Part shown: one piece after another, positions 1 to 64,000 of the stretch
Position numbering within the stretch: the stretch's first letter is position 1
Layout of the letters: each line of letters opens with the position of its first letter
From: Anadara kagoshimensis
Lineage: Eukaryota; Mollusca; Bivalvia; Arcoida; Arcidae
Assembly: GCA_021292105.1 (NCBI GenBank)
Contig: CM037869.1
Coordinates: 7,376,204 to 7,440,203, forward strand
Length of the DNA stretch: 64,000 nucleotides
Direction of reading: 5' to 3'
Program-made: the position numbers and the translations under genes
The notes under the pieces: generated by a model
What the model was told of the DNA's origin: nothing
Databases searched by the model: none
Seen by the model: the letters and a program-made list of their open reading frames with translations, nothing else

Positions 1-1022
1 ATCTCTTTTGTGGATCTAGAAAATTCCTGTAACCTTGCAAAGAAAATTCAGTTGAACCATCCGGTAGTGTATTGACAGTCTGGATAAACAAGATAAAAGT
101 TGCCTTTACTCTTGTATCTTCTTTTAAAGGCACTGTGTACACAACAAAACTTTTCAAAAGCGGCATTTCGAATTTCTACTGAAGTGTTGTGTGTCTTTGA
201 AAATGGTCAAACCAAAACACAACCACCAATTGCAGACAGATTTGTGGCACTGATTCTTATAAATGCGCTAGCTTTAAAATGTCCATGGGTGACCTTTACC
301 TACATTGGAATATAAAGTATCAAAAATTTCAGTTTAAAAATAAGTAAATATGGATAATAAATAAATTTTTAAAAAATCTACGAAATATATGATTTTGGAC
401 ATATAATTTTGTATGCGCACATGAATGTAAGTGAGTGCGAGCAATGTTTCGAGATATATGACTATCTAGATAATGCCTTAAGTCCTTTGACAAGCTCTGC
501 ATTTTGTTGAAGTTTCTAAACAGAGAGAGAGAGGTGGTTTAAAAACATAATTCATTTACATTTGTGTATCCACTTTCCTTGCTCCCCGAAGATGTGGCTA
601 TCTTTTGCTGGCTTTGACCTTTTGAATCTTTAGTCACATTTCTAATCTTCTTGCGATAATATTCAAATGTTCCAAACCTTGAATATAGAAATGTAAAACT
701 CTAAATGAATTCATAAGCCAAAGGTAACTTTGGGCAGAAAGATAGAGCGGTTATTTCACCAACAGTTGCGGGAAAATGCAAATATTTTAACACTGCAATA
801 TTTCCCAAGGTGACAGTTAATTAATTTGTAAGTTTGAAATAGTGATAATACAGTATTTACCTAGTATTAGGGTTTTGACGTGAGTTTACAACGAAGTGTA
901 TGATAAAAAGCTGACGAGGGCAGTTTTGTTACAATTTTGCAGTAAGGTTTTCATTTTCATAATCAAAAATAAGTTATATGTTTAATTCGTCTATTGTAAA
1001 ATAATGTAACATACAACAGCAA
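1..1022. other. Non-coding, no gene seen
   Basis: AT-rich sequence with stops in all frames. The only longer open frame (100-315, +) has no domain, no splice context and no coding-like composition. I see no repeat family here beyond short GA and AT runs. Confidence 0.5.
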
Positions 1023-1030
1023 TATAAAAA
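1023..1030 (+). promoter_or_regulatory. Candidate TATA box (TATAAAAA)
   Basis: TATAAAAA followed by a G run lies about 95 bp upstream of an ATG whose reading frame begins with a signal-peptide-like stretch. The spacing would put transcription start near 1053-1060. This is the only promoter-like arrangement near a plausible start in the first 2 kb. It is a sequence match only, and A/T-rich DNA gives such matches by chance. Confidence 0.3.
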
Positions 1031-1124
1031 GGGGGTTGGTTCATACGTTTATTTTAACCTGAAAACAATCAGATAACGCGAAGTTTGGTTAGAATTAGAC
1101 ACTAGACTTTATACCGGATAAATA

Positions 1125-1322
1125 ATGTCGACTGCGCTAGTCGTCTTTGTGCTTACTGCTTTCTTCTTTCATTGCTATGTATATCCTCCCTTCTCTTTTC
1201 CAGTCGCCTTCCGGCTCAACCATAATTTCATTTCGACAGAGTACGTGGTGAATCGAATTTTCATCAGAATCTTTATAATGAAGAGATGTCAGGGAAGGAA
1301 AAGCACTTCCTGGAATAGTTAG
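1125..1322 (+). CDS. Possible signal-peptide first exon
   Basis: The 65-codon ORF opens with a short polar start and a hydrophobic stretch (MSTALVVFVLTAFFFHCYV) typical of a secretory signal. After residue ~25 it loses any recognisable character, so if it is real the exon probably ends early; a weak GTATAT donor follows codon 18. It lies about 8 kb upstream, on the same strand, of the receptor-like exons at 9072-10026 and could be their 5' exon. That link is inference: no intervening exon was recognised and the phase at the weak donor does not match. The minus-strand ORF over the same bases is treated as a shadow. Confidence 0.25.
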   Translation: MSTALVVFVLTAFFFHCYVYPPFSFPVAFRLNHNFISTEYVVNRIFIRIFIMKRCQGRKSTSWNS

Positions 1323-1504
1323 CACTAAAATCATAAATGTGTATTACAAATGAAAAGATACAAATATTTTTTATCATTACATGTGTGACATTCTTTAACC
1401 GTAAAAATACTAAAATGGCACAAGACACAGAGGATAAAGTCCATATTTTAAACCTTGCCTTTCACTTACAGGGTCGGATAGTACATAACGTGGGAGGCTG
1501 GGAA

Positions 1505-1542
<38 letters not shown>
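1505..1542. repeat. Compound (TG)n(AG)n microsatellite
   Basis: About twelve TG units run directly into about seven AG units with no spacer. This is a simple-sequence repeat, and the ORF crossing it (1337-1555) is an artefact of the repeat. Confidence 0.95.
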
Positions 1543-2093
1543 GAGTCTTACGTAAATCATTTAATGTTAAATCCTGGTTATAAACAAGCGGAAATAAGAT
1601 TATGGTATCCTCTTCATCTTCTGAATTTCTTATCGGAATACACATAGAGGCCCTTTAAAGTATAAAATTCAGTAATTAACGTGAAGAAATATTAAGCTGA
1701 ATTTAACAGATGTCGTATACATCACAAAAGTGAATTATTATATCTCATTTTTTCAGTGTATGTGTACTTCTTTCGTTAAATTGATTCTTGAATGAAACTT
1801 TGCGTTAAAATTTGTCTTTTTTTATCGAAAAGTTAAAAAATCAAGTAAAATTTCAAATATACTTACATTGTGAAAAATACCTTTCTCTACACTGCAGATC
1901 CCGTCCTTTCTTTGAACGCGCGAAAAGCAATTTTACGGTAAGGTTATGTTCATTTTATCTTTTTGATTTACGATTTTATTATCAGTAACATTATATACTG
2001 TTTCTGTTTCATCTCTATAACTTAAGTCGAGTTTTTATGTCAAGTATTGTTTGAAATTGTGAACTTATATGGGGGAAAATTCAATAGTGTTCC
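1543..2093. other. Non-coding, nothing recognised
   Basis: AT-rich sequence, stops in all frames, no repeat or RNA signal identified. Confidence 0.5.
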
Positions 2094-2147
2094 GTCATGT
2101 GCTGTTTTATTTTAATTAAAATAATGCATTCAAAAACAGCACATGAC
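2094..2147. repeat. Short inverted-repeat (hairpin) element
   Basis: Perfect 15-bp arms GTCATGTGCTGTTTT (2094-2108) and its complement (2133-2147) flank an AT-rich 24-nt loop. The size and AT-rich core suggest a miniature palindromic element. A similar but unrelated-in-sequence design with GTCAT ends recurs at 49113-49224. Confidence 0.7.
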
Positions 2148-2330
2148 AATGTTTTATTAATTACTTATACATCATTATTGTACACAAGAGAAGTGTAATT
2201 TCCTTGTATATTAAGTCGATCACAAAATTATGTGAAAAACTTTAACATTTGATCACTTGCACCTGCATACACTACTTATGACCTTAACCTTGACCATGAT
2301 GATTAATGACGCGGGTATAAAGAGTTGTAG

Positions 2331-2449
2331 GTTGACAGAGTAAAATGTACATGTACAACCTACATACTTTTTAGTATGTACGTTAACAGAGTAAAGTGTA
2401 CATTTCATTGTACAACCTACACACTAATAAGTATGTAGGTTGACGGCTG
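2331..2449. repeat. Short local direct repeats
   Basis: Two degenerate units, each opening with GTT(G/A)ACAGAGTAAA and containing TGTACAACCTACA, followed by a partial third at 2438. Each unit also holds short palindromes (GTACATGTAC). No coding potential. Confidence 0.6.
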
Positions 2450-2465
2450 ATATCGGTCATCGTAA

Positions 2466-3639
2466 TATAGGGACTTGTCAAGTCTGCATTACGACCGACC
2501 AGTATGGTCGGTCATTAATTTTCATTTAACACTGTTGACAGCTTTAATTACTTCTCCAGATACAGCTTACAAACTGAACTTAAATGTCCCTAGCAAAATA
2601 TAATTCAATTACACATACTGGGTCAGTATAACTCATTGTTTTATTTAACATCATAGTATTTACAAATGCAATAGATTTTGGTTTAAAACAATTATCTTAT
2701 AAAGAGATTAGAGGAAACCAGAAAAAGGCCATAGAGGCATATTTACAAAATAAAGATGTATTTTTTGTGTGTCGAACTTTAGTTCAAAGATGCATAGCTG
2801 CTCTGTGTTGTTCTAAATCTGTTTCCAGATTAGATAAATCAATGATTAGATCAACTGTATTCTCTGGATTACCCCTTAGCATGTCAATTGATCCCTGTGT
2901 TTCCTTAATCTGATTCTGCAGTCTGTCCTCAATGTAGGTATCTTGCGAAACTTGCTGACCCCAAGACATCAGTTCAAGGTTCCAGTCCTCGCCAAACTTT
3001 TCAGCCCTGATAACTAAGACAGTCGTATGTTGCATTAAACCTTGTAAATGTGGACTTTTAACACCCATCCTTTATTAAAATGATGCTGTTTAAATGCTAC
3101 AGTAATTGATTTCAGAATATTTTTATCCGTTTTTCTGAAAACAGAATTGGTTTCTTTTGATGACAATGTTTTTATTTCATGTTGTACTGTTTGTATTAAA
3201 TCTATCTTACAAAGTGTTTTAGTTGGGTATTTCCTGAAGTGCAAGCCAGTTTTTGGTGATTGTTCAGAGACACAGCCTCAAAATAGGTACATATAACTGT
3301 CCGAGAAAATACAGTTTTCTGAGACCCATGAAAAAAGTTTTCTAATATAATCACTTTTTTCTGTTTTGTTACCACATACTATACCCACAATTAGTTTTGT
3401 TCTTGGAGTATAATTTATAAACTTAAAAAAAACTTTTTTGGTGTTGATGAAGCCATAAAGAATACATTAAGAATTGTGTTAGTGAGTGTTTGTAATATAT
3501 ACACCAAGCGTGTGCTGGACCACATTGTATTGTTATTAAATCTTGACTGTACAGTGTTATCATTTGATTTTTTGACTTCTAATGCCACTCAAATATAATT
3601 GTTAGCAAGAGCTTCATGCAGACTTGACAAGTCCCTATA
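2466..3639. mobile_element. DNA transposon-like element with perfect TIRs and TA flanks
   Basis: The ends carry the same 24-bp inverted repeat, beginning TATAGGGACTTGTCAAGTCT at 2466 and found as its complement up to 3639, with no mismatch. If the outer TA on each side is a target duplication, the element is 2468-3637 with 22-bp TIRs, which fits TA-inserting superfamilies. Just inside the left end is a perfect 8-bp-arm hairpin (2492-2512, GACCGACC/GGTCGGTC). At 1.17 kb it holds only two overlapping minus-strand ORF pieces, so it is probably non-autonomous or internally deleted. The superfamily cannot be named from what is visible. Confidence 0.65.
2784..3244 (-). pseudogene. Uncharacterised coding remnant inside the TIR element
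   Basis: Two overlapping minus-strand frames (3244-3035 and 3068-2784) look like one interrupted coding sequence. The first ends in a Lys-rich stretch and the second continues as a charged, helix-prone segment (WNLELMSWGQQV, then repeated Asp/Glu/Leu). A single frame change near 3050 would join them. No domain was recognised and no catalytic triad is visible, so it is not a complete transposase. It may be a C-terminal piece of the element's own protein. Confidence 0.35.
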
Positions 3640-3712
3640 GTCCCGGGTTTTGATAGTAAATTGACTTTTGTCAGTTGATCTCTGGGGCAAGATATTGAAA
3701 TTAATGATTTAA

Positions 3713-3733
3713 TATAGGGACTTGTGCAAGTCT
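3713..3733 (+). repeat. Third, imperfect copy of the TIR sequence
   Basis: TATAGGGACTTGTGCAAGTCT matches the 2466 TIR except for one inserted G. It lies 74 bp outside the right end of the element and immediately before the LINE fragment. It could be the end of a second, older copy of the same family. Confidence 0.6.
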
Positions 3734-3739
3734 AGTGTA

Positions 3740-3928
3740 GTTATTAAAGATCTTTACAGCGACCACATTCATATCAATGTAAATGGCACCAAACGTTTAA
3801 GTTCAAATATCACATGTCATGCACATACTATTCTAAACACATCTACCAGAAAATCAAATTTTTACAAGGAGAGGTTATCAGGGAGGAGAATGAACTACAA
3901 TTCATTTCGACTTTGCACACTTGTGTAA
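3740..3928 (+). pseudogene. LINE ORF1 C-terminal (SGNH/esterase-like) fragment
   Basis: The motif LYSDHIHINVNGTKRLSSNI matches the C-terminal catalytic block of SGNH-type esterases, D-x-x-H-x-N followed by G and a small helix, which CR1/L2 LINEs carry in ORF1. Only this C-terminal part is present; the 5' portion is lost at the boundary with the TIR-like sequence at 3713. The stop is at 3926-3928, and the endonuclease ORF starts within 160 bp, the usual ORF1-ORF2 order. Confidence 0.55.
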
Positions 3929-4079
3929 ATAAAATACTACTAACTTAGATCTTAGTCTAAATCCATTTGAAATTAAACAACTTATGCAATATGTACTTTG
4001 TTATTATTTAATGTTTTTGTGTACCGCATTTGCATTTTTCAATACTAACACTAGTGTAGTGTCAAATCCATTTTGTTTT

Positions 4080-5969
4080 CAAGATAAAGGTTTAAATATT
4101 TTACATCTTAACATTCAACATTTACTCCCAAAACTTGATGAACTCAAATATCTTGTTAATGCATATGAATGTAATGTAGATATTATATTTTTTTGTGAAA
4201 CTTATCACAATAGCAGTGTTTTAGCGAAAGAAATTAATAATCAAAATTTTTAGAAACACTCTTGGTAAATATACAGGTGAAACACTGGTAATGTATGTGT
4301 CTTCTAGTTTAACGACCGTAAGAAGACTTGATCTAGAACATATTGGGTTTAGAAGTAATGGGGTTAGAATTATTTTTTAAAAACCAAAATCCAATTATAA
4401 TTGGTTATATTTATCGATCACCATCAAGTCCTGTATCTTGGATACAGAATTTTGAAGAAATGTATCTTTTTGCAGAAAAAGAAAACAAAGAAAGTATTTT
4501 AATTGGGGATTTTAATTTTGACCTTTTAAAAAAATCGATGCACATCGTGGTTAAATTTTGTCAATTTATTTGGTCTTACTCAGGTTGTTGATAAAGCTAC
4601 TCGTGTAACTAAAACATCTAGCACATTAATAGATCATGTTTATACTAATACACCTGAAAATATAAAAAATGTCCCTATTTATTCCATAAGTGACCATTAC
4701 CCAGTATGCATTACACATAGGCGTAAAAACGCCAAAGATTCTAAACATAATCATACAGATGCATGAAAAACTTTGATTATGATCTTTTTAATAATCAGCT
4801 AAGTAAAATGCCTTTTTATATTGTTTATAACCATACTAATGTTGACGATGTTTTGTCTATTTTTGTCAAATTGATGCTGAATGTTATAAATGTTAACGCA
4901 CCTCTAGTTAGAAAAAGGGTAAAAAGAACAAAACAAGCAGAATGGATGAATGAAGAAATTATCAAGTCAATGAAAACCCGCGATTATTTTAAAAAGAAAA
5001 ATAATGATAATGCCTATAGGTACTGGCGAAATAATACTAAATATTTGATAAGCAGTGAAAAATCAATATACTTCTCACGATCTATAAAAAATAATAAGGG
5101 TAATTCTAAGGAAATTTGGAAACATTTACATAATACAATGGGGGAAAAATCTAATACTAATTCAGTTTTCCATTTAAGAGATAGTTCAAATAATATTGTT
5201 ACAAATCCAGCTCAAGTTGGCAACATGTTTCAAACGTTTCTGAGAATTTTACATTTGATGAAAAATCAGATTTAAATGATATAAATTACTCTTATTCGAA
5301 TTTAATCATACCTGATTTTGTTTCGTTTGAAATACCACTTGTTGATTCTAGTTTTGTTGAAAAACAACTGTTGAGTTTAGATATAAAGAAGTCAACTGGT
5401 CTAGACTATATAGGATCAAATTTTTAAAGCATTCAGCAAAGCATATTGCTGAACCACTTACATACATATTTAACCTTAGTATCATTAATTCAACATATCG
5501 GATATCCGTTTTTATTTAAAATGGCCAAAATAATACCAATACATAAGAAAGGTGATAAAGACCGCTTGGATAATTACAGGCCAATATCAATTCTTCCAAT
5601 AGTGTCCAAGATATTAGAACGTCACATTTATAAGCACCTTATATTATTTTTACGTAAATACAATGTACTGTTTAACCACTAAACTGGCTTCAGAGAGAAA
5701 TATTCTTGTCAAACAACTTGATCAGCAATTATTGATGAATGGACAGTGGCTATTGATCAGGGACTATATTTGGCACTATATTTGTCGATTTATCAAAAGC
5801 ATTTGATCTAGTTGACGATAAAATTCTTTTGTCTAAACTAGAGAAAACTAATTTTTCTGTTTATGCTTTACAGTGGTTTAAATCATATTTATACGATAGA
5901 TTTCAAACTGTATCAATATCAAATCATCTATCTTGTGAAAAAGCGGTTAAATCTGGCGTACCACAGGGG
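4080..5969 (+). pseudogene. LINE ORF2: endonuclease and N-terminal reverse transcriptase
   Basis: The endonuclease is recognisable by LNILHLNIQHLLPKLDEL near the N-terminus, GYIYRSPSS and GDFNFDLL in the middle, and TLIDHVYTN...ISDHYPV at its end. A linker (4763-5275) leads into the reverse transcriptase: KSTGLDYIGSKFLK, AKIIPIHKKGDKDRLDNYRP, FVDLSKAFDLVD (motif A aspartates) and SGVPQG (motif B). The frame changes at least four times. The domain is cut off exactly after SGVPQG, so motif C with its catalytic aspartates is missing. Confidence 0.85.
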
Positions 5970-5974
5970 AGAGT

Positions 5975-5997
5975 GCGGGAGGGGTATCCCCTCCCGC
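5975..5997. repeat. Strong GC-rich hairpin
   Basis: GCGGGAGGGG, loop TAT, then CCCCTCCCGC form a perfect 10-bp stem in an otherwise AT-rich region, at the junction between the LINE and the inserted element. It may be a structural terminus or an internal GC-rich segment of the inserted family. Confidence 0.8.
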
Positions 5998-6299
5998 TGG
6001 GGGGCCTCCCCCAGAAAATTTTTTAAATTTTGATGTAAAATGGTGCATTCTGATGAAATTTTCGAACTTTCTGCTACTGCTCCATTGTTTTTATGTTTCA
6101 CGGTTTCAATATGTCTCTTTATGTCTGTTAAGCCTCCATGTGAAATAGTAAAGTCCAAGCGACAGAGTTTACAATGAACAAAATAGCAACTACGTGTCGA
6201 ACTCGCGATGATTCCATTGAATTCTTTTGAATAAGAATCCCTGAATTTTTGCCTTCGTTTCAACGATTTGTTATTCTTTTTTCGGCGATTGATCGGCAT
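5990..6299 (-). pseudogene. BED-like zinc-finger N-terminal exon of a transposase-type protein
   Basis: From an ATG at 6299 the frame gives a basic start, then an aromatic Y...F segment, C-x2-C (CKLCRLDF), ISHGGLTDIKRH and a final H-x4-H. This is the BED/ZMYM-like arrangement found at the N-terminus of hAT-type transposases and their relatives. It then runs into GC-rich sequence with no recognisable domain and no catalytic region, so it is one exon or a truncated copy. It overlaps the LINE on the opposite strand and is part of the insertion, not of the LINE. Confidence 0.55.
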
Positions 6300-6719
6300 C
6301 CATAAAGATAAACAACTTATGTTTAATCACCACCGTCGTGTATAAATTTGCAATTGATCAGTCTGGATCCGATCGTTCAGAAGATTTACAGTTAAATAAT
6401 AAACTTATAAAAGCATAAAACGTTTTAATGATCTAGCACAACAAAGATGTAAACCATTAGTTTTCTCCGAAATTTATGGAAGAGCTCGTTTGTTTTACAT
6501 CAGTTAATATAGGCTTAAGTGGATCTTCTAGACAACTTAAAATAGTAAGTTGGATATGACGTATTCACAAGATGCAGTGCATTTCGTCGAGCAAGGTCTT
6601 AAGTAAAGTTCAAAATAAAAACGAAAAGAGGAAAAACAGGAAATCTAACATTTTTACGGAAAAAGGAACAATTAGGCACAAATCCGGAACGCGGAATTAG
6701 AGTCTCAAAATCGGAATGG

Positions 6720-7429
6720 TTGGCAGGTATGAAAACAAAGTGTATGCTTATATCTTCTGTTAAAAAACTCGCTAATAATAATGCAGCTCTTAATATAAGT
6801 TTTAATACAACTAACATTACACAAGTGGACTCTTATAAATTACTTGGAGTCTTTGTGGATCCCTGTCTGTCTTGGGTAGATCATATAAATCATGTTGTTA
6901 ATTCTTTGTTATGTCTTTTGAGAAGAATAAAAAGGTATTTAGATATTGAAAGTAGAAAACTTTTCTACACTTCTTTAATTTTACCTAATATAGATTATTG
7001 TTTGTCAATTTGGGGTAATTGTCACTCTAAATATCTGGACCTCATTCTTAAACTTCAAAAACGGTCTGCAAGGTTAATACTAGACAAAGATGTTCGTGAA
7101 ACGATATCCATTGAATTATTTAAAGAACTAAGCATGCAAACAATTCACCAAAGAATCCATTATCACAAATCAATTTTAATGTTCAAAGCTGTTAATAACA
7201 TATCTCCATCATATATAAATCTTGTTCTGATTGCAATACATATCAACTTCGATCTAGCCATTCTAACAATTTATTTTTATATAGACCTAATTCAGAATTA
7301 CGAAAATCATCAATTTCATACTCAGGTTCAATAGTTTGGAATTCATTGCCAACACAATTAAAAAATGCGACATCTTTGAAGAATTTCAAAAAGTTATACC
7401 AAAGTACTTTTTACATATTAATTCGATAG
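6720..7429 (+). pseudogene. LINE ORF2 C-terminal part
   Basis: After the insertion the LINE resumes with KTKCMLI, YKLLGVFVDPCLSWVDHI, LFYTSLILPNIDYCLSIWGN and LQKRSARLILD, the standard thumb and post-RT blocks of CR1/L2 ORF2. A frameshift near 7215-7260 precedes the terminal SISYSGSIVWNSLP block and the stop at 7427-7429. The 3' UTR follows to about 7660. Confidence 0.8.
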
Positions 7430-7734
7430 TATTATATTATCTTAACATTTGGTTGCTTAATATATATATTATACTTGTACATAGTTTTATACTTAGAATC
7501 TTAGCATATGTTTTATATTTTGCGTGATTATTATTTTAATTATTTTTAATAACTACATGTAAAGAAATGTTATTTTGTGTTAATAGTATGTAATTACTCA
7601 TATTGGAGGGCCTTATGTAAGATTGGCTCAGTCCAAATAAGCAACCCTAAAAAAAAAGTCATTATTATGATTAGTCTAGTGTGCGTGCAAATGTGCATTA
7701 TGGTCTGTCTTGTGCTAATGTGCAAACGTGGCAA

Positions 7735-7977
7735 CTTTCAGTGATGCAAGCTCAACGAACCGATATGTCGCAGACAAGCATATACCACTCCTCAAAGTTA
7801 CATTATCCTGGCGCTAAGTGAACAAGTTGATACCAGGTCCTCTCAATATCCGAAGCGCCAATTGCAAGGAAGCAGTTTATCAAATTGTAGTTTTATGTAT
7901 GACCGACGGTGTTGGAAACTGTCATCCTGCTCTCGATGCGGACACTCTACCACCGAGTCGCCGAGGCAGTGAGAGGT
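7735..7977 (-). mobile_element. tRNA-derived SINE
   Basis: Read on the minus strand from 7977, the head CTCGGTGGTAGAGTGTCCGC resembles a tRNA A-box region and is followed at tRNA-like spacing by a degenerate B-box. The body (CTGCTTCCTTGCAATTGGCG, then an AGCGCCAGGATAATG block) resembles the body of a SINE family I recognise as widespread in bivalves. It is a decayed copy: the B-box is poor and no clear target duplication is visible. Confidence 0.6.
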
Positions 7978-8237
7978 AGTGTGTGTTAAAGAAAATGAAA
8001 CAAAAAAAAAGGAAAGTTGCAGTTGAAATAAATGTACTTGATAGAAATAAAAAAGCTCAATACAAGTTATTATCGATTATAAAACCCCAATTTTTTTTAA
8101 ACAGGACCTCGCCATTCGAAATGAGAACTCTACAAAACTTAAAAATTAATATTTTTGTTAGGGAAAAATTCTACCAAATTCTACCGCCCCTTCCTTTCAA
8201 CCACGTATTTATGTCATGATAACAAACCCGCGTGTGT

Positions 8238-8395
8238 CAGAATTTGCATATTTGTCAATGGATCGCTATGATTCGATTAAGCTTTTAGAGCACCCCCCCC
8301 CTTACCTAAATAAAGACCTTGATTGGTTAATAGAAGTGTCTTTTATGTTTCTACACCCCCAAAGGTCAGAATATGCATATTTGTCAAGGGATAGC
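8238..8395 (+). repeat. Two-copy local repeat
   Basis: Near-identical 29-bp segments at 8238-8266 and 8367-8395 (CAGAATTTGCATATTTGTCA against CAGAATATGCATATTTGTCA, then a GGATxGC tail) lie about 129 bp apart with C-rich runs between. This is probably a degraded tandem repeat and not coding. Confidence 0.6.
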
Positions 8396-8404
8396 AAAGA
8401 CTAA

Positions 8405-9070
8405 AGTTTTTAGATTTACCATGTAGATCTATGCAAATTTAGCATTCTCAGTAATTTGACAAGTACGACACGAGATGTCAGGCCTAAATCCATATACACA
8501 AAATCATCCATGTAATGCACACAATGAGAGTTGAAATAAAAAAGTAAGGGTTGATGAACATTACTGTTTACAACTTGGCGAGTTTGTTTCGTTTCTAGAC
8601 ACCCCCCTTATTTTACGATAGCGTATTTACTTAACCCGCAGTATTTAAACAAGTAGTTATAACATAAAAGAAATAAAACAAAGACTTAACTCACCGATTT
8701 GATCCCCATAAGAATCCTGTTAGAAAAACATATCTAGTGAATCCCATCATTTTAATATATAACATTTCAGCCCCATAATGTTCAGACACTTCGGATACTT
8801 TTCAGATTGATTCATTTTTCGGACGTAAATTCATTTCAACATTGGTAGAAGTAAAAATATGTTATATCATTACTATTACATTAGCCGAGCAGATGAAACA
8901 AAACAAAACGTACACGCGTGAAGTCCTATTTCGTCCCCAAATATTTCGTACTGGTAGTAGGGGGTCGTTTCAAAAATTATTTGTGTCCTCTTACTTTTTT
9001 TTTTTACAAACGGCCGTCAAAACATTTAATTACGATTGTTTTTTAAAGCATTTTTTTCCATTTTAATTTA
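8405..9070. other. Non-coding, probably intronic
   Basis: AT-rich, no recognisable domain. The open frame at 8842-9066 ends in poly-pyrimidine-rich sequence that looks like the branch/pyrimidine tract before the exon starting at 9072. Confidence 0.45.
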
Positions 9071-9071
9071 G

Positions 9072-9194
9072 GATCTTCAACCAAAAGTATCCTCACAAGC
9101 ATTGGCCATTCTAGTACAAGCATCACTTCTTCTAACCCAAGTGTTAGCACACCTCATATAGAAACTACTTCTGATATATCTTCTATATCCAGCA
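9072..9194 (+). CDS. Ser/Thr-rich internal exon of a receptor-like gene
   Basis: The exon lies between an acceptor (TTTAATTTAG at 9071) and a donor (GTAAGC at 9195). In the open frame it encodes a Ser/Thr-rich stretch (SSTKSILTSIGHSSTSITSS...), typical of an O-glycosylated extracellular stalk. It begins and ends in phase 1, the class common in extracellular modules. Phase matches the next exon if that starts at 9628. No upstream ectodomain exon was recognised; those could lie further left, beyond inserted elements. The call rests on splice signals, phase and composition only. Confidence 0.45.
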
Positions 9195-9627
9195 GTAAGC
9201 ACAACTGTTTTTAGATATATTAAAATGATTAAGAAGTGTTGAAAATTGTAAACAACATATTACATAGGGATACATAATAATGTGAAGTTATCTACACCGT
9301 ACAGGAAACGCATTGCTGTTTTTAAAAATATTTGGAAATTGTCAAAATAAGTTAATACCTGTAAATAACACATTCTCAATAATGTGAAACATGCGAGTCA
9401 TTGTTACCGAAAACATTTATATTTTAACACGTGTTCTATAAATACGTTTATTAAAATTTTAAAAGGAATGAAAAAATTGTGTCTGGTCAAAACTAATACA
9501 TAACAATGAACACACGAGGTGTAAAAACTCTCGATTTTGGGACCACCAATGAAATAAATTGACAAAACGAAGTTCAATATTCAATAAGTTGATATTATTT
9601 TATGTTTTATATAGGTTAACTAGGTAG

Positions 9628-9860
9628 TACCGTCTTCATCCACAATTTCACCTTCCTCAACACTACCCAACCTTTCCCTACAGACCACAAGCACTTCTCA
9701 CAATAATGTTGGTAAGGATTCATTTAATTGGCACTATTTACTCATTTCTGCATTAACCATAATTTTTGCTTTTGCTGTGTTAATTATTTATGTAATCAGA
9801 AAACAGAAATCTAGAAGGAAATACACAACAAACAATTTACCAAATGTTCAGTGCCGGTGA
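9628..9860 (+). CDS. Stalk and transmembrane exon of the same receptor-like gene
   Basis: After an acceptor (CTAGGTAG ending at 9627), the phase-compatible frame encodes a second Ser/Thr-rich stretch, then WHYLLISALTIIFAFAVLII and a basic stop-transfer (RKQKSRRK), a textbook single-pass segment. The frame stops at 9858-9860, just as the next frame opens into an acidic, Tyr-bearing tail (9844-10026). A GTAAGG donor at 9714 and CAG acceptor at 9799 would remove an 86-nt piece containing the transmembrane segment and would restore the tail frame. The alternative is a single-base frameshift near 9843-9857 in a decayed or misassembled copy. Confidence 0.5.
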
Positions 9861-10026
9861 TAACAGTGATTCATTTGATGATGAAGTAATTACTTCTGAC
9901 GATAATGTTGATGCAACAACATTGAAACACGTTTATCAAAAAAGTGAAACTTCTATTAGTGTCACAAGTCATGTGTATGACGAGATTTCTAGTCGCGAAA
10001 GTGTAATTAATTATACATATATATAG
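9800..10026 (+). CDS. Cytoplasmic tail with ITAM-consensus C-terminus
   Basis: Open from 9800 in phase 1 and including an ATG at 9844, this frame encodes an acidic Asp/Ser-rich segment and ends YDEISSRESVINYTYI, followed directly by TAG. That is YxxI-x8-YxxI, the immunoreceptor tyrosine-based activation motif spacing, placed at the extreme C-terminus. A further Tyr (HVYQK) lies upstream. With the stalk and membrane segment just before it, the simplest reading is a type I membrane receptor that couples to an SH2 kinase. The frame offset from the membrane segment means it may be pseudogenic or alternatively spliced. Confidence 0.5.
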
Positions 10027-10216
10027 TTACTATTTTTTAAATATCTTAAAGATTAAATACAAAGGCATACGTTTAAGATTCTGAGTTTTAATAGTACTAT
10101 GATTCCTCCCTTTGGGGCATTTGCTTTTGTGTATCACATACATAATCTCAACAACCTACATCACGTATGTAGCTACATGTAGCCTGGAATCATCGTAATG
10201 GTCCTCTTGTTTTTTT

Positions 10217-12402
10217 AGCTCACCTGACCGAAGGTCATGTGAGCTTATGGCATAGCGCAGCGTGTGTATGTGCGTGTGTGCGTCGTTAACACCTATTTTC
10301 CACTTCTCCTCTGAAACTACTGGACAGTTTTTAATGAAACTTTGTCAGAAGTATTAATGGGCCGGTGCAATTCAGATTTGTTCGTGGCGTTGCCATGGCT
10401 ACCATAACTAGGTCAAGGTGACCTAGGGGTGCAAAAATCTTAAAAAATCTTCTTCTCCGAAAGTACTGATTGGAGAAAAAATCTGATGTGATATTTGGCT
10501 TCTCTAGGGTCTTAAGCCTATAGTTTGTTCATTTTGTAAAAATCGGATAAAAAATAGGTTACGCGTTTTTGCGTTTAATTTTGAAAAAATCGTAAAATAG
10601 CTTCAAATTGTTATAACTTGACCATTTGACCAGATAATGACATGGGGTTTTCAGTTTTGACATCTTCTTGTTAGTATCTTCAAAATGAGGTCAAGGTCAA
10701 TTGTGAAGGTCGTGACCTAATTTTTTTACCTCTGATTATAATTATTATCTCGAAAACTATAAACTTTTTGTATAGGCATGTATATTAGAATGTTGTAGGT
10801 ATTGATACAACGGTCATTATGATGTATAGAAAAAGGTCATGGGTTCAAAGGTCAAGGTCACAGATGTGAAACAATACCGAAATGGTTAATTATCTCGAAA
10901 ACTATAAACTTTTTGTATAGGCATGTATATTAGAATGTTGTAGGTATTGATACAACGATCATTTTGATGTATAGAAAAAGGTCATGGGTTCAAAGGTCAA
11001 GGTCACAGATGCGAAACAATACCGAAATTGTTAATTATCTCGAAAACTATAAACTTTTTGTATAGGCATGTATATAAGAATGTTGTAGGTATCAATACAA
11101 CGATCATTTTGATGTATAGAAAAAGGTCATGGGTTCAAAGGTCAAGGTCACAGATGTGAAACAATACTGAAATGGTTAATTATCTCGAAAACTATAAACT
11201 TTTTGTATAGGCATGTATATTAGAATGTTGTAGGTATTGATACAACGATCATTTTGATGTATAGAAAAAGGTCATGGGTTCAAAGGTCAAGGTCACAGAT
11301 GTGAAACAATACTGAAATGGTTAATTATCTCGAAAACTATAAACTTTTTGTATAGGCATGTATATTAGAATGTTGTAGGTATTGATACAACGATCATTTT
11401 GATGTATAGAAAAAGGTCATGGGTTCAAAGGTCAAGGTCACAGATGTGAAACAATACTGAAATGGTTAATTATCTCGAAAACTATAAACTTTTTGTATAG
11501 GCATGTATATAAGAATGTTGTAAGTATTGATACAACGATCATTTTGATGTATAGAAAAAGGTCATGGGTTTAAAGGTCAAGGTCACAGATATGAAACAAT
11601 ACTGAAATGGTTAATTATCTCGAAAACTATAAACTTTTTGTATAGGCATGTATATTAGAATGTTGTAAGTATTGATACAACGATCATTTTTATGTATAGA
11701 AAAAGGTCATGGGTTCAAAGGTCAAGGTCACAGACGCGAAACAATACCGAAATAGTTAATTATCTCGAAAATTATAAACATTTTGTATAGGCATGTATAT
11801 TAGAATGTTGTAGGTATTGATACAATGATCATTTTGATGTATAGAAAAAGGTCATGGGTTCAAAGGTCAAGGTCACAGATGTGAAACAATACCGAAATGA
11901 TTAATTATCTCGAAAACTATAAACTTTTTGTATAGGCATGTATATTAGAATGTTGGAGGTATTGATACAACGATCATTTTGATGTATAGAAAAAGGTCAT
12001 GGGTTTAAAGGTCAAGGTCACAGATGCGAAACAATACCGAAATGTTTAATTATCTCGAAAACTATAAACATTTTGTATAGGCATGTATATTAGAATGTTG
12101 TAGGTATCGATACAACGATCATTTTGATGTATAGAAAAAGGTCTTGGGTTCAAAGGTCAAGGTCACAGATGTGAAACAATACTGAAATGGTTAATTATCT
12201 TGAAAACTATTAACTTTTTGTATAGGCATGTATACTAGAATGTTGTAGTATAGGCATGTATACTAGAATGTTGTAGGTATTAATACAATGGTTATCATGA
12301 TGTAAAAAAAAGTCATTGGGGTTTAGTATTTATGTTTTCTTTAAATCTATCAGCTAGCCATTAGTTATCAGGTGAGCGTATCAGGCCCATGGGCCTCTTG
12401 TT
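10217..12402 (+). mobile_element. Pearl/HINE-like element with tandem core (145-bp units)
   Basis: The left end is AGCTCACCTGA and the right end is TCAGGTGAGC, a 4-nt spacer, then TCAGGCCCATGGGCCTCTTG: a subterminal inverted repeat plus a terminal palindrome. Next to the left end is a GTGTGTATGTGCGTG microsatellite and a ~480-bp unique arm, then the array. No ORF is present, so it is non-autonomous. Bivalve pearl elements and Helentron-associated elements (HINEs) share this palindrome plus tandem-core design; the family assignment is inference. The same arms occur inverted at 37388-39713. Confidence 0.75.
10733..12290 (+). repeat. Tandem array, eleven 145-bp units
   Basis: The landmark CGAAAACTAT occurs at 10751, 10896, 11041, 11186, 11331, 11476, 11621, 11766 (one change), 11911, 12056 and 12201 (one change). 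Every step is exactly 145 bp, so there has been no net indel in any unit. Units differ by a few substitutions. Each contains GGTTCAAAGGTCAAGGTCAC, with two nuclear-receptor-like AAGGTCA half-sites. The array ends in a partial duplication near 12250. Confidence 0.95.
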
Positions 12403-12823
12403 ATTTTATTGATCATATTTAAATAAAAAATAAATTCGCATCGGTAAGGGAACATAGGATGTTGCATTTGTTACAGAGGCTTTCAATAAGAGCTACAATG
12501 ATATACAGGTATTATCAGTTTGGATGAGAACAGAAGATTTTTGCAATACCTTTTATACATACCTGTTTTTGATTAAAAAAATTATTGTGTATCAAACAAA
12601 AATTGAAAGGACCCGTTTGTGACTAGCGTGCGATCAATGCATAATCTAAAATAAAAACCCACGTGTTTATGTTAAATTGTTTTTCTGGCTTTGAAAATTA
12701 CTCATTCGGTTTTGTTGTGTGTTTATTAAAACTCTGTGTTTGTGTTCTTATTCACATGTATTTATTTTCAGTAATTCCTGCAGTTGGATTTATAGGGAGA
12801 TTGATTGTCATTTGCGGTATATA
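12403..12823. other. Non-coding, nothing recognised
   Basis: AT-rich flank of the tandem-repeat element. The open frame at 12663-12899 has a hydrophobic look from T-rich sequence and then runs into a known repeat, so it is not treated as a gene. Confidence 0.45.
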
Positions 12824-13026
12824 TCAAAAACAAACATACTTATCCATTTCCGAATCACAATCCAGAAGCAAAGTAAAAACTTTGGAACTGACAAGTTAGG
12901 TTAGACACGTGAACTTTCACCAGGGAAGTGAGGCCGGGTGCTCCGGAAGGGTAAGCACCTCCTGTTTAGCTAGCTACACCCGTCACATGTGTAATCAAAA
13001 TTGTGTGAAAGGAACATGGAACTATA
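12824..13026 (-). repeat. Retroelement 3'-end repeat, copy 1 (family A)
   Basis: One of five copies (others at 28129, 40621, 42607, 45405), all in the same orientation. Read on the minus strand it contains GGTGCTTACCCTTCCGGAGC, a small stem motif common at the 3' ends of molluscan retroelements, and ends GTGATTCGGAAATGG...ATGTTTGTTTTTGAT. The plus-strand frame through it is an artefact shared by the copies. Confidence 0.7.
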
Positions 13027-13276
13027 TATTGTACAATAAGTCAAATGTTGCAATCGTTAAATGTTTAATTGAAATTAAACACATTTGTTTTAACAAAAGT
13101 AACAATGGACTAGATTCATTTCAGATTCCAAGTATATATAATTCAGTCTGTGATTACTTTCAGTTACACTGACTAGAATGAATTAAAATTTTTGAACACC
13201 TAAGTAATTTAATTCAGTTTTCAAAAACTTTAAAACCTCAAATTAAGTTAAAACTTTTAAACATCTCTTGGACCAA

Positions 13277-16200
13277 TCAGTCATCTGAATGAGCATGTGA
13301 ATGAGCAGCAGATGATTTGGCAGCAATTTTCACTTTGTACCTTGTACATTTTCTAACTTGAGCGAACAGGAAAAATAATGGTATGAAACATCAGTTTAAC
13401 AGCTTTTGTTTGTCTGCACTGCTATCATCAAGAAAATTATCTCTGGTATACAAACATTTTGAAATTTCAAAGCAGCTATATGAGGACGCTTTCAGATGCG
13501 TACATGTTGGTTGTTCAAACTAGATATAAATATGTGACAAAACTACATGCCAAACACATAAATTGATATAAATTAAAATATATGATGATCATTTCAAATT
13601 TATATTAGTTGGTTCTAAGAATAAAAAAATAATAAAATCTTACAAAAACTATGTTATGCTAGCTCGAACTTTTTCGGTTGATATTATGACGTCGGAATTT
13701 TTACTTTGACATCATATTAGAATTATATTTTAAGCCTTCGTGTCCAGATATATTTGAATCGGAAGATTTAGTTTTTATTTTGCATGATGCATATACAAAA
13801 ATGTATGAAGTTTACCTGAATTATTACTCAAGTCTTTTCCTTTACTGTTAAGCAACACCTGTTCAGTAGATCTGTTGTCAGCTGTACTTGTCAAATCTAT
13901 TTTATTTTCTGCCTCATTTACAGGTGCATTTTGTTGTACCTGTACCAGATTTATTGTATTTATCATTTCTTCACTCTGATTTGTAGGTGTGCTATTAGCT
14001 GTCATTTGCCATTTTTTTCTCCGGCAGCCACTCCTCTTCTTCTTCAAGGAATAAAATCGTTTCACCTTTAATTTCAAGTAGAACATCACTATCCTCAATT
14101 TCAGATCCATCACTGTCTAGAACGACTTTTGTCAGTTTTGTTGATTCGATAGATAATTTTTCACAACCTGAAAAAAAGAGCATAACAGGTATTGCAAGTC
14201 ACTGACATTGTTACACTAAAACAAAAGCTGTCGCCGAATGACAGCCAGTTATACCCCCTACTCACTGAACCCTGAATCAATATGGTAAATGTGTGTGGGC
14301 ACAATACAAGTATGGACACCAGTGCTAGGGGCTGTCTTGAACTTACTATAAGGTATGAGCAGAGCTCATTGTTGAAGGCCTCAGGGTGACTTCAAGATGA
14401 AGAACGACAATAAAAGCGTTGTTCCATTGCATTGCTTAGTTTTTGCCATGCACATTTTGTATTTGTAGAGATTTTGTCTTGTGTGCATTTACTCAATATT
14501 TACTCAGTTAACATCCTACAGACCGGAAATTTCCCCAGGACACATCAAAATCTGATAGACAATAAATATTCTACAGCCAAATATATGCAAACCCCTAATT
14601 TGCCCTTTTTTAAACAGACGGGACCACAACCAAACCAACCAAACCCTTGCTTTTATGCCAAGGAACATTGTGATAAAATTTCATCAACTGGAACTAATGT
14701 TATTGATCAAAAACAAAAGTGTATACAGACAATGACAACGAAGACAGCGCCGTACCATAATACGACATCAAATTTTTTGCAGTCGTATAAAAAATAAGGG
14801 GAGCAGGGAGATGTCAGTCCTCTCATACTTAAACATATTATCATGTGTCGAATTATGTTAGTAACTAATAGTGATAAAATTCTGATTTCATTAAACAAAA
14901 ATACACGGTAAATATAGCAAATCAAAATTAAAAACATTTTGATATAACTTTTATTTTGATATTTAAACCAGAGGCTCAGGATGAGCCTGTATCGCTCACC
15001 TGACTAAAATGCTTTTAAAGCAAATTTGTATATATGCTTTTCCAATAGTGTCCAATGTGAAACAACTTTCTCCGCTGGCAGCCATGTTTTATGGCAGATC
15101 AGAAAATTTTTGGCAATCTATGTAAAGGACCTTTTATACATCATTCCTGTAAAGTTTGGTTCAACTTGCTTCAGTCATTTCTGAGGACATAGTCAAAAAC
15201 GTGTTTTTCCCACAGGGTCCAATGTTTAACTATCTTTTGCGCTGACAGCCATGTTTTTTGGCGGATCAGAAAAATTTTGGCAATCTAAGTAAAGGACCTT
15301 CTATACATCATTCCTGTGAAGTTTTGTGAAATTTGCTTCACTAGCTTCAGAGGAGATAGCATATATATGCTTTTCCCATAGGGTCCAATATTAAACTATC
15401 TCCTGCGTTTGCAGCCATGTTTATTGGCAGATCAGAAAAATTTTGGCAATCTAAGTAAAGGACCTTCTTTACATCATTTCTGTAAAGTTTGGTTAAATTC
15501 GCTTCAGTCATTTCTGAGGAGATAGCCAAAAATTGGTTTTTCCCATAGGGTCCAATGTTAAACTATCTTCTGCGCTGGCGGCCATGTTTTTAGGTGGATC
15601 AGAAAAATTTTGGCAATCTTTGTGAAGGACCTCCAATACATCATTTCTCTAAAGTTTGGTTAAGTTTGCTTCAGTAGTTTCAGAGGAGATAGCCAAAATG
15701 TGTTTTTCCCATAGGGTCCAATGTTAAACTATGTTCCCCGCTGGCAGCCATGTTTTTAAGCGGATCAGAAAAATTTCGGCAATCTTTGCAAAAGACCTTC
15801 GATACATCATTCCTGTAAAGTTTAATTGAATTCGCTTCAGTCGTTTCAGAGAAGATAGCCAAAATGTGCGTTTTCCCATAGGGCCCAATGTTAAACTTTG
15901 TTTGGCCCTGGCGGCCATTTTTTTTTTGGCGGATCAGAACAATTTGGGCAATCTTAGTAAATGACCTTACATATATTATTCCTGTAAAGTTTGGTTCAAA
16001 TTAGCTCAGCGGTTTCAAAGAAGATAGCAAATTTATGATTTTCCCATAGGGTCCAATGTTAAACTATCTTCTGCGCTGGCAGCCATGTTTTTTGACGGAT
16101 CAGAAAAATTTTGGCAATCCAAATAAAGGACCTTCCTTACACCATTCCTGTAAAGTTTGGTTAAATTTGCTTCAGTCATTTCTGAGGAAATAGTTAAAAA

Positions 16201-16715
16201 TGCATTTTTCTCATAGGGTCCAATGTTAAACTATCTTCTGTGCTGGCAGCCATGTTTTTTGGCGGATCAAAAAAATTTCGGCAATCTAAGTAAAGGACCT
16301 TCCATACATCATTCCTGTAAAGTTTGGTTAAAATTGCTCCAGTGGTGTCAGAGGAGATAGTCAAAATGTGAAAAGTTTACGGACGGACGACGACGACGGA
16401 CGACAGACGACGACGGACGCCAAGTGATGGCAAAAGCTCACATGGCCTTTGGCCAGGTGAGCTAAAAAGCAGTATAAAATTAATTTCGTTTAAAATTTAT
16501 TATTAATCTATTATAGTAGTCTGATTATTTCCGATAATAGATTATTTATTGTACAAAACGTTTGAGGGATTTCATATAAGAATATTTTGATAGGGTTTAA
16601 ATTTAAAAACAATCAAGAACGTTTTCTTACCCTTTCTCCTGAGATCATCCAGGTCATTTGCTACTACTGTCTTTTTCACTGATCTTGCACAATTCCATAT
16701 TTTATACAAATGCAT
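13277..16715 (-). CDS. CIDE-N-domain protein, three exons, one frame slip
   Basis: Exon 1 (16715-16631) starts at an ATG and encodes IWNCARSVKKTVVANDLDDL; exon 2 (14167-13816) continues CEKLSIES...KVVLDSDGSEIEDSDVL...ILFLEEEEEW; exon 3 (13356-13277) encodes a basic, His-rich tail with a stop. Donors GTAAGA and GTAAAC, acceptors TTTTTTTCAG and CGCTCAAG, and phase 1 at both junctions all agree. Exons 1 and 2 together match the ubiquitin-like CIDE-N fold of DFF/CIDE proteins (DGxxI/V-D...L...T...L...W). A run of seven A in exon 2 (about 14017) shifts the frame; six would keep it open, otherwise translation stops at 13995. The ATG lies 88 bp after the transposase pseudogene's stop, on the same strand. 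Length would be about 172 residues. Role unknown. Confidence 0.55.
14969..16467 (-). mobile_element. Pearl/HINE-like element, second family (167-bp units)
   Basis: Plus-strand left end CAGAGGCTCAGGATGAGCCT is an imperfect palindrome followed by GCTCACCTGAC; the right end is GGCCAGGTGAGCTAAAAAG. These are the same terminal features as the 145-bp family. A (GACGGACGAC)n-type repeat at 16381-16422 precedes the right end. The core repeat is unrelated in sequence to the 145-bp unit. It lies entirely within the CIDE-N gene's first intron. Confidence 0.75.
15010..16375. repeat. Tandem array, eight ~167-bp units
   Basis: The landmark AGGGTCC (or a one-base variant) is at 15046, 15213, 15380, 15547, 15713, 15880, 16048 and 16215, steps of 166-168 bp. 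Each unit includes GGCAGCCATGTTTTTTGGCG and CATTCCTGTAAAGTTTGGTT. Minus-strand ORFs of ~60 codons recur once per unit and are artefacts of the repeat. Confidence 0.95.
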
Positions 16716-16937
16716 TTTATTTAAAGTTCAATATTCATGTACATGTATATAAGCCTGTAATTAAAAAAATCAATCCACTCACTTTTGTTTATATGTATTT
16801 AGTTCAAAATATTTCACAAGTGTGGGTGTTGATGTTCATTGTCACAATTTCTCCATTGTAACTATACCCACTAAGTGGCCATTTAAATTCTAGGGAATAA
16901 TACGATTTTACTAACGAGTTGTCTACAGGTTCTAACT

Positions 16938-19900
16938 CAGGGTTAGTACAGAAAACTTGTGACAAAATTCCCTGACTTTTCCCTGACTTTTCCAGATAGT
17001 TTATAAATTTCCATGACTATTGTAGCTTACATGTATATAAATATAATATATAGTAAAAGGATAATTACTGTACTGATTATATTCCAAACTTAACCTGTTT
17101 TGTATGTATGGCCATATACAAATACCAAAAAAAATAAATACATAAAATACCTCAAACTATTTTATTTCTTTTACTTGACATTAAATGTTCACATTTTCTT
17201 TAATAACTCCACCTCTTGTTGCAACTTATCATTTATCTCCTTAAGCTGACCCTCTTTCTCCTTTACAGACCTCTTAAAACTGTTACCTTGTGTAACAAAC
17301 ATTATCTTGCCTGTCTGTTCAGCCTTTACATACAAGTCATCAGCTGCTTTTGTTAACCCATTTATATCAGACTCAAGCCTTCTCTTTTTGATTTTTATTT
17401 CATCTATGACATCAATTTGCGCTTTTCTCTTATTTCTTTCAACTTCACTCTTTCTTTTCTGTCTTTCTTTCTCTAAATATACCTCATATTTCTGTCTAGC
17501 CATTTTACATGAAAGTAACAAATCCTTGGTCAATAACACATTCTTTATCCCACCAACATATTTGACATGATCAATAATTACTCTCTGAGCAATCAATGAA
17601 TGAGCCTTCAAATTTTCTACCTCAACCTCCTTATTGATACTAAAACCTCTCTCCACAGATGCTTGACCATGAGACATAACCAGAAATAACTTTATAAAGT
17701 TAAAAAGAGGTACATAATCATCCACTTTAGTGACAATCATTGTGTCATAATACAAACTGTCTAATGAATCTTCACTCTTTCTGAAGTTAGTAAACTTCTC
17801 ATCTTTAATTTTATCAATGAACACTACAAAACTCCTGTACAATGCATCACACTCACTTTCACCAACTTTCTTAGCATTCATCATTAATGATAATACCTTC
17901 TTGAAAAGTGTCTTACATTCCTCTTTCTCATTTGCCATCCTAACTGGATTTAAGCAACTCAGTTTTCTGACAAGAGAATAAATAACAGGTGATTTAAGCA
18001 ATAGTTTCTTGACAGTTGCAATCAGAAAGTCTCTACAAGATAATCGAAATTCTAAAATTTGTTTTTCACTTACACCCAGCCCCTTTTTCTTTAATATATT
18101 ATCACATGCAAAACCAACATCAATTTTACTGACATGCACATACATCTCTTTATCCTCTTTAGAATCAATTTTTATTTTTACCAGTTGCTCATCACTCATG
18201 TTACTTATCGTTTCACTGTTCATAAATCTAATCAATAAGCTCCTAATTAAGCTACACAAATCATCTCCTATAAAGGGCAACATTGGTCTGTCTGTCTGAT
18301 ATAATGCAAGAAATGGCCTCAACTGCAGTGCAACACTCATGAAAAAATTGAGCTTGGCAGTAAATAACTTGTCTTTCATACATGAAGAAATTACTTCATA
18401 AGATTTGTTACCTGGATTTGGTATTTTTTTTTCATTTACAGATTTTACATATTTGTCTATGTTGTTAAAAAGTTCAACAGCCCGTTCACAAACTGGAACA
18501 TTTTCAAGCCATCTGTGGCTGCAAAATTTAAGGGGCATTTTTGAACTACCTGTTAGTGTGACATAATCTTCTCTTCGTGCAGGGGAATCTTTAAAAAGAT
18601 AATAGAGACTAGACAAATATGATGCAACCTGCCACTTGCTTGCATCTGCACCACATTTGAAGCTATTGTGAACTATATGCAGACCACAGGAACCAATGTT
18701 TAGTAATTGTGTTCCATAATCATCAACCAGTTTCTGTTTCATAATTTCAAAGAACTTCCAATTAACATTTGGCCCGTCCATACTAATCTGCAGCATATCT
18801 GGTATTTTCAATCCACTTTCAAGAACACAATTTCCAAAATGCTTCACCATGTCCTCGCTTGTACCATGGCCTGAAATAAATTAAAACAGCTTACTAACAT
18901 AAACAATGTATTATGTATTTTGATGCCTAACATTTAAAAGTAGTAAAAACATTTTAAATTTTGGTTTCACATAAACTTAGTGACTGACTGGATGAACATC
19001 TCATGAATAAAAAAACTAAAATGATTCCAAGTAATTGGTAAACATATATTTTTTAATTATTAGTTTAAATTCACAACTAATTATTAGTTTTATTTCACAA
19101 CTAATTATTAGTTTTAATTCACAACAAATTATAAATCCTAAACTTACTCGTATTTAAGCATGTCTAACATGTCTTGTAAAATATATATTTATTGTTATAA
19201 CATATAATGTAACTTCATTATTAGCATGCTCATTTCTGGTTATTAAAACATTTTATTTTCAAATACCTTTAATTAAACATACCCAAGAATTCCGATACAA
19301 AATATCTGGTCACAATTTTATTCAGCTGAGTGTCCCAGTAACGAATATGGAGATCCATTTGTTTCTCTGCATAGCTTTGTTGAGGCTCTCATCAAACAAG
19401 ATAACATATGGTCCACTTATATTTTGTTTTAACATTCTTTGGAAATGTTCACATAATCCAAATACAGCTATGTAAGCCGTTTTTTTGTCTGCACATGTAA
19501 AATTGTTTGCTATGGTACTGTCTGGAAACATCATTTTAAATGTCTCTCCTATTTTTTCATTACTTTTAAATGATTGATGAAAAATAACAGTTCTTAATGT
19601 CCAAATTATTTCCGCTTTCAGAACGTCAAATTTTTCCAAAAATGTTTTAATTTGCTGTGTATTACTGGTACCAGTAGTATAAGCTTGCTTTGGAGACGGA
19701 GGTGGCGGTATCTGCAACTGATTTTTATCAATGCATTGCCGTTATTTTCGGCAGCCGCATTCTCGCCATCATTCAATGAACATGATGCTTGCATATCGTC
19801 ACAGGCACTTTCAGTTTCGGAACGTCTTTCATTTTTCACGAAATTAAATAAAGATAAATCAGTCTCTGTAACTGTTCCTTTTCCCGACATTTTTTGTGTT

Positions 19901-20422
19901 TAGCACTTTTTAAGTGTGATTTCAGGGCACCCTCGCCCATATTACCAAGATCGATCGCTTTATAACACCATACGCAATTTACTTTATGCTTGTCGCCTTT
20001 AAACGGTCTGACCCAGTTCTTGTACAATGAGTGGGTCAACCACTGTGAATTAAATACACATTTGCCAGCAGGCATAATGCATTCCAAAATGATGAATCAC
20101 CGGAAACCGGAACTGGAGCATACCAAGGGAGAAAACTCGTGTAATATAACTGCCAGAGAGAATAGAAAACGGTAAATGCCATGAATCCGGTTTTGTGCGT
20201 AACAGAAAAATTCCCGATTTTTTTCCAAAAAAATAGTGATCAGTTGACATGTTTTAGAATTCTATATGGTTTTATTTGTTCTAGCAATCAAAAGATTAAA
20301 TTCCATGACTTTTCAATGACCATATAGCAATTTCAATGACTTTTCCAGATAAAAATCAATTTCACTGACTTCTCCAGAAATTGCAGAAATTCAATGACTT
20401 TTTCAGATCTGTGCGAACCCTG
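16938..20422 (-). mobile_element. hAT-like element nested in the transposase pseudogene
   Basis: Ends are CAGGGTTAGTACAGA (16938, +) and, on the other strand from 20422, CAGGGTTCGCACAGA. The 5-bp direct repeat TAACT flanks both sides (16933-16937 and 20423-20427), and removing the element with one TAACT restores an open frame in the host pseudogene. Subterminal copies of ATGACTTTTCCAGA occur at both ends. CAGGG termini fit hAT; most hAT elements duplicate 8 bp, though 5-bp groups are known. Confidence 0.8.
17189..20087 (-). pseudogene. hAT-like transposase: BED finger, exon 1 broken, exon 2 intact
   Basis: Exon 1 (about 20087-19283) begins with a BED-like finger (W...Y..W, C-x2-C, H-x4-H), a linker, and then LKAEIIWTLRTVIFHQSF, MFPDSTIANNF and FDESLNKAMQ. 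It has three single-base frame slips, near A-runs at about 19890, 19725 and 19370. Donor GTATGT (19282) and acceptor ATTTATTTCAG (18871) define a 412-bp intron. Exon 2 (18870-17189) is a clean 560-codon frame with MDGPNVNWKFFE, SCGLHIVHNSFKCG, FCSHRWLEN and the dimerisation-type SHGQASVERGFSINK, and ends in a Lys-rich coiled coil. Long open plus-strand frames over this exon are antisense shadows. Confidence 0.75.
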
Positions 20423-22869
20423 TAACTTATAATGAAGTATATGCTGATTTAAAACGGCTTGTCCAGAAGTACACTGAATAACAAAGTACTTGTCTTTTTT
20501 ATAAACAATTATGATTTTAACAATTCCAAATATTGGAATGTCATCCTCATAGTGCAGAACTAATGCACAACCACACTGATAGTTTAGACCATGAATTGAT
20601 ACAGCATCTGTCTCGTATACAATTAAATCATTATCAAGACTAACACCTAGAATTTGTGCAAACTGTGGAAATAAATTTGGATACTTTGCTTTGAATTCTG
20701 TTTCTTTCCCAGTAGAAACTGTGTCACCATCTTACAGAAAGTTATTTGATCTATTTCCATCAACGCCTGTTTGTTTTAAACACATGTACAACTGATGATG
20801 TCGACTAAGAGAATAAGGAAGATTTTTAATTTTTTTTTTATCTTTTTAGCTTTGAAAAAACCATGTTTCCCTTCAAAACGCATACAACCGTGATGTTTCA
20901 CCGGTCCATACTGTAACATTTGTTGCGGAAAATGAATTATGTAATGTTTCTTTGGAATAAAGGACGCTTTTGGATACAAAGTTTTATTTTTCCTGAGGTA
21001 TATACCAATCATTATTCTTAAGACTGCGGCAGTTTCTCTGTGACAATAGGAACTTAAGCACAGTATCACTATTTGTGTAAGTCCAAGAAAATTAATCCAG
21101 TATTCGTTATCCTCAGGTATTTTCTGGCCAATTATTAAAGGCAATACCTGACACAGTGTGAAAAGCGCATAGATGATGACTGCTTTACAGTTGTACAATT
21201 TTCAACATCGCCTTTCTCACAATTGGCCTCTGGTTGATTTTTTTTATGCAAGTAGCTATATTCAAATGATCTGATTTTATCATTAAGCCACTTTAGTGTG
21301 AATAGTTTCTGTGAGTAGACAAAATGACAACTCTCTCGGTAAAATTCCCGCTAAAATATATGCATCGGGTCTTGTACCAGTCCAGAAGTAATAGAAGAAT
21401 TCTGTATATTCATTAAACTGCTGCGCCCGTTCACACCCCACATTTTACTCCAATACCTCTGAGTACCTTTTGAAAGCTGATCAAGAAAATCAACTTGCTC
21501 AGCGTGCCTTTCATTTGTTCTCATGACACACTCCGAGTCAAGCGACTTGTTTTTCATATCGATACCTGTGACATCACACATTCTGCAATTTTTTAAAGCA
21601 AACGCAACTCCCTCTTTGAATTTCCCAAGCCAATTTGCTGCTAAGGTATCAGCTGGTACTATTACCAATGCACCCTGTATGTTTTCAGGTCGGTCATTTA
21701 TCAAGATTTCAGTTCCATTGTTTAAAATATTTGTACTTGATATAAAGTCATCCAGTAATTTTTCAATACCCCCTTCTTCTCTCACATCACTTGTTTTTGC
21801 AATAGCTGGATAGCATGCAATTTGGACCGATACTGGGGTGGAATATTTGCAACTGAGAAATAAAACATAGAAAGTTTGTGTTTGGTTATATGAGTGCCTA
21901 AAGGATTGACTATTTCAATATTATCAGTATTCAAAACAATCTGAAGAGCATGTGGGTTTTATTGAAATAAAGGATTAGATCTCACATATTCCCCATCACA
22001 AATATCATACATGAACTCATTTGCTGAAAAATGAGGATTCTGGATGCAGTTCCACACTTCAGGCAGTTGCAGTAACATGTTGAGAGACTTCAAAAATAGG
22101 ATATAATAACCTATTTTTTGTTTTTCAGTAATTACATTGTTTTTAGTCACATGGCGAACACCTAGGACTACTTCTTCTGGTTTTAGAAAGGGCAAATTTT
22201 CACATTTCTCATACACAGAGTATCGTTTAGTAGAACTATTAACATTATTCAGCATATGATCAATTTTGATATCTTTTAAAAATTCAGAGTTTATGTTCCT
22301 CAACTCTAGCTCTCCAGCAATTTGTTTTTTTAAGTGATCCAGTTGCGCATTCAACAATATACTTGTGGAAGAAACTATACTGTCGATTGCTGTTTGACTA
22401 ACAATATACTTGGCCTCTAATGCCATTGTAAAGAGTGCATTGTGGTGACTTAAACTGTCCCGACTATGAAATGGAACAGGATTTGTTTCGTAATCATCTA
22501 AAACCATGTTAATCTCATTGCAATTATTGACATTAGCTGGCTGTATATCTTCAATTTTATGCTTTCTATGAACATGCACTTTAAAAGTGTTCCATCTACG
22601 CGTTGTAAATTCGCAAGCTCCGACACCACAGGAAACCGAAAAACTTGGGTCATTTTTGTGATATCGGACGTAATGATTGCTAAATTTTCTAAATAAGCTG
22701 GTGCTAAAAGAACATAGATTGCATTTGAAACATTCTTCCTCTTCCATTTCGTTTCAGATTTGTCTATAATTATATCATACCGTCTCTGTAATTCACTCGT
22801 TGTTCTTGTAACAAAGGAGGCGCCAAAAGTGTCACTATCGGTTTCCGGTGTAACGCGCATGAATTCTGG

Positions 22870-23428
22870 ATACTGTGGCGGGAAAATTAAACACTTAGCG
22901 TTAAACTGAAAAAAACCGTTGTTGAACGCAAGGTGTTCAAAAAGTGAACACTTGGAGCGATTTAAGCGAAATTTGTAGAAAAAACAAATAAGGCATTATT
23001 TTGGTATAAAGCAAAATTAATTTGTCGATCTGAAACGTGTTTATCATTGAAAACAAAGTCATGCTCTCGCAAGCAGATCCACGTAAATTAATTTTTGAGA
23101 CTTTACATTGGGGAATGCATTTACATTGACAACAAACAAATCTTCCAATATTTTCTTTTACTTATTATATAGTTTGCAGACAAAAATAAATAAAATGAGG
23201 TTTAAAAATTCCGATTGGAAACCCAAGATCCAATCAGCTGGTTTATGTGAACACCACCCGTTAATTTTTTTGAACATCTAATGCTCACTTATTGAACACG
23301 TGTGTTAGATAATTGAACGCCAGTGTTCATAAAAGTATCCCCTTGAACACCGACATTCAAAATTGAACACTGTATGTTTATAAATTGAACGCGTCCGGAC
23401 GCGTCTGGCGTTTTTCATATTTACAGTG
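22870..23428. promoter_or_regulatory. Clustered subterminal motifs TTGAACAC/GTGTTCAA
   Basis: At least seven TTGAAC(A/G)C or complementary motifs occur in this 0.56 kb (for example 22922, 22935, 23292, 23313, 23343, 23363), plus related GTGAACAC copies. The block lies between the CACTG terminus at 23428 and the transposase start at 22747, where CACTA-type elements carry subterminal transposase-binding repeats and the promoter. A CG-rich inverted motif ACGCGTCCGGACGCGT sits at 23389-23404. The binding role is inferred. Confidence 0.5.
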
Positions 23429-23704
23429 TAGATTTGAAAAAATGGACTACTGTAAAAAATTAATGATTAATTATTGTAATTCAAAGAATCAATCTTGCAG
23501 CCAACAATATGAAATTTCATATTTTTTTTCAGTAAAATTGCAGAAAACATGTTATTTGTGTTAATAAAATATAGAAAATTAGGAAGAAATTTATTATTTA
23601 CTGTTCCAATACTGCTTGCAGTTGTAAATCTCTGTGTACATGTAGCTTCCAAGAAAAAAAAAAAGATTCCCAGGAAAAATGTATAATAAATAAATAAGCA
23701 ATAC

Positions 23705-24044
23705 CTTTAAGACTGTGCATTCCATGCTGTTTAGACGCATGTCCCCTAAATTTAGCAAAAGATTTGTACACTTTTTGACAAATCGGGCAAAATGTGTAAA
23801 TATGTTTCTGTTTCGGATTCTCCTATACTGGCGATTTAGAATTTTTCTTTACCGGTGTTTGTTTAACACGTTTAGCACAAGAGTGTCCACTATCACCACA
23901 AGTATCAAAATAATCATCGCTGTCCATATGGTGTTCAGAATCTGTGTATTCTAAAGGAATACAATCCAAATCGATATCATCACCCCAAGAAAAAAAATCT
24001 TCATAACGTTTCGCCATAGTAAAAATATGTGCACGTTTCAACAA
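23705..24044 (-). pseudogene. Acidic, C2H2-finger first exon, stop-interrupted
   Basis: From an ATG at 24044 (or 24017, MAKRYEDFFSWGDDIDLD) the frame is strongly acidic, then basic (AKRVKQTPVKKNSKS), then reads through an in-frame TAG to YTFCPICQKVYKSFAKFRGH and a second His (C-x2-C-x12-H-x5-H), ending at a donor GTATTG (23704). It looks like the N-terminal exon of a zinc-finger protein, possibly another transposon gene upstream of the composite element. The stop near 23825 makes it a pseudogene in this assembly. Confidence 0.45.
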
Positions 24045-24615
24045 TATTTGATATTTCTGTTGGTTGTTACCATGGCAACAGGAGTAAAATAATTGAATTA
24101 AGTGATTTTTTTAAAAATTATTGTTGAGTTACTGACAAACAAAAGCAATGAAAATGCATTTTTGACAGAATGTTGAAAAAATCAGTCTAAAATGAAGCAC
24201 ATCACCTAATACTGAAAATAATTCGTTATGTAAAAGTAGCCACGCTGATAAATAATATTTATTTCTTTTCTGTGTTACCACTGTGATTTAAGATCCAAGT
24301 CATATCTTCGGATAACAGAGATTGTTCTTTGTTGTGTTCCGACCAAATTGTTTTTGTTTTTTTTTTGCATCAAACTTTTACTTTTTGTGGAGCTTGTTTC
24401 GATGTAATTGGTTTTTCGCTTCAGTAGTGCTTGCCATTTCAAGTTTAATGCTATCTAGTGCCGTTTGATCCTCTTGTCCGGCTGTTTAAATATGTTTGGC
24501 TCGAATCATCGGCATTTTTTTCACGGTAAACACTCCCGTTATTGAATACAATTTTGGCTTTGACGATTCGTATTTGAACTATAGTCAGAAAGTGCTAGTT
24601 AGATAGAGCTAAAAA
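24045..24615. other. Non-coding, nothing recognised
   Basis: AT-rich, stops in all frames. Confidence 0.45.
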
Positions 24616-24617
24616 TT

Positions 24618-24905
24618 ATAGAGGGAGATGGAATAGGTCCGAATATCACCTCACTTTCCCGATGATGGCAGAGAAAAGAGAAAACAATTATTTGAAATCA
24701 AGAAACAATACGAGAAAGAAAAGATCGCGACTAAAGTGATAGGAAATAAATTAATTTTTACATCGAATGGAAGTGTTTTTACAAGGAAAAGGTTCCAATA
24801 CCAAAAGCTAATGAAGTTTTGGCTCCAAGGGAAAGTAAACTGGAATTAAGTTCATTGTCAGAAAGTACCCCAATAAACGGAAAAGGCAACGAATTCATCG
24901 GCTGA
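24618..24905 (+). pseudogene. LINE ORF1-like RNA-binding fragment
   Basis: Pieces in adjacent frames read IEGDGIGPNI, EKRKQLFEIKKQYEKE, VIGNKLIFTSNGSVF and, after a frame change, KEKVPIPKANEVLAP. This layout (charged helix ending in a K/R-rich segment, then a short beta-rich 'DKLxI-G' block) is typical of the C-terminal domain of LINE ORF1 proteins that precede endonuclease-RT ORFs. At least two frameshifts and a TGA at 24903 make it a relic. Confidence 0.4.
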
Positions 24906-25763
24906 GCCGCAAATGTCAAAACATATAACGAAACTCATTAAGCAGTGCGGCAAAGTATACGCAGTCCCCATACTATTAGTGCTACCCAATAATATATATG
25001 CATACAAATTCAAAGATAAGGATGGAAAACTGCATCAGGAACTAAACTTTTCAATCATTTAAACGAAAATGACTATGTGAATGTGCTTCTTGTAGTATCA
25101 GGAAATACACATTAAGTGCAATAATTTCTAAAACATTAAAACTTGAAGGTTTTAAAATACATAGTTATATCATATTTTTTACTTTCATTCCTAATAATGT
25201 ATCTAAAGGGTGTAGGTTGAGCTACTGTTTCTATCTTGAATAACTAACTACGTGTAATGCGTTTGTCTTAAATCACTTTTGAATTTTTATAGCCCATACC
25301 TTCTAATAAAAATTACATACATGTAAATGCTATCATGTTCTTACTAGTTGAATCATTGTGGGTTTTAAGATGGCGCTTCAAGTTAGATTTGTATTTCGAA
25401 ATAAACTGGCAGATTTCTTAACAGAACTTTCATTCTGCCCGTCAGGCTCAAACGACTTGTCCATGTCGAATACTTTAAACAAGTTAAGACGAAGCATCGT
25501 TTTGTCAGAGAACAAAGTTAATAACTTTCATGGCATAAGCGTGCAAAGCAAGCTAATCAGAACGCGCTAGCACGCCTTTTTCAGTTTGCATTGCACGGCA
25601 GTGGAGGTTATAGCACTATAAACTTCACATTTCTAGACAGTCTAGCCTTGTCTGGGATTTACGCCTTTGTCCCAGTAGAAAAGGCATGAAAGTATATATA
25701 ATACGTTCTTCGGCGCTGTAGAATGATAGAATCGGCCATAGTTATTTTACACATTCTTTTATA

Positions 25764-26196
25764 TTGAAGGGAGAACAACCTCCCCAATGTATCCCTTGTC
25801 AAGGTCAACAATCTATCCAACACATTTTGCTGGATTGTGTTGACTTTGCACATACAAGGGGTACTTTTTATTTAGCATTATCAATGCAAGATCTTTTTAG
25901 TAATGTCAGTGGACTTAAAATTTTAAACTTCCTTCGGGAAATTAACTTGTATCATAAATATAATTGTTTTAGCACATATAACACAGTCTTTTATTTATAA
26001 ATTGTCTGTGATATAACTGGTTTTTATCAGTTTAGCAATAGTTTTATTAAAAATTTAGTTGTTGTTATTTTTAATTTTTAATTTTAATACTTTGTGATAT
26101 TGATACTATTGTATATTTTACTTTTTCTAGCCGCGAATAGCTGCAATAATGCTGATGCGGCTTTAAACAATAAATCACTCTCTCACTCAAAATGAA
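25764..26196 (+). pseudogene. LINE ORF2 C-terminal zinc motif and 3' end
   Basis: The frame reads EQPPQCIPCQGQQSIQHILL followed by DCVDF and a LKILNFLREINLY helix: the C-x2-C-x7-H-x4-C motif and terminal helix of Jockey/I-group LINE proteins. The tail CTAGCCGCGAATAGCTGCAA ... GCGGCTTTAAACAATAAATC ends in a CACTCTCTCACTC stretch, typical of such LINE 3' ends. The rest of the ORF is absent, so this is a 5'-truncated insertion. Confidence 0.65.
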
Positions 26197-27060
26197 ACTC
26201 AAAATCAGCTAATGTATTTACCTTTCTTATAGCATCTCTTATATTATTCCTTATTAAAAATGATTTTGACAAATCCTTAAGGTGACACTTTGTTAAATTT
26301 AAGAAGGTTCTGATTTACATAGATGACCTTTACTTGACCTGACGCCATAATTGTGGTCATCTTGCCCAGTCGCTGAATATGCATTTGGATAGCATCTGCG
26401 TGAGCAACGTATTTCTCTAGCATCAAAAGTGTAAAAATGATAGGGTGGCAAAGTTTAGTTAAGCTTACTAATGTAATGTAAGGACTGACACAGCCATTTA
26501 GAGGGGAAGTATTACCCATAATTCAAAAATATAGCGATTGTTAACAATTACTAGCATATTTCTCAGTGTTATTCAAGTTGCATGTTTTAGTAAAAATGGT
26601 ATTTTGTTTTTTTTACATTTCAACATAAGTTCAGAAATAGAAGAGGCTAAACTGAAGTTTAAACCCAATTTAAACACTTTCTTAAAAGAAATTGGTGGCT
26701 ATAATAAAGGTTTATTCACTACCAGAAATTAGAATGAGTTATAGGACATATTATCGAGTTCACATACACTTCTATGCAATCACTTTGAGTTAGTTGAAGA
26801 AATATGATCGCCTAGAAAAAAGTATTAATCTTCTAAAGCCAGAGCTAGGTTGTAAATAAACTGCAACACTTGTCTATTATCCCAGATAAAGAGCTTCGAT
26901 AATTTGCATTAATCATTTTAAATTTTATTATTTCTTCATTACAAATAGAACAATTATCTAAAACATGCAAATTTTTTCTCCCTACTAGAATTGTAAAATT
27001 GAAAACAAACTTCACAGAAACTAATGAAAAATGTAATTACCGGAGTACAAGACTGTAGTA
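26197..27060. other. Non-coding, nothing recognised
   Basis: AT-rich. The minus-strand frame at 26277-26519 shows no domain or splice context and is not supported. Confidence 0.4.
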
Positions 27061-27063
27061 ATG

Positions 27064-27620
27064 TCATAATGTCTGCAGAACATGTAAGAAGATATTCTGC
27101 AATAATTCTTCATCTTGTTTTAGCAAATCTTGTTTAACACGTTGTAAAGCATCAACAAAGACAGAATGATTTATTCTGTATTTATTGCTATTGCAATCCA
27201 ACGTTATGAAAGTTTTAAAGAGTTTTTCAAGATGGGATGTTTCCACATTATCCAATAAGACAGTGCCTTTCACATGTTTAAGTGAGGACATTTCCTTTTT
27301 GTTATAGGTAACTGGGGCCAGGTCTTTTTCCTGTATTATTTTAGTTGATGGAGTTGTTGATAAAGATTTCAAACCATCAAACTGTTTCACTGAAAGGTCA
27401 AGTAATCTTTAAAGTCTTTTCGATCCGAGTTCCCAATACGCCAAGGGTAATCGATGCCGTTTTATCATCAATTACAACTTCACAGAATGGGATGGGTTCA
27501 GCTGAACTGTTGCCATTGTGGAAGGTTCTCTTTTGTACATCAATATTTATTATACTTGTAGTTGTAAGGAATGACAAGAAGCAGATTAATAATTGCTATA
27601 TCGTTGGAGATACAGATGAA
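27064..27620 (-). pseudogene. Uncharacterised coding remnant
   Basis: Two minus-strand segments have protein-like composition and join with a single-base shift near 27400. The first reads QLLICFLSFLTTTS...FCEVVIDDKTASITLGVLGT; the second, from about 27400 to 27064, reads LLDLSVKQFDGLKSL...HVKGTVLLDNVETSHLEKL...ALQRVKQDLLKQDEELLQN. The C-terminal part is predicted helical. No family was recognised. It could be an exon pair of a decayed host gene or a transposon protein. Confidence 0.3.
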
Positions 27621-27644
27621 TTTTTTGTTGGATCCTGCCTTTAA

Positions 27645-28128
27645 AGGGCTGTGTAAAAACTATCAATGACATACTATGTGTCTGACCTGTGCTACAAAAA
27701 GTTTTACCAATTGCTTGGTTTTCTACAAATGAAACTGTTTAAAGATAATGCTCTCTTTTACATGGGAAATTTAGCCACCAATCCACTTGGCCGGGAGATC
27801 TGCACTATTAATAAAGTATAAAGATTTTGGAGAACGATAAACATTTAACAGCTACTACAGACACTGCGATTACTGAACATGAAAACCAAAACATGGAAAG
27901 CTTCGTGAACATGGACAGTTCCAACTACACATGGTGTAAATGAAAACACTAAATAGATAAGTGTTTGCATAACTAAAAATGTTAATTGTTCGTCTTGTAG
28001 CAAAAGGTTTTCTGAAGAAACTTTAAATTTCATATCAGAATTCATAAGATGATCTAAATGTTCAATGAAATAAAAAATCTCTGCAACACAGCTAACTCAT
28101 AGTACCTTGAAAATGAAAACACATGATT
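27645..28128. other. Non-coding, nothing recognised
   Basis: No domain or repeat seen; the 27845-28045 minus-strand frame is unsupported. Confidence 0.4.
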
Positions 28129-28390
28129 AAAAACAAACATGTCCGAATCACAATCCAGAAGCAATGTAAAAACTTTGGAACTGACAAGTTAGGTTAGACA
28201 CGTGAACTTCCACCAGGGAGACGAGGCCCGGGTGCGCCGGAAGGGTAAGCACACCCCGTGTTTAGCTAGCTATACCTGCCACGTGTGTAATCAAAATTGT
28301 GTGAAAGGAACATGGAACTATGAGACGTCAAATATATCCAGGGCAATCCTGAATACAGAGACATCAAACTTATCAACAATACTGTGATGA
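28129..28390 (-). repeat. Retroelement 3'-end repeat, copy 2 (family A)
   Basis: Same sequence and orientation as the copy at 12824, extending further (through CCAGGGCAATCCTGAATACA to ACAATACTGTGATGACG). The shared longer portion with 40621-40885 shows the family is longer than the shortest copies. Confidence 0.7.
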
Positions 28391-28947
28391 CGGCTTTGAT
28401 AAGCCTAGGCTTGCAATATCCCCAAATCAACAATTTATTTGCAAGCAGCCTACTTCTTTGTACAAAGAGGCAATCTAAAAGGGAAAATCTCCAACATAAG
28501 TGTAATTTTTGGGCTGAAAGTGTAATGCATTAAACCTTGTCTGGAAATGATAATATTACTACTAATAATATACAATCGGGTAAATATTTCATTATATAGT
28601 CATTAAAGACATGGGAAAACAGAACTGTATTGTATATATACATGTATAATCAATTCACAAATGATTTAACATTTTGGTTTCGGCAGCCGTCACTTTTTTT
28701 TTTTTCACTGGATTCTTTGTTATCGATCTTCTCGAGCATATTTTTTATCAAATTCTGACTTCAGTTTTTTTTTTTTATCAAAATCCTTGTGCGATTTCGT
28801 CTGGATGTGTTTTCTAGTCATACTTTCCCGAGTGGGCGCAGGGTAATAACTCGAGAAGTGTCTAGTATGACAATTGGAAAAGAAAACGGGTAAAATTTCC
28901 GGATTTTTTAGGAGCGTAATATGTTGTTAGCGTACGAAATAGCGTAA
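28391..28947. other. Non-coding, nothing recognised
   Basis: AT-rich with T-runs at 28690 and 28766. Stops in all frames. Confidence 0.4.
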
Positions 28948-30452
28948 TAGACATTTCCCACTTCAATATACTGCTAACGCTGACTGTATACAGTATACAG
29001 TTGAGTGGGGGTCATTTCAAAAGATTAAATTTATTTTGTTGATACATTAAAGTTTAATACGGATATGGTGTACGGCCTGGTTATTACTAATTGGTATTCT
29101 ACAAATTAATCCAATTAATATATTTCATTAAGCTTTTAATTATTAAACGCGGATGACGTCAGATATCGTTAAATATTCTGTACAACACTTTAATCCCTTG
29201 AATATTCTACAGGGATGCATTCTGTTAAATTTTCTTTCTTCCGATCTAGAAAAGCGGGAGATTTTATGACAATCCAATTATGTGTTGAAGAATATATTTT
29301 GTCACCTAAAACCATACCTACAGTGGGAAGGAAAGAAATGGTAACGTAGTCCCTCCCAGTTGAAATTGTTGTGAGTGATATTGATATAAAAACACAAGGT
29401 ATATAACGAATTAGATTAGTGTTGTCCACTGTAACTTGTATGATATTAAAAAGAAAAGATATAAATAAATGATTAGAAAAAACTTCTATCCAAAAGGCAA
29501 GGACAATCTGCAACATCTAATTACAGAAGTAATATAGTTAGAGAACCGACAAGCCTAAATACATCATACAATGATGGATAGTAGCACCATCAGCTGTAAA
29601 GCAACCAGCAACAACACAAATGTCACATCGTCGTTTAAAATTGAAAGTAGTCTAGAGTAAAAAAAAATACAAAAAATAATAATAAGAAGAAATAAAATAT
29701 TAAAATGTAATAAAATAAAAACGCGAACCTACCGAGTGAGAACAAGACAGAGTTAACGAATTTCATCTTTCAGAAAATGCTGACACTATCAGACATTTTT
29801 CTACTTTTCATAAAATGCAAAACATGACTAATTAAAAATTAATTTGTATTTTTGGTCTTTAGTTTTATGACAATTGCATGTTATGATGAAGCTTTGTCCA
29901 TGCAATCTCGTATAAATACCCAAACACAATGTCTAGCAGTGCATGTTTAGTCCGACCAACAATAAAAAATAGAACTAATTTTGCCAAGTATTCAACATTT
30001 AAAAATAATATGATAGGACCCTCTAGACATTGCACATGTGTGCCTTAACATTAAATGTACAGTTGACATAACAAGTCACTGTTTACTCTGTGGGCGCATG
30101 TTTATTTTGTGGCAATACGTTATTAAACACACAACCAAATGTATAGTGCTTTACATCGGTCAATTAGATTAATTATATCAAGTAGTCAGTACAATTATGA
30201 TTTTCGTTGGAAAAAAAGAGATCATACCACAAGAAAAGTGATAAATAGTCTCGCTTATTCAACAGTTCATAGAATTTATTCCATATAAATTCTGAAAGAA
30301 ACTTTAATTCGATTTTAATGTTAGGATGTTTGAAAAAAAGCGTGAGAAGGCGTGAATGTATAGATATAATTATACTAAGATTTTGAATCGACCCCTCAAC
30401 CGTATAGCGTATACCGTCAGAGTTGGCAGTATATCGAAGTGGGAAATGTCTA
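28948..30452. mobile_element. TIR element, ~75-bp inverted termini
   Basis: TAGACATTTCCCACTTC at 28948 reading right and at 30452 reading left start inverted repeats of about 75 bp (28948-29022 and 30379-30452), with roughly one mismatch in eight bases, including palindromic GTATACAGTATAC / GTATACGCTATAC segments. The 1.5-kb body has one modest minus-strand ORF (29190-29516) and otherwise AT-rich DNA. No target duplication could be fixed. Probably a non-autonomous DNA transposon. Confidence 0.6.
29190..29516 (-). CDS. Hypothetical 108-codon ORF inside the TIR element
   Basis: Open without stops from 29516 to 29190. The N-terminal third is hydrophobic (VLAFWIEVF...FISFLFNII), followed by a beta-rich segment (IPCVFISISLTTISTGRDYV). 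No motif was recognised. Because it lies wholly inside the inverted termini it may be a remnant of the element's protein or chance. Confidence 0.25.
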   Translation of the reverse strand: MLQIVLAFWIEVFSNHLFISFLFNIIQVTVDNTNLIRYIPCVFISISLTTISTGRDYVTISFLPTVGMVLGDKIYSSTHNWIVIKSPAFLDRKKENLTECIPVEYSRD

Positions 30453-30459
30453 ATTTAAA

Positions 30460-31280
30460 CATGAAAAGTGTAGAAATTACGCAAAATCGTAATAGTAAAC
30501 GGGGGGGGGGGGGTCTGTGGTTGGCAAGGTGGCGTTACTAGACGTTATCATGGTTTGTTATCTACCCGTTAGTAACGTTATAGAATGTTTAAACACATAA
30601 TTAACACAACAAAACTGTCTGATCTCTTTAAGAATTGTCCCTGCTGACCTAATATAATCGGTGGGCGTATATCGCTAAACAATAGACAAAACATGTAGAT
30701 AAAATGAGCATACCAGACATGAAGAACTAGTTATTGAATGGCTTCAGGTCTGGTTTGCAAACAGTAAAAGAACAGAAAATTAACAAAACCTTGACAGTAG
30801 CGTAGTACGTTTTCTTTGATACATACCAATTTACATTAGGAGTGATATAATTTTATGCTAATAACTTTTATGAGGAAATTCCCAAGGATATTACCCGTAG
30901 TATTAAATTGTCAATATCAACGCATGTATTATCCACTTTCCTACGTGATCAATGAATTCAACATCTAGATGACTTGGACATTAAATACATTTACCCCGAT
31001 TTCGGAAGTTATCACATTTATAAGAAACATAACCTTGTTTTACTGGTGTAATAAAGGTGTTATAAATTTTATCACAAAATTGCCATGATACGTGAGACCA
31101 TATCCGTATGACTACATCCCATCTATCCGTATGACTACATCTCATCTCCCATATTAAACCACATCTCCCATATTACACCCCATGCAAAAATCCATATCAC
31201 TGAACGCAAATCCGAATAAACCAAAGCTTGAGGTATCTACATGTAAAAAGGCATTCCTACCATCTGCCTTCAATCAAGTT
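30460..31280. other. Non-coding with short direct repeats
   Basis: A run of 13 G lies at 30501-30513, and doubled ATCCGTATGACTACATC and CACATCTCCCATATTA units lie at 31106-31175. No gene seen. Confidence 0.5.
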
Positions 31281-31339
31281 CAACATTGCTAAACGTTCAT
31301 GAAACTTTCAGCCATGTTATAGTCAGTTTTCGATTCATA

Positions 31340-32060
31340 CAGACTTGTTCCACAAAACGGAAGATACTGAGAAAATCAGATTGTCCATCGAAGATCAAGA
31401 GTTTCTACATATTATGGATACGTCATTTGAGAACGATCAAACTGGAAGAAGATTTGTTGCCAAAAACAGATCCCAAGCTTTACGTCGAGCTCACTCATTG
31501 GGTTCAAGCTTATGTCGTGATCCTAAGAAGCGGGATTATGTTAAAGAGTTCACGAAGAAGCTATTTGTTAGACACCCTGCTGAATAGGCTCCTAGTTTAC
31601 CCGATAATTAAGACGGTGCCTACCTATATTTGGTATCTATCCCCCAAGAAACCTGACTTCATTCGAGTAGTATTCGATTCCTCAGCACGTTGTGGTGGCA
31701 CTTCGCTTAAAGACGTTCTTATTAAATCCCCAGACCGGATCAGATTTTGTCAAAAGTCTTCAAGGTACTATGATGCGTTACGTTGTGAGAAATATGCCGT
31801 TTGGGCTGATGTTCCACAATTTCCTTGTGACTGAAAACCATCGTAGTTATCTGCGCTTATTGTGGCATGCTGACAATTTAGATTTTCCTTTAGGTGATTT
31901 CCAAATGACCGTCCATGTATTTGGTAACACAACATAGCAAGCTTTTGCAAATTATGGGCTTCGTAAGAGTGTGTCACTTGCAGATAACGATGTCCAGGAC
32001 TTTGTGTGCCGTAACTTTTATGTAAATGATGGACTTGTAAGTTGTTCTAGTGTTTCACAC
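31340..32060 (+). pseudogene. BEL/Pao-type retrotransposon pol fragment (reverse transcriptase)
   Basis: Short blocks in three frames match BEL/Pao pol: IEDQEFLHIMD and RSQALRRAHSLG (31390-31520), PDFIRVVFDSSA (31650), LRLLWHADN and MTVHVFGNT (31850-31930), then an in-frame TAG at 31935 and FYVNDGL at ~32020. In intact family members the last block has two catalytic aspartates; here one is Asn, and with two frameshifts and the stop the copy is dead. No LTR, protease or integrase is seen in the window. Confidence 0.8.
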
Positions 32061-32846
32061 AAAATGGCTTGAATCTGTCATTTTTAGACTTTTTCAGTCA
32101 AAATTAAAATTTCAGTGGAGGGTGCCAATGGCCCTCCTTCCAATATTTCTTTATTCCAGAAAACACCATAAATTGTACATACATATGTCAGAATCGAGGG
32201 ATCTCGGAGTAATATTGTTTAATGTTTAAATGCATGAAAAAATGCTAATTTTTCATAAATGCTTGTAGTATTTAGTATGGATGAATTCAGTTATTTTTGC
32301 TAATATTTATAGTTTTATATTTCAAATGATTAAAAAAATCAAACTTAAATTGGTTAATTGTTTTAATCTTCATTTCCTGAAATGCAATATAATATAGTGT
32401 GTAAGTCCGTTTTATTATTTGTATATTTTAGGATCTATTTAAAAGAGCAGTAAAATGTACTTAAATCCGGCTGATGTGTTATGAATTGATTATTTAACAC
32501 TGGCTAAATTTTTATAAAATATTTAGGCTCATGGTGGATGCAAGTACACGTAGGCCTATTATTAACTTATTTCTCATTGACAACCGCTGCAACTGCTGGC
32601 GAACCTCTTCACCAACAAAACAAATAACTGCCTCACTTCTTTCTCTTGCATTTTGAAATTAAAATATTTGAAACTTTGCAGAAAATTTTAAAGGGGACGC
32701 ATTATGAATAAACCCTTCTGTATTACCCGCATTCCCCTCAACTTTTCGATGTTTTGCACTGCTCGCCATGTTGTTTCTCAAAACTTTATTATATATTTAT
32801 GATATTATTTCCCGAATAAGAAGTTAATTTACATTCTGTATGTTCT
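32061..32846. other. Non-coding, nothing recognised
   Basis: AT-rich, no ORF or repeat identified between the BEL/Pao fragment and the retrozyme-like repeat. Confidence 0.45.
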
Positions 32847-32877
32847 AATTCCATATTATACCAGTTTTAATTTTTAC

Positions 32878-32923
32878 AGCACTAGACGGCCGTTTCGGAA
32901 TACAATTCCTCATCAGTAGTGCT
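32878..32923 (-). ncRNA. Type I hammerhead ribozyme, copy 1
   Basis: Minus strand in order: stem I strand AGCACTA; core CTGATGA; stem II GGAAT, loop TGT, ATTCC; GAAA; a two-pair stem III (AC...GT) capped by GGCC; GTC cleavage triplet; stem I strand TAGTGCT. All conserved core positions are present and both stems I (7 bp) and II (5 bp) pair perfectly. Cleavage is predicted between 32885 and 32884. The self-complementary GGCC loop and minimal stem III suggest cleavage as a dimer, as described for animal hammerheads. Confidence 0.9.
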
Positions 32924-33197
32924 TGGACCAAATTTATGAAACCAAGATTTTTTTGAAGATGTTGAAAACTTACCCAAAGGACCAAAATATATTTTACCAA
33001 ATTAAGCTAAGGAAATACTTTGCATGAGGGAGTATACCTTAGTTTTTGAGAAATTTTGAATTTTAACTTTCAGGAAATTTAGACAATAATACAAAATTAT
33101 TGCCTACTGAGTTGGTGATATCCTCGGGGCACCAGCCACCAGCAGAGATATCGGTTCAGGGGTTTAAATTCGATATTATACCAGTTTAAATTTTTAC

Positions 33198-33243
33198 AGC
33201 ACTAGACGGCCGTTTCGGAATACAATTCCTCATCAGTAGTGCT
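33198..33243 (-). ncRNA. Type I hammerhead ribozyme, copy 2
   Basis: Identical in sequence to copy 1 and exactly 320 bp away, with the predicted cut between 33205 and 33204. Perfect conservation of the ribozyme while the unit bodies differ at several positions is consistent with selection on the ribozyme or a recent origin. Confidence 0.9.
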
Positions 33244-33408
33244 TGGACCAAAATTATGAAACCAAGATTATTTTGAAGATGTTGAAAACTTACCCAAAGA
33301 AACCAAAATATATTTTACCGAATTAAGCTAAGGAAATACTTTGCATGAGGGAGTATACCTAGTTTTTGAGAAATTTCAAATTTTAACTTTCAGGAAATTT
33401 AGACAATT

Positions 33409-33790
33409 ACAGTATTACTCTTTAAACCTAAGGTTTTGTTAAGTTGCCATGGTATTATATTCGCCACACTACCTGTATAAATTTGAATACATTTTTAGTA
33501 ATATATAAAAAAATCTTCCAATTTATACTTACACAGCGCTCTCTCTTCGCGAGATGTTTCTTCCTCGGGAATATTTCTATAGTTGCACATTTGGTATATG
33601 ATATTCTTTATTCTGTGCAAATGCATTAGCTAGCACAAAATAACCTGTTTACTTTCTTTGTCACACGCTTTATAATGTGCTTGCTTTACTGTACCTCATA
33701 AGCTTTGCTATATGTATTTACAGCGTTACATCTTGACTTGGCTTCAGCACAGTTTTAGGTACTTGCATTGCATTATGCAGGTACCTAATT
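33409..33790. other. Non-coding, nothing recognised
   Basis: No domain; short ORFs only. Confidence 0.4.
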
Positions 33791-34120
33791 TTGCGCAGAA
33801 GACAGAACAGACGCAGGGAGAGGATTCGACAGAGAACACGGGGGTTCGAGTTTCGGACACCCCCTAGCCAGACGTCCCATGCGACCATAAAAAAGGACAC
33901 TGGCACCCAGACCAGACCAACAGCAGTGCCAGCACTGTTAGTCACCCCTACGACCATCAATTATCATAGGGATGCCGAATACGGCCCAGTCGGTGAAGCC
34001 AGTTTTCACTCGGCGGACGGCACCCCTAAGATGATTGATGATCGTAGAGGTGAGGTGGGGAGTCTTCTACGGAGGAAACGGTTATGTTTAAAAATAAAAA
34101 TACATGTACCGTATATATAA
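33791..34120 (+). CDS. Hypothetical GC-richer ORF, Arg-rich start
   Basis: Base composition rises sharply here compared with both flanks, and one frame stays open for 109 codons without an ATG start. It encodes an Arg-rich stretch, then KKDTGTQTRPTAVPALLVTP and a charged end. An acceptor-like TTTACAG lies at 33721. The GC step suggests a transferred or coding segment, but no family is recognised. Confidence 0.25.
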   Translation: MRRRQNRRRERIRQRTRGFEFRTPPSQTSHATIKKDTGTQTRPTAVPALLVTPTTINYHRDAEYGPVGEASFHSADGTPKMIDDRRGEVGSLLRRKRLCLKIKIHVPYI

Positions 34121-36440
34121 GTATAAAATTAAAAAACAAATTACTGTCGAGTAATAAAAAGAAACAATTTAATTGTATAAATCAAAATTGTAAATTTCAT
34201 TAAATATGCATGGTTATTACAATCAGAAAACTTGGTTTTATATGAATATAATGTGTTGTACTATGATATATGATTGACGCACTCGAAAATGTGTGTGTGA
34301 ATGCAAGGTGTTATTGTCATTGTTACATATTCTATGTTTAAATTGAAAAAAAAATGAAAAAAAATATGCATATACAAATAATGAAGAGTACCTGTAACGA
34401 TTTTTGATTTTTACATATGTTATTCTCTGTACTCAAATATGAATTAATGCGAAAATTTTATGAAAATCCGTGCCGAAATAAGGGAGATATCGGCGAATTT
34501 GTAATACACCTCCCGTTAATCCAAATAAAAAGCTCAGTTTTCGGGACCCCGTGCAGTGACGTCATTTAAGTAAGCATACCCCACAGAATACTATTTAACT
34601 ACATTACTTATGTAATGGACTAACTAAAAAAAATTATATTTGACGATGAAGTGGAATTTACATCCGAATGACACCTACCAATAATTAAGCAAATTATCAT
34701 TAGTCCAACTTGATAAATAGTTTGTTTATTAGACATTCCTTAGATTAAAACCCGTACCTTAAATCAACAGGATGTGTTCTTACAATTAATAAAATTAATT
34801 GACAGGTGTTCGGATAGAGGAATTTTATGACACCTGTAAATATACTATCTGAATCGTTTGATGTTGTCTTGGATTTAGAATTTCACATAGGTTAACTGAT
34901 TGTGAAAAAAGCTAATTATGTATAAAAAACCTAAAAACAAATGATTGTGAAAAGCTAATTATGTATAAAAACGGAAGATAACTAACAATATTATCTAATT
35001 TTGAAAAATAACATTTTAAATAAAATTTTATCACCAGTCATTTAATTGTTAATGTTTAAATAAACAAATAAATAAAGGTACATTATAAGCCGGTTCAGGA
35101 TCGTAGAAACTTGATAGGTTTTGATTTTTGATTAATATAATTTGAACGCGGGCAACCAGACGGGTATTTTTAAATGTATGTCTGATTTTAATTACAATAT
35201 TATTTTACTTTTATCAAGATTCTAGTTTTCGTTTTCTTCATGATCAGGAAAATTTGGCCTTTGAAATACATTGTATGGAAATCTTGACCCCTTAAAATTG
35301 TCAACATCACATTTATTTATTTATGAGCGTTATATAGTGAACTTTTGTTGTATTTTAAGCTGGTGCCACGATTCTCCGATGTTTGGTTGAAAATTTTGCA
35401 AGGTGTGCTGTCTGTAGCAGGTTCTGTATTATTTAAAATTAAAATTTAATTTATATTAAAATTTTAACAAGTGACAATTAATTTTCGTATATATTTAATA
35501 ATAATACTCGTCTCATGTATTTGGTTATGTGTAGGGCTAACATTCAGAACTCTGTTTGATCGCATTCTCGTGGTCTATTTCTGGATGTTAAATAAATACA
35601 ACTGAACCCAAATTTTATGAATTGCAAGGTTTTCTATTTCTTCCCAAATAATAACGAATCATATAACTTATACACGTGCATGCCAGAGTCGTTAAATTTT
35701 TGTCCATTCATCATATTATACGTCGCTACATCAGCATTATTAGTACTGTTCACCATGTTAGATACTACAAAGGTTACTTAAATGACGTCACACACGGATC
35801 AGCCTCGATATTGGTCGTTTCACTTACAGCTACCCAGAAAAGGCCAAATTCAAGGCCTAAAACCGATATAACTTTCTTATTTGGTTATCAAATTTGATGC
35901 GGTTTTCGATAGTGTGATATTAAAAAGGTATTTAATACAAATATGAAATAAAAAGTTAAAAAATTCGTTACAGGTACTCTATAATATATAACCAATCCAA
36001 AAACAAATATCAGTAGTTTACATCTACATTTCAATGAAATGTTCTTTCATGTAGTTGGTTGATAATGGAAAAAAGTTGTTCTAAGTATATTTTGTTCTTG
36101 CTGTTAAGTATAAGGGTGGTGTTTCATAAGGGTGGTGTTTCTTCATGGAAATTAGGAATGACTTTTTCAAATGAGCAATTGGATTATCTACCGTGAACCA
36201 ACTTATGCTATGGCTATAAGTTTTGCAAAGTCACAATGAAAAACAATTTGAGACTGTACACTAACTGCACCAAATAACTCATTACATAATATGTACCATT
36301 TAAGGTTTCGCGGCGATTTACCTTCCCAAATTTAATGTCCTCGCACAAATATGCGAAAGTAAACAACACGTGAATAAAAGTTTGTTTACGATATCCATTT
36401 CACAAGGAAGAAGCCAGTGCTTATGCAGGTTATTGTAACG
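34121..36440. other. Non-coding, short repeats only
   Basis: A 35-bp unit containing GCTAATTATGTATAAAAA is doubled at 34899-34970, and AAGGGTGGTGTTTC is doubled near 36112-36145. No gene, RNA or transposon end recognised. Confidence 0.5.
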
Positions 36441-36449
36441 TAAATGCCA

Positions 36450-36530
36450 GCAACACTAAAAAATCCCCTCCCCCAACGCACGGAATCGAACCCGTTTCAA
36501 AGAGATCACTAACAAATCGCCCTAAAGGTA
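36450..36530 (-). mobile_element. tRNA-like SINE remnant
   Basis: Minus strand holds CGGGTTCGATTCCG, a perfect B-box, preceded at tRNA-like distance by a poor A-box (GGGCGATTTGTTAGTGAT). No cloverleaf closes, so this is a SINE head or tRNA pseudogene, not a functional tRNA. Confidence 0.4.
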
Positions 36531-36950
36531 TATATTATTAAAATTATTGCCAGGATCTATACTGTACTTTGAAGGGTGCCTCCATTCAAAGACAGGGTCC
36601 TGTCGTGGGTGCCATTTGTAATCTAAATTCTCTTCGGGACTGGTATTAGAAACATATATGACTTGTTCATTTTTTCCCGATTAAGATTTAAAATTTAATA
36701 CAACAGGCTTACTCTTTCAAGTTGTTGCATCCTTTTTTGCAGATTGTGATGAAGCGTCTGCATCGGAGAAAGCAGAAGCAGATTTTTGTTATTATTATCA
36801 TATCCTTAGACCTTGGTGATGAATTGTGTCAATGTCCTATATATATGATTTACGACCGATCCGATGAAGTAAAATTTGTAGATCATCACCCCAATTTTTT
36901 TCGAAAAAAACCTAGCATGGAGTATTTTCCCCATTCGGGATGGAAAGAAG

Positions 36951-37130
36951 GAGTTTTTGCCAGTTGTGTTTGCCGATGAAACGGGGGCTATTGAAGCGAA
37001 TGTCTACGAAGGAAGGCCTTCGAACATAATTCTATTGGTGTCACATTTTGACACGTGTTCTTTTCATCCTAATAAAAACATTAGACGTAGTAAAGTTATT
37101 ATTATTATTATACGACAATACCGAAAATAA
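36951..37130 (+). pseudogene. Possible OB-fold coding remnant
   Basis: The frame reads FLPVVFADETGAIEANVYEG, resembling the 'V-x-ADxTGxI-x-A-x-xxxG' strand-turn-strand of OB-fold ssDNA-binding proteins such as RPA. It is preceded in another frame by a 20-30 codon segment (CPIYMIYDRSDEVKF), so a frameshift or splice lies between. It resembles the partner domain of the zinc-ribbon exon at 58551, but the two are 21 kb apart. Confidence 0.25.
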
Positions 37131-37387
37131 ATTTAAACGGAATCAAATGAAGATTTATCAAAAGGAGAATTAAAATTCTGATCAGTACTCCATTGGAGAT
37201 ATTATATACAAATTAAAAAACACATTGACATGAAATTCAATTTCCACCATTATTATTAAATAAGAAACATGAAGCTATTGAATTTGATTAGAAATCGAAA
37301 ATTGTATACTAACGTTTTCATATTCAAGTAATTCTGGGGAAAATAAGAAGTTATATATATTAACCCGTATTTTGATGTCGTTGTACA
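37131..37387. other. Non-coding flank of tandem-repeat element
   Basis: AT-rich, nothing recognised. Confidence 0.4.
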
Positions 37388-39713
37388 ACAAGAGGCCCAT
37401 GGGCCTTATACGCTCACCTGATAACTAATGGCTAGCTGATAGATTTAAAGTAAACGTAAGTACTAAACCCCAATGAATTTTTTCTTTACATCAAAATGAT
37501 CATTGTATCAATACCTACAACATTCTATTATACATGCCTATACAAAATGTTTATAGTTTTCAAGATAATTAACAATTTTAGTATTGTTTTACATCTGTGA
37601 CCTTGACCTTTAAACCCATGACCTTTTTCTATACATCGAATTGATTGTTGTATCGATACCTACAACATTCTAACATACATGCTTATACAAAAAGTTAATA
37701 GTTTTCGAGATAATTATTTCGGTATTGTTTTCACATCTGTGACCTTGACATTTGAACCCATGACCTTTTTCTATACATCAAAATGATTGTTGTATCAATA
37801 TCTACAACATTCTAATATACATGCCTATACAAAAAGTTTTGAGTTTTTGAGATAATTAATCATTTCTGTATTGATTTGCATCTGTGACCTTGACCTTTGA
37901 ACCCATGACCGTTTACTATACATCAAAATGATCGTTGTGTCAATACCTACAACATTCTAATATACATGCCTATACAAAAAGTTGATAGTTTTCGAGATAA
38001 TTAACCATTTCTGTATTGTTTCGCATCTGTGACCTTGACCTTTGAACCCATGACCTTTTTTTATACATCAAAATGATCGTCGTATCAATACCTACAACAT
38101 TCTAATATACATGCCTATACAAAAAGTTTATAGTTTTCGAGATAATTAATCATTTCTGTATTGATTCGCATCTGTGACCTTGACCTTTGAACCCATGACC
38201 TTTTTCTATATATCAAAATGATCATTGTATCAATACCTACAACATTCTAATATACATGCCTATACAAAAAGTTTATAGTTTTCGAGATAATTAACCATTT
38301 CAGTATTGATTCGCATCCGTGACCTTGACCTTTGAACCCATGACCTTTTTCTATACATCAAAATGATCGTCGTATCAATACCTACAACATTCTAATATAC
38401 ATGCCTATACAAAAAGATTATAGTTTTCAAGATAATTAACCATTTCGTTGTTGTTTCGCATCTGTGACCTTGACCTTTGAACCCATGATCTTTTTCTATA
38501 CATCAAAATGATTGTTGCATCAATACCTACAACATTCTAATATACATGCCTATACAAAAAGTTTATAGTTTTCAAGATAATTAACCATTTCGGTATTATT
38601 TCGCATCTGTGACCTTGACCTTTGAACCCATGACCTTTTTCTTTACATCAAAATGATCGTTGTATCAATATGTACAACATTCTAATATAAATGCCTATAC
38701 AAAAAGTTTATAGTTTTCGAGATAATTAATTATTTCTGTATTGTTTTGCATCTGTGACCTTGACCTTTGAACCCATGATCTTTTTCTATACATCAAAATG
38801 ATCGTTGTATCAATACCTACAACATTCTAATATACATGCTTATACAAAAAGTTTATAGTTTTTGAGATAATTAACCATTTCTGTATTGTTTCGCATCTGT
38901 GACCTTGACCTTTGAACCCATGACCTTTTTCTATACATCAAAATGATCGTTGTATCAATATCTACAACATTCTAATATAAATGCCTATAAAAAAAGTTGA
39001 TAGTTTTCGAGATAATTAACCATTTCTGTATTGTTTTGCATCTGTGACCTTGACCTTTGAACCCATGACCTTTTTCTATACATCAAAATGATCTCTGTAT
39101 CAATACCTACAACATTCTAATATACATGACTATACAAAAAGTTTATAGTTTTCGAGATAATAATTATAATCAGAGGTAAAAAAAATTAGGTCACGACCTT
39201 CACAATTGACCTTGACCTTAATTTGAAGATAATAACAAGAAGATGTCAAAACTGAAAACCCCATGTCATTATCTGGTCAAGTAGTCAAGTTATAACAATT
39301 TGAAGCTATTTTACGATTTTTTCAAAATTAAACGCAAAAACGCGTAACCCATTTTTCAACCAAATTTCACAAAATGAACAAACTATAGGCTTAAGACCCT
39401 AGAGAAGCCAAATATCACATCAGATTTTTTCTCCAAACAATACTTTCGGAGAAGAAGATTTTTTAAGATTTTTGCACCCCTAGGTCACCTTGACCTAGTT
39501 ATGGTAGCCATGGCAACACCACGAACAAATCTGAATTGCACCGACCCAGACATGCTTCTGACCAAGTCTCGTTGAAATCTGCCAAGTACTTTCAGAGAAG
39601 AAGTTGTTTAAGTAAAGTTTACGGACGCACGCACGCACGCACGGACGCACGCACATACACACGCCGCATCATACCATAAGCTCACGCTGGCTTTAGCCAG
39701 GTGAGCTAAAAAA
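37388..39713 (-). mobile_element. Pearl/HINE-like element, 145-bp family, inverted copy
   Basis: ACAAGAGGCCCATGGGCCTT followed by CGCTCACCTGATA at the left, and AGCCAGGTGAGCTAAAAAA at the right, with (CGCA)n sequence at 39620-39660 beside the right end. Its ~500-bp arm (39165-39690) is the reverse complement of the arm at 10235-10733, so the two are the same family in opposite orientation, 25 kb apart. Confidence 0.75.
37500..39160 (-). repeat. Tandem array, twelve ~145-bp units
   Basis: The landmark CTACAACATT recurs at 37514, 37660, 37802, 37947, 38092, 38237, 38382, 38527, 38672 (variant), 38817, 38962 and 39107. After the first two steps (146, 142) every step is exactly 145 bp. Same unit as at 10733, complementary strand. 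Confidence 0.95.
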
Positions 39714-39924
39714 CTACAGATCTTCAATTCTACTCGAAAACGTGTTCTTTTGATTTATTGCATGGGGATAATAATGATAATAAATCAACGATTTTAATAT
39801 TCAAACATTTAAAATGGGGCAATTTCTAAAACAATTATGAATTAAAATAATTTAAGGTCATAATATACCTGTACTACAGAAGAAAATAAAAAAATCATGA
39901 ACTCCGGTAAAAAAAAAAACCTCG

Positions 39925-40232
39925 AAAATTGTTTTTATTACTTCACCGAAATATAAATAAATGAATTAATCCAATGAGATGCAAAATTAAATAAGAATGT
40001 TTTAAATAAAAAATGAAAAGGTCTTTTGTGTTCTTTTTATCAATTCGTTGTGATAAATAGATAAAAATAAATAAATAAATGTTATTTATTTATTTATTTT
40101 TAATAGTATTGTATATCATACCCAGAGCATACATCTTTACTTATTATTATATTTTTTTTCTGCTGAAGGAAATTGAAAAAAAAACCCATGCTAAAAAATA
40201 CATATATAAAAACATAAGAAGTAACTACTAAT
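39925..40232 (+). repeat. Long direct repeat, copy 1 (partner at window end)
   Basis: Matches 63681-64000 in the same orientation over its whole length, including CACCGAAATATAAATAAAT, CAATTCGTTGTGATAAATAG, TTCTGCTGAAGGAAATTGAA and AAGTAACTACTAA, with scattered substitutions and short indels. No coding. Spacing is about 23.75 kb. Confidence 0.85.
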
Positions 40233-40500
40233 ATATCTGGGTAATAAATACAGTTCAATATGCAAGCTTCAGTTACTTAATAGCTTGGATAACACCTTCT
40301 GCGTCTCTTCCGGTTGTGTGCCAGTTGAATAGTGCTAAAACGTTCGGTTTTTGGTGACCGGTGACATGTAATAGGAATTTCCCTTTGGTCACACAGCCCC
40401 AAATATAAATTGCATATAAAGGGATAGTAAAAATTTTATCCATTTACAAACGTTCTAAAATTCAGTAGCATAATTTTAGCTGGGCAATATGTTATATATC

Positions 40501-40616
40501 AAAACAAACATCTTCAAAATAATTTTGGTTTCATTATTTTGGTCTAAGCACTACTGATGAGAAATTGTATTCCGAAACGGCCGTCTAGTGCTGTAAAATT
40601 AAAACTGGTATAATAT
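40501..40616 (+). mobile_element. Solo retrozyme-like fragment
   Basis: Carries the hammerhead and about 45 bp of flank matching the 320-bp unit at 32847 (ATTTTGGTTTCAT... and AAACTGGTATAATAT), in the opposite genomic orientation. The rest of the unit is missing. It abuts the retroelement repeat at 40621. Confidence 0.65.
40547..40592 (+). ncRNA. Type I hammerhead ribozyme, copy 3 (weakened stem II)
   Basis: Same core as copies 1 and 2 (CTGATGA, CGAAAC, GTC, 7-bp stem I) but stem II reads GAAAT/ATTCC, giving one A-C mismatch. Cleavage is predicted after GTC at 40585. The core is intact, so residual activity is possible. Confidence 0.8.
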
Positions 40617-40620
40617 GTAA

Positions 40621-40885
40621 TACTAATCCATATCCGAATCACAATCAAGAAGCAAAGTAAAAACTTTAGAACTGACAAGTTTGGTTATACACGTGAACTT
40701 CCACCAGGGAAGTGAGGCCGGGTGCGTCGAAAGGGTAAGCACCTCCGGTTTAGCTAGCTACACCCGCCACGTGTGTAATGAAAATTGTGTGAAAGGAACA
40801 TGGAACTATGAGACGTCAAAAATACCCAGGGCAATCCTGGATACAGAGACATCAAACTTTGTCAACAATACTGTGATGACGTACT
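40621..40885 (-). repeat. Retroelement 3'-end repeat, copy 3 (family A)
   Basis: Longest-class copy, matching 28129-28390 throughout, same orientation. It directly follows the solo hammerhead fragment. Confidence 0.7.
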
Positions 40886-42590
40886 AATTGGGAAACAAAT
40901 GCACCATAAGCAGTAGAAGCAGGTATATTGTCATTAAGTTTCAAATGTGGAAGTTCACGTATGTTTGTTTTTGATTTACACCTTCATTTAATATTAGTAT
41001 CTATGGTTTTAATGCATATTTTAGATAATGTGTGGATGCCACTCATTGCTGCAAAGTAGGGATAGTCAAATTATGCTAAATGTCATTCTTTCAAATTAAA
41101 GACTATTTTATAATTGTTTTTCAGACAACACAAACGGACAGGATACTTTTAACTCAATAAATTTACTTACCAGGAGACGAAGATAATGAAGTATATGTAT
41201 TCAAAAAGAAATTTCTAATTCTCATATATCTACAAGACTACTAGTTTTACATTTATCTTTTGTAAACCTTTTATTTTTGAAATATTTAATACACTTATCC
41301 ATTTATACCATTATTGTACGTTTTTAAAAAAAGTGTATATTAAACTGTTGTATAAAATACTGCCTAGACCATACATGTATCTTGTTTCCTATTTGATTCT
41401 GTGGAGTTACAGTGGTTAACAAGTAATTACTACTTTTCATTTGATCTGCCAATCTTCCTATCTCTACGACCTTCTCTCCGGTTGGTATTCTGATTTAATG
41501 CACCGGTCCTTGGTTGAGCAACAATATAATCATTTACATTAAGGTTATAGATTTTAGACTGAAAATAGAGAATCCATGTGGACATTAAGAAAGTCACTAC
41601 CAAAATTAAAATCTAGATAGTAAGACTTCTGGTCAACTTTGGGATTCAATACTGGTTAATGAAAGGTCATGTGAACTTTTTTAAAGCTTGAAGCTGTAAA
41701 ACCATTACTTGAAACGACAAATTGATAAAAGAACATCAAAAATTGAATGAAATAATTAATAAATAATATATCATGCACAATTAATATTGGTTAACTTCAT
41801 GGAATAAATAAATTTAATTACTTGTCGTACGTTTGTTAAATGCACTGTATTTGTCATGATTGCGTTAAAAAAACTTGTCCTCTCTTGAACTTCATACACA
41901 ACAGTGTTGTGGAATTCATCTCTTCCTGTTTGTATAATAGCATTAAATAATTCACACTTCTTGCCGCGTTATTTTTTTTTTTTTTTGGCGGAGATGCAGA
42001 ATGTATCAACTCATTAACCCCTATCAGCTTTGGCTGCCATTCTCGGTACTTTTGCAGGAGTTGCAATTATTGCTGTGAGTAGCCTTTTTACAGACAAACA
42101 CTGATAAACCACCGTAACTACCTGATAGCGGTGAAGACTTGCCTTCACATCACTCACGAAATTGGCAATGGAGTTGGTGGACTTTGAAAACAAAGCTACA
42201 ATGAAAGAGGAATAATTCTGTAATGCGCCCATTAATTGAAATGACGTAAACACTAAAAAGTTAATAACTTTTGTGCATTAATGTATCATAAGGATTACTT
42301 GCTGTACTTTGACTTAACTACATATGGTGGCGGAGAAGACTGACCTTCATTTTTGGAATAATTTTTTATAACTTTTAGTTTTTGGACAAGAAAAAATGTT
42401 TATAACTTTAGAATGGACACTTTGTAAAACAGGAATATACATGCTTAAACTAGAAAACCCCAAAGGCCAGTGATTGGATCAAAGTTTGTTGTCTAAAATA
42501 TACATTTATCAAAACATTAAATTATTCAAGGAGAACAAGGAATTATGATGCATGTAATGACGTATACAAATCTATAACAAGAAAGGCTTA
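40886..42590. other. Non-coding, nothing convincing
   Basis: Two overlapping minus-strand frames (41854-42253) have some protein-like runs (FVSDVKASLHRYQVVTVVYQ) but no recognisable domain and a poly-T interruption; they may be a transposon relic. Otherwise AT-rich. Confidence 0.35.
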
Positions 42591-42606
42591 TTTGAAGACT
42601 ATGTAA

Positions 42607-42756
42607 TCAAATAAAAAACAAACATATTAATCCATATCCGAATCACAATCCAGAATAAAAGTAAAACTTTTGGAACTGACAAGTTAGGTTATAAACGTGA
42701 ACTTCCACCAGGGAAGTGAGACAGGGTGCTCCGGAAGGGTAAGCTCCTCCTGTTTA
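42607..42756 (-). mobile_element. Retroelement insertion, copy 4 (family A), with target duplication
   Basis: A 150-bp copy flanked by the 12-bp direct repeat AAGACTATGTAA (42595-42606 and 42757-42768). The T-rich tail is at the minus-strand 3' end, as expected after target-primed reverse transcription, so the copy is a retrotransposed, 5'-truncated insertion. Confidence 0.75.
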
Positions 42757-42944
42757 AAGACTATGTAAATGTCATCTATCCTAGTGAGCTTGAAATAAAA
42801 GACACGACTTTTTTATGCAGCAATATACCTGCTTCTCTTGCTTATGGTGTCTTTGTATTTCAACCATACCGCAACAGATGCGAATCCACCATTTAATGTA
42901 ATTGTGCAAAACTACCAAAAATTATGTAATACAATATCCAATCA

Positions 42945-43112
42945 ATGCTCAAATCGAAGAGGAAAAGTTTAGCACAAAAGGCCCAATACAAAGGAAAAAA
43001 AGATTCCGATTCAGAGTTTTACACAGCGGTGTTTCCCAAAAAATATATTAAAGATAGAAAAAGAACATTGGAAAACATTAAACCGCCTTCCAAATCATCT
43101 AAAAGTGATTAA
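42945..43112 (+). CDS. Short Lys-rich ORF
   Basis: 55 codons from ATG: a strongly basic, Lys/Ser-rich peptide (MLKSKRKSLAQKAQYKGKKD, then KKYIKDRKRTLENIKPPSKS) ending at TAA. Composition resembles the basic N-terminus of transposon or nucleolar proteins. No domain, so only a candidate exon. Confidence 0.25.
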   Translation: MLKSKRKSLAQKAQYKGKKDSDSEFYTAVFPKKYIKDRKRTLENIKPPSKSSKSD

Positions 43113-43469
43113 GAAGATCACGATGCAATTGGACGGACATTTTTCAACGATCTTTTAACATATAACAGAGCAAACATAACGGTTCGAGGAAAAAAGCAGG
43201 GAAATATTTTACAGGTAAAGCAACTTGTAAGTTTCAAGTTGTTGCGAGTATGTATTCAAAATAAAAAATGAGCCATTTGACTAAGATGATGGAACAAATG
43301 TAAAAGTCCAAAGGCAAGGAAATATTCAAGAAAAGACACTTAAAAGGAAAAGAGAAAAAAGAGGTGCATGACGAAGCTGCAAAAGAAATGCGTGGACTAT
43401 GAAAAAATTAGCTGGGATGAGCAATGAAACGGTGGAAGTCGGTATTATTACAAAATGTTTAACTCTTAA

Positions 43470-43695
43470 CCAAGTGGGCAAAATAATGTTGAAACAACGT
43501 ATGTTCCGACGTTAAATCAACGTTGAAAATATGTTGTATTTGCAAATTGTTTTGACGTTGAAATGCCGACGTTGATTCAACGTTAGATATCAACGTTGTC
43601 TCAACGTTGTAATCATGTTGCTTTAATATTGAGAATGACGTTGTTTAAACGTTTTAACAGCGATGATTTCAACGTTGTTCCTATGTTGTTTTTTA
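43470..43695. repeat. AACGTT-rich palindromic cluster
   Basis: At least nine AACGTT or GACGTT hexamers occur in about 220 bp, many as CAACGTTG or TTCAACGTTG, on both strands by palindromy. The spacing is irregular. Similar AACGTTG-rich repeats are scattered in many invertebrate genomes. No coding. Confidence 0.85.
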
Positions 43696-43699
43696 GTTG

Positions 43700-44510
43700 T
43701 AACCAAGTCACACTGATATCGAGACTTCGATCGCTAGCTATAGGTGGTGAAATGGCAGAAGGGTTTACCCTTGTAGTGCACTTAGGGCAATATACTTCGG
43801 GGCTTCTTTACCATGACACGTCTGTCTAGGTGCATCAATATTTATGTTTCTTCTGAAGAACTCTTAAGACTTTCATTTCTAAATGTAGAAATATTTTAGA
43901 GGAACAATCACTATCTGTATATGTAACCCAGAGAATATTAACTTGTCAAAGCTGACATTAAAAAAGTTTGCTACAGTAGCACGTGATCAACACCACTTAA
44001 CGTGTGCGAAGAACGTTTTGTAAAAAAAGTCGCAAATCCCCATCTTTCGCGATTCCGTATTCATTGGAAAAAGTGTTCTGCACAAATGTTATAGGGTATC
44101 ACGTGATAAAGCGTCAAACCCGATTACAAATAGCAAATATAACAAGCAACTAAAATATGATATAAATTTATTGTGCAGTTTGCCTGCCTGTCCCCCTCGT
44201 CTGTCTGGCGCGTATTTTAATGCTGATGTTATGGTGGCCTTTATCTCGGATTCTGTGGTTGTTTTATGTGATGCCAAAACTGACGCTGAAATTAGAAATG
44301 ATGACGTATACATGTCAAAAAATATACTTAATCTTGATGCACATTGAATACATGGCAATTGCACACGTGAGACAAGTGGCTGGTTGGGTGGTGGTCGAAT
44401 GAGGTTATATATTAAGACGTCGTCAGCTATAGGCGAAAAGGCTTTTGCAGTGTGTTCAGGGTATTATACTGGGAGGGTTCTTTAGCCTGTCATTTTTGTC
44501 GTTTTGAGTT
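43700..44510. other. Non-coding, nothing recognised
   Basis: Overlapping frames at 44089-44402 are mutual shadows without domains. Confidence 0.4.
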
Positions 44511-44519
44511 GGTTTTAGG

Positions 44520-44662
44520 TCTTCCGAAGGACCTCGAGACTGTCATTTCCGAATGACAAGATCTTGGCGAGGAACAGCCAGTTGACTGTATTTGAACCCT
44601 CCCTCCCACCACATAGGAAGCGAGAACTTTGCCCAGTGAGCTATCTTGGTGAGGCAAAGAAT
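44520..44662 (-). mobile_element. tRNA-derived SINE
   Basis: Minus strand: AAGATAGCTCACTGGGCAAAG (A-box) and, ~40 nt on, GGGTTCAAATAC (B-box), then a unique body with hairpin GTCATTCGGAAATGAC near its end. Not a tRNA gene (no acceptor-stem pairing). Confidence 0.65.
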
Positions 44663-45404
44663 GATTGTTAAATCTGTACACTTGATCTCATATTTTAGGA
44701 TGGTTGTAATGATTACGTTCTTGACAAATGTAATTGCATATTTTCTCCGCTTCAGTGATTATAATCACTTGATTATAATGATTTCCGTTAACACATTTAG
44801 ACTTTTCTACTTATCAATAATGGTTAGAAGCTCTTTACATTCACTAACACAAATAAAATGGGAATTCATCCTTTAAGAGATGATTTTTGCACAGATCTTT
44901 TGAAGATAAAAGTGCATATTTTATTTCTTCGATGAAAATGAAAATGTAATAATAGAACTCACAAAAGTTCCACAAACTTACCAACTATCAAGTTGTAAAG
45001 TTGCGTGCCACCAAATCCAAATTTCCCCTTTTCTCTTTATATTCATCTTGGACATCAGCCTGTAACCAAAAAACCAAATCATTAAAAATCTTAACATTCT
45101 ATTTATTATTAAGAAGATGTACATAATAAATGTACAAACAGGTGACTTATTAACAACACTGATATGTTTGGTTTTAGCTAAGAAAAAACATTTCAAACAT
45201 ACATTAAAGAATACATGCATGTTTTTATATCGAAAATCGATACGTTTAAATTCAATTTTATGATTAGCACTGCTTCTTTTTCAATTATTATTATTATTAC
45301 TATTGTTGTTGTTCTTAAAATTGAAACATGCATGTTTTTATTGAACTTACAAACTACTGCGACAGAGTTTATTGTCTCCCTTTAATATGATTGTTAGTTA
45401 ATCA
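44663..45404. other. Non-coding, nothing recognised
   Basis: AT-rich; open frames lack domains. Confidence 0.4.
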
Positions 45405-45487
45405 AAAACAAACATACTTATCCATTTCCGAATCACAATCCAGAAGCAAAGTAAAAACTTTGGAACTGACAAGTTAGGTTAGACACG
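45405..45487 (-). repeat. Retroelement 3'-end repeat, copy 5 (family A), shortest
   Basis: Only the terminal ~83 bp (from AGACACGT back to the T-rich end), showing progressive 5' truncation as in LINE or SINE insertions. Confidence 0.7.
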
Positions 45488-45489
45488 TT

Positions 45490-46900
45490 AAATTATAATT
45501 ACATGGTCGTTTTTTATTTTTCCTGTAATATTATAATTTCAAATTTTTTATCTTTAATAACAAATCATTACACTTTGTTCCCTGTTATAAACTAACCATA
45601 AGTGTGCTAACATTTTAATATTTAATACTTTAGTGGTAAACCACTGTACTACAATTTCTATATTGTCCAAGTCAGTCCTCACCTTATTGTTCGCGTTCGG
45701 TTCTGTAACTATAATTTTCCTAAGTCATTTAACATAGCATGCAGCTTCTTCTGCTTTCGCTATTAGCTTCAATGCTGAATTGGGTCGGGGTAGTATAAGT
45801 TTTTTTAATTTCTTGGTTTTTTTAAAGTTAGGAATTCGTTACTCCTTTAATTAAGGCTTAGGCATTATTATTAAAATATTTACAAACTGTTTTAACGTAC
45901 GTGGTCTGCTAAATTAGTTAATTTGATATTTGTGTTTAGGTATTTAAAATGTTAAATTTGCTTACATTCTGTTAAAATTATCACCATGTCTTAAGATTTA
46001 TGTTATTTTTAAACTTACTTTTATTTATATGTTACTTCATCCAAGTTTGACAGATCCGGAAAATTCCATTTCGGAAAAAAAAGTGTAAGTTGAACAAGGA
46101 TCCCTTACAGGAGTTTCTTACCAAAAGCTATTATTATTATTTTTATTCACCTGTTGAGTATTTTCCAGGTGTTGTCTTTTGCATTTACTCCACCTATCTT
46201 TATCAATTGTGTTTTCTGAAATCCAATTAAATTAGTGATATCCCATCACTATTTTTAGATCATATTTCTGTGTATATAAATTTACAGTTTACCAAGGTAA
46301 CTACCCGATTAGCATGGAAATCTCACTATACAGGTAAATATTATAATTATCAACAACAACAACATATTCAAACCAAGAGATTTAATGATCGTCTAGTTTG
46401 ATTGGTTTAGAATACATAAAACGTTAACTGAAAGGACTAGATAGAAGTCTCCAATTCAACTGGAGATACTAAGCCTTTTGGATCCCTATAATTATTCATT
46501 AATTCTGTCAATCAATTAATTTCCCGTACCTTAAATTAATTATTATTTCATATATTATATAAGTACTGTTTAACCTTTTTTAAGAGTTGGAATATTACAC
46601 GGACTATTTTTTTATTTTATTTAGTACATCGCATGTTAATTTGTTGAATAGTAATTGGCTAACTACATAAACACTATTTCATTTAGAAATCATCTGCCCT
46701 TGACAACGCATAGTCTCGATATCCAAGTATAGTCCCACTTGTCAGGGACTAATTTGTTATTATTTGAATATGTGTGAATGTACATAAATGTTGAGATTTA
46801 TTGTAGTTTTTTTTATTTATTTATTGTTTGGATTGTTTATAACTGTTGAAAATCTATGATGTTGAATAAAATTCATAGTTAATTTGAAGATTAATTGAAA
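45490..46900. other. Non-coding, nothing recognised
   Basis: AT-rich; short (CAA)n at 46350-46363. No gene seen. Confidence 0.45.
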
Positions 46901-46989
46901 CAAAGACATGTGATGTACTAACCACTTCCTCGGGGACAGTTCTCCTATCGGCTCGGGCACTAAAACCTCCCCAGAAACACTATAGGAGA

Positions 46990-47684
46990 ACAGTTCGCTC
47001 GGAAGAGGTCCATAATAGTTTAATAGTACACACTTTAAACTTGTTGATTTATACAGTTTTAAAATATACATACGTCCATTTTCCATTGGAAATGGGTCTT
47101 GTTTGGTCTGGTCATCACGGTCATTTCTTTTTCCTTTAGTTAATGGCGACCTTTGGCAACCCCTCTCTTTTGACATGCTCTTAGTAATCGATCTAGATCT
47201 TGATCTTCGTCTAATAGATAATCTGTTGTTTGACCTGGACCTATATCTCCTTGACATTGATCTGGACCTAGACCTTTATCTTCTTAAGCTTGATCTTGTT
47301 CTTGACCGTGACCTCCTTTCTTTGATCTCGAATGATGAGATTCTGGCCAATTAATTAGTCTACTAATGCATAATATAAATTAAATAATTACATTAGGGTA
47401 GTGTATACTATTTAAATTCACACTTTAAAAGGGATATTTAGACATGTGCATTGATGTTTCTTTTATTGTCTTTTTGTTTTCTCTTTGAAAAATAATATTA
47501 TGATATGATATTGTTACACAATTTCTATTCATGTTACACAACTTTTATTACAGCGAATGCTGTGTAACTTTTTAAATACATGTACCTTTATTTAAACGAA
47601 AATGGCGTGTGGATATGGTGTCATTTTCTGAATCTGCTAATTCTCTAGATGATTGATGGCATCCACTAATTGGAATTTCTATAT
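46990..47684 (-). pseudogene. RS-rich (SR-protein-like) coding remnant
   Basis: A 99-nt exon (47684-47586; acceptor TATATTTTAG, donor GTACAT, phase 1 both ends) is followed by an Arg-Ser run at 47330-47150 (RRSRSRTRSSLRR, a TAA, then RSRSRSMSRRYRSRSNNR), with a downstream basic segment and a possible GTATGT donor at ~47075. RS repeats mark splicing factors of the SR family. The in-frame TAA and uncertain phase into the RS exon argue for a pseudogene. The long plus-strand 'LDLDLY' frame is its antisense. Confidence 0.35.
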
Positions 47685-47984
47685 CTAAAATATAAATAAC
47701 ATAATTACATAACTAATAAAATACTATAAATGCTTAGATTTATAAACCCCTTATATATCCCTTTAATTCGAACCTACCGCTTTCTAACTGGAGGGGACTA
47801 TATATGTATTACTTACGTTGCTCAGTCTGTTTCAATCTCTTTTTAGTTCTAAGCGTCCTCTATATCAGTCACATGTTGCCTACTCTTTTTTTTCGAATTA
47901 CACGCTTTTCGACATGAACTTAGTTTTCAGTCTTATCTGAAAGACTATTCTAGTAACAAGCTTTTTACAAACATTTGCAAGTCC

Positions 47985-48065
47985 CGAATGAGGTTCAAAC
48001 CCACTGCCCTTGACTTGGAAAGCCAGTGACAGTATTGCTTATTCATGTCCGCCTATGAATGGTCG
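47985..48065 (-). mobile_element. Possible tRNA-like SINE head
   Basis: Minus strand carries GGGTTTGAACC (B-box) with a degenerate A-box region before it. No body or target duplication seen. Confidence 0.3.
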
Positions 48066-48107
48066 ACCATTTCCTCCGTCGATTTGTTTAACTTTGCCAA
48101 CTTTCCA

Positions 48108-48608
48108 GAGATGCCAACCCTGTCTTAGTGTCATCAGTAATACCAGTTCATGTTTTCCGTAATTTTGGATATCTTGTCAGTAATAACGACATATTCGGGC
48201 CATTTCTGATTTGATACAAACATCTGTTCGATTTTCTGCCTTTTTTCGGTGATGTACCAGCATCATCATCAGCAGAAGTTGACGCCATTTTTACTGTCGT
48301 CAATGACAACTGTTCGGAACTATTAAAAATATGAGAGTATAACAATGAAGAAGGCAGAGATTTGCTACTCGGAAATCAAAATTACGTCATTTATAACTGG
48401 TTTCCCGATGCCAGTTGACTGCCTATTTTGTATCGCTCAATAAAAGAAAACGCTGACTTCATTCTAAAAACCATGTTGATAACGAAAACAACCCTGACCG
48501 GAATTTCTGTTTTTGCCGTAATTGCTGATACCTCTACCGTAATACGGTAATTTAAGTAATAAAATCGTAATAATTACGGAGAATCCGTAATAGTTGGCAT
48601 CGCTGACT
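48108..48608. mobile_element. Short element with GATGCCAAC-type inverted ends
   Basis: Left AGAGATGCCAACC and right GGCATCGCTG (complement CAGCGATGCC) bracket 500 bp. Inside the right end TTACGGTA/TACCGTAA-type inverted motifs repeat. It encloses a transposon-like first exon on the minus strand, so it may be an internally deleted copy of a larger element. End-matching is short (about 9 bp). Confidence 0.35.
48148..48288 (-). pseudogene. Transposon-type first exon (MASTS...KKGRKSNR)
   Basis: ATG at 48288 opens MASTSADDDAGTSPKKGRKS then RCLYQIRN, a layout (acidic Ser-rich start, basic cluster, aromatic segment) seen at the N-terminus of many BED/hAT-type proteins. A one-base slip would continue as WPEYVVITDKISKITENMNW. 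No finger or catalytic region follows. Confidence 0.3.
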
Positions 48609-48609
48609 T

Positions 48610-49110
48610 TCGAGGAAATTTTGTAAAAATAATACCAGGATGGTCATATATCAAATTTCTGCTATCAGATGATATGTGTCTAACGTTATTACCTTTATTC
48701 AATATTTTATGAATTTCCAAGTTATAACATCAACGGAATGATATTGTTTTACTTTTCATTTCACACACCTGTTTCTATTTGCCTGTGTAATCAGGCCATA
48801 GGAACTGGCGGGCTTGAACTTGCATGCATGACCTGGGATCGTGTTTTTTCATTGTTGTCTACAAACTGACGTTTTCTTGGTGGAACTGGTAAAACATCTG
48901 AAAATTATTTAAGTCGAATCAGCTAATTGATAATAGGTATTTTCAACTGATATTATTAGCACCCAGTTACACATTACCGAAGAACATCTGCAACTGGTGA
49001 TCTTATCTGTTGCGGCACTTGGTCACCATACATTATTGAACCATTTGAGGTTCGAGTCACATTCAAATTTGATTTGAAAATATAAGTTATCAAATTGCAC
49101 TGGTCATCTT
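48610..49110. other. Non-coding, nothing recognised
   Basis: AT-rich; no ORF with domain. Confidence 0.4.
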
Positions 49111-49112
49111 CT

Positions 49113-49224
49113 TGTCATATACCATTTTTTGAATTTAATCATAAAATACATTCAAAAAATGGTATATGACAATACCAATTTTTGAATGTATTTTATGATT
49201 AAATTCAAAAAATGGTATACGACA
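49113..49224. repeat. Long near-perfect palindrome (46-bp arms)
   Basis: Arms 49113-49158 and 49179-49224 are inverted with one mismatch around a 20-nt spacer. The left arm plus spacer is itself an inverted-repeat unit (ends TGTCATATACCATTTTTTGA and complement at 49152-49171), so it is a nested palindrome, two head-to-head copies of a ~59-bp element. Confidence 0.85.
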
Positions 49225-49440
49225 TTCCTATTGGTGATATGTTCTTCATTAGGAAGTTTAACATCGTTTATATACCTACTGCTTCTAAAACATGGCAATT
49301 CCAATTAAAAGTAAAACTACATGTAATTATTTAATTTAAGAATATTAAACTAAGTTATGAATAGTCTAAATTTATAAAATACTGATTCGCTTTAAATTAT
49401 CGATAGTTATTATTTCATGGAGTGACCAGTACGATTGTTT

Positions 49441-49718
49441 TTGATTTGAAATAAAACAATCTTAACATTTATCTTTCCCGTTGCAACTTGTTTCGTTAGT
49501 ACTGGTTTTGTCAGAATCCTTCTCACTAAGGCATGTTTCATTGCCTGTTTCTTCTACTCCTGAATAAAATATTATTTTTTTGATTTGAAATAAAACAATC
49601 TTAACATTTATCTTTCCCGTTGCAACTTGTTTCGTTAGTACTGGTTTTGTCAGAATCCTTCTCACTAAGGCATGTTTCATTGCCTGTTTCTTCTACTCCT
49701 GAATAAAATATTATTTAT
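49441..49718 (-). repeat. Perfect 139-bp tandem duplication containing an exon-like segment
   Basis: Two copies (49441-49579, 49580-49718) appear identical. On the minus strand each has an acceptor-like TTTTATTCAG and a frame GVEETGNETCLSEKDSDKTS...KC followed by TAA, so each looks like the same short terminal exon. Neighbouring gene not identified. Confidence 0.75.
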
Positions 49719-49856
49719 GGCAGTTTTAATCTAACAATTTCAGTAACGATTAGAAGTCATTACATATCAATAAACCTTAATAAATACCGTGAGTTAAACT
49801 GTTATGATATGAATATCTTACTTTTAAGTATAAGCATTTTTTTCAAAATACGTACA
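49719..49856. other. Non-coding
   Basis: Short AT-rich spacer, nothing seen. Confidence 0.4.
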
Positions 49857-49932
49857 GTCAAACCTGTATATAAAGGCCACCCAAACAATAAAAGTGGTAT
49901 TTATGGGCAGGTGGCTTTTATGTAAAGGTTTA
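49857..49932. repeat. Small inverted-repeat element
   Basis: CAAACCTGTATATAAAGGCC at 49859 and GGTGGCTTTTATGTAAAGGTTT at 49910 are imperfect inverted ends about 30 bp apart. This 75-bp 'AACCTGT...GGCCAC' repeat type recurs widely in invertebrate genomes. Confidence 0.55.
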
Positions 49933-50068
49933 AATTAAATGAATAATGATCAATGTGGATACAATTCTTCTGGTGTATACATGAGTGATATTTCATAGTA
50001 GCAACACATCAATGATAACAATATTAGCCAAAACTGAAGATCAATAAATCATGTAAACCGAAAAGTTT

Positions 50069-50193
50069 CTACCAAACTGAAACGCAGTCACTGAACTTTT
50101 TTCTCTTGACTTTCCTTTTCGTGGGTAAATCCTCCTCGTCGCTTGTTTCGACTGAAGTCGTAAGGCAATAATTTACACATTCTTTTCTGTTTT
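50069..50193 (-). CDS. Possible terminal exon, acidic-then-basic tail
   Basis: After an acceptor-like TATTTTAATAG (50194) the frame reads NRKECVNYCLTTSVETSDEE then DLPTKRKVKRKKFSDCVSVW and TAG. A casein-kinase-type acidic patch next to KRKVKRKK (NLS-like) gives it a nuclear-protein look. No partner exon recognised; it may belong with the duplicated exon at 49441-49718. Confidence 0.3.
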
Positions 50194-50349
50194 CTATTAA
50201 AATAAATAATCTTTTGATTAAATTATATTTTGTAATATTGTACAAAAGCCTATTAAGGTCAAATGAAAAGAAAAATTAAAACATTTGAAATATGTAATTA
50301 TAATACAATTTCAAAAACGTAAAAATGCTTTACACATGTTGGAGGAATC

Positions 50350-50520
50350 AAGGGATAAGTTAAGTAATGGTGTTTAATGTCCATGTATAGGCTCTGTCAC
50401 TTAATTACATCAAAGCAGTTTGCTAATGGATGAAAGAGGAAACCGGAGTTCCCGTTGAAAACCACCTTCTTCCGGCAAGCGAGCAGAAAAAACTTTCTTG
50501 GACTAGGATTTGTATCCAGT
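50350..50520. mobile_element. SINE-like repeat with AAACCGGAGTTCCC motif
   Basis: GAGGAAACCGGAGTTCCCGT then GAAAACCACC, about 70 bp before a B-box-like TTTGTATCCAG (complement CTGGATACAAA). The GGAAACCGGAGTACCC block is a widespread marine-invertebrate repeat motif. Confidence 0.45.
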
Positions 50521-50864
50521 GGAATGGGATTATAGGAACCTTCTGTATTTCCATAAATTGAGTGCACATGGTTTTTATCCTTTATTTCGTTAAACTATCA
50601 ATAAAATGCATTTAAAATGCACTGACCTAAACAAATTATATTTTTATTTAAAAACATAACGTTTATAGTTGTTCCAAGTTAGAAGGTACCGAAGGGATAA
50701 TTATGACAGTCATATTTGTTGTTTTGTTAAAAAAAAATTGCTCTATGTACAGAATTAAGTTCACTTTTTCACAAATGAAAAATATTTTTCTCTATTAGGT
50801 CAGTATATTTTGTATTTTAAGTTTTTGACAATTTTTTGCGAGTTTGTTGGATAATATGACTTTA

Positions 50865-50957
50865 TTCATGCATTTTCCATGTGGACTGGATTTGTGGAAA
50901 TACATGCAGTAGTAACTTCGTCATCACTAGCTAGGCCACCGAGGCTCCCTTTAATTT
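50865..50957 (-). mobile_element. tRNA-like SINE remnant
   Basis: Minus strand GGGAGCCTCGGTGGCCTAGC resembles the 5' head and A-box of tRNA-derived SINEs; no clear B-box remains. Confidence 0.35.
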
Positions 50958-51457
50958 GACTGTTAGGTTAATTCAAGGTGCTTACAAAATTGTCAGGGCA
51001 TACATGATTCAACTGAGCGTTTAATTATAGGCTATATCACACCTGTCTGCTATAACGGGCAATTTTAAAAAAAATAATTACGGCAGGAATTGCATAATAA
51101 ATGTACAATAAAAATATCGCTTTAGACAAATCTACGAAAAACCGAAGGTCGAAAGATTGTAAATGGACTTTATGTATGTTATGTCATATATATATATATA
51201 GGTAAACAACTTTGACCTGTCCGCTTGACCTTTGATTTAAATATTTATCACGGACCAAGTACATCCATGTATAGGGACCACAGGTGTTTATTTTGTCTAC
51301 ATAATGTGAACACTAATCATGTACCTTGAGTACATACTATTAACAGTGAATCCTACTACAACCTATTTATTGGGTGGATCCTTCTTTATGAATATTCCTA
51401 ATGAAAGGTCACACGGACAGGTCAATGTTGTTTACCTATACACAACTTTCTGTGACG
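50958..51457. other. Non-coding, nothing recognised
   Basis: AT-rich with (TA)5 at 51189-51200. Confidence 0.4.
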
Positions 51458-51660
51458 TCATACTGTAAAGGGGATTATATTCGCGGAGTGAAAATTTCGC
51501 GATTTTTCAAATCGGACATTTCGCGGGGGTGTAATTTTAGCGTAGCAACCAAAAGTATAATTACATTTTTCGCGATGCAACTGATACCGCGAGTTGTCTC
51601 CTTTTCAACACTACACGTATATATACAGATAAAAGTGTTCACCCATGCAAATAAAATAGC
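51458..51660. mobile_element. Transposon terminus with CGCGA motifs
   Basis: Begins TACTGTAAAGGGGATTATAT and carries TTCGCGG, TTTCGCGA, TTTCGCGGGG and TTTTTCGCGATG within 110 bp, i.e. clustered CGCGA subterminal repeats. TACTGTAAA...TTCGCG termini are common in molluscan DNA transposons. The matching far end was not found. Confidence 0.5.
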
Positions 51661-51756
51661 ATTCCCGACCATTCAACCATGTAAATAATGCTCATGACTG
51701 AGTAAAAGTTATTTTCCTAACAATATTTGGTAAACATACGTTATCATTTTGTAAAA

Positions 51757-51939
51757 ATGCTTCGTTGGTTAAAAACGGCAAGTGAAAAAAATGTTAAACC
51801 AGGATTGCCAGACCCTGGAAAATGTTTAACTCCTGAAAAGGAAAAATTGACTGAAAAGTTAAATGAAGTTGTAGATTCTGAATATGTGAAAAATTCTGGC
51901 ATTGGAGGGAAAAAACGGAAAAGAGGAGAGTATACACAG
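51757..51939 (+). CDS. Transposon-type first exon (RWLK...LPDP)
   Basis: ATG then LRWLKTASEKNVKPGLPDPG, a charged helix, and KKRKRGEYTQ ending at a CAG/GTCCTG donor. The order 'RWL - GLPDP - KKRGxY' recurs at the N-terminus of proteins of a DNA-transposon group in sponges, cnidarians and molluscs. It directly follows the transposon-like terminus at 51458, so it is probably the 5' exon of that element. Downstream exons not found. Confidence 0.4.
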
Positions 51940-52540
51940 GTCCTGTAGAATTCCACTTTCTGGTACGTCCGGTGTTAGACGTTCTGGCAACAATGCAAGT
52001 TGCCTGGAATACATCACTGGATATTAAATTGGATATTCTAGGTTACCCGAATATCTTATCAATTTCCATAAATTGCAAATGTAATGTTTAACTTTGTTGA
52101 ACATTGGGTTCATCCATATAGGGATGGTGTAAGTTATGTCAATCTAAAAAAAGCTATTATTAGGTCCCACACTGGCTCAAATATTGTTGTAATACAAATT
52201 TTATATACCAGAAGTCGCTTCATCAAAAAGAGTAGAACATTGAGATATTTGAATAAGCCCCGAATGTTGATAGACTGTGTGTTCGTATTTATGGGCCACT
52301 GGTTGTGAAATAAGTGATGGTTTGTGGGCCTTCCAGCAGTACTGTAACCACACCAGGGGAACCATTATGTCAAACAGTCCTGTGTCCGCCCAAAGTCGGG
52401 GAGTTTTATAATCAGTGGCCCCATTATTTATTATTGTTGTGTCTTGTTTACTTGTTCTTTCTTTTGTTTCGTGTTTTTGATTGCATTGGTTGTTGCCAAG
52501 TACAAGTTTGTCAGCTAAAAACTATTGTCTTCTATTTTAG

Positions 52541-52713
52541 ATGCACATTTCCTGGCAATTTCGTTAATAGCCTATGTATTCGGGGTATTCAAATGTCTCA
52601 ATTTTCTATTGTTTTTCAAAATCTTTGATAAAGTAACGCCCATTCCTCATACCGAACGAAATAATAAAACTGGACAAGATACTCAAGACCCGTATACGTG
52701 TGTCTATGACTGA
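52541..52713 (+). CDS. Candidate terminal exon with one membrane segment
   Basis: After TTCTATTTTAG (52540) the frame encodes HFLAISLIAYVFGVFKCLNF and LLFFKIF, then a polar tail (THTERNNKTGQDTQDPYTCV-YD type) with TGA at 52711. Hydrophobicity suits a membrane helix but T-rich DNA also produces this. No family. Confidence 0.25.
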
Positions 52714-52716
52714 TAC

Positions 52717-53010
52717 AAAAGTATCTTGAGTGCAAAAAGGTCATATTGGTCTGTCACTCCTACGGTAATAATAGATGGGGCCTTATATATATTGGGGTGG
52801 ATGACCATTGTGCATAGCATCGAGCATACTTCAAAGGCTAGTATAAAGAAGTAACTATATGAGCACCCTTTGATAATTATCTATATTCCCCTATATGCAG
52901 GCGAGTCCATCTCAATGGTCCTCCCCCGCAATATATCAGAGCTTCTATCTATTATTACCGAAGGGTTGACAGATCAATTCGACCTTTTTGCATTTAACAA
53001 AATACTTTTA
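52717..53010. mobile_element. Foldback element, ~100-bp imperfect inverted arms
   Basis: AAAAGTATCTTGAGTGCAAA at 52717 pairs with the complement ending at 53010; both arms share TGCAAAAAGGTC, CGGTAATAATAGAT and a GGACCATTG/TGACCATTG block. Spacer about 90 bp. No ORF: a MITE or foldback element. Confidence 0.6.
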
Positions 53011-53294
53011 GTATGGCCGAGTTTTTGTGCTTGGAAGACATGATTCAATAGAAATGGATGCATGATAAAACGTGTGATATTATGATAATTTCATTTTTTG
53101 AACTACATATTTTTCATACATTATGCAATATTCATCGCCGTTGAATTGATTTTTCACCAGCAATCAGCCGAAACACGGTAGTTGCCAGTGGAAACAGGTG
53201 GTAAGTCAGACACTTGCCCAGGTGAGTGGTACCAAGAGGGTGTATGATTCAGGATTAACTGGTTCATATGTACGGTAACTCGTAATGGGGCAAC

Positions 53295-53545
53295 CACTAC
53301 GGTAGCTCAGTTGGCAGATTGCTCACCCTGTAAGTTCGAGCCCCGGCCGGGTTGGCCAATATTTGAAATCGTAGTGATTTTTTTTTCACCAAGCACTCGG
53401 CAATTAGAAATGAAAGTCAATGGGCCTTCGGATGAGACCTTAAAACCCGATGCCCCGTGCCACGGTATAGGCGTGGTACGCTAAAGAACCCTCGCTGCAC
53501 ATTGTCCTGGGCGCACGGCAAAGGTCAACATTTCTGCTACAATTG
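53295..53545 (+). mobile_element. tRNA-derived SINE with conserved 3' body
   Basis: ACGGTAGCTCAGTTGGCAGA (A-box) and GTTCGAGCCCC (B-box) are near-perfect and ~35 nt apart. Then GGATGAGACCTTAAAACCCG and GGTACGCTAAAGAACCCTCG, blocks shared by SINEs across marine invertebrates. The copy is complete enough to have been Pol III transcribed. Confidence 0.8.
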
Positions 53546-53639
53546 CTACCTATTGCTGGTGACATCCTGATATAAATGAACGTCACGCAGTCGAATAGGT
53601 TGGTGTTTTCAGGTACCCAAGATTATTGACAATCTAAAC

Positions 53640-53942
53640 ATGGACAACCTTGTCGTGAATCTACGTTATGGTTTTCTATATACCAAGTCGTCAGGGTACT
53701 TTCTCTCCAGAGAAAAAAGAATTTGTTACTTGTGTAATAACGAACTTGGTGATGAGTATTATCTTATTATAAATTGTGAAATGTTGTCAGATGCTAGAAA
53801 ATTATATAAACCTATTTATTATATATATCATCCGAATACTCTGAAATATCGAAATCTTTTTTTAACTATGAAATTGTCTATTTTAAATAATGTATGTAAA
53901 TTAAACAGTATTATATATGAGAGGGTCTCCCCTCCAGGTTAA
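53640..53942 (+). pseudogene. LINE ORF2 C-terminal domain
   Basis: NLRYGFLYTKSSGYF, REKRICYLCNNELGDEYYLI, NCEMLSDARKLYK and YIYHPNTLKYRNLF match the C-terminal C-x2-C...H/Y...C block (R-E-x-R-I-C-x-x-C...GDE-x-H/Y) of CR1/L2-like LINE proteins. Only this block is kept, followed by a 3' UTR; a 5'-truncated copy. Confidence 0.7.
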
Positions 53943-54055
53943 ATTGTACATGTTATAGAGTACTCATGTAAATGTATGTTATATTTTGTATATAATATTC
54001 TCTAAGAACAGAACATCAAAATTGACATCCCTAAGTAAATCTGGGCGACAATGCT

Positions 54056-54095
54056 ATTTTCAACAGAATACACTATTTTGTATTCTGTTGAAAAT
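54056..54095. repeat. Perfect 16-bp-arm hairpin
   Basis: ATTTTCAACAGAATAC, 8-nt loop, then its exact complement. It lies in the presumed 3' UTR of the LINE fragment. Confidence 0.8.
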
Positions 54096-54429
54096 GAGAA
54101 ACATTTAATACAGTGTTCTTTATAATCGGATTTGTGTTTACTCTTTTAGAAGCGCTATATTTTTATTTTTGTTCTTTTATCTGTATACATGTATTTTATG
54201 ATTTTGAATTAAATTCTCGGATTTATATGTCTAGGAATTCTTATGCGAATTTATATTATCATTTACTCATCTTTTTATAATGTATACTCATAATGTAGTT
54301 TCGTTTTTATTATTATTTTTTTTTGTTTATTTCCCCACGTCATTTATTAAATGACAGGTGTTGTGTATAAGTTGGCGAGACAATGTTCCATACCCAGGGA
54401 GGTAAAATGCCATACATCATACATGAAAG

Positions 54430-56180
54430 AACTTACAATATACATGGGGGTAGTTCTTGCTTATTGTATTGTTAAATAGGTGTGAAAAGAATCACTAAAA
54501 CAATAGATTACATAAAGCCATGCATACACCTACACTGCATGTCACGATACTAGAACATTGCTCTATATTCCGATGCTATAATAGTATCATTTTATTCTTG
54601 ATGGAAAACCCAAACAGACCGCATCATGAATTTCAGATCAAAAAAGATATCAAGCAAGTACTTTTAATGTAAACTATAATATTATATTATTTCGTAGCCA
54701 AATTTGTTTTATTCCTTTTTTGCGAAATTATAATATTACATATTTATTCCGTAACATTTTCCTGTTCTTGTTCAGATATGTGTTAATTATACAATACAGT
54801 ATTTTTTACTTAAAACTTTATCCTAGATTCAGGTCAATTTTTCAATAATTTCAAGTTGCAAATTTTATAGACTTAAAATAAAATTATTTGATTGTTTATA
54901 ACTCAATGAAATTCTTTTGGCTAGTCATTGATTTATAGATTAATATTAATCTTTATATCAAATATACAGTGATATCTTTTGCAAATTGTCAATTATTTTG
55001 TGTAAAGAAATATGCCCCCCCCTTTTCAAGTTTGCCTAGGAAAAAATACATACAAAATGTTTTTCCCTTAAAAACTTGTGTTTTGTGTACCCCCCCTCCC
55101 AAAAAAAAGAAAAAGGAAACGTACTATTGTGAGATTGGATGAAACTATTTAAATGAGCGCTGAGCAATGTAGAAAAGTAAGTATCCCAATCTAGAGCTAA
55201 AATAGAACAGTCACGAGTACAGTACAGTCACTTGGACTCGGTACACATGATACTGAAGTGTAGTTGCCTCCCTTGTAAATCTGCAAATTTTGTGAAAATA
55301 TGCATCGACATATGAATAATTCCCTCTTAAACTTGTTTAAAACTACTCAACCCTAACTCGACAACCCCCCCCCCCGATTGTAGAGAGGGACAAGTTATTT
55401 TCTTTTAGAGAGAGAGCTTTGGATGAATTATTTCAGATATGGATTATTTGTTTCAGTCCCCCTTTGAATTTTCATGAAATAAATACATTCAAAAGTAGCA
55501 CATGGCAGTATGCCCATGTTTGTCCCTATTTTAAAATAAACATGTTCAGAGACTGTTTTAAGATTACTTTACCGGAAATATGTCTTTTACTTTCTAATTC
55601 CTAAAATAAATTAAAAATTCTTTTCAAAACTTTTGAGTTAAAATTTAGATACTATTTGAAATTCATAATATTCTGCTTTAATACATATTCTCGGTTTTTG
55701 TAATTTGTCAGAATTTCAGATAATTTCAGTTGAAGAATAATTTCTGTAAAGCACACTAGATCAAAATGATCTGACTAGTGGAAATTAAAATAAATTATTA
55801 AAAACAATTTTAATACTTAAAAAATGTCATTTTGTGTGTATTCAGATTTTAGTGTAAATTATAAAAAATAATTGTTTTAAGTATTGCATAAAATTGTTAG
55901 CATCAAGATTTGAAATGAAATTGTTTTATTTTAACATTATATTAGTTATCTGAAATGGATTGACAAATATTATTCTCAAGTCTGTAAGTGCAAATGTGTG
56001 TGTATGTGGGACTTTAGAGAGAGAATTCAATGTGAAACATGTGTCTTTTAAGTGAAAAAATAAACTACTAAATATTTAATTTGTCAACAAAATGTAGGTC
56101 CTCAATTTCTTTTCTTTTACCAATTTTATATTCAATCATATTTTTTTCTGAACTACAATTATAAATTGCATGTAACAATA
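54430..56180. other. Non-coding, homopolymer-rich
   Basis: C-runs at 55014-55022, 55090-55098 and 55365-55374; otherwise AT-rich. No gene, RNA or transposon end recognised. Confidence 0.5.
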
Positions 56181-56181
56181 A

Positions 56182-57900
56182 ACAAGAGGCCCATGGGCCT
56201 TAACGCTCACCTGAGGACGAGTACATATCTTATGCAGAGGTTCAATGGTCAATGACATTAATAAAAGAGAATATCAAAATTTTCAGCAGTAAGGGCCAAT
56301 AATATGCAAGTATTTTTGCAAATTAATTATAATAATTATTATATAAGGATGCTATATATAACATTAAAAGTCTAGCTACAATATATTTATAAACAGCTAA
56401 AACATCTGTATATTAAAATGTGCATTAGGCCAATACCTACAATATTCCATATACAAAGAGTTTATAGTTTTTGAGATAATTAACCATTTAAGTATTCGTT
56501 GGCATCTATGACCTTGATCTTTGAACCTATGACCTTCATTCATATATCAAAATGATTGTTGTGCAAATGCCTACAATATTCCAATATACATGCCTATACA
56601 AAAAGTTTATAGTTTTTGAGAAAATTAACCATTTAAGTATTCATTTGCATCTATGACCTTGCCCTTTGTACCTATGACCTTCATTCATATATCAAAATGA
56701 TCATTAGGCCAATACCTACAATATTCCAATATACATGCCTATACAAAAAGTTAATAGTTTTTGAGATAATTAACCATTTAAGTATTCATTTACATCTATG
56801 ACCTTGACCTTTGAACCTATGACCTTCATTCATATATCAAATTGATTATTAGGCCAATAACTATAATATTCCAATATACATGCCTATACAAAAAGTTTAT
56901 AGTTTTTGAGATAATTAACCATTTAAGTATTTGTTCGCATCTTTGACCTTGACCTTTGAACCTATGACCTTTATTCATATATCAAAATGATCGTTAGGCC
57001 AATACCTACAATATTCCAATATACATGCCTATACAAAAGTTTATAGTTATTGAGATAATTAACCATTTCAGTACTTGTTTACATGTGACCTTGACCTTTG
57101 AACCTATGACCTTTATTCATATATCAAAATGACCATTGTGCCATTACCTACAATATTCTGATATACATGCCTATACAAAAAATTCATAGTTTTGCAGATA
57201 ATTAACTATTTTGGTATTCTTGGACATCTGTGACCTTGACCTTTGAACCCATGACCCTGATCTTTGTATCAAAAAATGATTGTCATGTCAATACCTACAA
57301 GTAACTGAAAATCCTATGCCATTATCACAAGAAATGTTAAAAAAATAAGCATTTTTTATCAAAGGTCAAAAACTGGGACATGACCTTGACCTTCGACCTT
57401 GACATCAATTGGAAGAAAATTGCAAGACAAGATCAACAGTGAAAACTCCATACAATTATCTTCAGCCGTTATGAAGTTATAACAATAAATGTCTCATTTT
57501 AAAAATTACATAATTTTACGCAAAAAACGCGTAACCCATTTTTCGTCTAATTTTCATGAAAAACACAATTTTAATGTTCCCAGGTATGCTGAATCCAAAT
57601 ATCCAATCAAAATTTGCCTGCACCTTTTGCTTTCAGAGAAGAAGATTTTTTTGTCTTTTGCTATTTTTAGTAACAGCTGCCATCTTGGTGGGCGTGGCCA
57701 AACCCCGAACACAATTTTGAAAGGCTGTTACCTAGGCATGATAACCACCAAGTTTCATCAAATATGGCCCAGTAGTTTTGAAGGAGAAGATTAAAATGTA
57801 AAGTTTACACACGACACACGACGCACGACGCACGACGGACGACGGACGGTGATAGATTACAATAGCTCATCTGAGCTTTTTGCTCAGGTGAGCTAAAAAA
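56182..57900 (-). mobile_element. Pearl/HINE-like element, diverged 145-bp family
   Basis: ACAAGAGGCCCATGGGCCTT then CGCTCACCTGAGG on the left; TTTTGCTCAGGTGAGCTAAA on the right, preceded by (GACGGAC/GACGCAC)n at 57808-57850. Arm sequence includes GCAAAAAACGCGTAACCCAT as in the other copies. Older or different subfamily judging by substitutions in the units. Confidence 0.75.
56420..57315 (-). repeat. Tandem array, seven ~145-bp units
   Basis: Landmark CTACAATATT at 56437, 56571, 56716, 56861 (variant), 57006, 57148 and 57295; the central steps are 145, outer ones 134-147. Units hold GACCTTGACCTTTGAACC as in the other arrays. Confidence 0.9.
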
Positions 57901-58550
57901 TACCAATTATCGCTTGTGTTATATCATAAAATTCTTTTTGACATATTCCTTTAAATCAAATTTGTTCACTTTCAAGGGAGGCATTTTCTGTTGCTATTTA
58001 CAAACACATTTGGTCTATATCGATAAATCGCACAGGTGTGAAATAATCACATGTTGTGTAAGAGAGCATGCGCGGTCCTGGCGACAAAAGCAGTCGTAAA
58101 GTTAAGTCCAGAACAGAATTTAGAACAGTTTATAGAACTGTACTAAGCATGCGCGGTCTTCGTGACAATAATGGTCAGCAGGACCAATTCTAGGACAATA
58201 TTTAAAACATAATTTAGTTTCAAATGAGCATGCGCGGTCCTGGTCATAGAACAAGAACGAGAACTATTCTGGACATTGTCATCAGGACATTTTCCAGGAC
58301 AATCTCTGTTTTCTGAAGCTGTCGCCAGGACAGTTTTAACCAGTCATATCTCTGCTCCTTAGTTAACTTATAGCAGTCATAATCTCTGCTTTATAAGTTA
58401 ACTTGGATGTTATGTTGTGACTGGTGGGTACTGTACACAAATATAGTTTTACATTTCGTGTCGCAGCTGCTGACAGACCTAAAGTATTGTAGGAAATTAA
58501 GTTCTAAAATAATTTTCATTCACTACACATATATGGTTTAACATTCAAAG
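57901..58550. other. Intergenic or promoter-like stretch with repeated CATGCGC motif
   Basis: GAGCATGCGCGGTCCTGG at 58064 and 58226, with a shorter copy AGCATGCGCGGTC at 58146, spaced about 80 bp, each followed by GxGACAA-type sequence. The motif resembles the NRF-1 site (YGCGCATGCGCR) with one mismatch. Could be a short tandem repeat or promoter elements for the exon at 58551. Confidence 0.4.
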
Positions 58551-58945
58551 CTCCAGATGTAACCCTGCAAGTATCGCCAGAGAAAAAGGGCAAAATCGTG
58601 TTAGTGAAGAAGATTCAAGAGGATTCATCTTGCTTGAAATGCAAAAAACCAATTACACTTTCATCTGCGACACAATTTATTAAATGTGCCTGTTGTGAAA
58701 TGGTTCAGAAAACTGACAATGTTGCCAAACTTAAAACAGTTTCTTTGACATTGGACACTGATTTGCACCAAACATACACAATGTTTAACGAAACATTTGA
58801 GACCTTCTTGAAAGACTGCAATAAAGAAAGGTTAAATACACACGAATTGGAAGAATTTCTGCTTGATCATTTAACTGTTTCAATCAAAGTTAATGGATCT
58901 GCCATCAAATCCATAACTGTAAAAAAATTAAAAATGTTTTTTTAA
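58551..58945 (+). CDS. RPA-like zinc-ribbon / OB-fold exon
   Basis: After an acceptor-like AACATTCAAAG the frame is open for 131 codons to TAA. It reads PDVTLQVSPEKKGKIVLVKK, then a four-Cys ribbon CLKCKKPI...FIKCACCEM, then VSLTLDTDLHQTYTMFNETF and ELEEFLLDHLTVSIKVNGS. C-x2-C...C-x2-C inside a beta-barrel-like sequence is the layout of the C-terminal OB-fold of RPA70-like ssDNA-binding proteins. Similar proteins occur as multi-copy, probably transposon-linked families in molluscs. Upstream exons not found. Confidence 0.45.
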
Positions 58946-59900
58946 AAAATGCTGTTCAAACCAGGGCTGTCAGTTACAACATTTTGATCTGAATATTCAA
59001 TATTAATATGCATTAACCAAACCATAACTGCTTAATCAACCAATGCAAAGTTTAGCTCTCTGTCAAACCATAAATGATCTTATCAATATCGAAAATTATT
59101 ACACCAGAGCTATATTGAGAAAAATTCTAGATAAATCGCTATTTTTATTATACATAATCTGTAATCAGTGGTCTCGGTGTGTTTTCTAATTTTTATCTCG
59201 TATTGAAGTACATTATTCCTCCTTTTTCTTATATTACATGTAAATGTTTCCATGATCAAGTCACACTTCTTGTTACACAACGTATATGAGAGATACCCCT
59301 GCATAAATTTACATGTGTTGCTGTGATGTCAATCACATTTTCCACAAATAATTGAGTTTAACCATTATACTGTTGACACTTTTTATGTCAAATGCGCTCA
59401 TTCCGTCTTACATTTGTAAAAAAGATTACATTTCAAATTTTTCTTTTATCAATATGTAGTTTCATTCAGCATTGAAACATGTCAATATACACATGTTCAT
59501 TAAAAAAAATCAGTGCCTTTTTTCTTCTTATAAAACTACGTTTGTTGAACACAACTACTCATGCTGATTCCTACTTTCAGTTGACAATTGGATCAGGTCG
59601 TGACCATTAAACCCTCTAACCTAACCACATTTACATATCAAATAACCAGGTACGTGTACTTGTGGCAACCCTTGTTCAAACCCATTAACATCAACAAATA
59701 TTAAATCGTGTAATTATTAATATTAAATATTATATCGTGTGATAGTGTCTTAATTAAATCCATTTAGTTCTATTAGATATATGTAGATTCGTGTCTTGCC
59801 ACTACCCTCTGGGGGAACTAATGAACTTGTTCACTCTTGAACTGACAACAAGAACAATGATAGCACAAAACTCCTCTAACGGCAGAATTTCGTTTAGTCC
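58946..59900. other. Non-coding, nothing recognised
   Basis: AT-rich; the 59110-59304 minus-strand frame is unsupported. Confidence 0.4.
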
Positions 59901-59907
59901 CAGATAC

Positions 59908-60860
59908 CTAAATGTCGATATTCCTGCAATTCTGGTACAGTCTATATACAATTTCACTCTGCTTATGTTCAATCTTTCGTATCTTAAAGTACCAGTCCGG
60001 ACAAACTTTGTATTGTAGCACCAAGTCTTCTATATCTAGACAACTATCGGATGCGGTTAGTTCTTTCCATTGTTTTAGTTGTATTTCTTTTAGATAGCCC
60101 ATTAGCACCGCCCTGACCAAATAGAGGTTGTCAGAGTTTTTAATTTCTATAATCGATCGCTTGTTCGATATTGAGCTATAAGGACCAGTCAAACAATTGA
60201 TGCTTTTTCCTCCATCTACCTTAAGCGTGTCTATTGTTCCAATATCCTTTTTCCACCATCTACCTTAAGCGTGTCTGTTGTTCCAATATCAATAGACATT
60301 CCCACTTCTACGGCTAATAATTTGATGGGAATTTAACACATTCTTTATATATTCATCATTTATTTTTTGTAAAGGCACAATATGTTTGAGTTAAGATCCG
60401 GATGTCCCATAACCATTCTTCCAAAATCATTACCTTGAAGACCCTGTTCAACTTCGTTCAATAGTTCATTAAACCAGGCCTACAGTTCATTGTGTAAATT
60501 TGAGTTCTTCTCCACCTAATTCTTGGTTGAAGTCAAATTTAACTTTATAATGACGGTCTATGGCATGATTTTTAAATGTTTGTTTTCGAGAAGTTTTCTT
60601 ATGCTATAGGTTAATATTTTTACGTGCCAAACATTTTAAAATATCAAATAATTCAAAGTATTAGCGAACAGGTCAAGATCATCTCTTAAGCTGGCGTAAA
60701 GACTTGATGTCTTTTAATGTTTCTACTCTTAATAAAATATCTTCGATATAAGACCATCATTATCAATTCTGTGAATATATTCTGCTAAATTGGACTCATA
60801 TTGGCATTTTGCCTTTTGTGTCGACTTACGGAGGCGCCTTTCTTCAACATTTGAATCAGG
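59908..60860 (-). pseudogene. Remnant of Polinton/DNA-virus-like protein N-terminal region
   Basis: Reading leftward from 60860, fragments in changing frames give a helical N-terminal region, a 'QGNDFGRMVMGHPDL' block and then RSIIEIKNSDNLYLVRAV. The pair 'nDxxRxxxxxxxL' followed by 'IxNxDNLCLxRA' is a layout I associate with proteins encoded near DNA polymerase B in Polinton/Maverick and related elements in invertebrates. The Cys normally seen after 'DNL' is Tyr here, and there are several stops and frameshifts. No polymerase motif is present. Confidence 0.35.
60203..60290. repeat. 44-bp tandem duplication
   Basis: CCATCTACCTTAAGCGTGTC...TTCCAATATC occurs twice back to back with two substitutions, inside the viral/Polinton-like remnant, disrupting its frame. 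Confidence 0.8.
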
Positions 60861-61321
60861 ACCTTGAATAACCATAGTTTCAAGATTTTGAGTAACAGTA
60901 TCTTCCAAGTTTACACAGACCCTTTAGTAGCCATTTACACATATATAATGGCGGTTCATTTACACATATATAATGACGGTTATTCATAAAAATATACAAT
61001 ATTAAGATTTTCAAAATTTGGCAACCTAAATTATAAACAATTTTAGAGATAATAGCAATACATGGTTTGGTACACTGTTTCTTTTCCCAAAAAAACATCC
61101 GTCGGACTATGCATAGATCGACCCCCCCCCCTTTCCCCTTTCTGTCTTGCCACAACACCATTTTCCAAACTACGCCATACAACAGCACGGCAGTGCTATG
61201 TTTAAAATCGTTTTCTTGCAATACTTTAAAGGCTTCCATCATCTACAGCTGCAAAACCAAATGTTAAATAATATTTGAATAGTTGAACAGGCAAAAAATA
61301 CTTGGGAGGATTGATTATTTA

Positions 61322-61453
61322 ATGGCAGTAACAGCAAGAGCAGGTTTTCAAATAACAATGACTCAGATGTCAGTGGAACTCGCGAACATAGAGGTTCAAT
61401 TGGGTGAACTGAGAGAAGAGTTAAGACAACAGCTATTTGAACATCAAAAATAA
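61322..61453 (+). CDS. Small ORF inside the TIR element (43 aa, amphipathic)
   Basis: ATG to TAA encodes a small polar start then ELANIEVQLGELREELRQQL, a clean heptad-like amphipathic helix. A degenerate repeat of its last ~45 bp follows at 61508-61555. Too short for homology; coding status uncertain. Confidence 0.3.
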   Translation: MAVTARAGFQITMTQMSVELANIEVQLGELREELRQQLFEHQK

Positions 61454-61651
61454 TAAAAGGAAAAAAGATGGTGTAGATTTGGTGTCATATATGATATAGA
61501 AAATTATTGAAGAGTCAAGACAGTTATTTAAACATCAAAAATACTCATTGAAGGAAATAAATATTGTAGATCTGGTGACAATTGTGCTAAAGTGTCAAAT
61601 TCTATGTGTTATTTGGAAATTTAAATTCAACTGACTGCGTAATTTGTGATC

Positions 61652-61654
<3 letters not shown>

Positions 61655-61686
<32 letters not shown>
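61655..61686. repeat. (TA)16 microsatellite
   Basis: Uninterrupted TA run flanked by CAGG and CCTG, making a perfect palindrome inside the TIR element. Confidence 0.95.
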
Positions 61687-61689
<3 letters not shown>

Positions 61690-61979
61690 GTTACGGAAAA
61701 ACTAATTTATTTATAAGATTATCTGATTTTAAGAAAAAATTTGTTTCATTCGTATACTTTAAAATATAAACCTGTCTTCTAAGATCGTTTAACAAGTTTA
61801 GTACAGTTTTTTTATATTAATATGTAAACATAGCACTACCGTGCTGTTGTACGGCGTAGTTGGGAAAATAGCGTTGTGGCAAGACCGATTATAACCGGAA
61901 ATGGGGGGGTGTCGATCTATGCATAGTCCGAAGGATGTTTTTTGGAAAAAGAAACAATGTACCAAACCATGTGTTGCTA

Positions 61980-63680
61980 AATAATAATAATTTCATAAAT
62001 ATATGAAAAGACCATCAGTAATTAAATTTAATAAAGTCGTACCCGATCGTTTTGTCATTTCGGATAGAGAGAAAGTAGAGTTTTGCAGACCCTACCGTCG
62101 CTATGAGGGGGTACATTCTAGCGGTTGTATATAAGTTGATCATTTGCTGTTAAATCTGGGTTTTAATAAACTGCTGATTATCACTCACAATATTCCCGTT
62201 TCATGTTTAAAATCCACATGTGGTCATTTGCACACAACACTACGAATTTATATCCCTTTCACGAAAGTGAAATCTAATCGATAAACAGTTTTAAAATATG
62301 ACACAATTGCTTCAACATCAAAATACTTTATCATACCCTTCAAAAAAAATTTAAATTACCGTAGATTACATCAAGAATAAATAAATCAACCTGCCATTGC
62401 TGTTTATTACATAAAAAGTTATGATTTTACATCGTAGGATGCAAACGTCTCTGACTACTTTTTATTGTAAACACGAGATCAGTTCGCCAAATTGCAGACA
62501 TTATTGGATGCATCCCGTCGCAATATTTTACTAGATTCCTTAATGTATTCTTCTGAAAATTTATTCCAAATGTGCATATGTAACTAAATGCATTACCCGT
62601 CTCAGAATACATATCTCACGATAAAACAGATATATTTCTTTCACGCTCAGGTACCAGGCGAACTATTTCCATGTGTACTCATATCTTATAATTTCATAGC
62701 AAAGAAGCCCGATATCTTGGAAGAAAGCGATAGCAAAGTACGCGTTCACTATCGTGAAACGCCGTACAAAAAACAGAATTATTATTAATTTTTTACCACA
62801 TTGAAATTTGAAATAAAGTAAAAAATATTATTAAAATCTATCACCATTGGTTTCGGTTATTTTTTTAAAACATAGAAATTGTCTTCAGAAACAAGATAAG
62901 ATCTTGTATTTTACTGGGTATGTTTACCTAGTGATTGTAAAAAACATCGTATTTTATTTTCAAAACGCCGAGAATTGAACCAGGAAACGTGATAGACTGT
63001 CTGTCAGTTTCTCGATATATTGAAATAATATTGACATCCGAACAAACTTTTAATTTTATTGAATTTGAACATAAATTAAAATATCGGAGATTCAATAAGA
63101 AATATTAAGGATGTTAATTATCTAACCTTGGCACTTGTCGCATAACAATTTTAAAGACTTAGCATGAAATGAGATGGCATTAATAAACAGATCGCCTTTC
63201 AGTAATATATTTATCTATATCATTCTATGCTATTAATCTAACCTTGTTATTTGGAACAGAGGTCAACAAGGATCGTAGAGTGTCTTGAATTACTATAAAT
63301 AAATCAACAAACAAACGACCTTTTATACTTTTGGTGGCGATTCTAGAAAGTTCTTTTTAATTACTTTTAATTTTTTGAGTCATCATTTGAAGGTATTTCT
63401 GGATCGTTCTTTATATAAATTACCAAACATTCTAGTTCGATTTTTTTAGATTTTCTAGAACTTTTATTTTTGAAGCCCTATTTGTTATTTTATCGATTTA
63501 TTTACAAAAATCTATTACAACTCCATCTGTCATATTAAGAAAAAAATGTCTGATGAAAACACATCCTGAAACTAAATCTAGACGATTACAAACCCACTTT
63601 TTATATTTTTATGATCGAACATTCTTATTTTAGCAGTTTTTTAGACCGAACTTTCTAGACGGTTCTATAGTTCTATATTT
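61980..63680. other. Non-coding, nothing recognised
   Basis: AT-rich; the frames at 62427-62788 are shadows without domains. Confidence 0.45.
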
Positions 63681-64000
63681 AGCTTCGAAAATTGCTTTTG
63701 TTAGTTCACCGAAATATAAATAAATAAATCCAATGAGATGTAAAGTTACTTAAATATGAATAATGTTTTAAATAAATAAATGAAAAGGTCCTTTGTGTTT
63801 TTTTTTATTAATTCGTTGTGATAAATAGATAAAAATAAATAAATATAAAATTATTAGTAATAGTATATCATACACAGAGCATACAAGAATATAGTTCTTT
63901 CTTTACTTGTTATGATATTTAATTTTTTTCTGCTGAAGGAAATTGAAAACCCCATGCTAAAAATAAATACATATATAAAAACAGGAGAAGTAACTACTAA
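63681..64000 (+). repeat. Long direct repeat, copy 2 (continues past window end)
   Basis: Direct-orientation match of 39925-40232, still aligned at the last base of the window (AAGTAACTACTAA), so the repeat unit is longer than seen here. Confidence 0.85.

Follow-up and report, generated by a model that had tools for sequence, protein, structure and literature searches.

Genomic copies of a hammerhead retrozyme family in the clam Anadara kagoshimensis end at a fixed position beyond the predicted ribozyme cut

Two identical hammerhead ribozymes spaced by exactly 320 bp raise the question of what kind of element carries them and how its copies return to the genome. Here we report the analysis of such a locus in a window of 64,000 nucleotides (the whole stretch of DNA that was analysed) from the clam Anadara kagoshimensis (assembly GCA_021292105.1, contig CM037869.1, positions 7,376,204 to 7,440,203), which the original prediction had described as retrozyme-like from its letters alone. 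It is very probable that the locus belongs to a high-copy, non-autonomous retrozyme family whose members are inserted from a fixed start.

The cores of the two hammerheads (CTGATGAG-GAATTGTATTC-CGAAAC-GGCC-GTC) are located on the minus strand at 32885-32916 and 33205-33236 and are identical, at the predicted distance of exactly 320 bp. Reading of the sequence also bore out a complete type I core, perfect stems I and II, and a minimal stem III with a self-complementary GGCC: in both hammerheads, stem I (AGCACUA/UAGUGCU) has 7 bp and stem II (GGAAU/AUUCC) has 5 bp, each perfectly paired, and stem III has 2 bp and the loop GGCC, with ACGGCCGU forming an 8-nt palindrome. Both hammerheads open at stem I and are of type I, not the type III hammerheads within LTRs that characterise plant LTR retrozymes. 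A generic hammerhead pattern matched the 64-kb window three times (0.01 matches expected; three or more matches in none of 100 shuffles). Rfam yielded no hammerhead in the window at gathering scores, and at laxer limits only other families, all below gathering scores (3 and 22 matches in two runs); the hammerheads are perhaps missed because stem III has only 2 bp. By hammerhead rules, cuts after each GUC would release an RNA of 320 nt, from 33204 down to 32885. The features of the element, and of a solo copy in the same window, are the following:

32847..33417, minus strand: retrozyme element consisting of a 5'-truncated partial unit, one full 320-nt unit and a 3' tail (blastn to the unit)
33205..33417, minus strand: 5'-truncated partial unit, ending in the first hammerhead (blastn; unit positions 106-320, 94% identity)
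33198..33243, minus strand: first hammerhead, whose stem I is formed by 33237-33243 and 33198-33204 (core 33205-33236 by pattern, arms read from the sequence)
33206-33213: palindrome ACGGCCGT of the first hammerhead
32885..33204, minus strand: complete unit of 320 nt, bounded by the predicted cleavage sites 33205^33204 and 32885^32884 (core spacing; cleavage position from hammerhead rules)
32878..32923, minus strand: second hammerhead, whose stem I is formed by 32917-32923 and 32878-32884 (core 32885-32916 by pattern, arms read from the sequence)
32886-32893: palindrome ACGGCCGT of the second hammerhead
32847..32884, minus strand: 3' tail, 38 nt past the predicted cut, ending in ...TATAATATGGAATT at the junction with unrelated flank (blastn; most copies end at the same position)
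40507..40621, plus strand: solo copy truncated at its 5' end; it has a single hammerhead (core at 40554-40585, with one pair of stem II broken) and carries the same 3' tail (pattern and blastn to the unit)

The element has a length of 571 nt and runs from 33417 to 32847 on the minus strand; it is longer than the extent of 32847..33408 originally assigned to it. It encodes no reverse transcriptase: all 13 stop-to-stop frames of 130 aa or more in the window lie outside the element. The G + C content is 34% over 32001-34000, and repeat detection at the locus returned the copies of the unit plus a single short inverted repeat. Aligned over 254 columns, the two repeat copies at the locus show 10 substitutions and 4 gap columns (approximately 4% divergence), and the window unit lacks 20 nt between two ATTGTC repeats when compared with the 339-nt family consensus. 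The ends and flanks of the element are the same in a duplicate locus (L009). The segment 31352-34948 around the retrozyme recurs in inverted orientation at G000:C13:11660900-11664500 with 99.3% identity; this second genomic copy includes 3.6 kb of flanks and would represent either a segmental duplication or an assembly artefact.

Elsewhere, the window contains arrays with a period of 145 bp (10744-12248, 10.4 copies; 37479-39161, 11.6 copies; 56450-57256, 5.6 copies), a 167-bp tandem array (15030-16370; 8 copies, 82% matches) and a tandem duplicate of a 139-bp unit (49438-49716; 100% matches). Several long minus-strand frames at 17189-22753, some of which were scanned without a Pfam match, are perhaps decayed transposon genes; of the 13 long window frames, ten were scanned against Pfam and none of these ten gave a match.

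The host assembly that was searched comprises 1.115 Gb in 36 contigs. One lysozyme exon in it (L101) resembles lysozymes with solved structures, most closely 2dqa, a protein of the clam Tapes japonica (33 of 58 residues identical), which points to a bivalve host. The 32-nt ribozyme had 14,471 matches with up to three mismatches on both strands (reversed control 0), and a search with the window unit gave at least 114 matches, with 40 of 3,025 candidates scored. Loci were sampled in two sets: 39 were fetched by similarity to the unit, and 49 on contig C1 were chosen by an exact ribozyme match, 42 of which were used in the end counts. The short units occur both as tandem arrays and as dispersed copies; in eight tandem elements they measure 315-340 nt, except for one 288-nt unit that is cut on its 5' side. 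The genome search for tandem copies that had been proposed recovered an array of 11 units (L047), and the description as retrozyme-like is upheld by the presence of type I hammerheads in short tandem units, the many dispersed copies and this 11-unit array. By its sequence, the window element can be assigned to the metazoan non-LTR retrozymes, an already known class (PMC7229834). Members of this class have units of 150-450 bp and lack LTRs, primer binding sites and polypurine tracts, and where they are flanked by target-site duplications these exceed 4 bp.

The ribozyme cuts had been taken as the natural ends of the element; the genomic copies end elsewhere. In transcript orientation, they pass the cleavage site by TAGTGCTGTAAAATTAAAACTGGTATAATATGTAAT and then give way to unrelated flank, whereas internal units run on into TTAAACCCC after the cleavage site. 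Among 90 non-redundant elements, 78 have their 3' end between unit positions 27 and 41, most often at position 37 (29 elements); two of the 90 end at position 44 and ten elsewhere, and some of these ten resemble later deletions. These counts started from 100 elements, from which 10 flank duplicates were removed; loci L001-L008, L049-L051, L053, L057, L067, L070 (overlap with other loci), L078, L098 and L100 were left out, as were pieces shorter than 50 nt or near locus edges. The 5' ends of the copies in the fetched loci fall at many places along the unit. Of 40 tailed elements in the C1 sample, 32 do not exceed 376 nt, which corresponds to at most one unit plus tail (chance neighbours included), and elements of 1.1-1.4 units are common in the samples. 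It was also considered whether 5' ends gather within the hammerhead once a lap is complete (16 of 36 overall), and no claim is made for this because 13 of 28 came from the sample whose query ends there and the C1 sample gave only 3 of 8 (p = 0.10).

The same asymmetry is visible genome-wide. Four 28-base patterns, searched like the 32-base ribozyme pattern on both strands with up to three mismatches, had 2,906 matches at positions 23-50 (across the end), 3,329 at positions 60-87, 10,195 at positions 196-223 and 18,834 at tail positions 10-37 (reversed control 3 for the tail and 0 for each of the others). The number of matches rises along the transcript, with the ribozyme at positions 308-339 (14,471), and drops 6.5-fold beyond position 37. 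The divergence per 20-nt bin in the sampled units (1.4-5.4%) is in our judgement too small to create this gradient, with the reservation that the divergence sample favours window-like copies and that older copies may differ. What is new here is that the ribozyme cut is not the end of the element: genomic copies end about 37 nt beyond it. In those parts of the literature that were searched, we found no description of animal retrozymes whose 3' ends lie at a fixed position beyond the cut.

Target-site duplications, which had been suggested as a further mark to look for, were not evident as a general feature among 73 elements: the best exact match had a mean length of 4.2 nt, little above the 3.6 nt of shuffled pairs, and lengths of 5-7 nt were slightly over-represented. 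Genuine duplications may exist at L031 (9 nt) and at L013 and L093 (7 nt each); a long candidate at L054 was rejected, as this locus sits inside a minisatellite. The base after GTAAT is T in 73% of 67 elements, and could be part of the element (internal copies have T there) or a target preference.

The tandem arrays bear on the kind of template. The 11 units of L047 are 99.4-100% identical, compared with 94-98% identity among the first units of eight elements. Within-element identity of the units is 97.3-99.7% in L024, 97.9% in L016 and 94.7% in L044, whose two units are no closer than units of different elements. In 38 elements, the first and the last 36-nt post-cleavage segment differ by 1.47 edits, compared with 2.51 in random pairings (0 of 5000 permutations). 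This favours one molecule of origin per element, and does not tell apart a circle, a multimer and later homogenisation. A linear unit released by both ribozymes has its end at the cleavage site and therefore cannot template copies that run 37 nt beyond it; a circle or an uncut RNA could template copies that pass the cut.

Alternatively, the arrays might have arisen in the manner of satellite DNA, by gene conversion or unequal crossing-over, with reverse transcription giving single copies only. Near-identical tandem units are usual for satellites, and two of the 11 units of L047 (L047:1857-2178 and L047:3196-3520) have the same 14-nt deletion, as copying between neighbours would give and as one circle does not simply predict. 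The arrays nevertheless share their 3' end with the solo copies, which crossing-over allows but does not require, and the frequency of 1.1-1.4-unit elements also counts against such an origin, which we regard as unlikely. As we read the sequence, the 5' end of the L047 array contains an internal jump at a short repeat.

In our preferred reading, the fixed 3' end, the count gradient and the near-identical array units fit a fixed internal start on circular or multimeric RNA. The same family could be inserted from the same start using an uncut linear, sometimes multimeric transcript as template, in which case the ribozyme would have no role in insertion. Copies do cross the cleavage site without a break, and the Penelope-like element of the anole, which is reported to start reverse transcription internally in vitro, is described as using mainly unprocessed RNA, judged its dominant substrate (PMC11167929). 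Such a template sits less well with the element sizes in the C1 sample, by which multi-unit sources are a minority, and yet there is a near-identical 11-unit array, and with a ribozyme that is less diverged than the body. We consider it a possible though not the expected template, and lean slightly towards circular RNA over uncut linear or multimeric RNA.

Divergence from the consensus was determined for 40 units from 32 loci; only full units were used, with no more than two taken from any locus, and five duplicate loci were excluded. The ribozyme (1.6%; 32 of 1978 sites) is about half as diverged as the body (3.1%; 312 of 10054 sites), and the tail (3.0%) is no more conserved than the body in the same units. 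Of 140 ribozyme-like instances from the fetched loci (nine duplicate loci left out), 110 have an intact core, a share that is inflated by the choice of C1 loci for an exact ribozyme; covariation in the stems of these 140 instances was limited to two-sided consistent changes in only 3 cells. The original prediction had pointed to identical ribozymes in differing bodies as a hint of recent or selected function. The identity is real but unremarkable alone, since about 50 positions at approximately 4% divergence would remain identical with a chance of roughly 1 in 8. A recent origin is not supported by the divergence between the window units (approximately 4%, compared with at most 0.6% in the least diverged array, L047), and selected function gains modest support, since across copies the ribozyme has diverged less than the body.

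The predicted minimum-energy fold of the isolated ribozyme is without stem III, and two ribozyme copies are predicted to fold as a double hammerhead sharing ACGGCCGU (-36.7 kcal/mol, compared with 2 x -13.4 = -26.8 kcal/mol for two single ones); by these models, self-cleavage may require both copies. In the predicted circle, stem I has a probability of 0.29-0.35 for the window unit and of 0.65-0.94 for the family consensus. The possibility that the circle folds with exceptional stability was considered and rejected (z -1.4 and -0.8).

We propose that a minus-strand transcript of at least two units would cut itself, probably as a double hammerhead in which the palindrome ACGGCCGU serves as shared stem III, and that the released unit would be ligated into a circle. 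A reverse transcriptase acting in trans would always start at the same place, some 37 nt downstream of the cut, and run toward the 5' end of the RNA; it would mostly halt before completing one lap, giving solo 5'-truncated copies, and would now and then complete several laps, giving tandem arrays. Transcription, cleavage, circularisation and the kind of transcriptase are steps that we infer from the genomic copies.

Candidates for the helper are present in the same genome, where a search for GIY-YIG gave at least 50 matches (150 of 248 candidates scored) that represent candidate Penelope-like elements. L098 contains a 762-aa frame that was read by eye as a Penelope reverse transcriptase with GIY-YIG. 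Also by eye, L098 and L099 have an apparent minimal hammerhead 3' of the nuclease, with GTAC or GCGC replacing stem III, and L100 has an apparent hammerhead with an altered core. All three loci continue into (TA)n, which the retrozymes do not. When the 3' region of L099 was used as query, 16 of the 17 best non-self matches (40 of 81 candidates scored) stopped at query positions 231-301, the zone of its (TA)n stretch, which lies at least some 90 nt beyond the presumed cut. Matches to this region often are inverted neighbours a few kb apart, such as C1:19414747 (-) and C1:19418990 (+). The retrozyme has no significant similarity to L098 or L100, and the sole significant similarity at L098/L099 is a separate retrozyme fragment on the minus strand of L099. 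The order of ribozyme, tail and junction is common to both groups; sequence and target differ, so that the L098/L099 family is not an obvious helper; its loci have (TA)n junctions and no tail in common with the retrozyme.

LINEs of the CR1, L2 or RTE kind leave a fixed 3' end, graded 5' truncation and mostly no target-site duplications. The helper might accordingly be a LINE of this kind, recognising the 37-nt tail as in SINE-LINE pairs, instead of a Penelope-like element. The retrozyme copies likewise have a fixed 3' end, graded 5' truncation and mostly no target-site duplications, and the (TA)n junctions of the Penelope-like loci that were read again set these apart from the retrozymes. On the other side, a short tail after the hammerhead has been reported for Penelope-like elements (PMC11167929; PMC3846280); a LINE helper is conceivable, and we would not presume it. 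Penelope-like elements have been named as likely or possible helpers of animal retrozymes (PMC7761336; PMC11722881); in these papers and in PMC7229834, proposals for the mobilising enzyme and for the form of RNA that it copies go no further than likely or possible candidates. We tentatively suggest that an enzyme of the Penelope type copies animal retrozymes from circular RNA with a fixed start about 37 nt past the cut, that the tail is a shared recognition signal, and that the transcriptase, not the ribozyme, sets the genomic ends.

The constant position of the 3' end, some 37 nt beyond the cut and visible over 18,834 tail matches, provides a signature by which a helper can be sought, as it should share the tail or the start site. 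Near-identical arrays such as L047 make the model of a circular template testable, and the footprint hints at how ribozyme-bearing transposons return to DNA.

Among known systems, the metazoan non-LTR retrozymes with circRNAs of 170-400 nt described by Cervera and de la Pena (2020; PMC7229834) include that of Mytilus galloprovincialis, which is reported in repeats of approximately 350-390 bp, with a circular RNA and about 5000 motifs. The clam family resembles the mussel retrozyme in its type I hammerheads, short tandem units (here approximately 315-340 nt), low G + C content (<50%) and thousands of motifs. It differs in that its copies are documented to have graded 5' truncation and a 3' end at a set distance of about 37 nt from the cut; neither feature was found in the consulted passages of PMC7229834, from whose main text the string 'truncat' is absent. 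Expression of circRNA has been demonstrated for the mussel retrozyme, whereas the clam family is known from its DNA. The hammerhead repeats of axolotl and newt, a vertebrate family treated in the same paper, likewise have a weak stem III; there, dimeric constructs were measured to cleave much better than monomers, whereas for the window retrozyme cleavage is predicted and a benefit of the dimer is suggested by the fold. The retrozyme unit (approximately 320-340 nt) differs from Penelope-like elements in having no ORF, reverse transcriptase or GIY-YIG, and from the Penelope-like loci that were read in this genome also in that its copies have no (TA)n junction and do not occur as inverted neighbours. 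It shares with Penelope-like elements a type I hammerhead, a short tail (31 bp in Adineta Penelope, PMC3846280; a 30-40 bp tail is mentioned by Frangieh 2024, PMC11167929), tandem or partial-tandem copies and 5' truncation. An internal start of reverse transcription after the hammerhead, as reported for the anole element (Frangieh 2024), is in the retrozyme visible as a footprint, namely the 3' ends at positions 27-41 of the unit.
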